Shown here one piece after another: positions 1 through 64,000 of a stretch of 64,000 bases of DNA. A program made the position numbers and the translations under genes. A model generated the notes under the pieces. That model searched no databases. It was not told the origin of the DNA and saw nothing but the letters and a program-made list of their open reading frames with translations. The DNA comes from Actinoallomurus spadix (lineage in GTDB: Bacteria; Actinomycetota; Actinomycetes; Streptosporangiales; Streptosporangiaceae), in contig NZ_JAMXMX010000002.1 in assembly GCF_024055725.1 (NCBI RefSeq), forward strand, positions 124,001-188,000. Reading direction: 5' to 3'. The number at the start of each line of letters is the position of its first letter. Within the stretch, counting starts at the first letter, position 1.

Positions 1-1148
1 CTGTCGCCGTAGCGGAGCTCCGGGTAGGCGCGGCGGGCGTTGTCCAGCGCGGCCGGGTCGAACACCCGGACGTGGCCGCCCAGCCCGTGCATCGTGCGGG
101 CCACGTCGAGGGCCGGCGCGTCACGGATGTCGTCGGAGTTCGGCTTGAACGCCGCACCCCACGCCGCGATCCTCGCCCCGGCGAGCTGCCCGCCGAGCAG
201 CTCGCGTACCAGGTCGACCGTACGGGCGCGGCGGCGCCGGTTGATGGCGTCGACCTCGCGGAGGAACGACACGGCCTGGCCGACGCCGATCTCCTCGGCC
301 CGGTGCGCGAACGCGCGGATGTCCTTGGGCAGGCAGCCGCCGCCGAAGCCGAGGCCGGGCCGCAGGAACTTGCCGCCGATGCGGTCGTCGAGGGCGAGCG
401 AGTCGGCCAGGTCCTTGATGTCGGCGCCGACCGCCTCGCAGACCTCCGCCATCGCGTTGATGTAGGAGATCTTCGTGGCGAGGAAGGAGTTCGCCGCGAC
501 CTTGACGAGCTCGGCGGTGGCCAGGTCGGTCCGTACGACGGGCGTGCCCAGCTCCAGGATCGGGGCGAACGCCGCGCGGAGCCGCTCGTTCGCCCAGTCG
601 GAGGCCACACCGAAGACGAGACGGTCGGGGCGCATCGTGTCGTCGACGGCGAAGCCCTCGCGCAGGAACTCGGGGTTCCACGCCAGCTCGATCTGCGTGC
701 CGGCGGGCGCGAGTTCCTGGAGCACGTCGGTGAGGACGTAGGCGGTGCCGACCGGCACGGTCGACTTGCCGACCACGAGGGCGCGGCGCTCCAGGTGCGG
801 GGCGAGCGCGCGCACCGCCGCGTGGACGTAGGTCAGGTCGGCGGCGTCCGAGCCCGGCTGCTGCGGGGTGCCGACGCAGATGAAGTGGACGTCGCCGAAC
901 GCGCCCGCCTCCTCGAACGACGTGGTGAACCGCAGCCGCCCGGAGTCGAGCGCCTTCGTGAGGAGCTCGGGCAGGCCGGGCTCGAAGAACGGCACCTCGC
1001 CAGCGGCCAGCTTGGCGATCTTCTTTTCGTCGACGTCCACGCCGAGGACCTCGTACCCCAGGGCCGCCATGCAGACCGCGTGGGTGGCGCCCAGGTAACC
1101 GGTGCCGATGACGGTGAGCCGGGGCAGCTCGGTCGGCTTCGGGTTCAT
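1..1148 (-). CDS. ugd: UDP-glucose 6-dehydrogenase, C-terminus cut by window edge
   Basis: Oxidises UDP-glucose to UDP-glucuronate with two NAD+ in the cytosol. The reverse strand is open from an ATG at 1148 to the window edge, giving 382 visible residues. The N-terminus carries a Rossmann NAD motif (GTGYLGATHA near residue 15). The catalytic loop reads GFGGGCLPKD with the nucleophile at Cys272, as in Ugd/GDP-mannose dehydrogenases. A GGAGACAAGG ribosome site precedes the ATG. It is the last visible gene of a five-gene operon and lies 17 nt after a beta-helix gene. The context suggests it supplies a uronic acid donor to the GT2 synthase at 6425-7690. A GDP-mannose or other NDP-sugar substrate cannot be excluded from sequence alone. 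Confidence 0.88.
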   Translation of the reverse strand, partial: MNPKPTELPRLTVIGTGYLGATHAVCMAALGYEVLGVDVDEKKIAKLAAGEVPFFEPGLPELLTKALDSGRLRFTTSFEEAGAFGDVHFICVGTPQQPGSDAADLTYVHAAVRALAPHLERRALVVGKSTVPVGTAYVLTDVLQELAPAGTQIELAWNPEFLREGFAVDDTMRPDRLVFGVASDWANERLRAAFAPILELGTPVVRTDLATAELVKVAANSFLATKISYINAMAEVCEAVGADIKDLADSLALDDRIGGKFLRPGLGFGGGCLPKDIRAFAHRAEEIGVGQAVSFLREVDAINRRRRARTVDLVRELLGGQLAGARIAAWGAAFKPNSDDIRDAPALDVARTMHGLGGHVRVFDPAALDNARRAYPELRYGD

Positions 1149-1165
1149 CGCCTTGTCTCCCTCAT

Positions 1166-2320
1166 TCACTTGTTGACGCACTTGCCGTTCTTGGTGAGCC
1201 GACCGCCGCTCACCTTGTTGTCGCAGAGGATCGTGTTGCCGCCGGCCGTGTCGTTGATGCCGACACCGCCACCGCCGGCCAGGTCGATCTTGTTGCCGCG
1301 GAACAGGTTGCCACTGCCCCAGCCCTTGACGATCTGGTGGGTCTGGAAACCGTCCGCGGGGGTCTTCGTGCCGGTGTTGTCCTGGATCACGTAGTCGTTG
1401 CCCTTGACGTCGACCCAGGAGTCGTTGTGCTTGTCGCCGCCGAGGTTCGTCCCGTCGAAGACGTTGCCGACGACACGGCCGCCGGTCGTACCCTCCTTGA
1501 TGTCGACCGCCTCGGCGGTGGCCTGGATGACGTTGCCGCGTACGAGGTTGTGGTCGCTCTTGTCCATCTTCCCGCCGGAGACCTGGCCCCAGTTCGACTG
1601 GGCCGTGCCGAGGTAGACGCCTTCGCCGAACTTCGCGCGCCGCCGGCCGGTGTCCCAGATCTTGTTGTACTGGACCGTGTTGCCGGTGCTGAAGTCGCGC
1701 AGGTGGATGGCCTCGTCGCCGATGTCGTGGACGGTCAGGCCCTGGATGATCGAGCCGTTGCTGCCGTCCGCCATGACGCCCTTCTGGCTGTTCTGGACGC
1801 TGAAACCGATCAGGTGCCAGTACGCCGCGTGGTCGAGGTGGAAGGCGTAGCCCTTCTTGACGCCGCCGCCGTCGAGGATCGCCGCGGAGTCCCCGCACAG
1901 GCTGATCGGCCGGTCCGCCGTGCCGGACGCCCGGGTCGCGAACCTCCCCTGGAACGTGCCCGGCGACAGCTTGATGACGTCACCCGGCTTGGCCTGGTCG
2001 AGCGCGCTCTGCAGCGCGTCGGCGTCGCCGACGGTGCGCGTGGCGGCCGGGCAGGTGACCTTCCCCGCCCCGGCCGGGACGGGCAGGTCCGGCTCCGGGC
2101 CGGCCGGCGCGCCGCCGTCATCACCGTCGTCGCCGTCATCGCCGCCGGTGCCGGTGGCGGCGCCGGGGGCCGAGGACTCCGGCACGGGCCGGAGCCGGGA
2201 GGCGGTGTCGTGCCGTTTCGCGGGCGAGGACCCGCCGCCTCCGGCCAGCAGCCAGGTCACGCCGGCCACGAGGAGCGCGCCGACGACCAGGCCGGCGACG
2301 AACTTCACGTCGATCCTCAC
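1166..2320 (-). CDS. Exported right-handed beta-helix protein (third of three in operon)
   Basis: This 384-residue protein starts at a GTG that overlaps the upstream stop codon (GTGA). Residues 8-26 form a signal or membrane anchor, followed by a Gly/Asp-rich linker with a GDDGDD run (about 57-70). From about residue 90 it has turn-rich parallel beta-helix repeats with Asn ladders (NTVQYNKI, NLVRGNVI, NLFRGNKI), the fold of pectate lyases and polyuronate epimerases. Three or four Cys residues could form disulfides outside the cell. Its place between a polysaccharide synthase and a UDP-sugar dehydrogenase suggests it cleaves, epimerises or binds the polymer. No specific catalytic residues are claimed. 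Confidence 0.8.
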   Translation of the reverse strand: MRIDVKFVAGLVVGALLVAGVTWLLAGGGGSSPAKRHDTASRLRPVPESSAPGAATGTGGDDGDDGDDGGAPAGPEPDLPVPAGAGKVTCPAATRTVGDADALQSALDQAKPGDVIKLSPGTFQGRFATRASGTADRPISLCGDSAAILDGGGVKKGYAFHLDHAAYWHLIGFSVQNSQKGVMADGSNGSIIQGLTVHDIGDEAIHLRDFSTGNTVQYNKIWDTGRRRAKFGEGVYLGTAQSNWGQVSGGKMDKSDHNLVRGNVIQATAEAVDIKEGTTGGRVVGNVFDGTNLGGDKHNDSWVDVKGNDYVIQDNTGTKTPADGFQTHQIVKGWGSGNLFRGNKIDLAGGGGVGINDTAGGNTILCDNKVSGGRLTKNGKCVNK

Positions 2321-4296
2321 AGCGCCTCCCGTACCTGGTCGTCCGCGCCACCCGACGGAAGCGCGATCGCCAGCAGGTCGGGGCTCGTCTCGGTCGTGGG
2401 CACCTTACGCGCCCGCTGCAGCGCCAGCACCGGCCGCTGCTCGAGCGTGCGCTGACCCTCGTACGGGTGGACGTGGCGGCGGCCGATCCGCAGCCCGCTG
2501 CCGCGCGAGCGCAGCGCCGAGACGACGACGAGCAGGAAGACGAGGGTCCAGATGATGTTCATCGGCTTGGCGACCCGCCGGACCTCCGTCCAGAAGCCCG
2601 CGGTGTCGTGCCAGCCCGCCGTGCCGTTGTTCGAGATCGCCGCCGTGCCCTTCGCCCGGGACACGTCCAGCGCGCTGGTACCGGCACCGCCGAACGTGTT
2701 GCCCGTGATCCGGGCGCCGCCGACCTGGCCGACCAGCGAGACGCCGTGCCGCGACGCCGACTGCACCGTGTTGCCGATCACCGAGCCCGTCGAGTCGCGC
2801 AGGTAGATGGCGGTCTCGGTGTCGTCGACGATGTTGCCGGCGACGTTCGCCGAGGTGACCCCGCCGCGCAGCACGATGCCCTGGCGGTCCTGCCCGCTCA
2901 GCTGGTTGCCGGAGATCTGCACGCCGGTCGCGTCACCGCTCGCGACGATGCCCATGTCACCGCCGACGACCTTGCTGGTCTGCACGGCCAGGTGGGTGCC
3001 GCCGAGCAGTTCGACGCCGTAGCGCCGATTGTCCCGCGCGGTGCTGCTGGTCACGGAGCTGTCCCCGTACGCGCGCGGGGACTCGCCGCTCGCGGACGGG
3101 CCGTTGGCCAGCGGCTGGCCGTTGAGGGTGAACCCGTTGCCGCCGTTGTCCGCGGCGGTGCAGCCGGTGATGCGGACGTTCTCGGTACCCCGGGACAGGA
3201 CGAACCCGTCGCCCCGGCTGCCGGTGACCGTGGTGTTCTCGATGCTGGCGTTCCGGGCGAACCGGTGCATCAGCACGCCGTTCACCTGGCTGTTCTCGAT
3301 CCGGTTGTTCGTGATCTGCGTCGCGTCGGAGGCGGACACGAAGATCCCGTACGCGTCGCCGCGGATGGTGCTGTGGTCGACCGACCCGGTGACGAGGTTG
3401 GCGGTCGGGACCAGGAAGCCGACGCTCGTCCTCCCGTTCGACGTCGTGACCTCGACCTCGTCCCCGCTGCCCCGCGTCGTGTCGGTGGTGCCGTCGGCCA
3501 GCCTCACCCGCTTGGGCGCCGAGGCGCGGGGGTCGACGCGCTCGGCGGCGGCGTCGGGCCGGTCGCTGCCGGTCATGGCGATCCCACCGGTGGGTCCGCT
3601 CCAGAAGCCCAGGTCCGAGACCTGGGCGTACTTCATCTGGAACTCGCCGCCGATCGCGCGGATGTAGGCCCGCCCATCACCGAGGCGCGTATCCGTGGCC
3701 CCGGCCTGTTCGTTCCAGCTCATGATCCGCACCGGGTTCTGCGCCGAACCGTTGATCCGGATGCTCGCGCCGAATCCGACGATCGAGGTGAACGACCCCG
3801 GCACGCTCTTCATCCGGATCGTCAGCGGCCCCGACGAGCTCTGCAGCACCAGCTTGGCGCCCGACGCGACGAACACGTTCACGCCCAGCACGTACGAGCC
3901 GTCATTCTGCCGCTGGAAGTCCCGCTGGGCGTACTTCTGCAGGTCGGCGACGTAGTACGGCCGGCTGCGCTGCGGCAGCACCAGCGTCTTGCCGATCGAG
4001 GAGCCGAAGATGTTCGGCTGGCGCATCGCGGCCGCCCGCGTGCCGCCCCGCCGCAGCGTCGAGGTCAGCACGGCGTTGGTCTGCATGATGCGCTGGCTCT
4101 CCTGGTCGACCAGCGCCGCCTCCTGCCGCGCGTCGTTCGGCGACACGTCGTCGACGGCCGGCAGGCCGGGGGCCTTCTTCGTGTACTGCACGTAGGCGTA
4201 CGTGCCGCCGGCGGCCAGTCCCAGCACCAGGACGGTGGTGACCAGCCGCCGGCCGCGCCGGCGCGGCGCCGCCTCGCCGGAGTCAGGCGCTGCCAT
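2317..4296 (-). CDS. Membrane-anchored beta-helix protein (second of three)
   Basis: A 659-residue protein with an N-terminal transmembrane helix (about 18-36), a large extracytoplasmic region and a second helix near 575-595 (PMNIIWTLVFLLVVV). A basic tail of about 60 residues follows, containing HPYEGQRTLEQRP. Residues 300-560 are parallel beta-helix repeats (ITNNRIENS, VQISGNQLSG, ITGNTFGG). It is a full-length paralogue of the gene at 4333-6423, sharing the phrases IFGSS/A-GKTLVLPQR, PVRIMSW and YAQVSDLGFWSG. The two anchors would hold the beta-helix just outside the membrane next to the GT2 synthase. Polymer epimerase or lyase activity is an inference from fold and context. Confidence 0.82.
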   Translation of the reverse strand: MAAPDSGEAAPRRRGRRLVTTVLVLGLAAGGTYAYVQYTKKAPGLPAVDDVSPNDARQEAALVDQESQRIMQTNAVLTSTLRRGGTRAAAMRQPNIFGSSIGKTLVLPQRSRPYYVADLQKYAQRDFQRQNDGSYVLGVNVFVASGAKLVLQSSSGPLTIRMKSVPGSFTSIVGFGASIRINGSAQNPVRIMSWNEQAGATDTRLGDGRAYIRAIGGEFQMKYAQVSDLGFWSGPTGGIAMTGSDRPDAAAERVDPRASAPKRVRLADGTTDTTRGSGDEVEVTTSNGRTSVGFLVPTANLVTGSVDHSTIRGDAYGIFVSASDATQITNNRIENSQVNGVLMHRFARNASIENTTVTGSRGDGFVLSRGTENVRITGCTAADNGGNGFTLNGQPLANGPSASGESPRAYGDSSVTSSTARDNRRYGVELLGGTHLAVQTSKVVGGDMGIVASGDATGVQISGNQLSGQDRQGIVLRGGVTSANVAGNIVDDTETAIYLRDSTGSVIGNTVQSASRHGVSLVGQVGGARITGNTFGGAGTSALDVSRAKGTAAISNNGTAGWHDTAGFWTEVRRVAKPMNIIWTLVFLLVVVSALRSRGSGLRIGRRHVHPYEGQRTLEQRPVLALQRARKVPTTETSPDLLAIALPSGGADDQVREAL

Positions 4297-4332
4297 CGCG
4301 TACCTCCCGCTTTCGCGTCGTCCCTGTGCCGG

Positions 4333-6423
4333 TCATCGTCCGTCTCCGCCCGCGGTGAGGCCCCGCAGCGCGCGCGCCGGGCGCTCCGCGAGCCGCCGCT
4401 GCGCCGCGTACGGGTCGATCCCGCGCCGGTTCCGCCGGGGAAGGGCGCGCGACCGGACCATCATGAAGACCACGATGAGGAACACGGCGGCCCAGATGAC
4501 GTTCATCGGCTTGGCGTACCGCATCGCCTTCGTCAGCAGGCCGGACGTGTCGTCCCAGCCGGAGGTGTCATTGTTCTCCCTGGTCAGCGCGCCGTGCGAA
4601 CCGGCCTTGCTGATCGCGCTCGGCCCGGACCCGCGCAGGGTGTTGCTGACCACGTGCGTGCCGCCGGTGCCGCCGCGCAGCACGATGCCGTGCTCGGTCG
4701 CGCCCCGGACGATGTTGCCCGACAGCTTGCCGCTCGAGTCGCGCAGGTAGATGCCGACCTGCACGCCGTTCACGAGGTTCCCGGCGACCTGCGCGCCGGT
4801 GACCTTCTCGCGCAGCGCGATGCCCTGACGCCGCTGCCCGCTCAGCTGGTTGCCAGAGATTTGCACGTCCGTGGCCGCGGACCGGACGACGATGCCCATG
4901 TCGCTGCCGATGACCTTGCTGGTCTGCACCGCCAGCCGGTTGCCGCCCAGGACCTCGATGCCGTAGTGGCCGTTGTCCCGGGCCGTGCTGCCGTTGACCG
5001 AGCTGTTGCCGTACGCCTGCGGGGACTCCCCGCTCGCCGACGGGCCGACCGCGAGCGGCCGCCCGTTGAGGGTGAACCCGTTGCCGTGGTTGCGCTCGGA
5101 CGTGCTGCCGGTGATCCGGACGCCCTCCGTGGCGCGGGACAGCACGAACCCGTCCCCGCCGCTGCCGCTGACCGTGGTGTTCTGGACGCTGGCGTCCTTG
5201 GTGTACCGGTGCAGCAGGACGCCGTGGGCGAGGCTGTTCTCGACCCGGTCGTCGATGATCTGCGTCTGCGTCGACCCGGAGACGAAGATCCCGTACGCGT
5301 CGCCCGTGATCCGGCTGTGCTTCACCGCCCCGGTGACGAGGCCGGCGGCCGGCACGTGCGACGCGGTGCCGCCCGGGCCGGCCGGGGCGACCTCGACGTC
5401 GCCGGGCCCGACGGCGCCGGTCTCGTTCTTCTTGCCGGCCAGCCGCCGCCGCTTGGCCTCGTGCCGCTGGTCCTTGTTCAGGTGCCGGGCCGCGTTGGCG
5501 GGCCGCTCGGTGCCCGTGAGCGCGATGCCGCCCGTACGGCCGCTCCAGAACCCCAGGTCGGACACTTGCGCGTACGTCATGCGGAACGCGCCGCCGATCG
5601 CGCGGAGGTACGCCCGCCCGTCGTTCACCTGCGTGTCGGGCCGGCGCGTACGCGCGTCCCAGCTCATGATGCGGACCGGCGCCTGGGCGGTGCCGGTGAC
5701 GGTGATGGTCCCGCCGAACCCGACGATCGAGCTGAACGAGCCCGGGACGCTGCCCATCCGGATCGTCAGCGGCCGTCCGTTGCTCTGCAGCGTCAGCTTC
5801 GCGCCGTCGGCCACGAAGACGTGCGCGCTGAGCAGGTACGAGCCGTCGCGCAGCCGCCGGAAGTACCGGCCGCCGTACCGCGCCAGGTCCGTCAGCGTGT
5901 ACGCCGAGTCATCGGTGCGCTGCGGCAGGACGAGCGTCTTGCCGTGCGCCGAGCCGAAGATCTGCGGCTGCTTCCACGTCAGCGCCTCCTTGCCGCCCGC
6001 CTGCATCAGCGACGACAGGACGGCCCGGATCTGGATGATCCGCTCGTCCTCCTGGTCGACCAGGGCGGCCTCCCGCCCGCCGTCGTCCCGGCTCGCGGCG
6101 GCGCCGGCCTGCGGCGGGGTGGCGGCCGCGGGCGGGATGGCGGCCGGCGCTCCCGCCGCGCCGGCGGGCGTACGGGACGCGGCGGGCCGCGCCGTCCGCG
6201 CCTTCGTCCGGGAGGTCTGCGGCGTCGGGAAGACGTGGATCGCCCGGGGGGTCCGCGGGTGGGCCGTGGTGCGATGCGGGGCGGGGGAGGGCGTGGCCGC
6301 GTGGACGTCCGCGGGCAGCAGCGGCACGCCGAGCGCGAGCGCCGCGACCAGGAGCCCGCGCGCCCCGGCGCTCAGGGGAACGCGGTGGCGGCCCGGTCTT
6401 CCACCGGGCGTCGTGGCCGTCAC
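4333..6423 (-). CDS. Membrane-anchored beta-helix protein (first of three)
   Basis: A 696-residue protein starting at GTG 6423, one nucleotide after the GT2 stop, so translation is probably coupled. It has an N-terminal hydrophobic segment (about 23-42), an Ala/Pro/Thr-rich linker to about 120, a conserved domain shared with its neighbour, and beta-helix repeats (about 330-600). A C-terminal helix (PMNVIWAAVFLIVVF) is followed by a short basic tail with the motif DPYAAQRRLAERP, matching the paralogue's HPYEGQRTLEQRP. The conserved tail after the last helix may contact a cytoplasmic partner such as the synthase. Its function is unproven. AlgG-like epimerases are the closest functional analogy. 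Confidence 0.82.
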   Translation of the reverse strand: MTATTPGGRPGRHRVPLSAGARGLLVAALALGVPLLPADVHAATPSPAPHRTTAHPRTPRAIHVFPTPQTSRTKARTARPAASRTPAGAAGAPAAIPPAAATPPQAGAAASRDDGGREAALVDQEDERIIQIRAVLSSLMQAGGKEALTWKQPQIFGSAHGKTLVLPQRTDDSAYTLTDLARYGGRYFRRLRDGSYLLSAHVFVADGAKLTLQSNGRPLTIRMGSVPGSFSSIVGFGGTITVTGTAQAPVRIMSWDARTRRPDTQVNDGRAYLRAIGGAFRMTYAQVSDLGFWSGRTGGIALTGTERPANAARHLNKDQRHEAKRRRLAGKKNETGAVGPGDVEVAPAGPGGTASHVPAAGLVTGAVKHSRITGDAYGIFVSGSTQTQIIDDRVENSLAHGVLLHRYTKDASVQNTTVSGSGGDGFVLSRATEGVRITGSTSERNHGNGFTLNGRPLAVGPSASGESPQAYGNSSVNGSTARDNGHYGIEVLGGNRLAVQTSKVIGSDMGIVVRSAATDVQISGNQLSGQRRQGIALREKVTGAQVAGNLVNGVQVGIYLRDSSGKLSGNIVRGATEHGIVLRGGTGGTHVVSNTLRGSGPSAISKAGSHGALTRENNDTSGWDDTSGLLTKAMRYAKPMNVIWAAVFLIVVFMMVRSRALPRRNRRGIDPYAAQRRLAERPARALRGLTAGGDGR

Positions 6424-6424
6424 C

Positions 6425-7690
6425 TCAGACCGCCTGCTTCTGCAGCGTGGCGGCGGACTGCCCGGCCCCGCCGATCTGGTCGGAGGTGCGCGTCAGCCAG
6501 CCCTGCTTGTTCATGGTGACGAAGGCGTACAGCTTGATCGGCAGCGCGATCATCATGACCACGACCGCGGTCAGCGGCAGCAGCAGGATCTCCTGCGGAT
6601 GCCGCTTGAGGTGCGACCACCCGCGGATGCCACGGCCGGCGAGCATCCAGCCCACCGACAGGCCGATGCCCAGCGGCCCGAGGTGCATCCGGCTGAAGAC
6701 GAAGTACCCCAGCGTGACGCCCATCGTGACCGGCGTCAGCAGGATCTGCAGCACGGTGACCTTGGTGACGAAGGGCGTCTTCCACAGCCAGCCCTTCCAC
6801 AGGGCGGTGAGGTAGCAGCGGTAGGAGTTGCGGCTCCAGCGGACGCGCTGCTTGACGAAGGCGCGGAAGCTCGCCGGGAACATCGACACCGCGCGGGCCG
6901 AGGACTGGTGGACGGTCTTGTAGCCCTGGGAGAGCGTCAGCCAGGTCAGGCGGCCGTCGTCACCGGCGATGCAGCGGCGGCCCAGGAAGAACTCGTTCTC
7001 CAGGTGCTCCACCACGGGCAGGACGACGGACCGGCGGTAGGCCGCGGTGCGGCCGGACAGGCAGGCGACGCCGCCCTTGCTGCCCATGGCCGGCACGTAG
7101 TCGTAGTAGCGGAGGTTGACGAGCCAGTCCGCGATGCGCCGCCAGACGCTGGTGGTGCGCTGGTAGACGTTCTGCTGGGTGCCGACGCCGCCGACCTCGG
7201 GGTCCTCGAACGGCATCTGCACGGCCGCCAGCAGACCCGGCTCCCACCAGGTGTCGGAGTCCGCGAACACGACGACGTCGTACTTCGCCGCCCGGATGCC
7301 CACGCCGAGCGCCGAGCGCTTGCCGGCGTGCTCGTAGACCAGCACGTTGAGCCGGGGGTCGGTGACCTGGGCGAGCCGGCGCTGGGCCTCGCGGTCCGCG
7401 ACGTCGATCACGATGATGACCTCGTCCGGGTCCTGGTCGAGCCAGCTGCTCAGGCAGCGCAGCAGGATGTCCGGGTCCTCCCGGTAGGACGGGACGACCA
7501 CCGAGACGGTGGTGCGAAAGCCGTTGACGACGGGCTTGTACAGCCGCGACAGGACCACGCGGTAGAGCCAGAGCGACCAGACCAGCAGGCCGGCGAGGCC
7601 CAGCGGGACGAACGTCTTCCAGCCGCCTCCGGCCGTCGCCGCCGCGATCCAGGTCCAGGCATGGCTGAACCATGCAGTGATAGACGACAA
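6425..7690 (-). CDS. Processive family 2 glycosyltransferase (hyaluronan/cellulose-synthase type)
   Basis: A 421-residue membrane enzyme that would polymerise a sugar from an NDP donor and extrude the chain. It shows the full processive GT2 signature: DSD (144-146), an acceptor loop with SGRTAAYRR (212-220), GDD (243-245) and QRVRW (281-285). Membrane helices lie at about 28-46 and four or so after residue 300. The start is TTG 7690, chosen for the GGGGGAAGGA ribosome site 7 nt upstream and because no better in-frame start exists. It is the first gene of the operon. With UDP-glucose dehydrogenase downstream, a glucuronate-containing product (hyaluronan-like or polyuronate) is plausible, but the substrate is inferred. 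Confidence 0.88.
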   Translation of the reverse strand: MSSITAWFSHAWTWIAAATAGGGWKTFVPLGLAGLLVWSLWLYRVVLSRLYKPVVNGFRTTVSVVVPSYREDPDILLRCLSSWLDQDPDEVIIVIDVADREAQRRLAQVTDPRLNVLVYEHAGKRSALGVGIRAAKYDVVVFADSDTWWEPGLLAAVQMPFEDPEVGGVGTQQNVYQRTTSVWRRIADWLVNLRYYDYVPAMGSKGGVACLSGRTAAYRRSVVLPVVEHLENEFFLGRRCIAGDDGRLTWLTLSQGYKTVHQSSARAVSMFPASFRAFVKQRVRWSRNSYRCYLTALWKGWLWKTPFVTKVTVLQILLTPVTMGVTLGYFVFSRMHLGPLGIGLSVGWMLAGRGIRGWSHLKRHPQEILLLPLTAVVVMMIALPIKLYAFVTMNKQGWLTRTSDQIGGAGQSAATLQKQAV

Positions 7691-8589
7691 GGTGATCCTT
7701 CCCCCGGCGCCGTGACCGGCGCCAACCCCAAGATCAGCTTGAGAGCGGCAGCTCCCCCACGTGACTGGGCGCCATTGCCCCGGAAGTCACGTCAATCTCT
7801 TTAGACTCCGAATAAATATCAAACCCTCAAGTACAACCACAACACCGGCGATCCACCTGTAACGGCATCGAAACCTGAAAGCGGAAGCATGAAGTGCGTT
7901 TCGTGTTTTTTATTGGAAGGGGGGTTGAATAAGGGGCGGCCTGAAAATCGCCTTCATGGAAGCCGTGCACCGGGCCCGATTCCGGCACCGGGCGGCCGCG
8001 CGGTCTGGCGATCGGTGCTGGTCGCTGCGCCGTCGCGCAGGGAGTCCCAGGGTCGGGTGTACGCGCCGGGTATCGTCCGTGGCGAACAAATGATCTCTGT
8101 GTGAGATCGGGGTGACGAGGGCGACGCCGCGCCGGAGCGATGGCGATTCCGTGCCGTTGAGGATGCCGGTAAAACTGATTCACCTTCGTCTGGCCGACGG
8201 CGGATGATGCCGTGAAAGCCGGGACGAAAATGCGCGCGCAGCGCTTTATGCGGTCGATTCTGTCATGATGTTCTGACCTTCCGGAATCCCTGCTCGGTTC
8301 CGGTGACGGGCCTCCGCGCCCCACCGCCTTCGATCCGGCGCCGCGCTCAGCCGCAGGTCGGCCGGGTGCGGTGCCGCCGTGGACGTCTCCGGTGGGGCGG
8401 GAGGAGGGGTGAGGCGTCGCGAACGGACGCCGTGCGGTAAGTGGACGAACCACCCATAGGTCAGAAACCGGAAAAAAGCCGCAGGTTGGACGGCCACCTG
8501 TGGTCGTGCCGCGCCGGTCGGTGAGTGAGACGCGGGACGTGGGTTACGTTCGCGACGTGAGATTAACCGTATTGACCGGAGGTGAGCCG
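7691..8589. other. 899-nt intergenic region between divergent genes
   Basis: No convincing gene is present. The region is less GC-rich than its surroundings, especially 7795-7930 and 8160-8280. Reading frames up to about 200 codons occur on the minus strand, but they lack ribosome sites and have His/Arg/Pro/Ala-skewed composition. The region holds the leader of the GT2 operon (minus) and the promoter of the methyltransferase at 8590 (plus). The strong inverted repeat at 7759-7792 is listed separately. The rest is unexplained. Confidence 0.6.
7759..7792 (-). promoter_or_regulatory. Strong inverted repeat in the GT2 operon leader
   Basis: Eight-bp arms ACGTGACT (7759-7766) and AGTCACGT (7785-7792) enclose a second GC-rich pairing (GGGC with GCCC). 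The element ends about 70 nt before the TTG start of the synthase. It could be an operator or an RNA stem that attenuates the leader. It was not recognised as a known riboswitch class. Confidence 0.5.
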
Positions 8590-9399
8590 ATGTCTGATGA
8601 ACTGTCCCCGTCGACCGAGCGTTCCGAGATCGACACCTCGGTCCCGCACTCGGCCAGGATCTTCGGGTACTGGCTGGGCGGCAAGGACAACTACCCGGTG
8701 GACCGGGAGGCCGGGGATCGCGTCAAGGAGCTGTTCCCCCAGATCGTCGACCTCGCGCGGATCGGCCGCCACTTCCTCGGCCGCGCCGTCCGGTACCTCG
8801 CCGAGGAGGCCGGCGTCCGGCAGTTCCTCGACATCGGCACCGGCCTGCCGACCGTCGACAACACCCACGAGGTCGCGCAGCGGGTCGCGCCCGAGACCCG
8901 CGTCGTCTACGTCGACAACGACCCGCTCGTCCTCGCACACGCCGAGGCGCTGCTCACCGGACTGCCCGACGGGGCGACCGAGTACGTCCACGCCGACGTG
9001 CGCGAACCGGAGAAGATCCTCGCGGAGGCGGCCCGGACCCTGGACTTCGACCGGCCCGTCGCGGTGATCCTCATGGGAATCCTGGCCCACGTGGCGGACT
9101 ACGACGAGGCGCGGTCGATCGTACGGCGGCTGCTCGCCCCGCTGCCGTCAGGGAGTTACCTGGCGGTCCGGGACGGTACGGACACCGACCCGGCCTACCG
9201 GGAGGCCCTCCGCCGGTACAACGCGACCGGCGCGGTCCCGTACCACCTGCGCAGCCCGGAGCAGATCGCCGGTTTCCTCGACGGCCTCGAACCCGTCGAA
9301 CCCGGCGTCGTGTCGTGCCCGCACTGGCGGCCCGAGGTCTCGCCGCTCACCCCCGCCGGGGAGGTCCCCCTGTACGGCGGCATCGGCCGCAAACCCTGA
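8590..9399 (+). CDS. DUF574-family SAM-dependent methyltransferase
   Basis: A 269-residue protein of the actinobacterial DUF574/Methyltransf_19 group. It opens with the family hallmark PHSARIFGYWLGGKDNYPVD (about 17-36). The SAM-binding motif FLDIGTGLPT follows near residue 78, then the acidic loop VVYVDNDPLVLAHA. The ATG at 8590 has GGAGG 7 nt upstream, so earlier in-frame starts were rejected. Members of this family are numerous in actinomycete genomes and often lie near DUF5753 regulators, as here, but their substrates are unknown. It faces a paralogue only 47 nt away (9447-10352). Confidence 0.87.
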   Translation: MSDELSPSTERSEIDTSVPHSARIFGYWLGGKDNYPVDREAGDRVKELFPQIVDLARIGRHFLGRAVRYLAEEAGVRQFLDIGTGLPTVDNTHEVAQRVAPETRVVYVDNDPLVLAHAEALLTGLPDGATEYVHADVREPEKILAEAARTLDFDRPVAVILMGILAHVADYDEARSIVRRLLAPLPSGSYLAVRDGTDTDPAYREALRRYNATGAVPYHLRSPEQIAGFLDGLEPVEPGVVSCPHWRPEVSPLTPAGEVPLYGGIGRKP

Positions 9400-9446
9400 C
9401 GAGCCCGGCGCCGTCCGTCAAGACTCTCGGCCGCCTGGCCGGAGGG

Positions 9447-10352
9447 TCAGGGTTTGCGGGCCATGCCGCCCAGGGTCTCGACCCTGGGCGGGAGGCCGAA
9501 GGGGCTGTGCTCCGGGCGCCACTGGGAGACCGGCACCACGCCCGGCTCCAGGAGCTCCAGGCCGTCGAAGAAACGGGTGATCTCCTCCGGAGAGCGCAGG
9601 TGGTACGGCACGGCGCCGCCGCGGTTGTACCGCTGGTGCGCCTCCCGGCGGCCGGGATCGGTGTCGGTGCCGTCGCTCAGCACCAGGTGGCTGCCGGACG
9701 GCAGGGCGTCCAGCAGCCGGCGCACGATCGCGTGCGGGTCGTCCCGGTCGTCGATGTGGCCCATGACGCCCATCAGCATCAGCCCGACCGGGCGGCCGAA
9801 GTCGAGGGTGGCGGCGGCCGCCTCGAGGATGCGGCCGGGGTCGCGTACGTCCGCGTCGATGTAGTCGGTGGCCCCTTCGGGGGTGCTGGTGAGGAGGGCG
9901 CGGGCGTGCGCCAGCACGAGCGGGTCGTTGTCGACGTAGACGATCCGCGCCTCGGGGGCGGCGCGCTGGGCGATCTCATGGGTGTTGTCCACGGTCGGCA
10001 GGCCCGTGCCGATGTCGAGGAACTGCCGGATCCCGGCCTCCTCCACCAGATGGTGCACCGCACGGGCGAGGAAGTGCCGGACGGCGCGGGCGGCGTCGAC
10101 GATCCCCGGGAAGATCTCGGTGAACTCGTCACCGGCCTTGCGGTCGACGGGGTAGTTGTCCTTTCCGCCGAGCCAGTAGTTCCAGATGCGCGCCGAGTGC
10201 GGCACGGTCGTGTCGATCTCCGGCGGTGCCGTCGCGTCGGTCTCGGCGGTCTCGGCGGCCTCGGTGGTTTCGGTGTTATCGGCGGGCGAAGCGGGGGTTC
10301 GGTGGTCGGTTCCGAAGTGCTGCCGATCGAATGCGTGCGCGTCGTCGGTCAC
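9447..10352 (-). CDS. DUF574-family SAM-dependent methyltransferase, paralogue
   Basis: A 301-residue paralogue of the gene at 8590-9399 in the opposite orientation. It shares PHSARIWNYWLGGKDNYPVD, FLDIGTGLPTVDNTHE and YVDNDPLVLAHA. It adds an N-terminal Thr/Glu/Ala-rich stretch (TETTEAAETAETDATAP, about 27-43) that its partner lacks. The start is set at GTG 10352, preceded by GAAGGG, rather than the upstream ATG at 10418. It is divergent from the DUF5753 regulator at 10487, so the two probably share a control region. The substrate is unknown. Confidence 0.86.
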   Translation of the reverse strand: MTDDAHAFDRQHFGTDHRTPASPADNTETTEAAETAETDATAPPEIDTTVPHSARIWNYWLGGKDNYPVDRKAGDEFTEIFPGIVDAARAVRHFLARAVHHLVEEAGIRQFLDIGTGLPTVDNTHEIAQRAAPEARIVYVDNDPLVLAHARALLTSTPEGATDYIDADVRDPGRILEAAAATLDFGRPVGLMLMGVMGHIDDRDDPHAIVRRLLDALPSGSHLVLSDGTDTDPGRREAHQRYNRGGAVPYHLRSPEEITRFFDGLELLEPGVVPVSQWRPEHSPFGLPPRVETLGGMARKP

Positions 10353-10486
10353 AGGGAGGACCCTTCGTCGATGCCGCTGGGGGATGCCGTGGGGCAAACC
10401 ATCCAATCCGGTTCGCACCGCCGAGGCTATCGTGAGAGGCTTCGAAATCGATCAGTGTCGACGACTGTGGAGCGGAGAGAGACGGC

Positions 10487-13608
<3,122 letters not shown>

Positions 13609-13632
13609 TCGGCGACGGCCGGTGTCGGTATC

Positions 13633-14919
13633 GTGGCGCGAACGATGACTGTCACATTCGGCCCCACCACGGTGCTCGGCGACCGGTATCGCCTGGCCGA
13701 GCGCATCGCCGTCGGCGGCCAGGGTGAGGTCTGGCGGGCGGAGGACACCGCCCTCGGCCGCCCGGTCGCGCTCAAGCTCCTGCGCGGCGAGTACGCCGAC
13801 AGCGCGGAGTTCCGCCAGCGGTTCCGTCTCGAGGCGCGCAACGCCGCCGCGCTGTCGCATCCGGGCATCGCGCAGGTCTTCGACTACAGTGAGGGCCGCG
13901 GCGACGAGCCGCCGTACCTCGTCATGGAGTACGTCGAGGGGGAGTCCCTCGCGGCGACGATCGCCCGGGACGCGCCGATGCCGCCGGACCGCGTGCTCGA
14001 GGTCGTCGCGTCGGCGGCGGCCGCTCTGGCGGTGGCGCACGGCGCGGGTCTCGTGCACCGCGACGTCAAGCCCGGGAACCTCCTCGTGGGCCGCGACGGC
14101 ACCATAAAGATCACCGACTTCGGGATCGCCCGCGCGGTGGACGCCATCCCGCTCACGCGGACCGGCATGCTGATGGGCACCCCGCTCTACCTCGCGCCGG
14201 AGCAGGCGACGGGCAAACAGGCGACCGCCGCCGCCGACCTGTACGCCCTGGGCGTCATCGCGTTCGAGATGCTCACCGGGCGGCCCCCGTACGAGGGACC
14301 CGCGACCGCCGTGCTCGTCGCGCACCGCGACACCCCGCTGCCCGAGCTTCCGGCGTCCGTGCCGTCCGGTCTCCGTGACCTGATCCGCGCGCTGACCGCC
14401 AAGGACCCGGCGGCGCGGCCCGCGGGCGCGGCGCTCGTCGCCGATCGGGCCGCCTGGCTGCGCGCCGATCCGAGTGTGACGGTCGCCGCCGGCACCCGGG
14501 TCGACGGGGTCACGATGCCGCCGGCGTACCCGGTCGGCGCCGCGACGCCGGGCCGCACGCCGGTCGGCGTACCGCCGGGCCACCCGCCGAACGGCGCGAC
14601 CCAGGTGCTCGCCGTGCCGCCGGTCGCCGACGAGCCGGCCGGGCGTCGCCGGGCGCTTCCGCTGGCGGCCGGCGGGCTGGCGATCGCCCTGCTGGCGGGG
14701 GGCGTGGGCTGGTTCGCCCGCCCGTCCTCCCCGCACCGTCCCGCCGCCACGCCGTCGTCCTCGGCACCCGCCTCCTCCCGCCCGGTCTCCCGGCCGTCGC
14801 CGACCGTGCACCGGACGCCCGTCCACCGGCAGAAGGTACGGACCCCGCCGAAGCGGACCAAACCGCGCCCGCAACCGCCGAAGCGCAAGAAGAAGCCCGG
14901 GCACGGCAAGCACCATTGA
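13633..14919 (+). CDS. Membrane-anchored Ser/Thr protein kinase (PknB-like)
   Basis: A protein of about 428 residues. The kinase domain spans about 15-275, with the glycine loop IAVGGQGEVW, the lysine in ALKLL, the catalytic loop HRDVKPGN (Asp144), DFG and APEQ. A Pro/Gly linker leads to a single transmembrane segment (about 338-355, AAGGLAIALLAGGVGWFA). A strongly basic Pro/Lys/Arg tail follows that would lie outside the membrane. No PASTA or other sensor domain is present. Either GTG 13633 or ATG 13645 could be the start, and no strong ribosome site separates them. It begins 24 nt after pabAB, possibly in the same transcript. Confidence 0.9.
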   Translation: MARTMTVTFGPTTVLGDRYRLAERIAVGGQGEVWRAEDTALGRPVALKLLRGEYADSAEFRQRFRLEARNAAALSHPGIAQVFDYSEGRGDEPPYLVMEYVEGESLAATIARDAPMPPDRVLEVVASAAAALAVAHGAGLVHRDVKPGNLLVGRDGTIKITDFGIARAVDAIPLTRTGMLMGTPLYLAPEQATGKQATAAADLYALGVIAFEMLTGRPPYEGPATAVLVAHRDTPLPELPASVPSGLRDLIRALTAKDPAARPAGAALVADRAAWLRADPSVTVAAGTRVDGVTMPPAYPVGAATPGRTPVGVPPGHPPNGATQVLAVPPVADEPAGRRRALPLAAGGLAIALLAGGVGWFARPSSPHRPAATPSSSAPASSRPVSRPSPTVHRTPVHRQKVRTPPKRTKPRPQPPKRKKKPGHGKHH

Positions 14920-14940
14920 CGGGGGGCCGGAGCCGGCGGC

Positions 14941-15771
14941 TCAGCGCTGCGGGGCCGGCCCGCCCTCCGGACCGCGGCCGTGGTCCTCGGCGGACCCGGC
15001 GGCGGTCTGCGCGGCGATGCCCGTCACGGTGGCCGTAGTGCCCGGTGCGCCCGGTCCTCCCGTGCCGTCCGGCGCGACCGCGCCGTCCGGGGTGCCCGGG
15101 GTGGTCGCCTCGGCACCGGGGACGGCCGTCTCGGCGTCGGGGGCGATCGGCGGGCCGACGGCGGCCGACAGGACCTGCGCGTTCGGGAGGTGGTAGTCGC
15201 CGTCCTCGGACCGGAGCAGGACGTACGTCAGGCCGATCTCCAGCACCGTGCCCTGGAACTCCCCGCCCAGCGGCCCGGACGACAGCCGTACCTCGTCGCC
15301 GACGGTGAACGGCCGGGACATCAGCAGGATGATGCCCGCGAAGAGGTTGGCGAGGGTCTGCTGGGCCGCGATGCCGACGAGCACCCCGGTCAGCGCGCCG
15401 CCGAGTACGAGCTGTCCGACGGGCAGGCCGAGCAGCTGCAGCGTGAGCACGAGGGTCGTGAGCCCGCCGATCAGCACGAGGACGAGCCGCACCATCGTGG
15501 CGTGGCTGTTGCCGAAGCGGGGCAGCAGGAGGTCCCGCGCCCGGCCGGACAGGCCCAGCGTCGCGGCGAACGCCAGCAGGCAGAACGCCACCGCGCTCCC
15601 GACCGCGGCCAGTTGCCAGGGCAGCCGCTGACCGGGCAGCCGGGCCTGCTGGCGGGCGAGGATCGACCCCGCCATCGCGAGGACGGCCAGGACCGCCGCG
15701 ATGATCGAGCGCCATGGCCGGGCCCTCCGGCGCACCCTGGCGACCTGGTCGGCCAGGTGGATCTGGTTCAC
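14941..15771 (-). CDS. MscS-family mechanosensitive channel
   Basis: A 276-residue membrane protein. Helices lie at about 24-40, 55-75, 95-115 and 120-145. The pore-lining helix has the small-residue pattern LVLGGALTGVLVGIAAQQTLANLFAG. The family signature LLMSRPFTVGDEV begins the cytoplasmic beta domain at about 155. That domain is short (RSEDGDYHLPNAQVL) and ends in an Ala/Pro/Gly/Thr-rich tail rather than the full MscS C-terminal portal, so this is a reduced form. Such channels release solutes under hypo-osmotic shock. It is convergent with the kinase gene and divergent from the P450. Confidence 0.88.
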   Translation of the reverse strand: MNQIHLADQVARVRRRARPWRSIIAAVLAVLAMAGSILARQQARLPGQRLPWQLAAVGSAVAFCLLAFAATLGLSGRARDLLLPRFGNSHATMVRLVLVLIGGLTTLVLTLQLLGLPVGQLVLGGALTGVLVGIAAQQTLANLFAGIILLMSRPFTVGDEVRLSSGPLGGEFQGTVLEIGLTYVLLRSEDGDYHLPNAQVLSAAVGPPIAPDAETAVPGAEATTPGTPDGAVAPDGTGGPGAPGTTATVTGIAAQTAAGSAEDHGRGPEGGPAPQR

Positions 15772-15913
15772 GCACGACCACCTTCACGAGCAACCGGAAC
15801 CTGGAATCGCGCGCATCCTAACGGGCATGGCGCGATCCGGCCGATAACGCGCCAACCGCGGTCGTACGGGTTAGCGTCCAAGAAGGTGGCACGCGAACCG
15901 CGATGGGGGTCTC

Positions 15914-17176
15914 ATGGGCGCGCGAACCCGGGCCGACGAGCACGACGTCGACCTCGCCGGGCTGGAGTTCTGGGCGCGCCCCGCCGAGGAGCGGCTGGCC
16001 GCCTTCGCGCGGCTGCGCTCCCGCGACCGGCCCGTGTTCTTCAAGGAGCGGCGGGTGCCGTTCGTCCGGGACGGGCGGGGTTTCTACGCGCTCGTGCGCC
16101 ACGCCGACGTCGTGCACGCTGGCCGGAACGCCAAGGTCTTCAGCAGCGAACCCGCGGCCACCTCGCCCGAGCCGCCTCCGTGGATCGTCCTGCTGTTCGG
16201 ACGGCCGATGGTCAACATGGACGATCCCCGCCACGCCCGGCTGCGGCGGATCGTCTCCCGCGCGTTCACCCCGCGCCGCCTGGCCCGCATCGACGAGCAC
16301 ATCACCGCGACGGCCCGGACGATCGTCGACGACCTCCTGGAACGCCGGTCGGGCGACTTCGTCGCCGACGTCGCCGCCCGGCTGCCCATCGCGGTGATCT
16401 GCGCGATGATGGGCATCCCGGAGCGGGACCACGCGAAGGTCGCCGCCTGCGTGGACGCGATGACGGAGTACTCCGGGGTCCGCGGCGACGTCGTACGCCT
16501 CCGCGCGCTCCGCCTCCTGGTGGGCAACCTCCGGGCCATCGTCGTGCTGCACCGCCTGGTCGCGCGCCTCGGCCGCGAGCGCCGCCGCCGGCCGGCCGAC
16601 GACCTGGTGTCGGCGCTGGTCAACGCGGACATCGACGGCGAGCGGCTCTCGGTGCGCGAGCTGGGCGCGTTCTTCGACCTGCTGCTCGTCGCCGGGAACG
16701 AGACGACGCGGAACGCGCTCGCGCACGGCCTGCGGCTGTTCACCGACCATCCGGACCAGCGGGCGCTGCTGCTGGCCGACTTCGACGGCCGGATCGGCGG
16801 GGCGGTCGAGGAGATCGTGCGGTACTCCTCCCCGATCATGCAGTTCCGGCGGACCCTGACCTGCGACTACGAGCTGAACGGGCAGTCCTTCCGCAAGGGC
16901 GACAAGGTCGTGCTCTTCTACGGATCCGCCAACCGGGACGAGACGGTGTTCGCCGATCCGGACGTCTTCGACATCACCCGGAGCCCGAACCCGCATGTCG
17001 GGTTCGGCGGCCCGGGGCCGCACCTGTGCCTCGGGGCCAACCTGGCCCGGCGGGAACTGGCCGCGATGTACCGGGAGCTGTTCACCCGGGCGCCGGGGAT
17101 CCGGGCGACCGGTGCGCCGGAGTTACTGCTGTCCGGCTTCGACAATGGCATCAAGCGTCTGCCGTACGAGATCTGA
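15914..17176 (+). CDS. Cytochrome P450 (bacterial class I type)
   Basis: A 420-residue haem monooxygenase. It shows the I-helix oxygen-binding motif (LVAGNETTRN), the K-helix EEIVR and the haem loop FGGPGPHLCLG with the thiolate ligand at Cys372. It is soluble, with no membrane anchor, and would need a ferredoxin and reductase encoded elsewhere. It lies 12 nt upstream of a membrane-anchored glycosidase, so the two are probably co-transcribed, which is an uncommon pair. The substrate cannot be read from the sequence. Confidence 0.93.
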   Translation: MGARTRADEHDVDLAGLEFWARPAEERLAAFARLRSRDRPVFFKERRVPFVRDGRGFYALVRHADVVHAGRNAKVFSSEPAATSPEPPPWIVLLFGRPMVNMDDPRHARLRRIVSRAFTPRRLARIDEHITATARTIVDDLLERRSGDFVADVAARLPIAVICAMMGIPERDHAKVAACVDAMTEYSGVRGDVVRLRALRLLVGNLRAIVVLHRLVARLGRERRRRPADDLVSALVNADIDGERLSVRELGAFFDLLLVAGNETTRNALAHGLRLFTDHPDQRALLLADFDGRIGGAVEEIVRYSSPIMQFRRTLTCDYELNGQSFRKGDKVVLFYGSANRDETVFADPDVFDITRSPNPHVGFGGPGPHLCLGANLARRELAAMYRELFTRAPGIRATGAPELLLSGFDNGIKRLPYEI

Positions 17177-17188
17177 GGCGATCCGGTC

Positions 17189-18508
17189 GTGGCCATCCGC
17201 AAGCGCCTGCCGATGCTGATCATCTGTGCCACCCTGCTGGTGGCGCTGGTCGCGACGCTCGGATTCGCGATCCAGCGCGCCTCGGAGGGCCGGGAGGCGC
17301 CGCGGACGATCGGCGTCGTGGGGGCGCGCGGCGTCGGCGACTGGCCGGTGTGGGGTTTCACCCACACGGACTACAGCGCCGACGTGGGCCCGGCCGGCGG
17401 CACCGCCGCGACCGCCATCGCCCGCCGGGCCGTGCTGCAGAACCAGCACATCATGGGCTGGGGCGCCGGCAATCCGGAGCCCGCTCCCGGGACCTTCGAC
17501 TTCCGTTCGCTCGACCGGCGGATGGCGTACATCCGCCGGACCCACGGCGTCCCCGTCATCACCCTGTGCTGCGCGCCGGACTGGATGAAGGGCGGCCGGG
17601 CGGGCCGGACGGACTGGAGCCGGCTGGAGGTGGCCCCGGCGCGGGACCACTACCGGGACTTCGCCGCGCTGGCCGCCACGGTCGCCCGCCGCTATCCGGA
17701 CGTTCGCCACTTCGCGGTGTGGAACGAGCTCAAGGGCTTCTTCGACCAGACGGCCGACCGGTGGCGGTATGAGGACTTCACCGACCTTTACAACACGGTC
17801 TACGACGCGGTGAAGGCGGTGAATCCGCGAATCCAGGTCGGCGGGCCGTACATCCCCATGTACAGCTTCGTGGGAGGCGGCCATCGGTCGGCGCTCCGGG
17901 GGCCGTGGGGGAGCGTAGACCAGCGGGTGATCGACGCCATCGACTACTGGCTGGCGCACAAGCACGGCGCCGACTTCATCGCCGTGGACGGTCCGACGGC
18001 CAGCGACGACCGGGACGTCTACCCGGACGAGGTGACCGCCCTGGGCAAGCTGGGCGCGATCGATGCCTGGCTGCGGTCGAAGACGGACCTGCCGATCTGG
18101 TGGGACGAGTACTACGTCGAGCCGCAGAGCCTTCCGTGGACCGAGGACAAGCGCGTCGCCGTCAACGCGGCGGCGCTCATCGAACTGGCCAGGACCGGCG
18201 TCTCCACGGTCCTCTATTGGAACAACGAGGCCCAGGACGCGCGCTGTCAGGGCTGTCTGTGGATCAGCACGCTCGTGGCGAACGGCGGCGCGCCGGGGGG
18301 CATGCTCACCCTCGTGCAGGACTTCGCCCGATGGTTCCCCGCCGGCACGCCGCTGATCGGCCTGTCGTCGGCCGACCGCCGGGTGCGGGTGCTCGCCCAG
18401 CCGCACCGGGTGGTCGCCGTCAACGTGAGCGATCGCCGGGTCCGCACCCGGATCGACGGACGGAGGCTCACCTTCGCTCCGTACGAGATCCGCTGGCTGG
18501 ATCGTTAG
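17189..18508 (+). CDS. Membrane-anchored TIM-barrel glycoside hydrolase (GH39-like)
   Basis: A 439-residue protein starting at GTG, with an N-terminal signal anchor (about 8-27) and no clear cleavage site. The rest resembles clan GH-A barrels. The acid/base candidate is Glu180 in VWNELKGFF, after the beta-4 strand. The nucleophile candidate is Glu307 in WWDEYYVEP. A third motif is WNNEAQDARCQGC. The small beta-rich end (RVRVLAQPHRVVAVNVSD) resembles the accessory domain of GH39 beta-xylosidases. It probably trims a surface or environmental glycan. GH39 placement is by motif only, and related GH-A families are alternatives. Confidence 0.75.
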   Translation: MAIRKRLPMLIICATLLVALVATLGFAIQRASEGREAPRTIGVVGARGVGDWPVWGFTHTDYSADVGPAGGTAATAIARRAVLQNQHIMGWGAGNPEPAPGTFDFRSLDRRMAYIRRTHGVPVITLCCAPDWMKGGRAGRTDWSRLEVAPARDHYRDFAALAATVARRYPDVRHFAVWNELKGFFDQTADRWRYEDFTDLYNTVYDAVKAVNPRIQVGGPYIPMYSFVGGGHRSALRGPWGSVDQRVIDAIDYWLAHKHGADFIAVDGPTASDDRDVYPDEVTALGKLGAIDAWLRSKTDLPIWWDEYYVEPQSLPWTEDKRVAVNAAALIELARTGVSTVLYWNNEAQDARCQGCLWISTLVANGGAPGGMLTLVQDFARWFPAGTPLIGLSSADRRVRVLAQPHRVVAVNVSDRRVRTRIDGRRLTFAPYEIRWLDR

Positions 18509-18539
18509 CGGCCCGGCGATCGTCGTTCAGGCACTCGGC

Positions 18540-18944
18540 TCAGCGCCGGAAGTGCCGGAAATGCCGGTAGTGGTACGGCCGGTAGTGGCGGTAGTGCCGG
18601 TAGTGGCGGTAGTGGCGGTAGTGGTACGGCCGGTAGTGCCGGTAATGGCGGTAGTGCCGATATCTCCCCGGCCGGTAATGGCGGTAATGGTGGTAACGGC
18701 GGTAGTGACGGTAATGCCGGCGGCGGTGATGGTCGCCCTGCACCAGGGTGACCGGCTCGCTCGTGCCTTCGGTGACGCCGGTGGGCGCCGGTGCCTCAGG
18801 GAGCGTGCGGTCCGGTGCGGTCGCCACGCGGGCAGGGGCGCCCCGGCCGAGGCCGGTCTGCGCGCCCGCGGGAGTTCCCGCGAACACCACGGCCGCGGTG
18901 GCGGCGCCGAGCAGGCCGATGACGGCGCTCTTCTTGATCAGCAC
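18540..18944 (-). CDS. Secreted His-Tyr-Arg repeat protein
   Basis: A 134-residue protein from GTG 18944, with AAGGAG 6 nt upstream. Residues 1-28 are a signal peptide ending GTPAGA. A spacer of about 40 residues follows. The last 65 residues are almost only His, Tyr and Arg, with about 13 HYR and two HFR triplets broken by PY or PGRY. The corresponding DNA is a 9-bp CGGTAGTGG-type repeat. The signal peptide resembles those of the four genes to its right, so it belongs to the same cluster. No known family is recognised. His clusters could bind metal, and alternating aromatic and basic residues could aid adhesion or phase separation; both are guesses. Confidence 0.75.
   Translation of the reverse strand: MLIKKSAVIGLLGAATAAVVFAGTPAGAQTGLGRGAPARVATAPDRTLPEAPAPTGVTEGTSEPVTLVQGDHHRRRHYRHYRRYHHYRHYRPGRYRHYRHYRHYRPYHYRHYRHYRHYRHYRPYHYRHFRHFRR
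18543..18720. repeat. 9-bp tandem repeat encoding HYR triplets
   Basis: Plus-strand units of the form CGGTAGTGG, CGGTAGTGC or CGGTAATGG recur about 18 times, interrupted by CGGTAGTGGTACGG variants that encode PYHYR. The codons differ at third positions, so selection on the protein is more likely than recent slippage alone. Confidence 0.85.
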
Positions 18945-19003
18945 ATCGAACTCCTTCTTCCGGATTTCGGATCGGCGTTACGGCGGGATGCCGGGCCTTC
19001 CGG

Positions 19004-19474
19004 TCAGTCGACGAACGCCGTGGCGTCGCCGGCGCGCGCGAACGTGCCGCGCCTGCCCACGATGGCCGTGACGCCGTCGTCGAAGCCGTCCCGGTCGAGG
19101 AACCGGCCGCGGCCGAGGAAGCCGTCACCGAGGAAGCCGTTACCGAGGAAGCCGTCACGACCGAACCGGTTGCAGCAGCCGCCGCCGCCCCAGAAGCGGT
19201 TGGGGCCGAATCCGGCGTTCCTGTTCCTGGCCACCGCGACGTTGTTGTTGCGGTTGATCACGCGGACCGGGACGATGACGCGGGTCACGTTGATGTTCCG
19301 GTTGCGGTTGTGGTTGCGTGAGATCACGCGGTGACTCGCGACGTAGCGGTGGCCCCAGCGGTGGTGGCCGTGCCAGGTGGGAGCCTGGGCCGACGCGGGC
19401 GAACCGGTGAGCAGGATGCCGGCTGTAGCGGCGGCGATGACCAGACCGCCGGCAGCGCTTGTCGTCTTCAGCAC
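19004..19474 (-). CDS. Small secreted Asn/Arg-rich protein (NRNNN family)
   Basis: A 156-residue protein. The start is GTG 19474 rather than ATG 19480, because AAGGAG sits 6 nt before the GTG, the same spacing as in the neighbouring paralogues. The signal peptide ends SPASA (about 28-29). The mature part has His/Trp-rich and Asn/Arg-rich segments (NHNRNRNINV, VINRNNNVAVARNRN). It then has a Gly/Phe-rich half with repeated GFLG-type units and a CC pair. It is a paralogue of 19715-20092, 20135-20668 and 20825-21214 by signal peptide and the NRNNN core. No known function. Confidence 0.75.
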   Translation of the reverse strand: MLKTTSAAGGLVIAAATAGILLTGSPASAQAPTWHGHHRWGHRYVASHRVISRNHNRNRNINVTRVIVPVRVINRNNNVAVARNRNAGFGPNRFWGGGGCCNRFGRDGFLGNGFLGDGFLGRGRFLDRDGFDDGVTAIVGRRGTFARAGDATAFVD

Positions 19475-19610
19475 GTTCATCTCCTTGTTGCCGGAAATGG
19501 CCCGATGGCCATGAGTGCCCGTTTTGGGCGCCATAGCCGTACTTTCCCGGCCACCCTCGTGCAGCGGCAATCTTGGAGTAACTTGCCGACAAAAGCGGCG
19601 AAGACGACAC

Positions 19611-19651
19611 CAGCCCCGGGGCGGGATTTCGTACTCCCCGCCCCGGGGCTG
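19611..19651 (-). terminator. Intrinsic terminator-like hairpin after the 19715-20092 gene
   Basis: Perfect 15-bp arms at 19611-19625 and 19637-19651 (CAGCCCCGGGGCGGG and its complement) with an 11-nt loop. In minus-strand direction it lies 64 nt after the stop of the upstream gene, and a short U-rich stretch follows further on. Confidence 0.7.
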
Positions 19652-19714
19652 AATGTTCCGTCGGCGACTCTTTACCGGCTAATCTCACGTCGTCTCAGGA
19701 AAATGGCCGGCGAA

Positions 19715-20092
19715 TCAGCGGTTCCGCTCCTGCGGCTCGGTGAGGTCCTGCCGCTGCCGCTCGTTCTGCCGCTGCCGCTCGAACTGGTTCTGCCGCTCGC
19801 TCTGCGCCTGGTCGTTCCGCGCGATGGCGACGTTGTTGTTCCGGTTCCGGATGCGGAGCCGGATGTAGTTGAACGTGCTGTGGTTGTTCGCGGTGAAGGC
19901 GTTCCAGCGGCCGCCGAGGGCGGCGAAGCCGGCACCGCCCCAGTTACCGCCACCCCAGCCGTTGCCCCAGCCGCCGAAGCCGCCGCCGCCGCCGAACTGC
20001 GGCGTGGTGGCCGACGCGGGGGAGCTGGTGAGGATCGCGCCTGCGGCGCAGGCGATCACGAGGCCCCCCAGGGTGAAGGACTTCTTCGACAT
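19715..20092 (-). CDS. Small secreted Gly/Trp- and Gln/Arg-rich protein (NRNNN family)
   Basis: A 125-residue protein from ATG 20092 with AGGAG 6 nt upstream. The signal peptide ends SSPASA (about 27). A Gly/Trp segment follows (GGFGGWGNGWGGG), then the family core IRLRIRNRNNNVAIARNDQ (about 77-95). The tail is polar and rich in Gln, Arg and Glu (QRQNERQRQD) and is likely helical or disordered. The core is nearly identical to that in 20825-21214. The composition resembles prion-like or amyloid-forming surface proteins, but no chaplin, rodlin or curlin motif is present. It starts 42 nt after the gene at 20135-20668 and may be co-transcribed with it. Confidence 0.78.
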   Translation of the reverse strand: MSKKSFTLGGLVIACAAGAILTSSPASATTPQFGGGGGFGGWGNGWGGGNWGGAGFAALGGRWNAFTANNHSTFNYIRLRIRNRNNNVAIARNDQAQSERQNQFERQRQNERQRQDLTEPQERNR

Positions 20093-20134
20093 CTCAATCT
20101 CCTGTCAGTGCTCGATCGAACGATGTGTAGGCGG

Positions 20135-20668
20135 TCAGGGTGTCTGCCACTCACTGCTTCCGGCCCCGCGCTCGGCACTCGCGCTCTGCTGCTGGGCCGG
20201 TGCGGTGCCGGAATCACGTGAGGCACCCGAATCACCGGAGACACCCGGATCACGTGTGACGCCGGATCCACCGGCGGCCTGCGGACGGACCCGTCGATAG
20301 GCCGTTCCGACCGGAGCGGTCCCGGGCGCGAGGTCGGAGCGGCGGGTCAGGCCGCCACCAGGGTCTCCCGCCCGGTCCTGCTGCCATTGCCGCTGGCGCT
20401 CCCACTGCCGCTGGCGTTCGCGTTGCGCCTGCTCGTTCCGCGCGATGGCGATGTTGTTGTTCCGGTTGTAAATGAAGATCCGGATGAAGATGCGCGGACG
20501 GTTGCTGTTGAAATTCACATGCCGGTGTCTGTGCACGAAGTGAAAGCGATGATGATTGTGCCAGTAACCGGCGAGGTCGGGTTGGGCGTTCACCGGCGAG
20601 CTTGTGAGCAAGACGCCGGCGGCGGCCGATACCACCAAGCCGAGAGAGGCGTATTTCATTGTGAGCAC
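20135..20668 (-). CDS. Small secreted Asn/Gln/Arg-rich protein (NRNNN family, long form)
   Basis: A 177-residue protein from GTG 20668 with AAGGAG 6 nt upstream. The signal peptide ends SSPVNA. Next is a His/Phe/Arg segment (HNHHRFHFVHRHRHV), then the core FIYNRNNNIAIARNEQAQ, then WERQRQWQQ repeats. The unique C-terminal 80 residues are Gly/Ser/Asp-rich (GVTRDPGVSGDSGASRDSG) and may be disordered. It is the only member with this extension. The His-rich part recalls the HYR protein at 18540-18944. The hairpin at 20697-20725 separates it from the next member upstream. Confidence 0.75.
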   Translation of the reverse strand: MLTMKYASLGLVVSAAAGVLLTSSPVNAQPDLAGYWHNHHRFHFVHRHRHVNFNSNRPRIFIRIFIYNRNNNIAIARNEQAQRERQRQWERQRQWQQDRAGDPGGGLTRRSDLAPGTAPVGTAYRRVRPQAAGGSGVTRDPGVSGDSGASRDSGTAPAQQQSASAERGAGSSEWQTP

Positions 20669-20696
20669 GCCGATCTCCTTTCGTCGTCGGGGATAA

Positions 20697-20725
20697 GGGT
20701 GCCGGGGAGGTCCTCTCCGGCACCC
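20697..20725 (-). terminator. Hairpin between two secreted-protein genes
   Basis: GGGTGCCGG and CCGGCACCC arms (20697-20705 and 20717-20725), extended inward by GAG/CTC pairing with one wobble. It lies about 100 nt after the stop of the 20825-21214 gene and just before the ribosome site of the next, so it may terminate or attenuate read-through. Confidence 0.6.
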
Positions 20726-20824
20726 TTTCCTGACCGGACGGCACGGCGGCCGTCACCGCATGGTTCTTCGAGCCGTCGCCGGGCTTCGCCGGCTGCTACC
20801 GCCCTGGGTCAGACTCCGCTGGAC

Positions 20825-21214
20825 TCACTGGCCAGGAGCGCCGACCTCGGCGTCGCCCCGGCGGTCGCGCCGGTCGCGGTCCTGGTCGACGAGGTCCTGC
20901 CGCTCGCGCTGCCGCTGCCGCTCCAGCTGCCACTGGTTCTCACGCTGGGCCTGCGCCTGGTCGTTGCGAGCGATGGCGACGTTGTTGTTGCGGTTCCGGA
21001 TGCGCAGCCGGATGTAGTTCCACACGGAGTTACCGTTGAAGTTCAGGTTGCGGTGGTTCGAGAAGTGGCGGAAGTTCTGGCCCGAGAACCAGCCGCCGCC
21101 GTAGCCACCGCCCCAGCCCGGACCAGGCTGGGCATTGGCCGGTGCAGCGGTGAGGATCGCACCCGCGGCGGTGGCGATCACCAGGCCACCCATGGCGAAC
21201 TTCTTCTTCAGCAC
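20825..21214 (-). CDS. Small secreted Asn/Gln/Arg-rich protein (NRNNN family)
   Basis: A 129-residue protein from GTG 21214, with AAGGAG 6 nt upstream; the earlier ATG at 21253 is rejected. The signal peptide ends APANA (about 28). A Gly/Tyr/Trp patch follows (GWGGGYGGGWFSG), then an Asn/His patch and the core IRLRIRNRNNNVAIARNDQ. A Gln/Glu/Arg tail (ERQRQRERQD) and an acidic-basic end (DQDRDRRDRRGD) complete it. It is the closest relative of 19715-20092 and the first gene of the cluster in transcription order. An AT-rich leader lies upstream. Function unknown. Confidence 0.78.
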   Translation of the reverse strand: MLKKKFAMGGLVIATAAGAILTAAPANAQPGPGWGGGYGGGWFSGQNFRHFSNHRNLNFNGNSVWNYIRLRIRNRNNNVAIARNDQAQAQRENQWQLERQRQRERQDLVDQDRDRRDRRGDAEVGAPGQ

Positions 21215-21546
21215 GTCGGTCTCCTTATCTCGGAATGGCGCGATGGCCTTCACGAAACGGCGCTGCCCTCCTGTTTCGGGTGGACGCCGTTGTTTGTAAC
21301 ATTCCCACGCCCTTTCTCGGCAAGATAACTACAGGGTAAGATGACAATAAAGAGCGAAATTCTAAAACCGGACTTTTCGGCTCGTTCTCCGATCTGTCCC
21401 ATCATTGTTCGCGGAATGGGCGGGACGACCCTCTGAGCTGTTTCCGATCTTGTTCTGGAGTCCGCCCCGGACGGTGTGTCACCGCGTGCGCGAGGCTCCC
21501 GCGGCACTAGGTTCGACGCGCGGCGCGTGCGCCCTGGCCGTCCTGC
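21215..21546. other. 332-nt AT-richer region upstream of the secreted-protein cluster
   Basis: No gene is supported. 21285-21420 is the most AT-rich stretch nearby and probably holds the promoter of the minus-strand secreted-protein gene at 20825-21214. A minus-strand TTGCCG...TTACAA arrangement is a weak promoter candidate. The right end is the 3' side of the membrane-protein gene at 21547. No clear terminator was found there. Confidence 0.45.
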
Positions 21547-21957
21547 TCAGCGGTCGAAGGCCCAGGACTCGTCGTCGTCGTCCAGCCCTGTTTCCGCCAA
21601 CGACCGCAATTCCGGCGAATTGTCGTTTCTGTGCCGGCCGAGGGCCGGCGCGCCGATGAGCGCGCAAACGGCGGCGACGGCGATGAGCCCGCCCCGCGGC
21701 GACCAGACCGAGCACACCAGCATGACCTCGGCGACCGCACCGTTCACGACGACCGCGCCGATGCCCGCGACGACGAGCCGGGCCGCCCGGTCGAGGCGGG
21801 CGAGCAACCCCGCCAGGCAGAACGCCGGCGTGCCGAGGGCCAGCGCCGCGGCCACCGGCCGGGTGAAGCCGGGCACGGAGGGCAGGAGCGCCAGGGTGAC
21901 CAGGCCCGCGAGGAGGACGACGCCGACCGCACCCACGAGCACCCGCCGCCCCGCCAT
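21547..21957 (-). CDS. Small four-helix membrane protein at end of polysaccharide operon
   Basis: A 136-residue protein with four hydrophobic segments (about 6-24, 29-50, 55-78 and 82-103) and a short acidic cytoplasmic tail (LAETGLDDDDESWAFD). Its ATG overlaps the stop of the large flippase gene by one base (TGATG), so it is translationally coupled. No family is recognised. Position suggests an accessory subunit of the export machinery. Confidence 0.75.
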   Translation of the reverse strand: MAGRRVLVGAVGVVLLAGLVTLALLPSVPGFTRPVAAALALGTPAFCLAGLLARLDRAARLVVAGIGAVVVNGAVAEVMLVCSVWSPRGGLIAVAAVCALIGAPALGRHRNDNSPELRSLAETGLDDDDESWAFDR

Positions 21958-24900
21958 CAGGACCCCAACGCCACGAAGCGCTCGGCGACGGTGATCGCCA
22001 GAACGACGAGCAGCACGGCGGCCCCCCAGGTGAACGGCCGCAACCGCGACCCCGCCCCGGACGGCGCGTACAGCCGCACGACCTCCCGCGCGAGCAGAAG
22101 GACGATCAGCAGCGGCAGCGCGGCCAGCCCCACCGGCGTCCAGGCGGTCGAGCCGAACGTGAAGCGCGCCGTGCGGGCCGGAGGAGGCGGCGTCCCCGCC
22201 GCCGGGGCCCGCAGCGCGTAGACGACGGCGTCGCCGCCCGTGAAGACCGGGCGGAGCTGCGGCGCGGCGGCCAGCGCCGCCCGCAGCCGTCCGGCGTACG
22301 AGGCGGGCAGGCCGTAGTTGAAACGGTTGTACGCCTCGTTCGCGCGACCGGTGATGAAGTACCCGCCGGGCCGCTCCCGGAGCGCCGCGACGATCCCGGA
22401 CAGGTCGGCCGGATTCGCCGGGGCACGGACGGCGGTGTAGTCGAACCGCTCCATCGACCGGGCACCCCACGGCATCATCGGGAAGTACCCCGCGTCGTCC
22501 TGCGGGTCGGCCTGCCACACCACGTTGATCACGCCGGTCGGGGTCTGGCGCAGCATCGCCTCGAACGCCTTCACCTCGCCGGGACGCACCTGCTCGAACG
22601 TCTCATTGCCGAAGCGGACGAACAGGAAGCCCCCCGCCAGCAGCAGCCCGCACAGCGCCGCGCCACCGACCGCGAGAGTACGGCGCGGCGCGGGGAACGT
22701 GGTCGGGAAGAAGGCGTACGCCGCGAGGAGACAGGCGCCCGGAAGGACGAAGAAGTACACCCGCAGCGCGATCTCGCCCCCGTAGTTCTGCAGGCCCGCC
22801 GCGAGGAACGGCGCGGCCAGCAGGACGAGCGCGACCCGGTCGTCCAGGCGCCGCAGCCGCCGCCGCACCGCCCCGTACACCGCCAGCAGCACGGTCACCG
22901 CGGCGATGAGGATCCGCACCGACTGCACCGTCTCCAGGCTCTCGCTGCCGTTGCTCACCCGGCCCGCGACCCCGCCGGTCAGGTTCGACAGCAACGCGCC
23001 CGCGCCGGAGAACAGGTCCCCGATGTGACCCGCCCAGTACCCCGTCGCCATGAAGCCGATCCAGCCGGCGACCATCACCGCGAGCAGGACCGGCAGGCCA
23101 CGCGCCGTACAGCGCCGGACCACCACGAGCCCCGTGCAGGTGAACAGGATCAGGAACGGGGTGAGCTGGTGGCTCGCCGTCGTCACCGCGAAGACCACCA
23201 CGAGCAGCACGACCAGGATCGCGCGGGTGCCGGCCGGAACGTCGACGGGCGGCCGCTCCCCGGCGGCCAGCGGCCCGCGGACGAACGCCCGCACCCGGCC
23301 CGGCACGGCACGCCACGCGGCGGGCCGCACCGGCGGGCGGAACCAGTTCAGCAGCACGCCGACGAACAGCAGGTAGAGGAGATAGGTGAAGCCCTGCGGG
23401 CTGAAGTAGTCCTGGCCGACCCAGTCCACCACCACGAACAGCCACGCGGCCAGCCAGCACGCGCGCCAGTTCGCGCGCATGGTCCGCAGGATGAGGTACA
23501 GCGGCCCCAGGTAGAGCAGCTGCGCGGCGACCGGCGCCCAGTGCAGGAGGGGCTCCAGGTCGCGCAGGCCACCCACCCGGGTCACGAAGGCGACGAGCGC
23601 GAAGAACCCCGGCCAGCTGAACCTCGCGTCCAGCGCGTAGTCCGCCGCCCCGGTCCGCCGGATGTACTCCACGAACCCGTAGTGCTGCCAGGCCGTCTCC
23701 GGCCGGGCGTACGGCTCCAGGGCCGGAGCCAGGCCGTGCAGCGCGACGACGATGGCGACGAGCTGCAGCAGCAGGAGCACCCGGCGCTGCCGGCTCAGCC
23801 ACAGCGTGCCGAAGAACGCGGCGACCAGCAGGCCGGCGCCCGCGAGGGTGGCGACCGGCAGCACCGAGATCAGGCCGTACCCGTTCATCCGGGCGAGGCG
23901 CACGTGCCGGAGCGGCAGCCAGTACAGGCCCAGCCCGGCGGCGAACAATACCCACAGCGGCCAGGCGGCCCGCGCCTTCCCGCGCGGCCGGCGCGGCCGG
24001 CGCCCGACGGCCCGCCGCACGGAGCCGGCGCCCGCCACGTCCTCCCGCGCCACGCCGGGCGCCGCCTCGTGCGCAGCGTCAGGTGCCGCATCGGGCACCG
24101 CCTCAGGCACCGCGTCGGGTGCCGTCTTGGGCGCGGCCACCGAGGTGGCCGGGCGGATCACCCGGAGCACGGACGGGAGGACGGCGACGGCGAGCGCGGC
24201 GGTGACCGCGAGCACGGCGTACCCGGGGCCGGTCGCGTGCGCGCCGCCGGGCAGCAGGAGCACGAGCCCGAGCACGCCGGCGAACCGCGTGCCCTGCAGC
24301 AGCGCCACCAGCCGGGTGCGCCGCCGCACCCGCAGGACGCCGATGTACACCTCGATCAGCGCCTTGGGCAGGACGGCGAGGGCGAGCAGCCGCAGCAGCG
24401 GCGCGCCGTGCCGGGCGTACCCGGGGCCGAAGACCGACAGGCCGAGCCGCGCGCCGAGCAGGAGGGCGACGGTGGTGGGCAGCAGGATGAGCGTCATCCG
24501 GACGAGCGCCGAACGGCAGGCGGCGGCGAGGCCGTGCGCGTCGAACGCGCCCTCGACCGTCAGCGACGTCGCCATGTTGACGGCCAGCACGTCGACGGTC
24601 GCGCCGAGCACCCACGCCAGGTAGAAGTAGGCGTTCGTGCGGGCGTCCAGGCGGGCGGCGACGACGACCGGCACCAGGTTGCACAGGGCGTAGTAGAAGA
24701 GCGTGCCGGTGTAGTCGCCGACGACGTACCGGCCGATCTCCGCGCCGGTCGGGACGGGCCGGTCGCCGGCGGTGGCGGCGACGTGACGGGGGATGAGCCG
24801 CTGGTGGACGATCCCCTCGACCGGGATGAGGAGGAGCAGCGCCGCCAGCACCCAGGAGATGGCGATCCCGTCCTCCGGGAGGGCCCCCGCCAGGGTCACC

Positions 24901-25397
24901 AGCAGCACGATCTTCAGGCCGGCGAACAGGGTGTTCTTGCCGAGCACGCCCGTGGCGTGCCGCAGCCCGGTGAGCACCCCGTCCTGGGCGGTGAACAGGC
25001 TCCACGAGACGACGGAGACGACGAAGAAGACCCCGGCGCCGAGGCCGGACAGGTGCGCGAACGACGGCCCCCACCAGCCGAGCGTGAGCAGGAACCCGGC
25101 GGCGAGGGTGGCGGCGGCCGTGATGCCCGCGAGGTAGGTTCGCAGCACGAGCCGGCTCGTGCCGCGTCCCATCTCGGGGACGAACCGGATGAGGATGAAG
25201 TTCAGCGCCGTCAGCCCGCCGAGGAACATCATGGCCTGGTTCTGCGCGGACTGCCGGCCGACCTCGGCGGGCGGGTAGAACCGGGCGGCCAGGAGCCAGT
25301 AGCCGAGCCCGAGCACGCCGGTGAGCCCGCCGTTGATCATTAAGGCGTACGCGTTGCGGAACAGCGGGTTGGACAGCTCGCTCCGCAGGGCCGCCAT
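21957..25397 (-). CDS. Polysaccharide flippase fused to a multi-spanning membrane module
   Basis: A 1146-residue protein. Residues 1-430 resemble Wzx/MOP-type flippases, with about 12 helices and a start (ELSNPLFRNAYALMINGG) typical of actinobacterial members. Residues about 430-490 are an Ala/Pro/Asp linker of (A/V)PDA-like units and a basic RRPRRPRGKAR patch. Residues 490-1146 contain a further 12 or so helices with large extracytoplasmic loops, resembling polymerase or GT-C-like proteins. The ATG at 25397 has GGAG close by, and longer in-frame extensions lack support. The fusion would couple lipid-linked unit export with a later step. Which enzyme the second half represents is uncertain. 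Confidence 0.78.
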   Translation of the reverse strand: MAALRSELSNPLFRNAYALMINGGLTGVLGLGYWLLAARFYPPAEVGRQSAQNQAMMFLGGLTALNFILIRFVPEMGRGTSRLVLRTYLAGITAAATLAAGFLLTLGWWGPSFAHLSGLGAGVFFVVSVVSWSLFTAQDGVLTGLRHATGVLGKNTLFAGLKIVLLVTLAGALPEDGIAISWVLAALLLLIPVEGIVHQRLIPRHVAATAGDRPVPTGAEIGRYVVGDYTGTLFYYALCNLVPVVVAARLDARTNAYFYLAWVLGATVDVLAVNMATSLTVEGAFDAHGLAAACRSALVRMTLILLPTTVALLLGARLGLSVFGPGYARHGAPLLRLLALAVLPKALIEVYIGVLRVRRRTRLVALLQGTRFAGVLGLVLLLPGGAHATGPGYAVLAVTAALAVAVLPSVLRVIRPATSVAAPKTAPDAVPEAVPDAAPDAAHEAAPGVAREDVAGAGSVRRAVGRRPRRPRGKARAAWPLWVLFAAGLGLYWLPLRHVRLARMNGYGLISVLPVATLAGAGLLVAAFFGTLWLSRQRRVLLLLQLVAIVVALHGLAPALEPYARPETAWQHYGFVEYIRRTGAADYALDARFSWPGFFALVAFVTRVGGLRDLEPLLHWAPVAAQLLYLGPLYLILRTMRANWRACWLAAWLFVVVDWVGQDYFSPQGFTYLLYLLFVGVLLNWFRPPVRPAAWRAVPGRVRAFVRGPLAAGERPPVDVPAGTRAILVVLLVVVFAVTTASHQLTPFLILFTCTGLVVVRRCTARGLPVLLAVMVAGWIGFMATGYWAGHIGDLFSGAGALLSNLTGGVAGRVSNGSESLETVQSVRILIAAVTVLLAVYGAVRRRLRRLDDRVALVLLAAPFLAAGLQNYGGEIALRVYFFVLPGACLLAAYAFFPTTFPAPRRTLAVGGAALCGLLLAGGFLFVRFGNETFEQVRPGEVKAFEAMLRQTPTGVINVVWQADPQDDAGYFPMMPWGARSMERFDYTAVRAPANPADLSGIVAALRERPGGYFITGRANEAYNRFNYGLPASYAGRLRAALAAAPQLRPVFTGGDAVVYALRAPAAGTPPPPARTARFTFGSTAWTPVGLAALPLLIVLLLAREVVRLYAPSGAGSRLRPFTWGAAVLLVVLAITVAERFVALGS

Positions 25398-25447
25398 GGG
25401 CTCCAGTGTCGCCCCTTCCTCCGTTCGCGCAAGTGCCCTGGAGCGCG

Positions 25448-26221
25448 TCACACGGTTCCTCGGAGGCGTCGTACGGCGTACCGGGACCGGCGCACGACCG
25501 CGTACCCCTTGGTCAGCGCGTGGTCGAGGAGGAAGCCGCGGCCGCGCAGCGCCCGCTCGAACGCGGCGAGCGACGTGCCCGCCCGTACGGTCACCCGGGG
25601 CACGGCGAGCCGGTCGCCGTCCCCGGCCGCCAGGGTGTTCGCGACCGCGCACGCCGCGTCGTACCCCGCCGCCCGCGTCTCGCGGCGCACCCGCGCGCTG
25701 GAGTACCCGTAGGGGTAGGCCATCGTCGTCACGGGGCGGCCGACCCGGTCTTCCAGGAGCCGCCTGCTGCGCAGCAGCTCCGTGCGCAGCACCGCGTCGC
25801 GGAGCTGGTCGAGCTGGGCGTGGCTGTGGCCGTGCCCGCCGACCTCGATCCCGCAGGCCGCGATCTCCGCGACCTGGCTCCAGCTGAGCGTCGGCCCGAG
25901 CGGCCGCCCGGCGGCGTACGGCCCGGCGTCGCGGATCCACCCGGTGGTGACGAAGACCGTCGCGCGGAAGCCGAACCTGTCCAGCAGTGGCAGCGCCCGC
26001 TCATGGAAGTCGGCGTACCCGTCATCGAACGTGATCACCACCGGCCGGCCCTTCACCGGGTCGCCCGCCGCCAGCTCACCGAAGGTGATCGGCGTGAAGC
26101 CGCAGTCCCGCAGGAGGGCGAGCTGCTCGGCGAACGCCTCCGGGCGGACGGCGAGCCGGTCTGGCCCGCCGATGGAGTGGTACATCAGGATCGGGACGGG
26201 AGCGGTCGGGGCGTCACCCAT
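25448..26221 (-). CDS. Polysaccharide deacetylase (CE4/NodB type)
   Basis: A 257-residue metal-dependent deacetylase acting on N-acetylated sugars. It carries the NodB motifs TFDDGYAD (Asp66-Asp67), GGHGHSHAQL with zinc-ligand His130 and His134, and AYPYG near 160. No signal peptide is seen, so it may act on cytoplasmic or lipid-linked intermediates. ATG 26221 overlaps the preceding GT2 gene by 8 nt. A deacetylase in a polysaccharide operon suggests that the product contains a hexosamine with free amino groups. Confidence 0.88.
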   Translation of the reverse strand: MGDAPTAPVPILMYHSIGGPDRLAVRPEAFAEQLALLRDCGFTPITFGELAAGDPVKGRPVVITFDDGYADFHERALPLLDRFGFRATVFVTTGWIRDAGPYAAGRPLGPTLSWSQVAEIAACGIEVGGHGHSHAQLDQLRDAVLRTELLRSRRLLEDRVGRPVTTMAYPYGYSSARVRRETRAAGYDAACAVANTLAAGDGDRLAVPRVTVRAGTSLAAFERALRGRGFLLDHALTKGYAVVRRSRYAVRRLRGTV

Positions 26222-27161
26222 GAGACCTCCGGAGGGAGCCGGCGGGATACCCGGGGAGCCGTAGGGAACCGGCGGCGTACCCGGACATCGTGAAGGCGAG
26301 CCCCGCCAGGATCGCCCCCGCGCGCCCCAGCCCCGCCGGGTCGCCGGTGCACGCGGCGCGCAGCCCGCGCCCGACGCCGCGCGGCAGTTCGACGAGCGCG
26401 TGCCGGCGTTCGCTGGCCAGCCCGTCCCCGACTCCCACGCTCCGGGTGACCATCGCCTTCGACAGCCCCTCGGCGTAGCAGCGGGTCCGGAAGTACGCGA
26501 AGCGCGCGCGTTCACCGGGCACGCGGTGCCAGATCACGGCGCGGTCGTCGAACAGCAGCACCGTCTCCGGCACGGCTTGGCGCAGCCGGATGCAGAACTC
26601 CGTCTCCTCACAGCCCAGCGGCCGTTTGCCCGGGGCGCGCCCGATACCGCTGCGGAAACCCCCGGCTACCTCGAACGCCGCCCGCCGGAACGAGGCGTTG
26701 CCGCCCATGAGGTTCCGGATCGGGCCGGCGGCCATCCCGAGGTACGTGCAGCCGACCACCCACGCGAACTCCTCGGGGAACCAGCGGGGCGCGTCGGACG
26801 GCCAGAGCGGCAGTGTACGGCCGCCGACGCCGGCGACATCCGGGTCGGCGTACCCGGCGGCCAGCACGGACAGCCAGTCGGCGTGGGCGACCGCGTCGTC
26901 GTCGAGGAACGCGACCACCTCGCCGCGCGCCGCCGCTACGCCGGTGTTCTTGCCGCCGGACAGGCCCTGCGGCCCGGTGTTCGGCATCACCCGGACGTCC
27001 GGCAGCGCGGCCCGCAGGCGTTCCAGCAGCGCCTCGTTGTGGTCGACGACGAGGATGATCTCGTGCGGCGCGAGCCGCTGTGCCCGTACGGACGCGACCG
27101 CGGCCAGGACGTCGTCCCAGCGCCGCTCGGTGTACGCGCAGATGACCACGGAGATCTTCAC
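26214..27161 (-). CDS. Family 2 glycosyltransferase
   Basis: A 315-residue GT2 enzyme from GTG 27161, in a GTGA overlap with the upstream gene. The GT-A fold starts directly (KISVVICAYTERRWDDVLAAV). The nucleotide/metal motif is FLDDDA (about 92-97), and GCEETEFCIRLR (near 185) matches the ED acceptor-site motif. The end carries a weak hydrophobic segment (AGAILAGLAFTMSGYAAG). It probably adds one sugar to a lipid-linked unit on the cytoplasmic side of the membrane. Confidence 0.87.
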   Translation of the reverse strand: MKISVVICAYTERRWDDVLAAVASVRAQRLAPHEIILVVDHNEALLERLRAALPDVRVMPNTGPQGLSGGKNTGVAAARGEVVAFLDDDAVAHADWLSVLAAGYADPDVAGVGGRTLPLWPSDAPRWFPEEFAWVVGCTYLGMAAGPIRNLMGGNASFRRAAFEVAGGFRSGIGRAPGKRPLGCEETEFCIRLRQAVPETVLLFDDRAVIWHRVPGERARFAYFRTRCYAEGLSKAMVTRSVGVGDGLASERRHALVELPRGVGRGLRAACTGDPAGLGRAGAILAGLAFTMSGYAAGSLRLPGYPAGSLRRSHG

Positions 27162-28417
27162 GCCGCGTTCCCCTTCCCGTCCGGGGCGTGCCCGGCCGTC
27201 TTCTGCCCGGGTGCGACGGACCCGCCCGCGACGGACCCGCCCGCGACGGACCCGCCCGCGAGGGACCCGGGTGCGACGGACCCGGATGCGAGGGGCCCGG
27301 ATGCGAGGGACCCGGGTGCGACGGGTCCGGGTGCGACGGGCACGGCCGCGCGGCCCTTCGCCCGCAGCCGGGCGTACGTCCGCAGCACCCGGTCCGCGCC
27401 CGCGTACAGCGCCGGGTGGGCCAGCACGGCGCTGCGCGCCCGGCGTACCGGCGCCGCGCGGACCCAGTGCAGCCCGGCGGCGGCCGACACCCGGGCGACC
27501 CGGCCCTCGGCGATCCCGAACTCGGCGTTCCTCAGCCAGTCCTTGTACTCCCGGCCGCCCCGCCCCATGGCGATCCAGCCGACCCCGGCGCCGGCCGCCG
27601 CCTCCGCCATCCGAAGGTGTCCGATCATGCCGGGGGAGTACCGCCCGAACTCGATGTCGTACGCGGGGAACCAGCCCGCCATGACCGGGCCCGCCCGCAG
27701 CCCCAGATGCGCGGAGACCGGACGACCCCCGGCGCGCAGCACGCTGAGCACCCCGGCGCCCGTCGCGTGCAGGTGCTCGACGAGCGCCACGATCCAGGGC
27801 ACGGCGAACCGGTCGGTGCGGCCGGTCCGGCGGTACTGCGCGGACTTCCACGCCATCAGCCGCCGCAGCTCCGCAGGGTCCCGCTCGTCGAACGTGTAGG
27901 TCACCTCCCCGGCCTCACGGCCGAGCTTGCGCTCCTTGTACCGGACGGTCTTCAGCGTCTTCGGTGACCGCTTCCGGGCCTCCTCCGCGTACGCGGCGAA
28001 CCCCGCGCGCAGGTCCATCACCGGCTCGACGCGCGTCTCGGCGTGGAACGGCGCGAACACCGCCTGGTCGGCCAGGAGATGGTCGAACTCCCACACCGAC
28101 AGGCGGCAGGCGCGCAGCAGCGCCCGCACGTCGAACTCCAGGTCCGGCGGGCCGACGAGACCCTGGCAGTCGGTCAGCCCGGCGCCGATCGGGCGGCCCA
28201 GCCCGAGCCCGTGCCGTTCGTACGGGAAGAAGCCCACGATGCCGGTGCCGTCGCTCAGCACGGTCACCCGGGCGTCGGCCCGGAACCGGCCCACGGCCAA
28301 CGTGAACTCCGGCGCGAGGAATGGATTGCCGGGGACCGGGCCGGTGCCCTGGAGCGCGCGCCAGCGCGCCAGCTCCGGCTCCCCGAGCTCATCCGGGCGC
28401 ACGATGTCGAACCTCAC
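27158..28417 (-). CDS. FemAB/CelD-like GNAT acyltransferase
   Basis: A 419-residue protein from GTG 28417 that overlaps the upstream gene by GTGA. Residues about 150-330 match the Acetyltransf_6 (CelD/BioF2-like) fold, with RYKERKLGRE, GWFPAYDIEFGRYSPGMIGHLRM and a late WIAMGRGGREYKDWLRN segment. This family occurs with cellulose and exopolysaccharide loci. The last 50 residues are a Gly/Ser/Ala/Pro repeat of five-residue units (GSVAG, GSLAS). An acyl or aminoacyl transfer to the sugar unit is likely, but the donor is unknown. Confidence 0.82.
   Translation of the reverse strand: MRFDIVRPDELGEPELARWRALQGTGPVPGNPFLAPEFTLAVGRFRADARVTVLSDGTGIVGFFPYERHGLGLGRPIGAGLTDCQGLVGPPDLEFDVRALLRACRLSVWEFDHLLADQAVFAPFHAETRVEPVMDLRAGFAAYAEEARKRSPKTLKTVRYKERKLGREAGEVTYTFDERDPAELRRLMAWKSAQYRRTGRTDRFAVPWIVALVEHLHATGAGVLSVLRAGGRPVSAHLGLRAGPVMAGWFPAYDIEFGRYSPGMIGHLRMAEAAAGAGVGWIAMGRGGREYKDWLRNAEFGIAEGRVARVSAAAGLHWVRAAPVRRARSAVLAHPALYAGADRVLRTYARLRAKGRAAVPVAPGPVAPGSLASGPLASGSVAPGSLAGGSVAGGSVAGGSVAPGQKTAGHAPDGKGNAA
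27207..27345 (-). repeat. 15-bp repeats encoding a GSVAG-like tail
   Basis: About nine in-frame 15-bp units (GCGACGGACCCGCCC and variants on the plus strand) encode the five-residue repeats at the C-terminus of the CelD-like protein. Several adjacent units are identical, which suggests recent expansion. Confidence 0.8.
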
Positions 28418-29268
28418 CCGGAGGCCTCCTCCAGGACCTGTTCCAACGCCGTGCGTTCGCGGGCGGCGCGCTCCGGCGCGGGGGTGGCCCGCAGCCGCGG
28501 CCGTGCCCCGCCGACGGGTCCCCGCCGGCCCCGGACCATCGTTCGCAGCACTCGCAGGCCGTCCCGGCCGGCGTTCAGCTTCGAGACGCCCGACCGGCGG
28601 TCGAGCTCATGGCTGGGCAGCTCGGCGATGCGCAGCCCCGTGGTGACCGCGTTGACGCACAGCTCCGTCTCGATCTCGAACCCGTCGGCGGCGAGGTTCA
28701 GCCGGTCCACGACGGAGCGACGTAGCGCGATGTATCCGTAGCACAGGTCGGTCCAGCGCACGCGGTACAGCACGTTGGCGAGCCTGGTCAGTAAGAGGTT
28801 CCCGGCCCGCCGCAGCCACGTGAGGTCGTCGGACCCGCCCCCGACGCAGTAGCGGGACCCCTTCACGACGTCGAACCCGCAGCAGATCAACGCGACGAAC
28901 GCGTCGATCTCCCTCGGGTCCATGCTGCCGTCGGCGTCGATGGCGACGATGACGTCACTGGTGGCGGCCTCGAACCCGGCCCGCATCGCCGCGCCCTTCC
29001 CGGTGGGCGGCCGGCTGATGACGACGGCGTCCGGCCGCAGCCGCCGCGCGACGTCGGCGGTGCCGTCCGCGGACTCGCCGTCGACGACGACGACCTCGTC
29101 CACCCCGGAGAGACGGGGCAGCAGCCATCGCAGGTTCTCGGCTTCGTTGAGGGTGGGGATGACGGCCGTGACGGTCGGCCGGGTCGCGCGGTGACGCGCG
29201 ACGTCGAGATGCTGCAGGAGCGCGCCGGATCGTGCGCCGGCGCCGTGGAGGAATTCCGGCTCGTGCAT
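28414..29268 (-). CDS. Family 2 glycosyltransferase (polyprenol-phosphate sugar synthase-like)
   Basis: A 284-residue GT2 enzyme resembling dolichyl-phosphate mannose/glucose synthases. Motifs are TAVIPTLNEAENLRWLL, the nucleotide-binding DEVVVVDGESADGT and the metal site AIDADGSMDPREI. A C-terminal FEIETELCVNAV segment follows. There are no membrane helices. ATG 29268 is preceded by GGGGGCACC; the upstream ATG at 29337 is less likely. It is the first gene of the six-gene operon running down to 21547, so it may make the polyprenyl-linked starter. Confidence 0.86.
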   Translation of the reverse strand: MHEPEFLHGAGARSGALLQHLDVARHRATRPTVTAVIPTLNEAENLRWLLPRLSGVDEVVVVDGESADGTADVARRLRPDAVVISRPPTGKGAAMRAGFEAATSDVIVAIDADGSMDPREIDAFVALICCGFDVVKGSRYCVGGGSDDLTWLRRAGNLLLTRLANVLYRVRWTDLCYGYIALRRSVVDRLNLAADGFEIETELCVNAVTTGLRIAELPSHELDRRSGVSKLNAGRDGLRVLRTMVRGRRGPVGGARPRLRATPAPERAARERTALEQVLEEASG

Positions 29269-29375
29269 GGTGGTGCCCCCGGTTAGGCAGGGGAGACTCG
29301 GAGGGAACGAGATCCTGCCGAGGTCGATTGACACCATCGATCGTCGGCCGGATGGCGGGAAAAACCCTCCCCCGC

Positions 29376-29432
29376 CTGACGCAAGCGGCCTACGTCAGCC
29401 GGGGTAAGCCACACGGTGAGAGGACCCTCACC
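29376..29432. promoter_or_regulatory. Two inverted repeats between divergent genes
   Basis: CTGACG (29376-29381) pairs with CGTCAG (29393-29398). GGTGAG (29415-29420) pairs with CTCACC (29427-29432). Both lie in the 240-nt divergent region ahead of the polysaccharide operon and the PrmC-like gene, and look like operator sites. The binding protein is unknown. Confidence 0.45.
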
Positions 29433-29508
29433 GAGTCCGGACGAGCTGCGCGGTGCGGTACGACGCCGGTAGGGTCCGCCGTCTCATCGAGTAGGGTTGC
29501 CGTCCTCT

Positions 29509-30381
29509 ATGACGACCTCTTCCCTTCCCCCTTCCGCGATCGTCGCCCGGCTCCGGGCCGCCGGCTGCGTGTTCGCCGAGGACGAGGCGCGGCTGCTGCT
29601 CGACACCGCGCGCACGCCCGGCGACCTCGCCGCGATGGTGGACCGCCGCGCCGCCGGCCTGCCGCTGGAGCACGTCCTCGGCTGGGCCGAGTTCTGCGGC
29701 CTGCGCATCGCGGTCGATCCAGGGGTGTTCGTGCCCCGGCGGCGCACCGAGTTCCTCGTCCGCCGGGCCGCCGTCCTGGCCCGGCCGGGCGCGGTGCTCC
29801 TCGACCTGTGCTGCGGCACGGGCGCGCTCGGCGCGGCCCTCGCCACCCTGCTCGCCGGCGCGGAGGCGGACGGCTCGGCTAGCGCGGACGACGCGGCGGA
29901 ACCGGTAGGCGAGCGCGAGGGCCACGGTGGGCCCGAGGGACGTCGCCGCGCCGAGGTTCACGCCGCCGACATCGACCCGGCGGCCGTCGCCTGCGCCCGC
30001 CGCAACCTGGCGGCCGTCGGCGGCCGGGTGTACGAGGGCGACCTGTACGAACCGCTGCCCGCGACCCTGCGCGGCCGCGTCGACGTCCTCCTGGCCAACG
30101 TTCCGTACGTCCCCAGCGGCGACGTCGCCCTGCTGCCCGCCGAGGCTCGCGACCACGAAGCGAGGGTCGCGCTCGACGGCGGTACGGACGGCCTGGACGT
30201 CGCCCGCCGCGTGACCGCGGAGGCGTCGGCGTGGCTGGCCCCGGGCGGTCACCTGCTCTTCGAGGCCAGCGACCGCCAGGTCCCGGCCGCCTTGGATGCC
30301 GTCGCCCGCGCCGGGCTGTCCGCCCAGGTATCGACCTGTGAGGAGACCGACGCCACGGTCGTCATCGGCACCCTGCCGTAG
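29509..30381 (+). CDS. PrmC/HemK-like glutamine methyltransferase homologue
   Basis: A 290-residue SAM-dependent methyltransferase. After a helical N-domain it shows the PrmC phrase PLEHVLGWAEFCGLRIAVDPGVFVPRRRTE, the SAM motif LLDLCCGTGALGAAL and HAADIDPAA. The catalytic NPPY is replaced by NVPYVP (about 200-205). An acidic/Gly insertion of about 30 residues interrupts the SAM domain. The NVPY variant marks a second actinobacterial subgroup distinct from the prmC beside prfA, so release-factor methylation is uncertain. ATG 29509 is the start with the best homology fit. Confidence 0.83.
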   Translation: MTTSSLPPSAIVARLRAAGCVFAEDEARLLLDTARTPGDLAAMVDRRAAGLPLEHVLGWAEFCGLRIAVDPGVFVPRRRTEFLVRRAAVLARPGAVLLDLCCGTGALGAALATLLAGAEADGSASADDAAEPVGEREGHGGPEGRRRAEVHAADIDPAAVACARRNLAAVGGRVYEGDLYEPLPATLRGRVDVLLANVPYVPSGDVALLPAEARDHEARVALDGGTDGLDVARRVTAEASAWLAPGGHLLFEASDRQVPAALDAVARAGLSAQVSTCEETDATVVIGTLP

Positions 30382-30496
30382 ATCGGGGAGCGCGGGCACG
30401 GCAGGGCGCTACCGACGGGCGTCGGCATGGCCGGCCGAATGTCCGGATTGGCGCGCTCCGCTGCGGCAGCCGCCGTCACCGCCGTGGATTGTGGTT

Positions 30497-30599
30497 GCTG
30501 ACGCCACCACGATCCTCGGCGCTGTCCAGGAGGCGGTTTTCCGCAGCGATGTGGTCGACCTCCCGAGGGCTGACGCCACCAGGATCCTCGGTGTCGTCC
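30497..30599. repeat. Direct repeat of about 30 bp in intergenic DNA
   Basis: GCTGACGCCACCA(C/G)GATCCTCGG occurs at 30497 and again at 30570, 73 nt apart. The 234-nt gap holding them (30382-30615) has no supported gene. Confidence 0.75.
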
Positions 30600-30618
30600 G
30601 GAACGGACGGTGGCGTCA
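30571..30618 (-). terminator. Inverted repeat over the stop codon of the type VII-like gene
   Basis: TGACGCCACC (30571-30580) is complementary to GGTGGCGTCA (30609-30618), and the minus-strand stop codon lies in the second arm. The enclosed 28 nt contains GGACG/CGTCC pairing. It could be a terminator, although there is no U tract. Confidence 0.45.
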
Positions 30619-32283
30619 CTGAAGAAGTGGTGGCGGGCCGGGTGACGGGGCCGGTTCGGCCGGTTCCGCGGGCTTCGTGTTCGCCCTGGTGCCCCAGAGA
30701 TCGAGGTTCTGGTCGATGACCTGGTCCGAAGGTACGTATCCGGATCTGGACCAGTACTGGTAACCGCGGACGAACGGCAGCATGGTCGCCACCGGGGCGC
30801 TGATCATTCCGATGCGGTTCTTCGGCGACCGCATCCCGCCTTCGCCGTCCGGCAGCTGGTACGAGAGCGGCCGCAGATGTCGCTTGCCGTCGGGATAGTC
30901 ATCTCCGTTCTCATCGGTCTTGTACCGGTGCCAACCGAATTTGTTCAGAGCGCCGTTCTCCGTGGCCCGCAGAACTTGCCTGGACGTACTCACGAAGATG
31001 TGGGAAGGAGTGATGCGGGTGAGCGGATCGCCCTTCGCCCTTCCCATGTCCTCGCTGACGCGGTTCACCTGCTGAGCCGCTCCGCCGTATGAGGAATCCC
31101 ACAATTTGGTGCCGATAGACGAGTTGAGAAGCTTTGCGAAGGATTTCTCCTTGATGTAGCGGAGCTCAACGCGCAGGCGGGCCATGAGGTCGCCGATGCG
31201 CCGGATGAAGCCCGTGAGCTTTGCCAGCACGCTCGCCGTTTCGCCGGCCGTTTCCGACGAGGCCCTGAGAATCTCCCTAGCGGCGGCGACCTCTGACAGG
31301 CCGGCCGTTCCGGCCGCCAGCAGTCCGGCGCTCAGCCAGCAGTAGACGGCCCAGACGATGACGTTGCTGATCATTCCCCGCAGGACGCCCTCGACGTCCG
31401 CGATGAGCGCGCTGATGATCTGCAGCAGCGCGGCGATCCTGTCCGCGCTGTGCCCCGTCTGCGCGATCCCGTCGCGCAGACCCGTCAAGCGTTCGCGCGC
31501 CGTGTCCGCCGCAGTGCCGTGCTGCCCGCTCAGGGTACGGCTCAGGGAGTCCCCGAGGTCCCCCGCGAGCCTGCGGCAACTCTCGGCGATGCTGTCGAAG
31601 TTGTAGGCGGCCTGTCCGATGGCGATCGGGTCGCCGGTCAATCTGTCCACGATGGACTTCGACCAGTAGAAGGCGCTCAGCAGGAAGCCGATACCGTGGC
31701 GGACCAGAAACCCCAGCGGATCGGCGAGGAGATGTCTGTAGTTGGCGTACGCGCCAAGAACTCCGTAGGAGGCGTCCGATGCGAGATTGGCGATATCCGT
31801 GCTGATATTGAACTTGTCGTCGCTGAGCGCGTCGCTCACCAATCGCACCAGGTCCAAACCCGCCAATCCGAGCTGGCCAAAAGGCTCAGCGGTGAGGAGC
31901 CCGTAAGCGGTGTGATGCTCCTGATAGAAGCGTGAGGCCCAGTTCAGCTGACGGATCTCTTGCGCCGCGCCGTGATCCTTCCACGTGAGGGCCAATGTCT
32001 TGAAGATCATGGTCTCGGCCGCGGAGTAGCCGGCGCCCGTACGGTGAAGGCGTTCGCTCGCGCCGTCCATCGCACTGGACATGTGGCCGAGATGCTGTCT
32101 GAACTCAGCCGCCAGCGACAAGAACTCGTCCCGCACAGGATGGAGCAGCCCCCACTCCGCATCGGCCAGCGAATGCGTCACGTCGTCATTCGTGCGGTGG
32201 ATCTCATGCACGCGGGCCGTCAATGCGTCGACGCCGCGGGCCGCGTTGCCGATCTCCTCAGGGTGGGCTGTGTATCCGTCCAT
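30616..32283 (-). CDS. Type VII secretion-associated protein with WXG100-like N-terminus
   Basis: A 555-residue protein. Residues 1-100 are helical and resemble EspC/EspA-type type VII targets (MDGYTAHPEEIGNAARGVDAL...). A second long-helix segment at about 225-300 is followed by a hydrophobic stretch (VIVWAVYCWLSAGLLAAGTAG, about 310-330). The C-terminal 130 residues are polar (FGWHRYKTDENGDDYPDGK) and match no toxin fold recognised here. The gene appears less GC-rich than its neighbours by eye. No eccC, eccD or WXG100 pair is near, so it would depend on an unlinked secretion system. No immunity gene is visible. Confidence 0.65.
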   Translation of the reverse strand: MDGYTAHPEEIGNAARGVDALTARVHEIHRTNDDVTHSLADAEWGLLHPVRDEFLSLAAEFRQHLGHMSSAMDGASERLHRTGAGYSAAETMIFKTLALTWKDHGAAQEIRQLNWASRFYQEHHTAYGLLTAEPFGQLGLAGLDLVRLVSDALSDDKFNISTDIANLASDASYGVLGAYANYRHLLADPLGFLVRHGIGFLLSAFYWSKSIVDRLTGDPIAIGQAAYNFDSIAESCRRLAGDLGDSLSRTLSGQHGTAADTARERLTGLRDGIAQTGHSADRIAALLQIISALIADVEGVLRGMISNVIVWAVYCWLSAGLLAAGTAGLSEVAAAREILRASSETAGETASVLAKLTGFIRRIGDLMARLRVELRYIKEKSFAKLLNSSIGTKLWDSSYGGAAQQVNRVSEDMGRAKGDPLTRITPSHIFVSTSRQVLRATENGALNKFGWHRYKTDENGDDYPDGKRHLRPLSYQLPDGEGGMRSPKNRIGMISAPVATMLPFVRGYQYWSRSGYVPSDQVIDQNLDLWGTRANTKPAEPAEPAPSPGPPPLLQ

Positions 32284-32358
32284 GAGCCGGCCGGCCTCCG
32301 CTGATCCGGTTGAGAGCGTGCTCTCGGAGGTGGTCTGGCGGCCCGCCGGAGACCGTGC

Positions 32359-33564
32359 TCAATGATCTTCGTGGGCTACCACGGACAATAGAACATCGAC
32401 GAGCCGGTCGGCGGCGTCCGGGCGGCCGGCGGCGCGCGCCCGCTCCGCCATGGCGAGCCGCCGGGCCGGGTCGGCGAGCAGCGGATCGACCGCGGCGCCG
32501 AGGGTCTGCGGCGTCGGCTCGCCGAGCAGGGCGACGGCGGCGCCGGTCTCCTGGAGGTGACGCGCGTTGTGCGCCTGCTCGTCGCCCGCGGAGGTGGCGA
32601 GCGGGACGAGGACGGCGGCCTTGCCGAGGGCGGTCAGCTCCGCGATCGTGCCCGCGCCGCTCCGGGAGATGACGACGTCGGCGAGCGCGAGGACGTCGGG
32701 CAGCTCCGGCCCGACGTAGCCGGTGAGCAGGTAGCGGGCCGCGAGCTCCGGGTGCAGGGTCGCGGTGTGCTGCCGGAGGCCGTCGAGGTTGTCCGGTCCG
32801 CACTGGTGGATGACGTTGGCGCGGGACAGCAGCCACGGCAGGATGCCGGCGACGAGCGTGTTGATCTGCTGCGACCCCTGCGCGCCGCCGGTGACGTACA
32901 CCGTGGGCCGGTGGGGGTCGAAGCCGTGGAGGTTCAGCGCGTGGACGGCCTTCTCCGGCCGGCCCTGCAGCACCTCCGGCCGTACCGGGTTGCCGGTGAC
33001 GACGGCGTTCGCGCGGGTCTTCTCCGGCAGCAGCGGCAGGGTCGACTCCGAGGACACGGCGACGCGCGTGGCCCGGCCGGCGAGGCTCCGGTTGGCCAGG
33101 CCGAGCCGGACGGTCTGCTCGTGGACGACCAGGGGGCGGTGGCAGAGCCGGGCCGCGGCCATGCCCACCGGGACGGCGACGTAGCCGCCCGTGGCCAGCA
33201 CCACGTCCGGGCGGAACCTCTTGATGATCTTCCGGGCCTGGAGCACGCCCAGCGGGACCCGGAGCATGTCCTTGACGTTGGCCGGGGACAGCATCTTGAT
33301 CGGGTTGCTGGAGCGGCGGATCTTGCCGGTGACGACCGTGGCGAAGGGGATGCCCTCCCCGGCGGCGACCCGCGACTCGAGGCTGTCGGCCTTGCCGACC
33401 CACAGCACCTCCAGCGCCCGGCCCGAGCGCTGGAGCCGGGCCCGCAGCGCCCGCACCGCGGTCAGGGCCGGGTACGTGTGGCCGCCGGTCCCTCCACCGG
33501 TGACGATCAGGCGGAGCGGCGGCTCCGCGGTGAGGGGCGGGCGGGAGACGTTCTCATTGTTCAC
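32359..33564 (-). CDS. MurG-type GT28 glycosyltransferase, unlinked copy
   Basis: A 401-residue protein from GTG 33564. It shows the MurG fold: TGGGTGGHTYPALT (glycine-rich loop), ATGGYVAVPVG, HEQTVRLGLANR, TGGAQGSQQIN and RSGAGTIAELTALGKAAVLVPL. MurG adds GlcNAc to lipid I in peptidoglycan synthesis. It is not in a division/cell-wall cluster, and HEQTVRLGLANR differs from the usual HEQNAxxGxxN. It may therefore be a second copy with a specialised acceptor. The genome's main murG lies outside this window if it exists. Confidence 0.83.
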   Translation of the reverse strand: MNNENVSRPPLTAEPPLRLIVTGGGTGGHTYPALTAVRALRARLQRSGRALEVLWVGKADSLESRVAAGEGIPFATVVTGKIRRSSNPIKMLSPANVKDMLRVPLGVLQARKIIKRFRPDVVLATGGYVAVPVGMAAARLCHRPLVVHEQTVRLGLANRSLAGRATRVAVSSESTLPLLPEKTRANAVVTGNPVRPEVLQGRPEKAVHALNLHGFDPHRPTVYVTGGAQGSQQINTLVAGILPWLLSRANVIHQCGPDNLDGLRQHTATLHPELAARYLLTGYVGPELPDVLALADVVISRSGAGTIAELTALGKAAVLVPLATSAGDEQAHNARHLQETGAAVALLGEPTPQTLGAAVDPLLADPARRLAMAERARAAGRPDAADRLVDVLLSVVAHEDH

Positions 33565-33689
33565 GGGAGGCAACCTCGGTCGACGTAACCGGCTGATCTT
33601 CAGACCGGCCCTCCCACGGTAGCCATGAGCACGGGAGCGGGGCGCGGGAACGGCGGCCATGTGATCCATTCCGCCTCCCGTTCAGGGGC

Positions 33690-33726
33690 CTGGCGGGGCC
33701 GTGCGTGCGCTGCACGGCCCCGCCAG
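33690..33726 (-). terminator. Intrinsic terminator after the chitinase gene
   Basis: A perfect 15-bp stem (CTGGCGGGGCCGTGC at 33690-33704 with its complement at 33712-33726) and a 7-nt loop, 20 nt beyond the chitinase stop. Confidence 0.75.
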
Positions 33727-33746
33727 GGAGCGGGGAGAGGAGGAGT

Positions 33747-35183
33747 TCAGCCGGTGAACGCCCTGGTGAAGTCCAGGTCGTTCTGGGCGATGCTGCTGCA
33801 GGTCGCGCTGGCCCACTGCTGCGGGCCGCCGGGGCACGCCTTGTCGCGGGTCGCGGACCACATCGACAGCCACGCGAGGTTCTTCTGCTTCGCGAAGGCC
33901 GCGAGCTTCTTGGCGTCGGCTACGGTGAACACCTCGGTGTTCGTGTCGTTGACCCCGATCATCGGGGTGACCGCGATCTTGCTCCACGCGCTGCTCAGGC
34001 CGAGCGCGTCACGCACCTGGGCCTCGGTGGAGGTCGCCGCCTGGATGGCGTAGTCGCCCATCTTGCCGCTCGGGTTCGGGGCCTGACCGTCGCCGTAGTC
34101 CATCGCCATGACGTTGACGGCCGAGACCGAGTCGCCGTTCTGCTTCGCGTTCTTCAGGAGGTTCACGCCGTCCTGGGTGAGCCCGGACGGCAGGACCGGC
34201 AGCGTGAACGACACGTCCAGGCCCGGCACCTGCTTCTGTAGGGAGGCGATGGCCTGCGCGCGCCGGGTGTTGGCGGCCTGGTCGGCGATCGCGGCGCCTT
34301 CGACGTCGAAGTCGACCTTCTTCAGCTTGAACGCGTCGATGACCTGCTTGTACGCGGACGTGAGGGCCCCCGTGTCGGAGCAGGCCTGGGCGAGTTCGGT
34401 GCCGTTGGCGCCGCCGAACGACACGCGGACGTCACCGCCGGCCGTGCGCAGCGCGCCGATCTGCTTGGCGACGTCGTTGTCGGCGAGCGCCTGTGAGCCG
34501 CCCCACTTGGGCGTGCAGCCGCCGCCGGCCACGATGAAGGCCAGGTTGAACGTCTTGACGCCCGTCTTCGAGGCCGTGCCGGTCAGGTCGAACGGCGGGT
34601 AGAGGCCCACGTCGACGTACGGCGCGAAGCCGCCGCTCGACGAGGACGGCGGGGAGGTCGGCTCCGAGGTCGGGCTCGACGGCGGGGTCGGGGTGGTCGT
34701 CGTCGGGGACGGCGCCGGCGCGTCACCGCCGCCGGAGCAGGAGGCGCCGTTCACCTGGCAGGAGGCGGGGGCCGCGGCCTTGCCGTCCACGGTGAACCCG
34801 ATCTGCCGCTCCTGGCCGGGCGCGAGATCGGCGTTCCAGGACTCGTTCTTCACCGTGACATGGGTGCCGTCCTGGTGGGACACGCCGTTCCACAGGCTCG
34901 TCACCTTCGCGCCGGCCGGCAGGTCGAAGGACAGGTCCCAGCCGTGCACGGTGCCGGTACCGCCGTTGGTCAGCGTGTACTGGCCCGTGTAGCCGGTGTC
35001 CCAGGACGAGACGGTCCGGTAGGCGGCCCGTACGGAGGCGCTGTCGGCCGAGCCGCTCGCCGCCATCAGGCCGCCGGTGCTCGCGCCGCCGGCCGCCAGG
35101 GCGACGCCACCGGCGCCGGCCACGGCCGCGAGGCCGACCAGCAGCGGCATCCGCCGGCGGCGGCGCGCGCGGTCTGCGTTCAT
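33747..35183 (-). CDS. Secreted chitinase: CBM2 plus GH18
   Basis: A 478-residue secreted protein. A basic signal sequence (about 1-35) precedes a CBM2-like carbohydrate-binding domain (about 50-149), which ends in a Cys pair. A Pro/Thr/Ser linker (155-184) leads to a GH18 barrel (186-478). The catalytic strand reads VDFDVEG, with Asp291, Asp293 and the general acid Glu295 of the DxxDxDxE pattern in reduced form. It would degrade chitin or a related beta-1,4 polymer outside the cell. It lies directly downstream of a two-component system, and phased repeats at its promoter suggest control by it. Confidence 0.9.
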   Translation of the reverse strand: MNADRARRRRRMPLLVGLAAVAGAGGVALAAGGASTGGLMAASGSADSASVRAAYRTVSSWDTGYTGQYTLTNGGTGTVHGWDLSFDLPAGAKVTSLWNGVSHQDGTHVTVKNESWNADLAPGQERQIGFTVDGKAAAPASCQVNGASCSGGGDAPAPSPTTTTPTPPSSPTSEPTSPPSSSSGGFAPYVDVGLYPPFDLTGTASKTGVKTFNLAFIVAGGGCTPKWGGSQALADNDVAKQIGALRTAGGDVRVSFGGANGTELAQACSDTGALTSAYKQVIDAFKLKKVDFDVEGAAIADQAANTRRAQAIASLQKQVPGLDVSFTLPVLPSGLTQDGVNLLKNAKQNGDSVSAVNVMAMDYGDGQAPNPSGKMGDYAIQAATSTEAQVRDALGLSSAWSKIAVTPMIGVNDTNTEVFTVADAKKLAAFAKQKNLAWLSMWSATRDKACPGGPQQWASATCSSIAQNDLDFTRAFTG

Positions 35184-35270
35184 GAGGGTGTACCTCCAGT
35201 GGGGACGGGGATGCGGGGTCTGCGCCTGCAGGGTGGTGCCAACGTACGGCCGCGCGGCCCGCCGTGGACC

Positions 35271-35312
35271 GCCGTTAAGGCGCGCTTAAGCAATGCCTGA
35301 CCGGCGCCTAAG
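35271..35312 (-). promoter_or_regulatory. Phased direct repeats upstream of the chitinase, probable response-regulator site
   Basis: On the plus strand GCCGTTAAG (35271), GCGCTTAAG (35282) and GCGCCTAAG (35304) recur at offsets of 0, 11 and 33 nt, with a weaker AATGCCTGA at 35293 filling the missing phase. Spacing of one helical turn is characteristic of OmpR-family regulators. The site lies 88-129 nt before the chitinase start and overlaps the end of the kinase gene. Confidence 0.6.
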
Positions 35313-36618
35313 ACCGCCGTCTCGTGCGGGGGCGCTTGGGGGTGGTGGGCAGCCAGATCTGCACCTGCGCGCCGCCGAGCGCGGGGGAGCGGTCGATCCG
35401 CACGTCGCCGCCCACGGTCTCCGCCATGCGGCGGGCGATGTCCAGGCCGAGGCCGGTGGAGCCGCCGCCGCTGGCGCCCCGGCGCAGCGCGGCCTCCGGA
35501 TCGTCGATCCCGGGGCCCGCGTCGGCGACGAGGATGCCGACCAGGCCCGCGCCCGCGTGCAGCGTCACCGCGAACGCCGTGCCCTCCGGGGTGTGCCGGA
35601 ACACGTTGCCGAGCAGCGAGTCCAGCACCGCGCTGAGCTCGCCGCGCGGCACCGGGACGGCGACGGGCACGTCGGCGCCGATCAGCTCGCACTCGCGTTC
35701 CTGGTCCTCGGCGAGCGCGGACCAGAACGCCATCCGGTCGCGGAGCACCTCGGCGGCGTCGCACCGGGCGGTCTCCTTCGGCTTGCGCGCCGAGCGGATG
35801 ATCGAGTCGACCTCCTCCTCCAGGCGCGCGACGGCGAGCCGGGTCTGTTCCGCCGCGGGTTCGGGACCGAGGCCCGCCGCGTTCAGGCGCATCGCGGTGA
35901 GAGGGGTCCGCAGCCGGTGGGAAAGGTCGGCGATCAGCTCGCGTTCGGCGGCGAGGAGCTGCTCGACGCGGTCGGCCATCGTGTTGAACGCGCGGCCGGC
36001 GTCGCGCAGCTCCGGCGGCCCCTGCGGGTCGATCCGGGTGCGCAGGTCGCCGCCGCCCAGGGTGGTCGCCGCACGGGCCAGGGTCCGCGCGGAGCCGACG
36101 ACGCGGGCGCCGAGGCGGTCCGCGACGACCACGGACCCGGCGACGAGCACGGCGGCCACGGCCGTGAGCGTGATCCAGGCCGACCGGACGCCCCGTGCCA
36201 GGTCCTGGCGCGGCAGGTACACCTCGACGATCGCCGTACGGTCCCGGTCCAGCGCGACCGGCTGCAGCAGCACGTACCCGCCGGCCGCCGGGGCGGAGAA
36301 GGACCGGCCGCGCGTGGTGGCGGTGGCGAGGTCGGCGAACCGCGCCCGGGAGGTCCCCACCGTGCCGCCCGTACTTGGGGGCAGGTGGACCGCCATCCGG
36401 CCGGCCGCTCCGGCCTGGGTGCTGGCGACGGCCCGCTGCAGCGCGGCGCGGTCGGTCGTGACGGCCAGGGCCGGGGCGAGCGACCCCGCCTGGCGTTCGG
36501 CGTCGTTCAGCGCCCGGTCGCGGGCGATCTCCTTGACCATGAGGGCCAGCGGGATGAGGAACGCCAGCGCGACCATCGAGGTGACGGCCGCCGAGACGAG
36601 CGCGAGCGACCGTCTCAC
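35308..36618 (-). CDS. Sensor histidine kinase
   Basis: A 436-residue membrane kinase from GTG 36618, overlapping the response regulator stop by GTGA. Helices at about 8-28 and 148-166 flank a 120-residue extracytoplasmic sensor. A HAMP domain (about 167-222) and the HisKA box with His234 (DLSHRLRTPLTAMRL) follow. The ATPase part has LLGNVFRHTPEG, DAGPGI and GGSTGLGLDIA. It phosphorylates the regulator encoded at 36615-37289. The signal is unknown; the downstream chitinase suggests a cell-wall or glycan cue. Confidence 0.92.
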   Translation of the reverse strand: MRRSLALVSAAVTSMVALAFLIPLALMVKEIARDRALNDAERQAGSLAPALAVTTDRAALQRAVASTQAGAAGRMAVHLPPSTGGTVGTSRARFADLATATTRGRSFSAPAAGGYVLLQPVALDRDRTAIVEVYLPRQDLARGVRSAWITLTAVAAVLVAGSVVVADRLGARVVGSARTLARAATTLGGGDLRTRIDPQGPPELRDAGRAFNTMADRVEQLLAAERELIADLSHRLRTPLTAMRLNAAGLGPEPAAEQTRLAVARLEEEVDSIIRSARKPKETARCDAAEVLRDRMAFWSALAEDQERECELIGADVPVAVPVPRGELSAVLDSLLGNVFRHTPEGTAFAVTLHAGAGLVGILVADAGPGIDDPEAALRRGASGGGSTGLGLDIARRMAETVGGDVRIDRSPALGGAQVQIWLPTTPKRPRTRRRS

Positions 36619-37289
36619 GGCGCCATCAGCTTGACGCCGACGCCGCGCACGGTGTGCAGGTAGCGCGGGCGGGAGGCGGTCTCGCCGAGCTTGCGGCGCA
36701 GCCAGGACAGGTGCACGTCGATCGTCTGGTCGTCGCCGTACGGCTGCCGCCAGACCTCGGCCAGCAGCTCCCGCCGGGACACGACGTGGCCGGGGCGGGA
36801 CGCCAGGTGGGCCAGCAGGTCGAACTCCCGGCGCGTCAGGTCCAGTGGCCGGTCGTCGAGGAACGCCTCGCGCCGGTCCGGGTCGACCCGCAGGCCGCCC
36901 ACCTGGTACGCCCGGGGCTGGGCCGCCTGCTGCGAGCGGCGGAGCACGGCACCGAGGCGGGCGCTCAGGTGCTCGGCGGAGAACGGCTTGATCAGGTAGT
37001 CGTCGGCCCCGGCGTTCAGCAGCCGTACGATCTCGGCCTCGTCGTCGCGCGCCGTCGCCACGATCACGGGGACGTCGGAGACACCGCGCAGCATCTTCAG
37101 CGCCTCCGCGCCGTCGAGGTCGGGCAGCCCCAGGTCCAGGATGACGACGTCCGGCGCGGCGCGGGTCACCTCGCGGAGGGCGTCGAGGGCCGTGCCCGCG
37201 CTGCGGACGGCGTGCGCCCGCTCGGTGAGCTCCCGGATCAGTGCCGACCGTACGAACTGGTCGTCCTCCACCACGAGCACATTCGCCAT
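36615..37289 (-). CDS. OmpR-family response regulator
   Basis: A 224-residue regulator. The receiver domain has Asp9-Asp10, phospho-acceptor Asp52 (VVILDLGLPDLDG) and Lys in DDYLIKPF. The winged helix (about 130-222) contains RREFDLLAHLASRPGHVVSRRELL and the recognition region DDQTIDVHLSWLRRKLG. ATG 37289 is the start that matches the receiver family. It forms an operon with the kinase and is divergent from the small exported protein at 37368. Confidence 0.93.
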   Translation of the reverse strand: MANVLVVEDDQFVRSALIRELTERAHAVRSAGTALDALREVTRAAPDVVILDLGLPDLDGAEALKMLRGVSDVPVIVATARDDEAEIVRLLNAGADDYLIKPFSAEHLSARLGAVLRRSQQAAQPRAYQVGGLRVDPDRREAFLDDRPLDLTRREFDLLAHLASRPGHVVSRRELLAEVWRQPYGDDQTIDVHLSWLRRKLGETASRPRYLHTVRGVGVKLMAP

Positions 37290-37367
37290 GCCCGGCACCT
37301 TAGAGGCTGAGCGCCGCATAACCGTAGAAATGGCAACAAAGCACGGCCATTGCGGCACCATGGGGCG

Positions 37368-37859
37368 GTGCGACGGGCGATGACGTACGTGGCCGCCTGG
37401 GGCGGCGCAACCTCGCTGGCGGTGCTGCTGGTCTGGTTCGGCGCGCGCCCGGTCCTGCAGGGCGCGGTCTTCGGCCCGCCGCCCGCTCGTTCCGTCGTCG
37501 ACCGCCCGTCCGTCTCCCCGGCCGCCGACCCGTCCTCCCCGCCTCCGCAGAGCCCGACCGCGCGGACGACGCCGAAGCGGACCGTACGGCACGCGCCGTC
37601 CCGGTCGCCGGGTGCCCGGCCCACGTCGTCGCCGCACACCGACGCGCGGAGCTACACGCTCACCGGCGGCCAGGTCGTGCTCTCGATGACCGCGACGTCC
37701 GCCCGGCTGGTCTCCGCGACCCCGGCCGCCGGGTACGAGGTGCGGACCTGGCACGCGCCGGGCTGGCTGCGGGTCGACTTCACCCAGGGCGCGCACACCT
37801 CGTCGTTGTTCTGCACCTGGAACGGTCACGCCCCCGCCGTCCAGGTGCAGAATCAATAG
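37368..37859 (+). CDS. Small exported or membrane-anchored protein of unknown function
   Basis: A protein of about 163 residues (159 if ATG 37380 is used). A hydrophobic segment (about 9-30, AWGGATSLAVLLVWFGARPVL) is followed by a Pro/Ser/Thr-rich linker. The folded C-terminal part of about 65 residues is beta-rich, with one Cys (VLSMTATSARLVSATPAAGYEVRTW). Being divergent from the response regulator, it may be a target or accessory of that system. No family is recognised. Confidence 0.65.
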   Translation: MRRAMTYVAAWGGATSLAVLLVWFGARPVLQGAVFGPPPARSVVDRPSVSPAADPSSPPPQSPTARTTPKRTVRHAPSRSPGARPTSSPHTDARSYTLTGGQVVLSMTATSARLVSATPAAGYEVRTWHAPGWLRVDFTQGAHTSSLFCTWNGHAPAVQVQNQ

Positions 37860-37943
37860 CGGTCGGACCGCTTGGACAATTTTTGATACGCGTGAGTAAC
37901 ATCACTAGAATTCGATTCGGCCTTCTCCGGTAACCTCCTGCTC

Positions 37944-38717
37944 ATGGACGTAAACGGAGTTGCCGCCATCGTCACGGGCGGCGCGAGCGGACTGGGTGAG
38001 GCGACCGCGCGGGACCTTGCCGCGCACGGTGCCAAGGTGGTCGTGGCCGACCTCAACGAGGACAAGGGCAAGGCGATCGCCGACGAGATCGGCGGCGTCT
38101 TCGTCAAGGTCGACGTCTCCGACGAGGAGCAGGTGCAGGCCGCCGTCGACGCGGCCGTCGCCACCGGCGCGCCGCTCCGCGTCGTCGTCAACAGCGCCGG
38201 CATCGGCTGGGCGACGCGGACCGTCAACCGGGACGGCTCCCCGCACGACCTCGCCTCGTACAAGAAGGTCATCGAGGTCAACCTGATCGGCACGTTCAAC
38301 GGCCTCCGCCTCGGCGCCGCCGCGATCGCCAAGACCGAGCCGGTGGACGAGTTCGGCACCCGCGGCGTGGTCATCAACACCGCCTCCGTCGCCGCCCTCG
38401 AAGGGCAGACCGGCCAGATCGCCTACTCCTCCTCCAAGGGCGGCATCGTCGGCATGACCGTGCCCGCCGCCCGCGACCTGGCCGCCATCGGCGTCCGCGT
38501 CAACACCATCTGCCCCGGCATCATCGACACGCCGATCTACGGCCAGGGCGAGCAGGCCGAAGAGTTCAAGAAGAAGCTCGTCGCGCCGGTCGTCTTCCCC
38601 AAGCGTATGGGCCGCCCGTCGGAGTTCGCCCACCTCGTCCGCTCCCTCGTCGAGAACGACTACGTCAACGCCGAAGTCATCCGTTTCGACGGCGGCATCC
38701 GCTTCCAGCCCAAGTGA
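37944..38717 (+). CDS. SDR 3-hydroxyacyl-CoA dehydrogenase (type 2, HSD10-like)
   Basis: A 257-residue NAD-dependent dehydrogenase. The Rossmann motif is TGGASGLGEATA, with Asp at VVVADLN favouring NAD. NSAG, a catalytic Ser in NTASVAA and YSSSK complete the active site. The segment NTICPGIIDTPIYGQ is typical of type 2 hydroxyacyl-CoA dehydrogenases. It lies 7 nt upstream of an enoyl-CoA hydratase, and the two would perform successive steps of fatty acid or branched-chain acyl-CoA oxidation. Confidence 0.88.
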   Translation: MDVNGVAAIVTGGASGLGEATARDLAAHGAKVVVADLNEDKGKAIADEIGGVFVKVDVSDEEQVQAAVDAAVATGAPLRVVVNSAGIGWATRTVNRDGSPHDLASYKKVIEVNLIGTFNGLRLGAAAIAKTEPVDEFGTRGVVINTASVAALEGQTGQIAYSSSKGGIVGMTVPAARDLAAIGVRVNTICPGIIDTPIYGQGEQAEEFKKKLVAPVVFPKRMGRPSEFAHLVRSLVENDYVNAEVIRFDGGIRFQPK

Positions 38718-38724
38718 GGTCCTG

Positions 38725-39489
38725 ATGTCGGACGCGGTCCTGACCGAGGTGGACGGCGGCGTCGCCGTCATCACGATCAACCGGCCCGAGGCGAGGAACG
38801 CCATCAACGGCGCCGTCGCCCAGGGCATCGCGAGCGCGATCGACGAGTTCGACGCGCGCAAGGACGTCTCCGCCTACGTCCTCACCGGCGCCGGCGGCAC
38901 CTTCTGCGCCGGCATGGACCTCAAAGGGTTCCTCACCGGCGACGACCCGAGCAAGGGCGGGCGCGGCTTCGGCGGCATCACCGAGCGGCCCCCGGCCAAG
39001 CCCATCATCGCCGCCATCGAGGGGTACGCCCTGGCGGGCGGCTTCGAGCTCGCGCTGTCCTGCGACATGATCGTCGCCTCCTCGGAGTCGAAGTTCGGGC
39101 TCCCCGAGGTCAAGCGCGGCCTGGTCGCCGGAGCGGGCGGCCTGCTCCGGCTGCCGCAGCGCATCCCCTACCACGCCGCGCTGGAGATCGCGCTGACCGG
39201 CGACCACTACCCGGCCGCACGGCTGGCCGAGCTCGGCCTGGTCAACCGGGTCACCGAGCCCGGCGAGGCCCTGCGGACCGCCAAGGACCTGGCCGCCAAG
39301 GTCGCGGCGAACGCCCCCCTGGCGCTGGCCGCCACCAAGCGCGTCATCGTCGAGTCCCGCGACTGGCCGAGCGACGAGCAGTTCGCCCGGCAGGGCGAGA
39401 TCATCATGCCCGTGTTCGGGTCCAAGGACGCGATGGAGGGCGCGGCGGCCTTCGCCGAGAAACGACCGCCGAACTGGTCCGGCGAGTGA
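38725..39489 (+). CDS. Enoyl-CoA hydratase/isomerase (crotonase fold)
   Basis: A 254-residue crotonase-family enzyme. The oxyanion-hole segments are GAGGTFCAGMDLKGF (about 54-68) and EGYALAGGFELALSCDMI. The catalytic region reads FGLPEVKRGLVAGAGGLLRLPQRI, with Glu in LPEV but no second Glu where classic hydratases have GGTQRL-type loops. It forms an operon with the preceding dehydrogenase. A hydratase is the most likely activity, but crotonases also include isomerases and hydrolases. Confidence 0.88.
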   Translation: MSDAVLTEVDGGVAVITINRPEARNAINGAVAQGIASAIDEFDARKDVSAYVLTGAGGTFCAGMDLKGFLTGDDPSKGGRGFGGITERPPAKPIIAAIEGYALAGGFELALSCDMIVASSESKFGLPEVKRGLVAGAGGLLRLPQRIPYHAALEIALTGDHYPAARLAELGLVNRVTEPGEALRTAKDLAAKVAANAPLALAATKRVIVESRDWPSDEQFARQGEIIMPVFGSKDAMEGAAAFAEKRPPNWSGE

Positions 39490-39543
39490 CCTTCGTGCCG
39501 GGGGCGCGCCCGACCGGCCCCGCCCCCGCCACGTCCGGGTCAC

Positions 39544-39642
39544 GAACGCCGTGCACGATCGGCTCCTGAACGCCTGACGTGATCAGATCCGCGAACGCGC
39601 CGGCGTGCTCGGGACGCGAACGCCCGGCGTGATCGGGTCGTG
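39544..39642. repeat. Four degenerate 25-bp repeats upstream of the ArfB-like gene
   Basis: GAACGCC-initiated units begin at 39544, 39568, 39593 and 39618 (consensus GAACGCCYGRCGTGATCRG). A related CCCGGCATGA follows at 39648. The 220-nt gap (39490-39709) has no supported gene. Confidence 0.65.
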
Positions 39643-39709
39643 GAGATCCCGGCATGACGCGCCGTAAATGAGGCGACATCGAGCGCGCCTGCCAGCGATA
39701 ATCGGGCTT

Positions 39710-40138
39710 ATGTCCGATCCCGTGCGCATCCGCGGCTCGGTCGTCATCCCCGACGCCGAGCTCAGCTGGCGCTTCTCCCGCTCGTCGGGCCCGGGAGGAC
39801 AGCACGTCAACACCAGCGACACCGCTGCCGAGCTGTCCTTCGACCTCGCCGGGTCGGTGTCGCTCCCCCAGCCGTACAAGGACCGTGCGCTGCAGCGCCT
39901 CGCAGGACGCCTGGTCGGCGGGGTCATCACGATCCGCGCCGAGGAGTACCGGTCGCAACTGCGCAACCGGGACGCCGCCAAGGCACGCCTGGCCGCGCTG
40001 CTCACGGAGGCCACGGCCCCTCCGCCTAAGCCGCGCCGCCCGACCAAGCCCAGCCGCCGTGTCCACGAACGCCGCCTGGAGAACAAGCGCCGCCGCGGTG
40101 AGGTGAAGCGGGGCCGCTCCGGCCGCTTCGACATCTGA
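39710..40138 (+). CDS. arfB: ArfB/YaeJ-type ribosome rescue hydrolase
   Basis: A 142-residue protein with the release-factor GGQ motif (SSGPGGQHVN, Gly29-Gly30-Gln31) and no codon-recognition domain. A basic C-terminal tail rich in Arg/Lys (RRVHERRLENKRRRGEVKRG) is the part that enters the mRNA channel in ArfB. It hydrolyses peptidyl-tRNA on stalled ribosomes. The start is ATG 39710, because the upstream in-frame extension lacks a ribosome site and homology. It is monocistronic and flanked on both sides by short repeat arrays. Confidence 0.88.
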   Translation: MSDPVRIRGSVVIPDAELSWRFSRSSGPGGQHVNTSDTAAELSFDLAGSVSLPQPYKDRALQRLAGRLVGGVITIRAEEYRSQLRNRDAAKARLAALLTEATAPPPKPRRPTKPSRRVHERRLENKRRRGEVKRGRSGRFDI

Positions 40139-40224
40139 CCGCCGCCCATCCCTGAGTCCAAGACGAGACGCCTGCGGCGAGGTCCGGTCCGCGCGCTAAT
40201 TCGATTGCGGAACTGTCGGTGCCC

Positions 40225-40276
40225 CCCGGCATGATGGTCCGCCGATGAGACCCGGCATGATGGTCCGTCGCTGAAA
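40225..40276. repeat. Two 26-bp direct repeats ahead of the exporter gene
   Basis: CCCGGCATGATGGTCCG followed by a (C/T)CG(A/C)TGA(G/A)A variant occurs at 40225 and 40251 with exactly 26-nt period. The repeats lie 49-100 nt before the DHA2 exporter start, so an operator role is possible. The same CCCGGCATGA also occurs at 39648. Confidence 0.75.
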
Positions 40277-40324
40277 CCTCAGCCAGCCGCCCGATCGGGC
40301 GTGATCGACGATTGGAAGACCCAG

Positions 40325-41863
40325 ATGAGCACCGTCCCATCCCCTGAGCTTGCGGACGACCCACCACAGATATCCGAGCCGCCGGCAGGGCTTGATCGGG
40401 GAGTGCTCGCGGTCGCCATGGTCGTCGTCCTCGGCGCGATCATGTCGATTCTGGACGTCACGGTCGTCAACGTCGCGATCAACGACCTGTCCGGCGCCTT
40501 CCACGCCCCGCTCTCCACCATCCAGTGGGTCGCCACCGGCTACACGCTCGCCCTCGCCACGGTGATCCCGGTCACCGGCTGGGCGTCCGCGCGGTTCGGC
40601 ACCAAACGGCTCTACATGATCTCGATCGCATTGTTCGTGCTCGGGTCGGCGCTGGCCGGCACGGCCTGGTCAGCCGAGTCGCTGATCGCCTTCCGCGTCC
40701 TGCAGGGCCTCGGCGGCGGCATGATCATGCCCGCCGGCATGACGATCCTCACGCAGAAGGCCGGACCGTCCCGGGTCGGCCAGGTGATGAGCGTCGTCGG
40801 CATCCCGATGCTGCTCGGCCCGATCTGCGGCCCCATCCTCGGCGGCTGGCTGGTCGACGACGTCTCCTGGCGGTGGATCTTCTTCATCAACCTGCCGATC
40901 GGCGTCGTCGCGCTGTTCCTCGCCGCGCGGATCCTCGAGCGTGACACTCCGCGCCCGGGTGAGCGTCTCGACGTGCTCGGTCTCGTGCTGCTGTCGCCCG
41001 GCCTCGCCTCGCTGATCTACGGCCTGGCCAAGGGCGCCCAGGACAGCGACTTCGGCAAGCCCGAGGTCCTCATCACCACCCTCGCCGGAGCGGTGCTGGT
41101 CGTGCTGTTCGCGATCCGCGCGCTCACCGCCAAGGTCCCGCTGATCGACCTGCGCCTGCTCAAGCGGCGCTCGGTCGCGGCGGCCGCGGGCACGATGGTC
41201 CTGTTCATGTGCGCGTTCATGGGGGCGATGCTCCTGCTGCCGCTCTACTACCAGGTGGTGCGGCAGGAGAGCGCCTTCTCCTCCGGCCTGCTGCTCGCCC
41301 CGCAGGGCATCGGCGCGATGTTCACCATGCCGATCGGCGGCAAGCTCACCGACCGGATCGGTCCCGGCCGGGTCGTCCTGATCGGCCTGGTCGTGGTCGT
41401 CGGGTCCGTCGCCGGTTTCACCTCGGTGCTGCAGGCCGACACCTCGTACTGGACGCTCGGCGCCGTGCTGTTCGTGATGGGTCTGGGCATGGGCATGACG
41501 ATGATGCCGACCATGGCGGCCGCGATCCAGACGCTCTCCCACGACGAGGTGCCCAAGGCGAGCACCATGCTGAACATCATCCAGCAGGTCTCCGCCTCCA
41601 TCGGCACCGCGCTGATGTCCGTCCTGCTGGCCAACGCCCTCACCGACAAGCTCGGCGGCGCAGCGGGCGGCGGCGGGCTGTCCGCGGCCGCGAAGGTGCC
41701 GCCGCAGATCATGCAGAAGATCGTCGGCCCCATGGCGGACGCCTTCCAGAGCACCTACTGGTGGGCGGTGGGCCTGCTCGCGCTGGCCTTCATCCCCGCC
41801 CTGCTCCTGCCGCGCCGCAAGCCGACCGGGGCCCCGGCGGAGCCCCCGATGCCGATGCACTGA
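40325..41863 (+). CDS. DHA2-family MFS drug exporter (EmrB/QacA type)
   Basis: A 512-residue transporter with 14 predicted helices. Family phrases include LDVTVVNVAINDL in helix 1, VATGYTLALATVIPVTGW, FRVLQGLGGGMIMPAGMTIL and GPICGPILGGWLVDDVSWRW (motif C-like). It would export hydrophobic drugs with proton antiport. ATG 40325 is preferred over GTG 40301 because GGAAG lies 7 nt upstream. The 26-bp repeats just upstream may mediate regulation. No adjacent MarR or TetR gene is present on its left. Confidence 0.9.
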   Translation: MSTVPSPELADDPPQISEPPAGLDRGVLAVAMVVVLGAIMSILDVTVVNVAINDLSGAFHAPLSTIQWVATGYTLALATVIPVTGWASARFGTKRLYMISIALFVLGSALAGTAWSAESLIAFRVLQGLGGGMIMPAGMTILTQKAGPSRVGQVMSVVGIPMLLGPICGPILGGWLVDDVSWRWIFFINLPIGVVALFLAARILERDTPRPGERLDVLGLVLLSPGLASLIYGLAKGAQDSDFGKPEVLITTLAGAVLVVLFAIRALTAKVPLIDLRLLKRRSVAAAAGTMVLFMCAFMGAMLLLPLYYQVVRQESAFSSGLLLAPQGIGAMFTMPIGGKLTDRIGPGRVVLIGLVVVVGSVAGFTSVLQADTSYWTLGAVLFVMGLGMGMTMMPTMAAAIQTLSHDEVPKASTMLNIIQQVSASIGTALMSVLLANALTDKLGGAAGGGGLSAAAKVPPQIMQKIVGPMADAFQSTYWWAVGLLALAFIPALLLPRRKPTGAPAEPPMPMH

Positions 41864-41884
41864 CCCTCCTCACGCACGCCGTCC

Positions 41885-41914
41885 CGGCCCCGTGGCCCCC
41901 AGGCCACGGGGCCG
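41885..41914 (+). terminator. Intrinsic terminator after the MFS exporter
   Basis: A 13-bp stem CGGCCCCGTGGCC (41885-41897) with GGCCACGGGGCCG (41902-41914) and a short loop, 21 nt beyond the exporter stop. Confidence 0.75.
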
Positions 41915-41958
41915 TCGTCGTCCATCCGTCATACCGGCCGGGAGGTCAGGCTGATGTC

Positions 41959-42484
41959 GTGGTCGAACGAGTCCTCGCCCGGCAGCACGGGGTGATCGCG
42001 CGGTGGCAGGCGCTCGCGTGCACCGGAGCGGCTGCTGCGCGCGTTGGAGAAACGCACGAGGGTGCGGTGGCGGGCCGAGCTGACGGCGGCGCTGGCGGAG
42101 GTCGACGCGGGAGCGACGACGCTGCTGGAGATCCGGTTCGTCCGTGACGTCGAGCGGGCGCACGGGCTGCCGCCCACTGCCAGGCAGGTCCGGTCGCTGC
42201 GCGGCGGACGGGTCGGCTACGAGGACGCGCGCGCCGATGCGTACGGCGTCGTCATCGAACTCGACGGGCGGGTGGCGCATCCGTTCGCCGAGCGGCACCG
42301 CGATCTGCGCCGGGACAACGCCGCCGTACGCGCCGGGCCGGCGCCGCTCCGCTACGGATGGGGCGACGTCACCGAGCGGCCGTGCCTGGTCGCGGCGGAG
42401 ATCGCGGAGGTCTACCGGAGAAGAGGCTGGAGCGGGACGCCGCGCCCCTGCGGGGCGGGATGCCGGTTCGCAGAGGCGGCCTGA
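41959..42484 (+). pseudogene. Decayed AbiEi/DUF559-type gene with internal deletion and frameshift
   Basis: One frame from GTG 41959 reads VVERVLARQHGVIARWQALACTGA, like the N-terminal winged helix of AbiEi-type antitoxin/DUF559 proteins. A second frame from about 41996 reads APERLLRALEKRTRVRWRAEL and continues to LLEIRFVRDVERAHGLP, VIELDGRVAHPFAERHRDL and RYGWGDVT. That second part is the DUF559 endonuclease-like end. Intact relatives of about 300 residues have some 150 residues between these parts, which are missing here. The gene is therefore a remnant. No partner toxin remains nearby. Confidence 0.65.
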
Positions 42485-42495
42485 CGATCGCGTCG

Positions 42496-42573
42496 CTTGG
42501 CCTGGCGGTCGCAGAGGTTCGTCGCTTGGCCTGACGATCGCAGGGGCGCAGTGCTTGGCCTGGCGGTCTCAGG
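42496..42573. repeat. Three 29-bp direct repeats at the 3' side of the TetR gene
   Basis: CTTGGCCTG(G/A)CG(G/A)TC(G/T)CAG starts at 42496, 42525 and 42554 with exact 29-nt period. A further GGCCTGACGATCGC lies at 42478. There are no spacers. Confidence 0.8.
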
Positions 42574-43183
42574 TGTGCACCGCGGTGGCGCCGGCGGGGG
42601 AGCCGAAGCCGCGAAGCAGGGTGTCGACGACCTTCGTGGCGAGGGCGTCGGCGTCTCCACCGTCGATCTCCGCGGCGGCCTCGTGGATCAGGGCGTAGTA
42701 GACGCGGCGCGTCCAGTCGAGGTCGGCGTCGGGGCGGAGCACGCCCGCATCGCGGGCGCGACGGAGGAGTTGGACGCACCGCACGCGGATGTCGGCATGG
42801 ATGCGGGCGGCCTCCGGATGCGCCTCCTCGAAGGTGCGGTTCATCGCGAACGACCAACTCGTCTTGACGCGCAGGACGTTGGCGGTGACCTGGTAGAGCG
42901 CCACGAGGGGCGGGGTGGCGTCGGGGCGCGCCGAGTCGACCGCCTCGGCGAACTGGCGGGCGGCCCAGCCGGTCAGCTCGTCCAGAAGCGCCTCACGGGT
43001 CGCGAAGCGACGATGCACGGTCGTGCGGGCCACTCCCGCCGCCTCGGCGACCTGCTCCATGGTCGCCGCCGGATTGACGGCGAGGACGCGCTCGGCCGCC
43101 TCCAGGATCGTGCGCACCGTGCGCTCGGCGTCGGCCCGGAGAGGGCGCCTCGTCTGCTGCCGGGACTGGTTCGCTGTCGCCAC
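42569..43183 (-). CDS. TetR-family repressor
   Basis: A 204-residue regulator from GTG 43183. The DNA-binding domain (about 20-70) reads RTILEAAERVLAV...ATMEQVAEAAGVARTTVHRRFATREALLDEL. The ligand-binding half follows with no recognised specificity. It is divergent from the SDR gene at 43294, and three GTTGCA-type sites lie between them. It probably represses both itself and the dehydrogenase. The exact 29-bp repeats overlap its 3' end. Confidence 0.9.
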   Translation of the reverse strand: MATANQSRQQTRRPLRADAERTVRTILEAAERVLAVNPAATMEQVAEAAGVARTTVHRRFATREALLDELTGWAARQFAEAVDSARPDATPPLVALYQVTANVLRVKTSWSFAMNRTFEEAHPEAARIHADIRVRCVQLLRRARDAGVLRPDADLDWTRRVYYALIHEAAAEIDGGDADALATKVVDTLLRGFGSPAGATAVHT

Positions 43184-43220
43184 CCCGACATGTTACCTCA
43201 CCGATACGAGTGGATCATTA

Positions 43221-43274
43221 GTTGCAACTTTGATGTTGCATCTACTAGCTTGATCGCGTCGTAACGGTTGCAAG
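43221..43274. promoter_or_regulatory. Three GTTGCA-type sites in the TetR-SDR intergenic region
   Basis: GTTGCAAC (43221-43228, a perfect palindrome), GTTGCATC (43235-43242) and GTTGCAAG (43267-43274) lie in the AT-rich 110-nt divergent region. They are the best candidates for TetR operators. An ATAGGAGG ribosome site for the SDR gene follows at 43281. Confidence 0.6.
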
Positions 43275-43293
43275 TCTTCTATAGGAGGTTCTG

Positions 43294-44085
43294 ATGGACA
43301 CTCGGCTCGCTGGGCGTACCGCCCTGGTGACCGGCGGCAGCCGCGGGATCGGGTTGGCGATCGTGACCGCGCTCGCCGCGGAGGGCGTTCGTGTCGTCGC
43401 GGCGGCGCGGACGGTCACGCCCGAGTTGAAGGAGACCGGTGCGATCACCATCTCCGCGGACCTGGCGACGTCCCACGGCCCCGCCCACCTGGTCGACCAG
43501 GCCCTCGCCGAGCTCGGTGGCGACCTCGACCTGCTGGTCAACAACGCCGGTGGGGGAGACGGCGGGGCCGAGATGGCTCCGGGGTTCCTGGGGTTCGCGG
43601 ACGACGACTGGCGGTCCTTGTTCGACCTGAACTTCTTCGCCGCCGTCCGTACGACGCGCGCCGCTCTGCCCAGCCTGCTCCGGGCCCGGGGTGGGATCGT
43701 CAACATCTCCTCGAGCGGCGCGCGCATGCCGCACGCCGGGCCGGTCCCGTACACGACGGCCAAGGCGGCGCTGACCGCGTTCGGGAAGGCGCTCGCGGAG
43801 GAGTTCGGGCCCCAGGGCGTCCGGGTGAACACGATCTCACCGGGGGCGGTGCGAACCGCGATGTGGGAGGCGCCCGACGGCTATGGTGCCGGGCTGGCGA
43901 AGGCGTTCGGCGTGTCCCAGGAGCAGTTCCTGGCGGCGCTGCCCGGACAGCTGGGCATGACGACGGGCCGGCTGATCGAGCCGGCCGAGGTGGCCGCACT
44001 GGTGACCTATCTCGCCTCGCCGCTCGCGGCCAGCGTCAACGGCGCGGACCTGGTGATCGACGGCGGTTCGATCAAGACGGTCTGA
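43294..44085 (+). CDS. SDR-family oxidoreductase
   Basis: A 263-residue classical short-chain dehydrogenase. Motifs are TGGSRGIG (Rossmann), NNAGGGDGG, SSSGARM with the catalytic Ser, YTTAK, and NTISPGAVRT. Arg at AAARTVT favours NADP. The start has an ATAGGAGG site 5 nt upstream. It is divergent from the TetR gene and probably its target, which suggests induction by a small hydrophobic substrate. The substrate is unknown. Confidence 0.9.
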   Translation: MDTRLAGRTALVTGGSRGIGLAIVTALAAEGVRVVAAARTVTPELKETGAITISADLATSHGPAHLVDQALAELGGDLDLLVNNAGGGDGGAEMAPGFLGFADDDWRSLFDLNFFAAVRTTRAALPSLLRARGGIVNISSSGARMPHAGPVPYTTAKAALTAFGKALAEEFGPQGVRVNTISPGAVRTAMWEAPDGYGAGLAKAFGVSQEQFLAALPGQLGMTTGRLIEPAEVAALVTYLASPLAASVNGADLVIDGGSIKTV

Positions 44086-44114
44086 CCGGTCTGGCGGGTC
44101 TGAACGGTCTGACC
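44079..44114. repeat. 9-bp tandem repeat over the SDR stop codon
   Basis: Four units, GGTCTGACC, GGTCTGGCG, GGTCTGAAC and GGTCTGACC, run from 44079 to 44114. The first contains the TGA stop of the SDR gene. Confidence 0.8.
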
Positions 44115-44119
44115 GGGCC

Positions 44120-44142
44120 GGCCGGCGAGGCCCTCGCCGGCC
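44120..44142. terminator. Bidirectional hairpin between convergent genes
   Basis: GGCCGGCGAGG (44120-44130) and CCTCGCCGGCC (44132-44142) form a GC-rich stem between the SDR gene and the convergent chorismate mutase-GNAT gene. The innermost pairs must open to form a loop. Confidence 0.6.
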
Positions 44143-44149
44143 GCGCGGG

Positions 44150-44893
44150 TCAGGCGAGCCGCTTGGTCAGGTGCACGAGTTCGACGCCCGGACGAAGCGG
44201 CTCCCGGCGCTCTTCGGCGTAGCCGAGGCGCTCGTACAGGCGGAGGTTGGCCGCGCTGAGATGGCCGGTGAAGAGGGTCGCGTGCCGGACCGCAGGGGTG
44301 ACCGACTCCTCGATGGCCGCGAGCAGGGCGGTGCCGAGCCCCCGGCCCTGGAAGTCGGGTGCGACGGTCAGCCGGCCGATGCGCAGCAGGTCGTCCTCGA
44401 CGCGGCCGCGTACGGCGCCGACGATCCGGTGGCCGTGGGTGACCTTGAACGCGAGGCCGCGCTCCAGCTCCTCGGTGAGTTCATCGAGGGTCTGGACCAG
44501 CGGCGGGAGCCCGGGGTCGCCGTAGATCCGCGCCTCGGTGGCGTACGCGGCGCGCTGCAGTGTCAGCAGTTCCCCTGCGTCGCCGGGTCGTACGGGTTCG
44601 ATCGGCGGAGCACCCGTCATACCGACGGCGGCCAGTTCCAGGTCGATGAAGGCGCCGATCATCGCCCGGTAGGTGCGTTCGACGACGTCGGGGGACGCGC
44701 CGAGTTCGGTGGCGGTGGACCGGGCGCGCCGGACGAGCTGGGCGACGCGGTCGGGGGCTCGTACGGCTCCGGCGTCGGTCTTCAACCGGCCGGCCCGGCG
44801 TACGAAGGTTTCGCGTTCGGCCAGCAGTGCGATGATCCGGCGGTCGAGTTCGTCGATCCGGCCGCGGATCGCGGTGAGCTCATCGTCGGTCAT
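44150..44893 (-). CDS. Chorismate mutase-like domain fused to GNAT acetyltransferase
   Basis: A 247-residue two-domain protein. Residues 1-90 match the all-helical AroQ chorismate mutase fold, with IRGRIDELDRRIIALLAERE, a Lys in RRAGRLK and a DRVAQLVRRAR helix. The last helix ends IGAFIDLE. Residues 95-247 are a GNAT domain with acetyl-CoA loop LTVAPDFQGRGLGTALL and LRLYERLGYAEE. It starts 19 nt after peptide deformylase and is probably co-transcribed. The mutase part could catalyse chorismate to prephenate or act as a regulatory or pyruvate-lyase-type domain. The acetyl acceptor is unknown. Confidence 0.8.
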   Translation of the reverse strand: MTDDELTAIRGRIDELDRRIIALLAERETFVRRAGRLKTDAGAVRAPDRVAQLVRRARSTATELGASPDVVERTYRAMIGAFIDLELAAVGMTGAPPIEPVRPGDAGELLTLQRAAYATEARIYGDPGLPPLVQTLDELTEELERGLAFKVTHGHRIVGAVRGRVEDDLLRIGRLTVAPDFQGRGLGTALLAAIEESVTPAVRHATLFTGHLSAANLRLYERLGYAEERREPLRPGVELVHLTKRLA

Positions 44894-44912
44894 GGGACCC
44901 GTCCTCGGGTCG

Positions 44913-45443
44913 TCAGCTCCAGTCGGCGGCGCGGACGGCGCGGAGCGCGGCCTTGCGGGCGTCGCCCTGGAGTGTGTCGACGTACAGCCGGCCCTTGAGG
45001 TGGCCCGTCTCGTGCTGGAGGCAGCGGGCGAAGTAGCCGGTGCCCTCGACGCGCAGCGGCGCGCCCGTCATGTCGACGCCCTCGACGACCGCGTGGCCGT
45101 ACCTCGGCGTCGGGAAGCGCAGGCCGGGCAGCGACAGGCAGCCTTCGTCGTCCGAGACGGTCTCGCCGTCGGCGGTCACCAGGACCGGGTTGACGACGTG
45201 GCCGACATGGTTGCGGCCCGCGTCGTCGTCACAGTCGTAGACGAAGATCTGCAGGGAGACGCCGATCTGGTTGGCGGCGAGTCCGGCGCCGTCGTTGGCG
45301 TACATCGACGCGAACATGTCGTCGATCAGGCGCCGGAGGTCGTCGTCGAAGGAACGCACCGGGTCGCACTCGGTGCGCAGCCCGGGGTCGCCCATGTAAC
45401 GGATCGGGCGTACGGTGCCCGTGCCGCCGCGTCGTCGTCTCAC
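44913..45443 (-). CDS. def: Peptide deformylase
   Basis: A 176-residue metal enzyme that removes the formyl group from nascent N-termini. All three motifs are present: GAGLAANQIG, EGCLS (Cys metal ligand) and QHETGHLKG (HExxH). The start is GTG 45443, because the upstream in-frame extension has no homology. Actinomycetes often carry two or more def genes; which copy is the housekeeping one cannot be told here. It precedes the chorismate mutase-GNAT gene. Confidence 0.93.
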   Translation of the reverse strand: MRRRRGGTGTVRPIRYMGDPGLRTECDPVRSFDDDLRRLIDDMFASMYANDGAGLAANQIGVSLQIFVYDCDDDAGRNHVGHVVNPVLVTADGETVSDDEGCLSLPGLRFPTPRYGHAVVEGVDMTGAPLRVEGTGYFARCLQHETGHLKGRLYVDTLQGDARKAALRAVRAADWS

Positions 45444-45501
45444 AGCCCAGGACTCTAGATGATCGGGCCGGTGACCGGCCAACGGTCACCGGCCCGGCTC
45501 G

Positions 45502-46449
45502 TCACTCCGCGGGCTCGCCGTTCGCCGGGAACACCTGGACATTGCGCTCCTGGGGCTGCTGCACCGGCTGCTGCTGCTGCGGCTGGGGTTGCGCCGGGGG
45601 CTGGGCCGGCATGGGCGGCTGGTGGTGGCGGCCGCTCGCCGGGTGCGGCTGCTGTGGCTGCTGTGGCTGCGATTGCTGCTGCTGCGGCGCCTGGGGGTGC
45701 TGCTCGGGACGGGCCGCGGGCCGCTCCGGCTCGCTCTGGGCGACGGTGTCGGCGACCATCTCCTCCAGCGGGCCGGCCTTCTCCTCCTGCTCCAGCAGCG
45801 TCACGAGCGTCTCGGTGATCTCGCTGAGGCGGCCGAGGGCCTGCGTGTGCCGCTTCGTGAGCTGGGTGAGGCGCTGGGAGGCGTCCTCGTTGATGACCGA
45901 CGAGCGGCGCTCGGCGGTGGTGAGGGTGCGCTCGGCCTCGGTGCGGGCGTCGGTGACCAGCGTGTCCGCTTCGCTCTTGGCCGTGGCCATGATCTGCTCG
46001 GACTCCCGCTGGGCCGCCGAGAGCATGTGACCGGCGTTCTCCTGCGCCTGGGCGAGCGTCCGCTCGGAGTTGCCCTGGGCCTCGTCGAGGATGCGCTTGG
46101 CCTCGCGCTCGGCGTCCTGCTGGATCTGGGTGCCCTTGCGCTCGGCCTCGTTCAGCTTCGCCTGGGCCTCTTCCTCGGCGAGGTTGATGATCTGGCGGAG
46201 CCGCTCGCTGAGGTCGTCGCCGGTCGGACGCCGGGCCTCGCGGACCTCCGACATCTCGCGGCGGGTGCGTTCGACCTCGTCGAGGGCCCGGGACAACCGA
46301 GCCTCGAGCTCGCGGATCTGGTTGCGGGTACGGGCGATGTATTCGTCGACCTGACGGCGGTTGTAGCCGCGCATGACGATCTCGAACGTCTCCTCGCGGA
46401 GGGGCTCCTCGCGGAAGAGGTTCGGCAGGATCTCGGCTTCGTTGCTCAT
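45502..46449 (-). CDS. DivIVA-like coiled-coil protein
   Basis: A 315-residue protein. Residues about 18-45 resemble a DivIVA-type N-terminal motif (FEIVMRGYNRRQVDEYIART). Residues 40-225 form a long coiled coil with heptads rich in Ala, Glu and Arg (EEEAQAKLNEAERKG). The tail is Gln/Pro-rich with Q runs (about 245-300). This architecture is typical of actinobacterial polar-growth or cytoskeletal proteins, often annotated as cellulose-binding proteins. Divergent from the gamma carbonic anhydrase. Confidence 0.82.
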   Translation of the reverse strand: MSNEAEILPNLFREEPLREETFEIVMRGYNRRQVDEYIARTRNQIRELEARLSRALDEVERTRREMSEVREARRPTGDDLSERLRQIINLAEEEAQAKLNEAERKGTQIQQDAEREAKRILDEAQGNSERTLAQAQENAGHMLSAAQRESEQIMATAKSEADTLVTDARTEAERTLTTAERRSSVINEDASQRLTQLTKRHTQALGRLSEITETLVTLLEQEEKAGPLEEMVADTVAQSEPERPAARPEQHPQAPQQQQSQPQQPQQPHPASGRHHQPPMPAQPPAQPQPQQQQPVQQPQERNVQVFPANGEPAE

Positions 46450-46578
46450 GGCCCTCGGGGGTGGAAGGAACGTCTGTGTCGACTCTCGATGGTTCCCCCC
46501 TTTTCGCGCAAGGGGAATGGGAGTACTGGCAGGAATTCCGGGCCCGCCGGCGCGGCGACACGAGAGTCTTCCCAGCTT

Positions 46579-46601
46579 AAATACCGCAAATTACGGTATT
46601 T
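46579..46601. promoter_or_regulatory. Perfect AT-rich palindrome between divergent genes
   Basis: AAATACCG (46579-46586) and CGGTATTT (46594-46601) with a 7-nt spacer, in the only AT-rich patch of the 236-nt gap. It lies about 85 nt before the carbonic anhydrase start and 130 nt before the DivIVA-like start. The form is that of a dimeric repressor site, of unknown regulator. Confidence 0.55.
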
Positions 46602-46613
46602 GGGAAATGTGGC

Positions 46614-46646
46614 GCGCCAACCGTGCGCCAACCGTGCGCCAGCCGA
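46614..46646. repeat. 11-bp tandem repeat ahead of the carbonic anhydrase gene
   Basis: GCGCCAACCGT at 46614 and 46625, then the variant GCGCCAGCCGA at 46636. The period of 11 is one helical turn, so it may be a regulator array next to the palindrome at 46579. Confidence 0.7.
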
Positions 46647-46685
46647 ACGGAGACGGCGCCGCCGCCGCTCGTAGACTGGGCGACC

Positions 46686-47213
46686 GTGACTGACTTCTTC
46701 CACGGCACGCTCGGCGAGCACAGCCCCGACATCCACCCGGAGGCGTGGGTCGCGCCCGGAGCCGTCGTCGTCGGCCGCGTGCGGCTCGGCCGGGCGGCCA
46801 ACGTCTGGTACGGCTCGGTGCTGCGCGGCGACGACGAGGAGATCATCGTCGGCGAGGAGTGCAACATCCAGGACCTGTCCTGCCTGCACGCGGACCCGGG
46901 CATGCCCGCGGTGCTGGAGGACCGGGTCAGCCTGGGGCACAAGGCCATGGTCCACGGCGCGTACGTCGAAACGGGCTCGCTCATCGGCATCGGCGCCATC
47001 GTCCTGAACGGCGCGCGGATCGGCGCCGGCACGCTCGTCGCGGCGGGCGCCCTCGTCGGCCCCGGCAAGAAGATCCCCTCTGGGGTCCTCGTCGCGGGCG
47101 TCCCGGGAAAGGTCGTCCGGGAGCTGAACGACGACGACCGCGCGGTGCTCGCCTACACCCCCGAGACGTACGTACGGAAGGCCGCCCTGCACCGCGAGGC
47201 CCGCTGGAGCTGA
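46686..47213 (+). CDS. Gamma-class carbonic anhydrase-like hexapeptide protein
   Basis: A 175-residue left-handed beta-helix protein from GTG 46686. Hexapeptide repeats run from about 20 to 150 (VVVGRVRLG, SLIGIGAIVLNGARIG). Metal-ligand histidines occur in SCLHADPG and LGHKAMVHG, as in Cam/CaiE-type proteins. Carbonic anhydrase activity is likely but variable in this family. The earlier in-frame ATG at 46623 is rejected because it reads through the 11-bp repeat. Confidence 0.85.
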   Translation: MTDFFHGTLGEHSPDIHPEAWVAPGAVVVGRVRLGRAANVWYGSVLRGDDEEIIVGEECNIQDLSCLHADPGMPAVLEDRVSLGHKAMVHGAYVETGSLIGIGAIVLNGARIGAGTLVAAGALVGPGKKIPSGVLVAGVPGKVVRELNDDDRAVLAYTPETYVRKAALHREARWS

Positions 47214-47250
47214 CGCTTCAGCGGGCCCGCGATCAGCGGTCCTTCAGGGG

Positions 47251-48414
47251 TCAGCGGCCGCTGCCGCCCTGCGATCCGGTGGCCTTGGTGGGCGCCGAGG
47301 CGGTCCAGCCCTGAGTGACCACCGTCGAGGAGGTCCACACCGAGCCCGGGGCGAACCCGGTCGTGAAACCGCCCGGCTTCACGAGAACGATGTCCTCGCC
47401 CAGCGCGCGTCCGGCGGCGGTGTCGATGATGAGGCGATGTTCGAGGGTGCCGGCGCGCGCCGTCCGCTCGGTCACGGCGATCGCCGCGCCCGACCGGCCC
47501 CGGGCGTCCTTCACCTGGCCGATCGCCCGGACCGCCCGCAGGTCCGCGAGCATCCGGAACGCCGCTCCCCGCACCTTCGGGGTCGCCGGCATCTCCGTGA
47601 TGAGGCCCTTGGCGACGGTGTACAGCCACAGGTCCGAGGACATCGGCTCGCTCGAGGACTCGGTCCCGTGCCCCTGGTACCAGCGCTGCAGGGAGGCCTT
47701 CAGCCGCTTCGGGTCGGCCGGCAGCGCCCGGAGGTCCTTCATGGTGACGTTGCGGCCGAGCCAGAAGACGTGGCCGCCGTCGTCGAGCGGGGCACGGTCG
47801 ACCCTCGTCGGCCCCGGCTTCGTGGACAGGGTCATCGGCTTGAGGCCCTTGCCGGGGACCTTGACCTTGAAGGTGGCGGGGGAGCCCGCGCGCTGCCAGG
47901 CCGCCGTGTCCGCGGCGGTCGCCGGCCGGGCGCCGAGTGACCGGTTGCTGCTCCACTGCGGGCGCCCCGGCAGGCTCGGTGTCCACTGCTCGCGCTGATC
48001 CTGCTGGACGACGGTGTAGCCGCCGTCGGCGACCCGGTAGGTGTCTCGGTCGACGATCGTGGTGTGCCAGTACCCACCGGTGCCGTCCGCCTGCCCGTCC
48101 GCCTCGGTCGCGGCGGCCAGCAGGATCGACCGGGCGTCGAGTGTCCTCGTGGTCGAGCGGCCCGCCTGTGGCCCGCCCGCCCCGCCGCCGCCGCCGCCCG
48201 TACCGGTGGTTCCGGTCGTGGAGATCGCGACCGCCGCCGCGGCCGTCGCGGCGGTGAGGCCGAGGCCGCCCGTCACCCACAGGGTCCGGCGGGCCGGCAT
48301 CGTACGGCGGCGGCCGCGGGTCGCGGTACGGAGCCGTTCGCGTCCCTTCGCGACGACCGCGTCGTCGGGAGCGGGCCGGTCCAGCATCGTGCGCACCATG
48401 CGCAGCTCATCCAT
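47251..48414 (-). CDS. CU044_5270-like membrane protein, partner of ECF sigma factor
   Basis: A 387-residue protein that overlaps the sigma gene by 8 nt. Residues 1-40 are cytoplasmic and basic, with a helix at about 45-65 (LWVTGGLGLTAATAAAAVA). A Gly run follows, then a large extracytoplasmic domain (KASLQRWYQGHGTESSSEPMSSDLW and others). This arrangement is that of the CU044_5270 family, commonly paired with ECF sigma genes in Streptosporangiales. The short N-terminal tail may bind the sigma factor as an anti-sigma factor, but no zinc motif is seen. It converges on the carbonic anhydrase gene. Confidence 0.82.
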   Translation of the reverse strand: MDELRMVRTMLDRPAPDDAVVAKGRERLRTATRGRRRTMPARRTLWVTGGLGLTAATAAAAVAISTTGTTGTGGGGGGAGGPQAGRSTTRTLDARSILLAAATEADGQADGTGGYWHTTIVDRDTYRVADGGYTVVQQDQREQWTPSLPGRPQWSSNRSLGARPATAADTAAWQRAGSPATFKVKVPGKGLKPMTLSTKPGPTRVDRAPLDDGGHVFWLGRNVTMKDLRALPADPKRLKASLQRWYQGHGTESSSEPMSSDLWLYTVAKGLITEMPATPKVRGAAFRMLADLRAVRAIGQVKDARGRSGAAIAVTERTARAGTLEHRLIIDTAAGRALGEDIVLVKPGGFTTGFAPGSVWTSSTVVTQGWTASAPTKATGSQGGSGR

Positions 48415-48994
48415 TGACGTCGATCTCCTTCTCGAGTGCGGTGCGAAGCTTCTTCCGGGCCCGGTTGAGACGCGAGCCGACGGTTCCGTATGGGATGCGC
48501 AGGGCCTGGGCGACCTCCTCGTGACTGAGGTCGGCGAGCGCCACGAGCAGCAGGACGTCCCGTTCCTTGCGGGTCAGCGCGGCGAGGGCCCGGGCCAGCT
48601 GCGGCTGCAGACCGGCCGCGGCGACCGCCGTCACGACCTGGTTCTCGTGGCCGTGGTCGTCAGGAGCCGCCCGAACGCGGGCGAGCGTCTCGTAATGCCG
48701 CGACTCGACGCGCCGGTGCTGGGCGACGAGCTTCGTGGCGATGCCGAACAGCCACGGCCGCAGCGCCCCGCGCGCGGGATCGAACCGCTCCCGCTTGCGG
48801 AACGCCACGAGGAACGTCTCGGCCGCGATGTCGTCGGCCGCCTGGCTGTCGAGTCGTCCCGCGACGTACCGGTGAACGTCGCCGAAGTACCGGTCATAGA
48901 CGGCGGTGAACCGCTCAGGGTCACTGCGGTACTCCCGGGCGAGGTCGGCGTCGCTCACCCTCCCGGCCGTCCGCGTGTCGGCCAGGCCGGTCAC
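48407..48994 (-). CDS. ECF-type RNA polymerase sigma factor
   Basis: A 195-residue sigma factor from GTG 48994 with GGAG 8 nt upstream. Region 2 reads FTAVYDRYFGDVHRYVAGRL...DIAAETFLVAF...ALRPWLFGIATKLVAQHRR. Region 4 reads ALAALTRKERDVLLLVALADLSHEEVAQALRIPYGTVGSRLNRARKKLR. There is no extra C-terminal domain. It is coupled to the membrane partner at 47251-48414. Its own promoter lies in the divergent region 48995-49232, but no clear ECF consensus was identified there. Confidence 0.93.
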   Translation of the reverse strand: MTGLADTRTAGRVSDADLAREYRSDPERFTAVYDRYFGDVHRYVAGRLDSQAADDIAAETFLVAFRKRERFDPARGALRPWLFGIATKLVAQHRRVESRHYETLARVRAAPDDHGHENQVVTAVAAAGLQPQLARALAALTRKERDVLLLVALADLSHEEVAQALRIPYGTVGSRLNRARKKLRTALEKEIDVNG

Positions 48995-49232
48995 GTCTTG
49001 ATCTCCGTCATGGGCGCCTCCCGGGCGAGGTGTTGGGCGGACACCGGTTCTCCGCGCCTCCGCCCGATCGCTTTCGCTCCGATCGGCGATCTTCTGGTCC
49101 GATCCGAGAAATCCCGTTATGGGGCCCGTCCCGGTGGCGGCGATCCGTACGGAATGTCACCCACGGCGGTCGGGCGGTCTCGATCCGTGATCGCCGGGCA
49201 TCCGAGGGTCTTGGGGTGCCGTTTACCATTGC

Positions 49233-52200
49233 ATGGTGGTCTGGGGGCAGGCGTACGGCGAGGTGCCCTCGGCCGCCGCCCAGGATCCGTTCGCGGTGGT
49301 CGAGCGGGACACGCGTGCCATGGTGACGGCCGGCTGGTGGCCGGCCACACCGCCCCTCCAGCGGCAGAACCTCGTCGCCGCCCGGATGCTCGTCCTGCCC
49401 GACGGCACCTGGTGGCTGTTCGGCGCCTGGGCCCGCTGGTACCGCTGGCTGCCCGCCGACGGCCAGTGGCACCTGTGCCCGCCGCCCCGGCTGCCCATGA
49501 CGCGGACGTCCGCGCGGCCCCTCGGCCAGGGAATGCCGGTGCCGCGCATCCCTCCCCACCTGGTGCCCTCCGGCCCCGACTTCGCCGTCGAACCACCGCA
49601 GTCGCTGCCCTTCGTCGACGTCGACGTACGGCCCGAGGTGACCTCCCGCGTACGCGCGACGGTCGAGTCCGCCGCGGCGCTCCCCTCGCACGACTACCCG
49701 CACTGGTGGAACGCCTTCTCCTCGTCCGCGCCGAGCACGGTGGCCGTCGGCTGGGGCGTGATGCTCTGGTCCGCCGCGGCCCCGGTGTTCGACTCCGCCC
49801 TCGACACCCAGCTGCTCGGCCTCTGGTCGCCGTACCGTGCCCGGCCGCTCCCCGCGGCCGACGGGCCGCGCTGGCTCACCCCGCCGCCGCTGGAGTCGCT
49901 GGTCGGCCTGTACGCCGAGCGGCTGCGCGCCCGCCGGGTCGACGCGGCCGTCGTCATCCTGCGGACGATGTGGGCGATGGCGAGCGCCCTGCGCGAGGAC
50001 TCCCGATTCCGCGTCCGCGCGGACGCCCTCCTCGCCATCCTCGACGCCACCCTGCACAACCCCACGGTCGACTACGCCGCCCTCCCGTACGGCGACCAGG
50101 CGCTGGTCCAGCAGTGGCTCACCCGATGCCCGCCCACCCTGGCGCCGGCGCTGCGCATCGAGGCGTCGGCGGGGGAGCACTTCCGCAACGCGTTCTACGA
50201 CCTGGCCGTCTGCCTCGCCTCGATCGCCGGTGACCCGGCCGAACACGGATACGTCGAGCCCCGCCTCATCGCGACGGCGCTGCTCGCCGCCGACCTGGCG
50301 GTCGTCCGGCGCGAGGTCACCGAGCAGGTGATCGGCTGGCTCGACCCGGAGACCCGCCGCGCGGCCCAGGCCATCCTCACGGGCCCCGGCCACCCGCTGC
50401 GGCGCTTCTGGCCGCAGGACGGCCGGCTGCCGCCTCCCCTCCGGCGGCGCGTCGAGGCCCTCCGTCCGGCCGCGCGCGGCGCGCTCCTCGCCACGATGTA
50501 CGCCGTGGACCTCGCCTGGTGCCGGCTGGGCGGCGGCATCCCGGCCCGTCCCCGCGGGTTTCCCGTGCCGGTCGCGATCATGGCCGAGATCGTCGGCGCC
50601 GACCGCGCCAGGTCGGCGGCGCCCGCCGACCCGGTAACGCCCGATCTGGCCCCGGTCGCCCGGCAGTACCCACCGGTTCCCGCTCCCGGGTCGCCGCAGG
50701 TACCCCCCGTCGCCCATCAGCCGCCCACCGGCCCGCCCGGCCAGGCCCCGGCCTGGGCGGCGCCTCCCGCCGCGGCCGGCCAGGCCGCGGACACCGGCCG
50801 GTCCGGGAGCGCCCCGGCGATGGGGACCGCCCCACCGCAGGCCGTTCCCCCCACCTCGGCCGCCGGCGCCCCGCGAGCGGCCGGGCCCGGTGAGCCGGCG
50901 CCCGCTCCCGCCGTGAGCGCCGAGGCCGGGGCGGACGGCGCTCCGGCGCCCGACGACCTCTTCGCGACGCGCATCGAGCCCGATACGCCGAACGTTCTCC
51001 GCGACGCCGCGCCGGACGTCCCGCCGGCCGCCGCGCCGGGCCCGTCGTCGGGTGACGGGCCCCCGGCCGTGAGCGCCGGGACGGGAGCGGACGGCAGCCC
51101 AGAGCCCGATGACCCCTCCGTGACGCGGATCGAGCGCGATGCGCCGGACGCCCCGGCGGACGCGGCGTCGGTCGCTGCGTCGGATGGCCCGCGGGACGCG
51201 GCATCGGAGGCCTCGCCGGACTCCGCATCGGACGGCTCGCGGGACGCTGCGCCGGACGCCTCATCGGACGCGGCGTCGGTCGCTGCGTCGGATGGCCCGC
51301 GGGACGCTGCGTCAGAGGACTCGGCGAACGCTCCGTCGGGCGCTTCGCGGGACGTCATGTGGGACGCCCTGGCGAATGCCGCATCGGCCGCCTGGCGGGA
51401 CGCCGCGCCGAGCGCCCCGTCGGACGCCTCGCGGCCCGCACCGGCGATTGCCGCGTCGGACGGCGCCCAGGGCGCCGCGCGGGACGTCCCCGTGAACGCG
51501 GCGCCGGGTCCGGCGTGGGGCGAGGCGGCGCCCGCCACGCGAGCCTGGTACCCATCCGCCGAGCCGATGCCCGCGCATGGGGGAGGGGAGGAGCCCCAGG
51601 CGGACGAGGTCACGATGCTGGACCCACCGCCGATGGCGCCGGCCGACGCCACGTACGTCGACCCGTTGGCGGACGGTACCCGAGCGGACGGCTGGACGCC
51701 GGTTCCGAGCCCGCAGCCGGGTGCTTCCGCGCCGGCCTCACCGCCCGGTCCCCCGGCGCAGGCCGCGCCGGTTTCGCGGGGCGGCCCTCCCGTACCGCCA
51801 GGGCCGTCCGCGCGGCCCGGACTTCCAGGGGCATCCGGGCAGTCCGGTCATCCGGGGCCGTCCGCGCGGCCCGGACTCCCGGGGTCATCCGGGCAGCCCG
51901 GTCATTCCGGGGCATCCGCGTTGCCCGCGCCTCCCGTGCCTCCTGCGCCGCCCTCGCCGGCCGGGCCGCCGGTGCCTCCCGCACCCGTACCGCCCACCCG
52001 GGTGCCCGGGCCGCCGCGCACCCGGATCCTCGGCGATGCGCCGGGGACCCGCGTCCTGGGGGATCCGCCGGAGCGGCCGGGCACCCGGATCATGTCGCAG
52101 ACGATGATGGGCGACCTCATGGGCGCGCCCATGCCCGGCCGCCCGGTCGGCGAGATCGAGCCGCCGCCCGCCGGGTCGGTCCTGCCGGAGGTCATCGAGC

Positions 52201-53762
52201 GGTTCGGGATCCGGTTCGTCTCCGGCGCGGACGATCTCGTGGGGCTCCTCGACGACGTGCATCGCCGCGCTTCCTCCGGCGAGGACAGGGCTCCCGCCGT
52301 CCTCGTCGTCGGCGCCCCGCACGGCGGACAGCGCCGGTTCGCCCGCCTCCTCGCCCGTACGCTCGCCGATGCGGGGACGGGCGACGGCGCCGTCCGTACG
52401 CTCGACGGTACGGAGCTCGGCGACCCGGGTGAGGCCCTCGCCACGGCGCTGGCGGGCGGCGCGCCGCTGCTGCTGGAGTGGATCGACGCGGTGCTGCGGC
52501 GGGCGGGTGAGCCGGCGGCGGTCGCGGCGGCCGTGATCCGTTCCCGCGAGGACGCGGCCGGAGGCGCCGCGCTCATCGCGACGTGCGAACCAGCGGCGTA
52601 CGACCGGATGAAGGCCGACCTCCCGGAGCTGGCCGGGGTTTTCCGGGTGTTCCGGCTGCCGGACCTGACCGACGCGGAGACCCGGCTCGCGCTCGTCCAC
52701 GTGCTGGCGGACGAGCGCCGTGTGACGGTCAACGCGCCCGCCCTGCAGGCCGTCAAGGCCGATCTGCCGAGGCTGACCGGATACGGCGACCTGGTGAACG
52801 CGCGTCTCGTCGAGGCGTATCTCGACCGCGCGGTCGCGCGGCACACCGACCGGTTCGGGGCGTCCCGCGATCGTCTGGTCCTCACGCCGGAGGACTTCAG
52901 TGGCGTGGCCGAGGAGATCGAGCCCGCCCTGCGGGCTCCAGGGGATGTCGACGGCTTCCTGCGGGCGCTCGACGGGATGATCGGTCTCGACGAGGTGAAA
53001 CAGGCCATCGGCGGCCTGATCGACGAGGCACGGCTCGCCGTCGAACGCGCGGCGAAGCGGGCGCCGTCCGGTGACCCGAGCCGCCATCTGATCTTCCTGG
53101 GCCGTCCGGGCACCGGGAGGCGTACGGTCGCGGGGCTGCTCGGCGGCGCGTACGCCGCGTTGGGCCTTCTCGACTCAGGTCAGGTCGTGGTGTGCGACGC
53201 GCGCGACCTCGCCGGCGACGACGTGGCGGCCAAGGTGGCGGCACAGGTGGACCGGGCGGTCGGCGGTGTGCTGCTGATCGAGAACGCCTCGCTGCTCGAC
53301 CGGATGTCCGGAGCGGTGACGGCGCTGCTCCGGCAGATGGGCGACCGCCGTGACGAGTTCCTGATGATCTGTTCGGCCGAGCCGGACGAGATGGACGGGT
53401 TCCTGCTCGCGAATCCGGAGTTCCGGGCGGAGTTCGGAGCGGTCGTGGAGTTCCGGGAGCCGACCGACCGGCAGCTCGTGCAGTTGTTCTCCCGGTTCGC
53501 CGAGCGTGAGCTCTATCTGCTGGACGAGGAGCTGCGCGTCGAGCTGCTGGGGAGGTTCGGCGAGATGCGCGCGTCGCGGCGGTTCGCGTTCGCCGAGACG
53601 GTGCGCCGGCTGTTCGACGCGATCGTCGCGCGGCAGGCGGCGCGGCTGGCGGGAGCGCGGGTCGACGCGGCGACCGTGGCCCGTCTGACCGTGCGTGACC
53701 TGCCGGAGTCTCCCGCGGAGCGGCTGCTGCAGAGTCTCCACGAGGACCGTACCGGGCGGTAG
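49233..53762 (+). CDS. Giant protein with low-complexity middle and two degenerate AAA+ modules
   Basis: A 1509-residue protein. Residues 1-450 are a folded Trp-rich N-domain (TWWLFGAWARWYRWLP) of unknown family. Residues 460-990 are Pro/Ala/Ser/Asp-rich, with DGPRDAASE repeats and collagen-like GPSARPGLPG stretches. Residues 1000-1509 resemble EccA/CbxX-type AAA+ tandem modules. The first P-loop reads GAPHGGQRR (1027-1035). The second reads GRPGTGRRT (1290-1298), with Arg in place of the Walker Lys and Ser/Thr. Walker B reads LLIEN (Glu1350-Asn1351) in place of LLIDE. It is probably a scaffold or pseudo-ATPase rather than an active unfoldase. No type VII gene adjoins it. The start lacks a clear ribosome site. 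Confidence 0.75.
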   Translation: MVVWGQAYGEVPSAAAQDPFAVVERDTRAMVTAGWWPATPPLQRQNLVAARMLVLPDGTWWLFGAWARWYRWLPADGQWHLCPPPRLPMTRTSARPLGQGMPVPRIPPHLVPSGPDFAVEPPQSLPFVDVDVRPEVTSRVRATVESAAALPSHDYPHWWNAFSSSAPSTVAVGWGVMLWSAAAPVFDSALDTQLLGLWSPYRARPLPAADGPRWLTPPPLESLVGLYAERLRARRVDAAVVILRTMWAMASALREDSRFRVRADALLAILDATLHNPTVDYAALPYGDQALVQQWLTRCPPTLAPALRIEASAGEHFRNAFYDLAVCLASIAGDPAEHGYVEPRLIATALLAADLAVVRREVTEQVIGWLDPETRRAAQAILTGPGHPLRRFWPQDGRLPPPLRRRVEALRPAARGALLATMYAVDLAWCRLGGGIPARPRGFPVPVAIMAEIVGADRARSAAPADPVTPDLAPVARQYPPVPAPGSPQVPPVAHQPPTGPPGQAPAWAAPPAAAGQAADTGRSGSAPAMGTAPPQAVPPTSAAGAPRAAGPGEPAPAPAVSAEAGADGAPAPDDLFATRIEPDTPNVLRDAAPDVPPAAAPGPSSGDGPPAVSAGTGADGSPEPDDPSVTRIERDAPDAPADAASVAASDGPRDAASEASPDSASDGSRDAAPDASSDAASVAASDGPRDAASEDSANAPSGASRDVMWDALANAASAAWRDAAPSAPSDASRPAPAIAASDGAQGAARDVPVNAAPGPAWGEAAPATRAWYPSAEPMPAHGGGEEPQADEVTMLDPPPMAPADATYVDPLADGTRADGWTPVPSPQPGASAPASPPGPPAQAAPVSRGGPPVPPGPSARPGLPGASGQSGHPGPSARPGLPGSSGQPGHSGASALPAPPVPPAPPSPAGPPVPPAPVPPTRVPGPPRTRILGDAPGTRVLGDPPERPGTRIMSQTMMGDLMGAPMPGRPVGEIEPPPAGSVLPEVIERFGIRFVSGADDLVGLLDDVHRRASSGEDRAPAVLVVGAPHGGQRRFARLLARTLADAGTGDGAVRTLDGTELGDPGEALATALAGGAPLLLEWIDAVLRRAGEPAAVAAAVIRSREDAAGGAALIATCEPAAYDRMKADLPELAGVFRVFRLPDLTDAETRLALVHVLADERRVTVNAPALQAVKADLPRLTGYGDLVNARLVEAYLDRAVARHTDRFGASRDRLVLTPEDFSGVAEEIEPALRAPGDVDGFLRALDGMIGLDEVKQAIGGLIDEARLAVERAAKRAPSGDPSRHLIFLGRPGTGRRTVAGLLGGAYAALGLLDSGQVVVCDARDLAGDDVAAKVAAQVDRAVGGVLLIENASLLDRMSGAVTALLRQMGDRRDEFLMICSAEPDEMDGFLLANPEFRAEFGAVVEFREPTDRQLVQLFSRFAERELYLLDEELRVELLGRFGEMRASRRFAFAETVRRLFDAIVARQAARLAGARVDAATVARLTVRDLPESPAERLLQSLHEDRTGR
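51157..51308 (+). repeat. 108-bp spaced repeats in the low-complexity region
   Basis: A segment of about 44 nt starting CGGACGCGGCGTCGGTCGCT occurs identically at 51157 and 51265. The offset of 108 nt (36 codons) keeps the frame and encodes DAASVAASDGPRDA twice. Similar diverged units surround it. Confidence 0.8.
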
Positions 53763-53824
53763 TCCGAGGTGGCCCCTGGGCCTACCTGGGCGGGTGGCCG
53801 CCGAATGGCCCTCTTGGGTCATGT

Positions 53825-53843
53825 GCGCCGGCGGATCCGGCGC
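53825..53843 (+). terminator. Terminator-like hairpin after the giant AAA+ gene
   Basis: GCGCCGG (53825-53831) and CCGGCGC (53837-53843) with a 5-nt loop, followed 6 nt later by TTTT. It lies 62 nt after the stop. Confidence 0.65.
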
Positions 53844-53886
53844 GTAGCCTTTTCCACAGGTGTGGGGACGAACGGAGGTGGACGCG

Positions 53887-54048
53887 GTGCGCCAGTCGAA
53901 CCTCGATATGCGCGTCCACGACCGGGTCGCGTTGGATGAGATCGAGCTGTACTCGGAGATGCTCAGCGCCGTCGCGACGGCGGATCGGCCGTTGACGACC
54001 GATGAGATCGACATGGTGCTCGGGATCGGCCACACGCCACGGTCGTAA
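53887..54048 (+). CDS. Small conserved actinobacterial protein of unknown function
   Basis: A 53-residue protein from GTG 53887 with a strong GGAGGT site 7 nt upstream, which is why the longer frames were not used. It is helical, with the pattern DEIELYSEMLSAVATADRPLTTDEIDMVLGI that recurs in short actinomycete hypotheticals. No Cys, signal peptide or membrane segment. It may be a small regulator or antitoxin-like peptide; no evidence decides. Confidence 0.65.
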   Translation: MRQSNLDMRVHDRVALDEIELYSEMLSAVATADRPLTTDEIDMVLGIGHTPRS

Positions 54049-54152
54049 CGACGTGAGGTCGGCGCACGCGGGGATGCGCCGGCCGTTTCCCCCAAGTCGA
54101 TCGATCAGCTTCGAGTCATCCGGTCGCCGGCCGGCTCGCTCCCCGGTGACGG

Positions 54153-54443
54153 TCAGGATTTGACGAGGCGCGCGATGGCCGCCGAGGCCTCCTTGACCTT
54201 CTCCTCGGCCGCGGGTCCGCCCTCGCTCACGGCCTGGGCGACGCAGTGGCCGAGATGGTCCTCCAGCAGCCCGAGTGCGACGGACTGCAGGGCACTGGTG
54301 ACCGCCGAGACCTGGGTGAGGACGTCGATGCAGTACTGGTCCTCGGCTACCATCCGCTGCAGGCCTCGTACCTGGCCCTCGATGCGGCGCAGCCGGACGA
54401 GGTAGGCGTCTTTGTCCTTGGCGTACCCGTGCATACCGGCCAC
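54153..54443 (-). CDS. csoR: CsoR-family copper-sensing repressor
   Basis: A 96-residue all-helical repressor from GTG 54443 (ATG 54434 is possible). Copper ligands Cys38, His63 and Cys67 have the 25 and 4 residue spacing of CsoR, and RRIEGQVRG is the usual DNA-contact helix. Binding of Cu(I) should release it from a G-tract palindrome, which is present immediately upstream at 54446-54462, so it is probably autoregulated. No copper ATPase or chaperone is adjacent, so its other targets must lie elsewhere. Confidence 0.9.
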   Translation of the reverse strand: MAGMHGYAKDKDAYLVRLRRIEGQVRGLQRMVAEDQYCIDVLTQVSAVTSALQSVALGLLEDHLGHCVAQAVSEGGPAAEEKVKEASAAIARLVKS

Positions 54444-54445
54444 TG

Positions 54446-54462
54446 TATACCCCCTAGGGGTA
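54446..54462 (-). promoter_or_regulatory. CsoR operator-like G-tract palindrome
   Basis: TATACCCCCTAGGGGTA, a near-perfect C-tract/G-tract inverted repeat of the type bound by CsoR/RcnR-family repressors. It ends 2 nt before the csoR start, where binding would block initiation. Confidence 0.75.
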
Positions 54463-54651
54463 GACCCCCAAGTGATCGTTTAGGGGGACCGCTCGGGGGC
54501 AGGGCACGAAGCGACCTGCACCCGAGTCGGGCCACCGGAGCCGGCCCGAGCGAAGCCCAGGGCGGTCGGTAACAGGGGGGCGAAGGTTCGCTTTCCTCCT
54601 GGTAAGCCGTACCATCCTCAGCGGACTGTTCCCGCACTTCAGGAGAAGGAC

Positions 54652-55269
54652 GTGCGATTCCGACTCACCCCGCGTGAGGACAGCTACTACGACATGTTCG
54701 CGGACTCCGCGAACAACTTGGTGACGGGTGCCAGGCTGCTCGTGGAGCTGATTGGCGACGGGGCCGACCGTGAGGGGATCGCGGAGAAGATGCGCGCCTG
54801 CGAGCACGCAGGTGACGAGTTCACTCACGCGATCATGCGGAGGCTCAACGAGAGCTTCATCACGCCCTTCGATCGAGAGGACATCTATCGGCTGGCGTCG
54901 ACGCTCGACGACGTCATGGACTTCATGGAGGCGGCGGCGGACCTTGTCCTGCTGTACAAGCTCGACGAGTTGCCCCGGGACATCGTCGCCCAGGTCGAGG
55001 TCCTGGAACGCGCGGCCGAGCTGACCGCGGAGGCCATGCCGCGCCTGCGCGGGCTGCGGGATCTCAGCGAGTACTGGATCGAGATCAACCGGCTCGAGAA
55101 TCAGGGCGACCAGATCTACCGGCGCCTGCTGGCGGAGCTGTTCGGTGGCGACTACGACGCGCTGACCGTCCTGAAGCTCAAGGAGGTCATCGACCAGCTC
55201 GAGGCCGCCGCGGACGCGTTCGAGCACGTCGCCAACACCGTCGAGACGATCGCGGTCAAGGAATCGTGA
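54652..55269 (+). CDS. DUF47 PhoU-like accessory protein of Pit transporter
   Basis: A 205-residue all-helical protein of the DUF47/PhoU-like group, with characteristic phrases such as ACEHAGDEFTHAIMRRLNESFITPFDREDIYRLASTLDDVMDF and NRLENQGDQIYRRLLAELF. It starts at GTG with AGGAGAAGGA immediately upstream. It lies 79 nt before the Pit gene, and DUF47-Pit pairs are widespread. It likely controls activity of the low-affinity transporter. Confidence 0.9.
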   Translation: MRFRLTPREDSYYDMFADSANNLVTGARLLVELIGDGADREGIAEKMRACEHAGDEFTHAIMRRLNESFITPFDREDIYRLASTLDDVMDFMEAAADLVLLYKLDELPRDIVAQVEVLERAAELTAEAMPRLRGLRDLSEYWIEINRLENQGDQIYRRLLAELFGGDYDALTVLKLKEVIDQLEAAADAFEHVANTVETIAVKES

Positions 55270-55348
55270 TCCCCGTGTCGCCGACGCGTGTGTTCGCCAT
55301 GTCCGCGAGCCGATGTCCGCGGTTCGTCGCGGGGAAGGGAACGCCGCC

Positions 55349-56347
55349 GTGGAGCTGACGGCCCTCATCGTCGTCGTGGGCATCGCGCTGTTCTTCAACT
55401 ACACCAACGGCTTCCACGACGCCGCGAACGCGATCGCCACCTCGGTGTCCACCAGGGCGCTCACCCCACGGGCCGCCCTGGCGATGGCCGCCGTGATGAA
55501 CCTGGTCGGGGCCTTCCTCGGCACCGGCGTCGCCAAGACGGTGGGCAGCGGCATCATCGATCCGCCGAAGGACATGCACGGCCTGTCGATCGTCGCCGCC
55601 GCGTTGATCGGCGCGATCGTGTGGAACCTCATCACCTGGTACTTCGGCCTGCCCTCCTCGTCCACCCACGGACTGGTCGGCGGGTTGGTCGGGGCGGCGC
55701 TCGCGGCGTCCAGCACGGTGCTGTGGCACGGGGTGATCTACAAGGTCGTCCTGTGGATGGTGGTGTCGCCGCTGATCGGGCTGGTCTTCGGCTACCTGGT
55801 CATGGTCGCCATGCTGTGGATCTTCCGTAAGTCCAATCCCAGCAAGGTCGGGCGCCGGTTCCGCATCGCGCAGTCGCTGTCGGCGGCGGCGATGGCCCTC
55901 GGTCACGGCCTGCAGGACGCCCAGAAGACGATGGGCATCATCGTGCTCGCGCTGGTCACGACCGGGTACCAGTCGGCCGCCGACTCTCACGTCCCGGTCT
56001 GGGTGATCCTCGTGTGCGCGGCGGTGCTGTCCTACGGGACGTACGCCGGCGGCTGGCGGATCATGCGGACGCTCGGCCGCAGGGTCATCGAGCTCGACCC
56101 GCCGAAGGGTTTCGCCGCCGAGGCCACCGCGGCCAGCGTCCTGTACGCGACGGCGTTCATCTGGGAGGCGCCGGTGTCCACGACTCACACGATCACCGCG
56201 GCCATCATGGGCGTCGGGTCGACCAAGCGGCTCTCGGCGGTCCGCTGGGGCGTCGCGGGCAACATCATCTTGGCGTGGATCTTCACCATCCCGGCGGCGG
56301 GCATCGTCGCCGCGATCGCGTACTGGATCATGCACCTGTTCGCGTGA
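55349..56347 (+). CDS. pit: Low-affinity inorganic phosphate transporter
   Basis: A 332-residue transporter of the PiT/PHO-4 family that moves metal-phosphate with protons. It shows both inverted-repeat signatures: NGFHDAANAIATS (N-terminal) and GHGLQDAQKTMG (middle). It also has SSTHGLVGG and STTHTITAAIMGVGS. There are about ten helices. GTG 55349 follows GGAAGGGA; the upstream ATG at 55313 is less likely. It is co-directional with DUF47 and convergent with pstB across two hairpins. Confidence 0.92.
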   Translation: MELTALIVVVGIALFFNYTNGFHDAANAIATSVSTRALTPRAALAMAAVMNLVGAFLGTGVAKTVGSGIIDPPKDMHGLSIVAAALIGAIVWNLITWYFGLPSSSTHGLVGGLVGAALAASSTVLWHGVIYKVVLWMVVSPLIGLVFGYLVMVAMLWIFRKSNPSKVGRRFRIAQSLSAAAMALGHGLQDAQKTMGIIVLALVTTGYQSAADSHVPVWVILVCAAVLSYGTYAGGWRIMRTLGRRVIELDPPKGFAAEATAASVLYATAFIWEAPVSTTHTITAAIMGVGSTKRLSAVRWGVAGNIILAWIFTIPAAGIVAAIAYWIMHLFA

Positions 56348-56356
56348 GGTTCGCGC

Positions 56357-56377
56357 GGCCCGTTCGTGGAACGGGCC
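56357..56377. terminator. Hairpin after the Pit gene
   Basis: GGCCCGTTC (56357-56365) and GAACGGGCC (56369-56377) with a 3-nt loop, 10 nt after the pit stop, between convergent genes. Confidence 0.75.
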
Positions 56378-56385
56378 AATGAGTG

Positions 56386-56421
56386 GCGGGGCGGGAAGGC
56401 CGACCGGTCTCCCCGCCCCGC
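56386..56421. terminator. Hairpin after the pst operon
   Basis: GCGGGGCGGG (56386-56395) and CCCGCCCCGC (56412-56421), 13 nt from the pstB stop. It probably terminates the minus-strand operon. Confidence 0.7.
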
Positions 56422-56433
56422 GCCGTTCCCGCA

Positions 56434-57210
56434 TCAGCCGAAGCGGCCCGTGATGTAGTCCTCCGTGGCCTTCTCGCCCGGGTTCGTGAAGATCTTGTTG
56501 GTCTCGTCGATCTCCACCATCCGGCCCGGCTTGCCCGGCCCGGCGAGGTTGAAGAAGGCCGTACGGTCGCTCACCCGCGCCGCCTGCTGCATGTTGTGGG
56601 TGACGATGACGATCGTGTACTGGTCCTTCAGGCTCGCGATCAGGTCCTCGATCGCCAGCGTGGAGATCGGGTCCAGCGCCGAGCAGGGCTCGTCCATCAG
56701 CAGCACCTGCGGCTCGACCGCGATGGCGCGGGCGATGCACAGCCGCTGCTGCTGACCACCGGACAGGCCGGCCCCCGGGCGGCCCAACCGGTCCTTGACC
56801 TCGTTCCACAGGTTCGCCCCGCGCAGGGACTTCTCCACGATCTCGTCGAGCTGCGCCTTGCGGCGAACGCCGTTCAGCTTCAGGCCCGCGACGACGTTCT
56901 CGTAGATCGACATCGTGGGGAACGGGTTCGGCCGCTGGAAGACCATGCCGATCACCCGCCGGACGGCGACGGGGTCGACGTCCGGTCCGTAAAGGTCCAG
57001 GTCGTCGAGCAGCACCTTGCCCTCGACCCGCGCGCCCGGGATCACCTCGTGCATCCGGTTGAGGGTCCGCAGGAACGTCGACTTGCCGCACCCGGAGGGG
57101 CCGATGAACGCGGTCACCGAGCGCGGTTCGATCGTCATCGAGATGTCCTCGATGGCCCGGGTCTTGCCGTAGTAGGCGTTCAGCCCGGAGACCTCGATCC
57201 GCTTGGCCAT
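56434..57210 (-). CDS. pstB: Phosphate ABC transporter ATPase
   Basis: A 258-residue ABC ATPase with Walker [10 protein letters not shown], signature LSGGQQQR, Walker B LLMDEP and the PstB-typical [17 protein letters not shown] segment. It powers high-affinity phosphate uptake with PstA and PstC. It is last in the pstSCAB operon, 13 nt after pstA. No phoU follows directly; the DUF47 gene on the other strand is the only PhoU-like protein nearby. Confidence 0.95.
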
Positions 57211-57223
57211 GGGGGGAGTACTC

Positions 57224-58102
57224 CTATCGGGATACGGGCTTGCGCAGGCGGGCGATCAGGCGCGCCGCGAGGTTGAGCAGCATGACGAAGAGGATCAGCG
57301 TGAGCGCGCCGGCCCACGCCCGGTCGATGGCGACCTGCTGCGGCAGCTGCGCCTGGTCCCAGACGAACAGCGGCAGCGCCATCTGCGGGCCCTTGAACGG
57401 GCTGTTGTTGATCGCGGTGGTGACGAACACCGTCATCAGCAGCGGCGCGGTCTCGCCCATGACGCGGGCGATGGCCAGCATGACGCCGGTGATGATGCCG
57501 GTGAACGCGGTCGGCAGGATGACGAAGCAGATCGTCCGCCAGCGCGGCACGCCCAGCGCGTACGACGCCTCGCGCAGGTCGTTCGGGACGAGCTTGAGCA
57601 TCTCCTCGGTGGCCCGGACGACCGTCGGCAGCATCAGCACCGCCAGGGCCAGCGAGCCGGCGAAGCCCATGTACTCGAAGCCGAGCAGCGCGATCCAGAA
57701 CGCGAACACGAACAGGCCCGACACGATCGAGGGCACGCCCGTCATGACGTCGACGAAGAACGTCACGATCCGCGCGAGCCGCCGGCCGCCGCCGTACTCG
57801 ACGAGGTACACCGCGGTGAGCACGCCGATGGGGATCGAGATCACGCTGGCCAGGCCGACCTGCTCGATCGTGCCGATGATCGCGTGGTACGCGCCGCCGC
57901 CCGCGTCGCGGCCGCCGATGGCGTTCATGGAGTGGGTGAAGAACTCCATGTCGAACCGCTTGGCGCCGTTCTTGATGACCGTGTACAGCAGCGTCACCAG
58001 CGGGATGACGGCCAGCGCGAAGGCCGCGCAGACCGCGACGAAGGCGAGCTTGTCCTTGAACTTGCGGATCCCGGACGGGCCGGTGAGGTTCACGGTGCTC
58101 AC
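57224..58102 (-). CDS. pstA: Phosphate ABC transporter permease
   Basis: A 292-residue permease with six helices. The EAA loop reads [32 protein letters not shown] 58102 overlaps the pstC stop (GTGA). Family phrases include [15 protein letters not shown] and [10 protein letters not shown]. It forms the membrane channel with PstC. Confidence 0.95.
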
Positions 58103-59076
58103 ACGAACTCCTTGCGGCGGGAGATGACCGCGCGGGCGGCCATGTTCACGAGAAGGGTGATGACGAAGAGCACCAGGCCGGAGGCGATGAGCGCGCTCTG
58201 CCCGATCTTCCCGGCCATCGCGAACGTGTTGGCGATGTTGGCGGCGAAGGTGTTACCGCCCGGCTTGAGCAGGTGCAGGCTGATGCCGGAGGCCGTGCCC
58301 AGCACCAGCGCGACCGCGATCGTCTCGCCCAGGGCCCGGCCGAGGCCGAGCATCGAGGCGCTGATCATGCCGGAGCGACCGAACGGCAGGACGGCCATCC
58401 GGATGACCTCCCAGCGCGTCGCGCCGAGGGCGAGGGCGGCCTCGATGTTGGCCCGCGGCACCTGCAGGAAGATCTCGCGGGTGATCGACGAGATGATCGG
58501 CAGGATCATGATCGCCAGCACGATCGAGGCGGTCAGGATGCACTGCCCGCCGACCGTGTCCCCGCCGAACAGCGGGATCCAGCCGAAGTCGTCGTGCAGG
58601 AAGGTCGCGACGCCGTTCATCTTCGGCACGAAGAACTGCAGGCCCCACAGGCCGTACACGATGCTGGGCACCGCGGCGAGCAGGTCGACGACGTATCCGA
58701 GCCCGTCGGCGAGCCGCCTCGGCGCGTAGAACGCGATGAACAGCGCGATCCCGACCGCGACGGGTGTCGCCAGGATCAGCGCCAGCACCGACGACAGGAC
58801 GGTGCCGAAGGTGAGCTGGGCGATCCCGAACCGCGACTGGGCGGCGTCGGGGTTCCACTCCTGCGAGGTGAGGAAGTTCGCCTTGTCGGCCCGCAGCGCC
58901 GGCACCGCCTTCACGATGAGGAACACCGCGATCGCCGCCATGATCACGAGGAGGAGGATGCCGGAGCCCTTCGCGGACAGTCCGAACAGCCGGTCCCCGA
59001 GGCGCCCGGTACTCATCTTGCGGGTTCTGCCGTCCAGAGCGCGGGTCGCGCCCTGTTCGAGGGTCTCGCTGGTCAT
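58099..59076 (-). CDS. pstC: Phosphate ABC transporter permease
   Basis: A 325-residue permease with six main helices plus an N-terminal hydrophobic segment. Typical phrases are LLAAVPSIVYGLWGLQFFVP, the EAA loop ALALGATRWEVIRMAVLPFGRSGM and GRALGETIAVALVLG. ATG 59076 with GGAGG upstream is preferred to the ATG at 59094. The long periplasmic loop (about 70-90) is normal for PstC. Confidence 0.94.
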   Translation of the reverse strand: MTSETLEQGATRALDGRTRKMSTGRLGDRLFGLSAKGSGILLLVIMAAIAVFLIVKAVPALRADKANFLTSQEWNPDAAQSRFGIAQLTFGTVLSSVLALILATPVAVGIALFIAFYAPRRLADGLGYVVDLLAAVPSIVYGLWGLQFFVPKMNGVATFLHDDFGWIPLFGGDTVGGQCILTASIVLAIMILPIISSITREIFLQVPRANIEAALALGATRWEVIRMAVLPFGRSGMISASMLGLGRALGETIAVALVLGTASGISLHLLKPGGNTFAANIANTFAMAGKIGQSALIASGLVLFVITLLVNMAARAVISRRKEFV

Positions 59077-59183
59077 CCTGCCTCCCATGCCCACCGACTC
59101 ACCCTGTCGTTCATAGGAATCTCTTCACTGCACGCGACCGAGCCGGTACGGGGCACCCGCACCGGCTCGGTACTCACTTCGGG

Positions 59184-60284
59184 TCAGGACAGGCCCTTCA
59201 CGGCGGCCTGGACCTTGGTCAGGATCGAGTCGGGCAGCGGCGCGTAGCCGAGGCCGCTGAGCACCGACTGGCCCTGCTGGCTGGAGGTGTAGGTCAGGTA
59301 GGACTTGACGAACTTCGCCTGCTGGTCCGGAAGGCCCTTCTCGCAGACGATCTCGTACGTGAACAGGATGATCGGGTAGCCCTGCTTGGTCTTGTAGTCG
59401 ACCTTGAGGGCCAGGTCGTTGCCGGTGCCGGTGATCTGCGCGCCGGCCGCGCCCTGCGAGGCGGTCTCGGCGGAGGGCTCGACGAACTGGTTCGCGCCGT
59501 TGCCGATCTTCGCGGTCTGCAGCTTGCCGTTGGTCGCGTAGGACAGCTCGGCGTAGGCGATCGCGCCGTCGGTCTGCTTCACGACCGTGGAGACGCCGTC
59601 GGACTTGGTCGCGCCCTGGCCGCCGGGGGCGGTCCACTTCTTGCCGCCCTCGAACTTCCAGATGTCCGGGGCGGTGTCCGCGAGGAACTTGGTGAAGTTG
59701 TCCGTCGTGCCCGAGTCGTCGGCGCGGTGCACCGTCTTGATCGGGGTGCTCGGGAGCTTCGCCTGCGGGTTGTCCTTCTTGATCGCCGCGTCGTCCCAGG
59801 TCTTGGTCTTGCCGGCGAAGATGCTCGCCAGGGTGGTCGGCGACAGCTGCAGGCCGTCGACGCCCTTCAGGTTGTAGACGACCGCGATCGGGCCGATGAC
59901 CATCGGCAGGTCGAGGGCCTTGCCGTCCTTGCAGCGCTGGTCGGCCGGGCCGTGCTCCTCCGGCCTGAGCGCGGAGTCGGAGCCGGCGAACGCCACCTGG
60001 CCCTGCGTGAACGCCTGGATGCCCGCGCCCGAACCGTTGCCGTTGTAGTTGAGGTTCGCTCCGGCGCAGTTCTGCTGGTAGCCCTTGGTCCACTCGCTGA
60101 TCGCGTTGGCCTGGGCCGTGGAACCGGCGGCGTTCACCGCCGTCTTCACGCAGTCGCCGCTCGCGGCGGTGCCGCCGCTGCCGGCGCCCTTGCTGCCGTT
60201 GTCGTCCGTACCGCACGCGGTCAGCGCGAGCGCACCCGCAAGGGCTACGCCGCCAAGAGCGGCCAGCCGAGTGCTGTTGATCAC
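59184..60284 (-). CDS. pstS: Phosphate-binding lipoprotein
   Basis: A 366-residue lipoprotein from GTG 60284 with GAGGAGAGA upstream. The lipobox is LALTACG, with the lipidated Cys near 24. Phosphate-contact segments are AAGSTAQANAISEW, GSGAGIQAFTQGQVAFAGSDS and DDSGTTDNF. It captures phosphate outside the membrane for PstCAB. A PHO box lies 109-130 nt upstream, so phosphate starvation should induce the operon through PhoP. Confidence 0.95.
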   Translation of the reverse strand: MINSTRLAALGGVALAGALALTACGTDDNGSKGAGSGGTAASGDCVKTAVNAAGSTAQANAISEWTKGYQQNCAGANLNYNGNGSGAGIQAFTQGQVAFAGSDSALRPEEHGPADQRCKDGKALDLPMVIGPIAVVYNLKGVDGLQLSPTTLASIFAGKTKTWDDAAIKKDNPQAKLPSTPIKTVHRADDSGTTDNFTKFLADTAPDIWKFEGGKKWTAPGGQGATKSDGVSTVVKQTDGAIAYAELSYATNGKLQTAKIGNGANQFVEPSAETASQGAAGAQITGTGNDLALKVDYKTKQGYPIILFTYEIVCEKGLPDQQAKFVKSYLTYTSSQQGQSVLSGLGYAPLPDSILTKVQAAVKGLS

Positions 60285-60392
60285 CGAAGTCTCTCCTCGA
60301 GTCATGTGTCGGGCGGGGCCCCGGGCGTTCGCACGGCCGGGGGGCACCGTCGAGTCCCGACGCTAAGCAGGAGAGGTGTCCAGCCACTCCGA

Positions 60393-60414
60393 TCCAGGTG
60401 AACGGAAGATGAAC
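60393..60414 (-). promoter_or_regulatory. PHO box upstream of pstS
   Basis: On the minus strand two adjacent 11-nt direct repeats, GTTCATCTTCC (60414-60404) and GTTCACCTGGA (60403-60393), match the actinobacterial PhoP consensus. A weaker third unit (GTCACGATCAC) precedes them. Confidence 0.8.
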
Positions 60415-60508
60415 GTGATCGTGACTTGTCGGAAAATAAGCCCTTCCGTAGGGCGTCCGTACGGTTAACACCCCTGGATACAGGTGTCAGAACCGGTGCC
60501 CGGGACGG

Positions 60509-61360
60509 TCAGCGAGCCGGGGCGCGGTACATCGCGTCGGTCGCGAAGTGCTCGAAGCCGAGCCGCGCGTACATGCCGGTCGCGGGCGTGTTCGACTCGT
60601 CGGCGTACAGGATTACCGTCGGCAGGCCGAGCGACCTCAGGTGGTGCAGCCCGGTCAGGGTCAGCGCCCGGCCCAGCCCGAGCCCCTGCGCGGACGGGTC
60701 GACGCCCACGACGTACACCTCGCCGACGCCGTCCTCCACCTTCGTCCAGTGGAAACCGATCGGCTCGCCGTCCCGCTCCGCGAGGAAGAACCCCGCCGCG
60801 GAGAACCACGGCTCGCGCTCCCGCCGTTCGAGGTCCGCGCGGGTCCAGGCGCCCTGCTCCGGGTGGTCCGCGAACGCCCGGGCGTTCACCCGCACCCACG
60901 CGTCCTCGTCCACCCCCACCTGGAACGTCCGCAGCCGCACGCCCGCCGGCCACGCCACCTCCGGCAGCGACGCGTCGAGCGGACGGCGCATCTTCCACAG
61001 CGCCCGGAACCGCTCGAAGCCCAGCGAACCGGCCAGCGCCACGGCACCCGGCAGCTCGCCGTGCGCCCACACCCGGAGCGAACCGGCCGCCCCGAGCAGC
61101 GCGGTCGCCAGGGCACGGCCGTGCCCCCGCCGCCGGAACCCCGGATGGACCACGAACTCGGCCGCGTCACCGTCGAGGACGCCGACGCCCGCGAGCGTCC
61201 CGCCGTCGCGCGTGAGGAACGCCCCGCCGCCGTCGCGCAGCCGCAGCAGCGTGCTCTCGCCCAGCGGCCGTACGCCGTCGACCTCCGCGGCCGCCTCCGC
61301 GACCGCCAGCGCGTCCCCGACCTCGTCGTCCGTCAACCGCTCCCGCGTTATCACGTCCAT
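60509..61360 (-). CDS. mshD: Mycothiol synthase
   Basis: A 283-residue double-GNAT enzyme that acetylates Cys-GlcN-Ins to complete mycothiol, the actinobacterial redox buffer. The C-terminal acetyl-CoA site is VVGVDPSAQGLGLGRALT, and the degenerate N-terminal GNAT reads EFVVHPGFRRRGHGRAL. GFHWTKVEDGVGEVYVVGVD is a family signature. ATG 61360 gives the expected length. mshD beside phosphate-uptake genes is seen in other actinobacteria, so the arrangement may be ancestral. Confidence 0.94.
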   Translation of the reverse strand: MDVITRERLTDDEVGDALAVAEAAAEVDGVRPLGESTLLRLRDGGGAFLTRDGGTLAGVGVLDGDAAEFVVHPGFRRRGHGRALATALLGAAGSLRVWAHGELPGAVALAGSLGFERFRALWKMRRPLDASLPEVAWPAGVRLRTFQVGVDEDAWVRVNARAFADHPEQGAWTRADLERREREPWFSAAGFFLAERDGEPIGFHWTKVEDGVGEVYVVGVDPSAQGLGLGRALTLTGLHHLRSLGLPTVILYADESNTPATGMYARLGFEHFATDAMYRAPAR

Positions 61361-61479
61361 GGCGCGAGCGTAATATCAGCGCCTTTGACCATCGAAGTCA
61401 GAGATCGGTCTGGAACCCTTCCGTACGGGGCGAACGTTGCCATACGATCAGGCACTCACCTGCGCGGAAGGCGGTCGTC

Positions 61480-62133
61480 GTGGGCGATCCGGGACTCCCG
61501 ATCATGGCCGGTGCGCTGGCCGTGCCCGTCACTGTGCTGCTCCTCGTTCTCGTGTTCGCGCTCATGGGCCGCCGCTGGGTCCTGACCGGCCCGGACGCCG
61601 CCGTCGAGGACGACGAGGCGAGGTACGAGGACGACGCACTCGACCCCACGCCGTACCGGCCGGCCCTGGAGCCGCCGCGCGCCGCCTCTCCGGGAGCGTA
61701 CGACGCGTACGGCCCCGCTCCGGGGTACGGTTCCGTCCCCGCGGCCCACGAGTCCCATGGGCCCGGCCGCAGGCCGTACGCGGCTCCTCCGCCTCGCGAG
61801 CCCTACGAGAGGCCCGCACGGGAGCCCTACGCGCCGCCCCGGCCGTCCGAGCTCTCCGACTGGGAGCCGTACGTCCCGGCCCCGCGACGATCCCCGGAGC
61901 CGTCCTCCCGGTTCCCCGCGGTCACGGACTCGTACGCGGCGGCGCCCCGCGACCTCTACGCGCCGCCCCACGGTGATCCGTACGGCGCGGGCGTGCACTC
62001 CTCCCACGGGTCACCCGCGGCGTGCGGAAGGAGCCCGATGCCTCCCAGGACGGACCGCCCCGAACCGCCGGCGCGTCCCGACTCCTGGGAGGATGGGCGG
62101 CGCTTCCCCTACGGCCCGTACGACGCCCGCTGA
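61480..62133 (+). CDS. Single-pass membrane protein with Pro/Tyr-rich tail (first of three)
   Basis: A 217-residue protein from GTG 61480. It has one helix (about 10-29, AGALAVPVTVLLLVLVFALMG), then an acidic patch and a Pro/Tyr/Ala-rich tail with EPY and APP repeats (REPYERPAREPYAPP). The single Cys is near 182. No enzyme motif. The tail is probably cytoplasmic and disordered. It is followed at 42 nt by a smaller relative. Confidence 0.7.
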   Translation: MGDPGLPIMAGALAVPVTVLLLVLVFALMGRRWVLTGPDAAVEDDEARYEDDALDPTPYRPALEPPRAASPGAYDAYGPAPGYGSVPAAHESHGPGRRPYAAPPPREPYERPAREPYAPPRPSELSDWEPYVPAPRRSPEPSSRFPAVTDSYAAAPRDLYAPPHGDPYGAGVHSSHGSPAACGRSPMPPRTDRPEPPARPDSWEDGRRFPYGPYDAR

Positions 62134-62175
62134 GGCGACGGCGGCACGAGAGAACCGAGCGGAGACCAAGGCACC

Positions 62176-62484
62176 ATGGGCTTCCTGGTATTGCTGATCT
62201 TCCTGCTGTTCGTCGTGGTCCTCGCGGTCGTCTCCATCGCCATCGTGGCGGGCGCACGACGCGGCCGGCGGAGCGCCGCCCCCTACGGTCCCGGTCCCCA
62301 CCAGCCGTTCCCGCAGCCGCCCCACGGGACCTACGGCCCGCCGCCGAACGGCCCCGGAGGTCCCTACGCTCCGGGCGGCCACCTCCCGCCGCCGGACGGC
62401 GCCTACGGTCCCCACCCCCAGGCGCCTCATCCGCAGGGCGGTCCGCCGCCGCAGGGCCCGGGATGGTCCGCGCCCCCGCGCTGA
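62176..62484 (+). CDS. Single-pass membrane protein with Pro/Gly/Tyr-rich tail (second of three)
   Basis: A 102-residue protein. Residues 2-26 are one helix (GFLVLLIFLLFVVVLAVVSI), followed by a basic stop-transfer patch (RRGRRS). The rest is YGP, PHP and GGPYAPGG repeats. It is clearly related to the next gene in layout and in the phrases YGPPPNGPG and APGG. Function unknown; similar short proteins are commonly annotated only as hypothetical. Confidence 0.72.
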   Translation: MGFLVLLIFLLFVVVLAVVSIAIVAGARRGRRSAAPYGPGPHQPFPQPPHGTYGPPPNGPGGPYAPGGHLPPPDGAYGPHPQAPHPQGGPPPQGPGWSAPPR

Positions 62485-62553
62485 CCGCACCATGGTCCGT
62501 ACGGCTCCCGCCGAGGCGACGGCCGCCGAGAGACGACGAGTGGATACCTGAAC

Positions 62554-62988
62554 GTGCTCACCCCTGTGGCAGCTTTGATCATCCTGCTGATCGTCGTGGC
62601 CGCCGTGGTCGTGCCCATCGCCATCGTGGCGGGCAGGCGACGCGCCCAGCGCCCGGGACCGTACGGTCCGGGTCCGGGACACCCGCAGGCGCCTCACGGG
62701 TGGCACGGACCGCCCCCGTACGCGCCGGGCGGCCCGTACGGTCCCGGACCACAGCAGCAGCCGTACCCGCCGGCGCCCCAGGGCCCGTACGGACCGCCCC
62801 CGAACGGTCCCGGAACCCCCCACGCCCCGGGCGGCCAGGTCCCGCCCCCGCCGGACGGCGCGTCCGGTGCTCCGTACTTCCCGGGCGGCCAGGTCCCGCC
62901 CCCGCCGGACGGCGGCCCCGTCGCACCGGGCGGTCCGCACCCGCAGGGCGAGCCGCCGCAGGGCCCGGACTGGGCCGAGCCGCGCTGA
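62554..62988 (+). CDS. Single-pass membrane protein with Pro/Gly/Tyr-rich tail (third of three)
   Basis: A 144-residue protein from GTG 62554. The helix spans about 4-26 (PVAALIILLIVVAAVVVPIA) and is followed by GRRRAQR. The tail has repeated YGPGP, PPPDG and GGQVPPPPDG units, encoded partly by an exact 34-nt repeat at 62827 and 62881. The leader before it resembles the leader before the second gene, which supports tandem duplication. Confidence 0.72.
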   Translation: MLTPVAALIILLIVVAAVVVPIAIVAGRRRAQRPGPYGPGPGHPQAPHGWHGPPPYAPGGPYGPGPQQQPYPPAPQGPYGPPPNGPGTPHAPGGQVPPPPDGASGAPYFPGGQVPPPPDGGPVAPGGPHPQGEPPQGPDWAEPR

Positions 62989-63040
62989 CCTCTCGAACGC
63001 CGGCCCCCGACCGGTCGCGAGGACGCGTCGGCAGGCCGGC

Positions 63041-63573
63041 TCAGCCGGTGAACGCGACGGACGCCGCGAGGTCCTTCTGGCTCTCGAGCGTGGCGAGACG
63101 CTCGGTGACCGCGCTGTGGACGGCGTCATAGGTGTCGGAGCCGAGGGTGAGGCGCAGGGGCGGGTTCGGATCCCGGGTGGTGTCGTAGATCGCGGCGGCG
63201 ACCTTGGCCGGGTCGCCGGGAAGGGCGTCGGCGTCCGTCGCCTCCAACCGCCGCCGGATCCGGCCGACCGCGTTGTCCCGGTAGGGGGCCGTCTCGGTGG
63301 TGTAGCGCAGGGCCGAGGCGAAGCCCGTGCGGGTGCCGCCGAGCTCGACCAGGGTGAGGTGAACGCCGAAGCCGGTGACCTCGCGGCCGACGCTCTCGGT
63401 GAACCCTTCGAGCCCCCACTTTGCCCGCGTGGTAGGCGCTGTGCGTGGGGATGCCGATCTGGCCGCCCATGCTGGAGATCTGATTGATCCGGCCGCCGCC
63501 CTGCTCGCGCATCGGCCGCAGGAACGCCCGGGTGATCAGCATCGGCGCGAGCAGCAGGACCTCGATCTGGTCG
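63041..63573 (-). pseudogene. Frameshifted, 5'-truncated SDR oxidoreductase
   Basis: The upstream part reads PMREQGGGRINQISSMGG...HSAYHAGK, containing the catalytic Ser and YxxxK of an SDR. At about 63420 the frame breaks. The expected continuation WGLEGFTESVGREVTGFGV runs one base out of phase to ASVAFTG and a stop at 63041. One extra A in GGCAAAGTGG explains it. The N-terminal Rossmann motif (TGxxxGxG) and NNAG are absent upstream. This is therefore a remnant, unless the window carries a sequencing error as well as a real truncation. Confidence 0.75.
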
Positions 63574-64000
63574 CGAGCAGCGGAGCGCCGGGTGTTCTGG
63601 TCGTCGGCACGATGAACATCCTCGGCGCTCCGTTCGCACGCGCCAGGGGCGCAGTGCGAGGACGGCGTGGACAAGTCCGCCCCGCCGATCGGTGGCCCAG
63701 ACGAACGGACTGCGGATGCCGGATGCCGGCTCCTCCTGGCGGCAGGCCCTTCGCCGCCGGTGTTGCCGGGACGGAAGGGGCAAGCAGGACGAACTTGGTT
63801 CGCCGCGGCGGCGAGGTGGCCACGGCGGCGGCGAGGTGGCCGCCGCGGCGGCAAAGTGGCCACGGCGGCGGCGAAGAGGCGGCCGTGAGCCTCCGATGGG
63901 CAGGCCGATGGCCGCTCCGAAGGGCCACCCTCGGGCCCGGGGTGTGTGCGTCGCCGGGCTGACCTGTGTAATGTGCGAGCCCCCGCTCAGCGGTGGGCGG
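63574..64000. other. Gene-free GC-rich region at right edge
   Basis: No coding region is supported in these 427 nt. Open frames exist on both strands only because of extreme GC content. The SDR N-terminus that should lie here is missing. The 20-bp repeat at 63801-63880 is the only clear structure. Confidence 0.5.
63801..63880. repeat. Four 20-bp tandem units with a 40-bp higher-order period
   Basis: Units at 63801, 63821, 63841 and 63861 alternate CGCCGCGGCGGC... and CACGGCGGCGGC..., ending in GAGGTGGC or AAAGTGGC type tails. Unit 1 pairs with 3 and unit 2 with 4, so the array is probably two copies of a 40-bp block. Confidence 0.8.

What the first reader, a model, noticed from the sequence alone, without database searches (positions are those of the whole stretch)
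18540..21214. Tandem cluster of five small secreted low-complexity proteins with a conserved NRNNN core
Five adjacent minus-strand genes encode proteins of 125-177 residues. All have near-identical signal peptides (LGGLVIA...AAGAILTSSPASA-like) and the same AAGGAG-6nt-start layout. Four share the core NRNNN(V/I)A(I/V)ARN; the tails then diverge into Gly/Trp, Gln/Arg or Gly/Ser/Asp-rich sequence. The N/Q-rich, disorder-prone composition resembles functional amyloid or surface-coat proteins. They lack the chaplin, rodlin and curlin motifs that I know. I recognise no named family. Neighbouring polysaccharide loci support a cell-surface role.
Basis: partly seen in the sequence, partly recalled or inferred. 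Interest (0 to 1): 0.85.

Follow-up and report, generated by a model that had tools for sequence, protein, structure and literature searches.

The report
Secreted NRN proteins with leader RNA
A soil bacterium carries a row of small, arginine- and asparagine-rich exported proteins, probably building blocks of its outer surface, that belong to an apparently undescribed family multiplied in its genus, many of whose genes share a control sequence and a folded RNA leader that our searches found only in front of this family.

Summary
Confirmed. Five real minus-strand genes (A-E) encode small secreted proteins; A-D share NRNNN(V/I)A(V/I)AR, E does not. The genus is Actinoallomurus. All 8 genomes held carry 6-12 family matches. 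No Pfam, NCBIfam, PDB or Rfam family fits; chaplin membership was tested and not met, and chaplins are separately present in 8 of 8 genomes. Mature A-E are strongly basic and lysine-free. A conserved ~35-residue N/R module is followed by fast-changing tails; two relatives in A. iriomotensis carry collagen stalks.

New here: many members have a conserved upstream block (TTAC 29 nt before GGGAA in 42 of 44) and a ~92-nt leader with partial covariation support. In the genus, 29 of 29 promoter-pattern hits and 36 of 36 leader hits lie before family genes; the leader recurs before relatives in a second genus.

Best reading: dedicated, co-regulated extracellular structural proteins whose shared module assembles on or attaches to the surface. 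Amyloid is untested; AlphaFold gave no confident core fold. The polysaccharide operon stands without these genes in 12 other genera.

The parts
20825..21214 (-). gene A, NRN protein (129 aa; signal peptide about 1-28; Q/R/E-rich tail, helical in the AlphaFold model)
20135..20668 (-). gene B, NRN protein (177 aa; core FIRIFIYNRNNNIAIARN; G/S/D-rich tail)
19715..20092 (-). gene C, NRN protein (125 aa; Gly/Trp-rich before the core, Q/R-rich tail)
19004..19474 (-). gene D, NRN protein (156 aa; CC pair and G/D/F-rich tail)
18540..18944 (-). gene E, secreted H/Y/R-rich protein without the NRNNN core; counterpart in G001 (aligned) and an H/R/F-rich positional counterpart in G007
21302..21351 (-). promoter-like block before A: TTTATTGTCATCTTACC, 28 nt, GGGAA; this exact pattern was found before family genes only
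21215..21306 (-). structured 5' leader of A: closing stem GGAAU/AUUCC, hairpin H1 GGCG../..CGCC, hairpin H2 (weakly paired in this copy), then Shine-Dalgarno
19475..19548 (-). shorter variant of the leader before D (E 0.025 in the window), with TTAC at the same 29-nt distance
21957..25487 (-). large membrane protein of the polysaccharide operon next to the cluster (no Pfam or NCBIfam match; flippase/polymerase-like is my reading, from recall)
25448..29337 (-). rest of the polysaccharide operon: deacetylase, GT2, GNAT (Acetyltransf_6), GT2
16055..18508 (+). cytochrome P450 (16055-17176) and GH39-like protein (17189-18508, just under the Pfam cut-off), other border of the cluster

Best explanation
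A-D are members of a lineage-specific family of exported structural proteins ('NRN proteins'). Each is exported by its signal peptide (inferred from sequence), leaving a mature, basic protein made of a conserved ~35-residue Asn/Arg module and a variable tail. The module is the constant, anchoring part: it self-associates or binds an acidic surface polymer (inferred), so that a mixture of paralogues with different tails (Q/R coils, G/D-rich, collagen stalks) builds an extracellular layer or matrix (inferred). Copies arise by tandem duplication (inferred). Many members, singly or as heads of short runs such as A-B-C (inferred), share a promoter-like block and a probably structured mRNA leader (both shown by comparison), which suggests a regulator or sigma factor serving this family and a post-transcriptional step such as mRNA stabilisation or translation control (inferred).
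For: Signal peptide plus conserved module plus diverging tails: (invariant columns in 35 proteins: N46, N48, N50, A52, A54 of mature A). 8 of 8 genomes with 6-12 matches each. Mature A-E pI 11.2-11.8 and no lysine. Two relatives in G003 fuse signal + module to collagen repeats (PF01391, E 1e-13 and 2.5e-23). Control region: TTAC 28-30 nt before GGGAA in 44 of 44 leaders (42 exactly 29); pattern 29 of 29 before family genes, reversed-pattern control 0; leader model 36 of 36 in the genus; 6 of 6 in a second genus, one of which correctly announced a gene cut by a contig end; none in the 12 chaplin loci and 2 polysaccharide loci among the 25 loci. Leader structure: 89.3% of cells paired, covariation score 0.258 against 0.218 in shuffles (0 of 500 reach it) and at most 0.135 when slid; with the second genus 0.256 against 0.225 (4 of 500 reach it).
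Against: No experiment on expression, export, location or assembly is known to me. AlphaFold gives no confident fold for the module (mean pLDDT 62 and 54; low-confidence helix, no strand). Hydrophobic alternation in the core is not above shuffles. Gene C shows dN about equal to dS. B, C and E have no such leader of their own; of the 64 family matches in the genus that one search listed (of 68) only 41 have the leader or the exact promoter pattern. The covariation excess over shuffles is small, the number of pairs with changes on both sides is not above shuffles (209 of 500; 89 of 500), the structure was drawn from these sequences, and they are related. The leader searches scored at most 150 or 12 candidates a genome, so weaker copies elsewhere could be missed.
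Confidence: 0.5

Rival explanations
1. Functional amyloid coat: the module forms cross-beta fibrils (Asn at every second position of one strand), working like chaplins but made of N/R-rich strands. (A special form of the best explanation.)
For: Invariant N-x-N-x-N-x-A-x-A spacing in 35 proteins; N/Q/G-rich composition; tandem paralogues with one shared module.
Against: No strand in either AlphaFold model (single chains only); alternation test not above shuffles; no sequence homology to chaplins (score 9.3, 5 of 60 column shuffles score higher).
Confidence: 0.25
2. Polycation glue: the Lys-free, Arg-rich proteins bind an anionic exopolysaccharide or wall polymer, perhaps the product of the neighbouring operon, and stiffen the matrix by charge rather than by folding. 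(Overlaps with the best explanation.)
For: pI 11.2-11.8 of all five window proteins; cluster beside the polysaccharide operon in 8 of 8 genomes; no predicted fold of the module.
Against: The operon stands without NRN genes in 17 of 17 regions of 12 other genera; second-genus relatives lie elsewhere (L051-L053); some members are hardly basic (lowest pI 6.7).
Confidence: 0.3
3. Precursor peptides (RiPP or secreted antimicrobial): the conserved NRNNN stretch is a recognition or product core, modified for example by the neighbouring P450.
For: P450 at the main locus and P450-like genes near several minor loci; small cationic products; paralogue arrays.
Against: The main-locus P450 occurs without NRN genes in 11 of 17 regions of other genera; signal peptides, mid-protein position of the conserved module, long tails and collagen fusions do not look like RiPP precursors (recalled knowledge); no other maturase-like family among the ten neighbours scanned.
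Confidence: 0.07
4. Metal binding or sequestration by His- and Cys-rich members.
For: CC pair in 17 of 35 mature proteins, His 5.4%; H/Y/R-rich E.
Against: 18 of 35 have no Cys; the conserved part is N/R/A, not ligands.
Confidence: 0.07

Closest known systems
Chaplins (ChpA-C, PF03777) of Streptomyces and relatives
   Same: Small secreted paralogous proteins of mycelial actinomycetes with one short conserved module; three short Actinoallomurus chaplins printed have a similar signal peptide (by eye).
   Different: No PF03777 match, no conserved pair of spaced cysteines, charged instead of hydrophobic, no profile homology; chaplins coexist in 8 of 8 genomes.
BclA-type collagen-like exosporium proteins
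   Same: N-terminal module followed by a collagen-like region and a C-terminal part, in the two G003 fusions; domain order as in the review PMC8968730 (passages read).
   Different: Signal-peptide export, a different N-terminal sequence (not compared by tool), and no collagen in the window proteins.
TasA/eps-type matrix protein beside exopolysaccharide genes (recalled)
   Same: Secreted matrix-type protein genes beside exopolysaccharide genes.
   Different: No Pfam match of any kind; in related genera the polysaccharide operon stands without these genes.
Structured 5' leaders in Rfam
   Same: Leader with conserved stems upstream of a Shine-Dalgarno.
   Different: No Rfam family reaches its threshold in 18400-21700 (one hit, E 0.041, 22.7 of 49 bits, elsewhere in the cluster).

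Membership tests
Chaplins | Match to Pfam ChpA-C domain PF03777 | tested here: not met
   No match in 5 window proteins at E up to 1 nor in 35 members at E up to 0.01
Chaplins | Two conserved cysteines (stated for all but ChpE in PMC5618241, passage read) | tested here: not met
   18 of 35 mature proteins have no Cys; 17 have two, as a CC pair
Chaplins | Profile homology of the core | tested here: not met
   hhalign score 9.3, P 0.16; 5 of 60 column-shuffled chaplin profiles score higher (7 chaplin fragments)
Chaplins | Amyloid assembly at an interface | not testable with these tools
   needs purified protein
Rodlins and curlins | Match to their Pfam models, if held in Pfam-A (their presence recalled, not checked) | tested here: inconclusive
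   No such family appears in the Pfam scans; no separate comparison was made
BclA-type collagen-like proteins | Collagen repeat (PF01391) after an N-terminal attachment module | tested here: inconclusive
   Collagen repeat met by two relatives in G003, not by any window protein; attachment not testable
Known cis-regulatory RNA (Rfam 15) | Match at or above gathering score | tested here: not met

The most novel reading that the evidence does not exclude
Actinoallomurus and a second genus of its family run a self-contained surface-coat system beside their chaplins: N/R-rich module proteins with interchangeable tails, under a dedicated promoter and a new structured leader RNA that acts as a switch, perhaps responding to pH or to the export or assembly state of the coat, in a genus that grows best near pH 5.
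Probability: 0.2. Interest if true: 0.85.

Novelty: new variant of a known kind. Interest (0 to 1): 0.6.

Why it matters
Actinomycete surface coats are known mainly from Streptomyces chaplins and rodlins (recalled). A second, unrelated set of secreted module-plus-tail proteins, present in every genome held of a genus that also has chaplins, with collagen-stalk variants, would be an independent solution to building an outer layer and a source of lysine-poor, possibly self-assembling protein modules. The shared promoter block and leader RNA are directly testable and point to a candidate regulon before any expression data.

Tried and rejected
Leader peptide: the reading MRAIAPFR* in the leaders was rejected because the GTG start is not conserved and the changes (GCG to GTG, GGG, GCA) are not codon-like (read by eye).

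Alternative small hairpin GGC-AUCG-GCC in the leader: no covariation (0 pairs with changes on both sides, score 0.019 against 0.023 shuffled).

Chaplin ancestry: not supported. DUF3011 (best E 0.0095 in one of 35 members) and other weak Pfam matches: below cut-off. Sigma-70 promoter scan of 18300-21700: none found, so the block is not a sigma-70 consensus promoter.

Weak HMM matches in other genera (118 of 341 genomes matched at E 1e-3): one search read 20 loci (17 of them from other genera) and two chaplin loci. Several match mainly through the signal peptide or are chaplins (L059, L060, L066). Only the two g36 genomes give strong full-length matches; other small secreted N/R/H-rich proteins (g34, g35, g55, g65; G188 has RIRIRIRNRNNNVAVNRN) remain possible distant members. 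In a spread of 394 genomes of the class only the own genome and three of the same family matched at E 1e-5, the three over model positions 1-53 at most.

My filter for small secreted N/H/G-rich proteins is leaky: run on the window it finds only 2 of the 4 NRN genes. The absence in other genera therefore rests on the HMM: best E 0.06 in L121-L137, against 50 frames at E 1e-5 or better in eight Actinoallomurus main-locus stretches.

One leader-model hit in a third genus (G216, E 0.005, 337 genomes searched) has no NRN gene among the ORFs listed beside it and is taken as chance.

Literature: searches listed no paper describing the family; I saw listings, plus passages of PMC5618241, PMC8968730 and PMC6739405; a term search in PMC6023020 found no passage. 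Subscription papers are not held.
Full report
What is there. The window holds five adjacent minus-strand genes, A 20825-21214, B 20135-20668, C 19715-20092, D 19004-19474, E 18540-18944. A-D have a signal peptide of one type, the core NRNNN(V/I)A(V/I)AR and unlike tails. E has its own signal peptide, no core, and an H/Y/R-rich tail. Gaps of 156, 42, 240 and 59 nt separate them; leaders before A and D suggest two runs, A-B-C and D-E (inference). All five have intact counterparts in the same order in G001; dN/dS is 0.093/0.271, 0.089/0.459, 0.163/0.152, 0.069/0.201 and 0.135/0.423 for A-E, against 0.052/0.186 for the neighbouring GH39-like gene. The module of A has no nonsynonymous difference; indels of whole codons lie in the middle parts and tails.

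Where it lives. With a single query 8 of 41 genomes matched, exactly the 8 of the window's genus. With the alignment A1, these 8 (in the order) have 6, 12, 11, 7, 6, 7, 9 and 10 matches. Outside, the two g36 genomes have strong full-length relatives with VRNNNFN. Weaker matches in other genera are a mixture of signal-peptide matches, chaplins and possible distant members. In a spread of 394 genomes of the class, 4 matched at E 1e-5: the own genome and three of the same family, those three over model positions 1-53 at most.

What the proteins look like. In 35 mature proteins the invariant columns are N46, N48, N50, A52, A54 of A, every second residue. Composition is R 13.4%, N 11.9%, G 11.9%, A 9.0%; the five window proteins have pI 11.2-11.8 and no lysine (signal peptides cut by eye); 21 of 35 are lysine-free; 17 have a CC pair and 18 no Cys; pI over the 35 runs from 6.7 to 11.8. 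No Pfam, NCBIfam or PDB family fits. Two proteins in G003 (A. iriomotensis by contig) put signal peptide and module before collagen repeats. AlphaFold of mature A gave mean pLDDT 62, a confident helix only in the Q/R tail and no strand; the minimal 57-residue member gave 54 and a low-confidence helix. Bulk hydrophobic alternation in the core is not above shuffles. Amyloid is therefore neither shown nor excluded.

Chaplins. PF03777 is found in 8 of 8 genomes of the genus, at other places. The module does not match PF03777, and a profile comparison puts IRLRIRNRNNNVAI on the chaplin strand ISIPVNVCGNSVAV at score 9.3, which 5 of 60 column shuffles exceed. So NRN proteins may work like chaplins but cannot be filed as chaplins.

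Control region. Upstream sequences of many members share a block and a leader. In 44 of 44 leaders examined the TTAC nearest to the expected place lies 28-30 nt before the GGGAA of the leader, 42 of them at exactly 29. These 44 are 39 of the 59 upstream regions, chosen because GGGAA stood in the right range, plus 5 of the second genus; the other 20 of the 59, including those of B, C and E, were left out. The geometry CTTACC - 17 nt - six bases - 5 nt - GGG fits a promoter with transcription starting at the leader (inference). As a pattern (TTTNT N6 CTTACY N28 GGGAA) it occurs 29 times in the 8 genomes, the reversed control 0 times, and 29 of 29 lie before family genes.

Leader RNA. Thirty-one long leaders (A2) fit a closing stem GGAAU/AUUCC around two hairpins, H1 with GC/AU exchanges and H2 with mostly GNRA-type loops (loops read by eye). 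Of 505 cells 89.3% pair; the covariation score 0.258 exceeds all 500 shuffles (mean 0.218) and slid versions (at most 0.135), but the number of pairs with changes on both sides (5) does not exceed shuffles (209 of 500 reach it). An alignment of 20 of these 31, one further Actinoallomurus leader and 5 of the second genus (A4; a sixth, cut by a contig end, was left out) gives 0.256 against 0.225, 4 of 500 shuffles reaching it. The structure was proposed on these sequences, and they are related, so I call it probable, not proved. A model built from A2 finds 36 places in the 8 genomes at E 0.1, five of them not in A2, and 36 of 36 precede family genes. In 25 other loci it finds 6, all before relatives in g36, and one of these announced a gene cut by a contig end whose 17 visible codons read as the family's signal peptide. 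The 12 chaplin loci among the 25 have none. Across 337 genomes of the family, 11 have a hit: 8 Actinoallomurus, 2 of g36 and one isolated hit of E 0.005 without an NRN gene. These searches scored at most 150 and 12 candidates a genome. Of the 64 family matches listed for the genus (of 68), 41 have leader or exact pattern. Rfam has no match at threshold.

Neighbourhood. One side is a polysaccharide operon: GT2, GNAT, GT2, deacetylase and a large membrane protein that I read as flippase/polymerase-like although no family matched it. The other side is a P450 and a GH39-like protein. The membrane-protein gene is the neighbour in 8 of 8 genomes (in G006 with one other gene between) and the P450 in 7 of 7 whose contig reaches it, in G003 with other genes in between. 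The acetyltransferase occurs in 155 of 337 genomes of the family at E 1e-50. I took 17 regions from 12 other genera, chosen by that match: the deacetylase is present in 17 (in L132 at only 37% identity), the membrane protein in 16, GH39 in 15, P450 in 11. The family HMM finds nothing there better than E 0.06, against 50 frames at E 1e-5 in eight Actinoallomurus stretches; my first filter also found none but sees only half of the NRN genes of the window. A gene listing of the slot in 10 of the 17 showed no such gene. So the cluster was most likely gained within an older locus. Minor NRN loci lie elsewhere in the genomes (L029, L031, L035, L039, L041, L063).

How it most likely works. Shown by comparison: real genes, shared control block and leader, constant module, variable tails, collagen fusions. 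Inferred: export, surface or matrix location, assembly or polymer binding by the module, a dedicated regulator, and a role of the leader in mRNA stability or translation. Members of the genus grow best near pH 5 (passage in PMC6739405), which makes a pH-tuned coat worth testing. I give 0.5 to an extracellular structural role through the shared module, with amyloid (0.25) and charge-driven polymer binding (0.3) as overlapping forms of it.

Verdict. An apparently undescribed protein family with its own control cassette; ordinary in general kind (secreted structural proteins), unusual in how closely promoter block and leader keep to the family.

Noticed in passing
L035:10553-11551 and L035:6931-8067 (G003, A. 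iriomotensis by contig): NRN-type signal and module fused to collagen-like GPT/GAT repeats; both proteins end in ...SQLW.
   Followed up: partly
L067:4259-5080 (G188, genus g4): A frame with a small secreted-type protein carrying RIRIRIRNRNNNVAVNRN outside Actinoallomurus, a possible distant member or a convergent case.
   Followed up: no
window 18540-18944: Gene E ends in tandem R-H-Y repeats (Tyr 16%, His 17%, Arg 24% of the mature protein) and has no NRNNN core; the positional counterpart in G007 is H/R/F-rich.
   Followed up: partly
L029, L031, L041, L039: A minor NRN locus lies near a P450-like gene and a short conserved protein in three species; in L039 a P450-like gene also borders an NRN frame.
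   Followed up: no
L059, L060 (genus g58): Chaplin next to a second small protein with the same type of signal peptide and a chaplin-like CGNSNAVLG motif.
   Followed up: no
G000:C70:357740-358321: One open frame of 525 codons with four chaplin-domain matches in the window's genome; similar multi-chaplin frames in other species of the genus.
   Followed up: no
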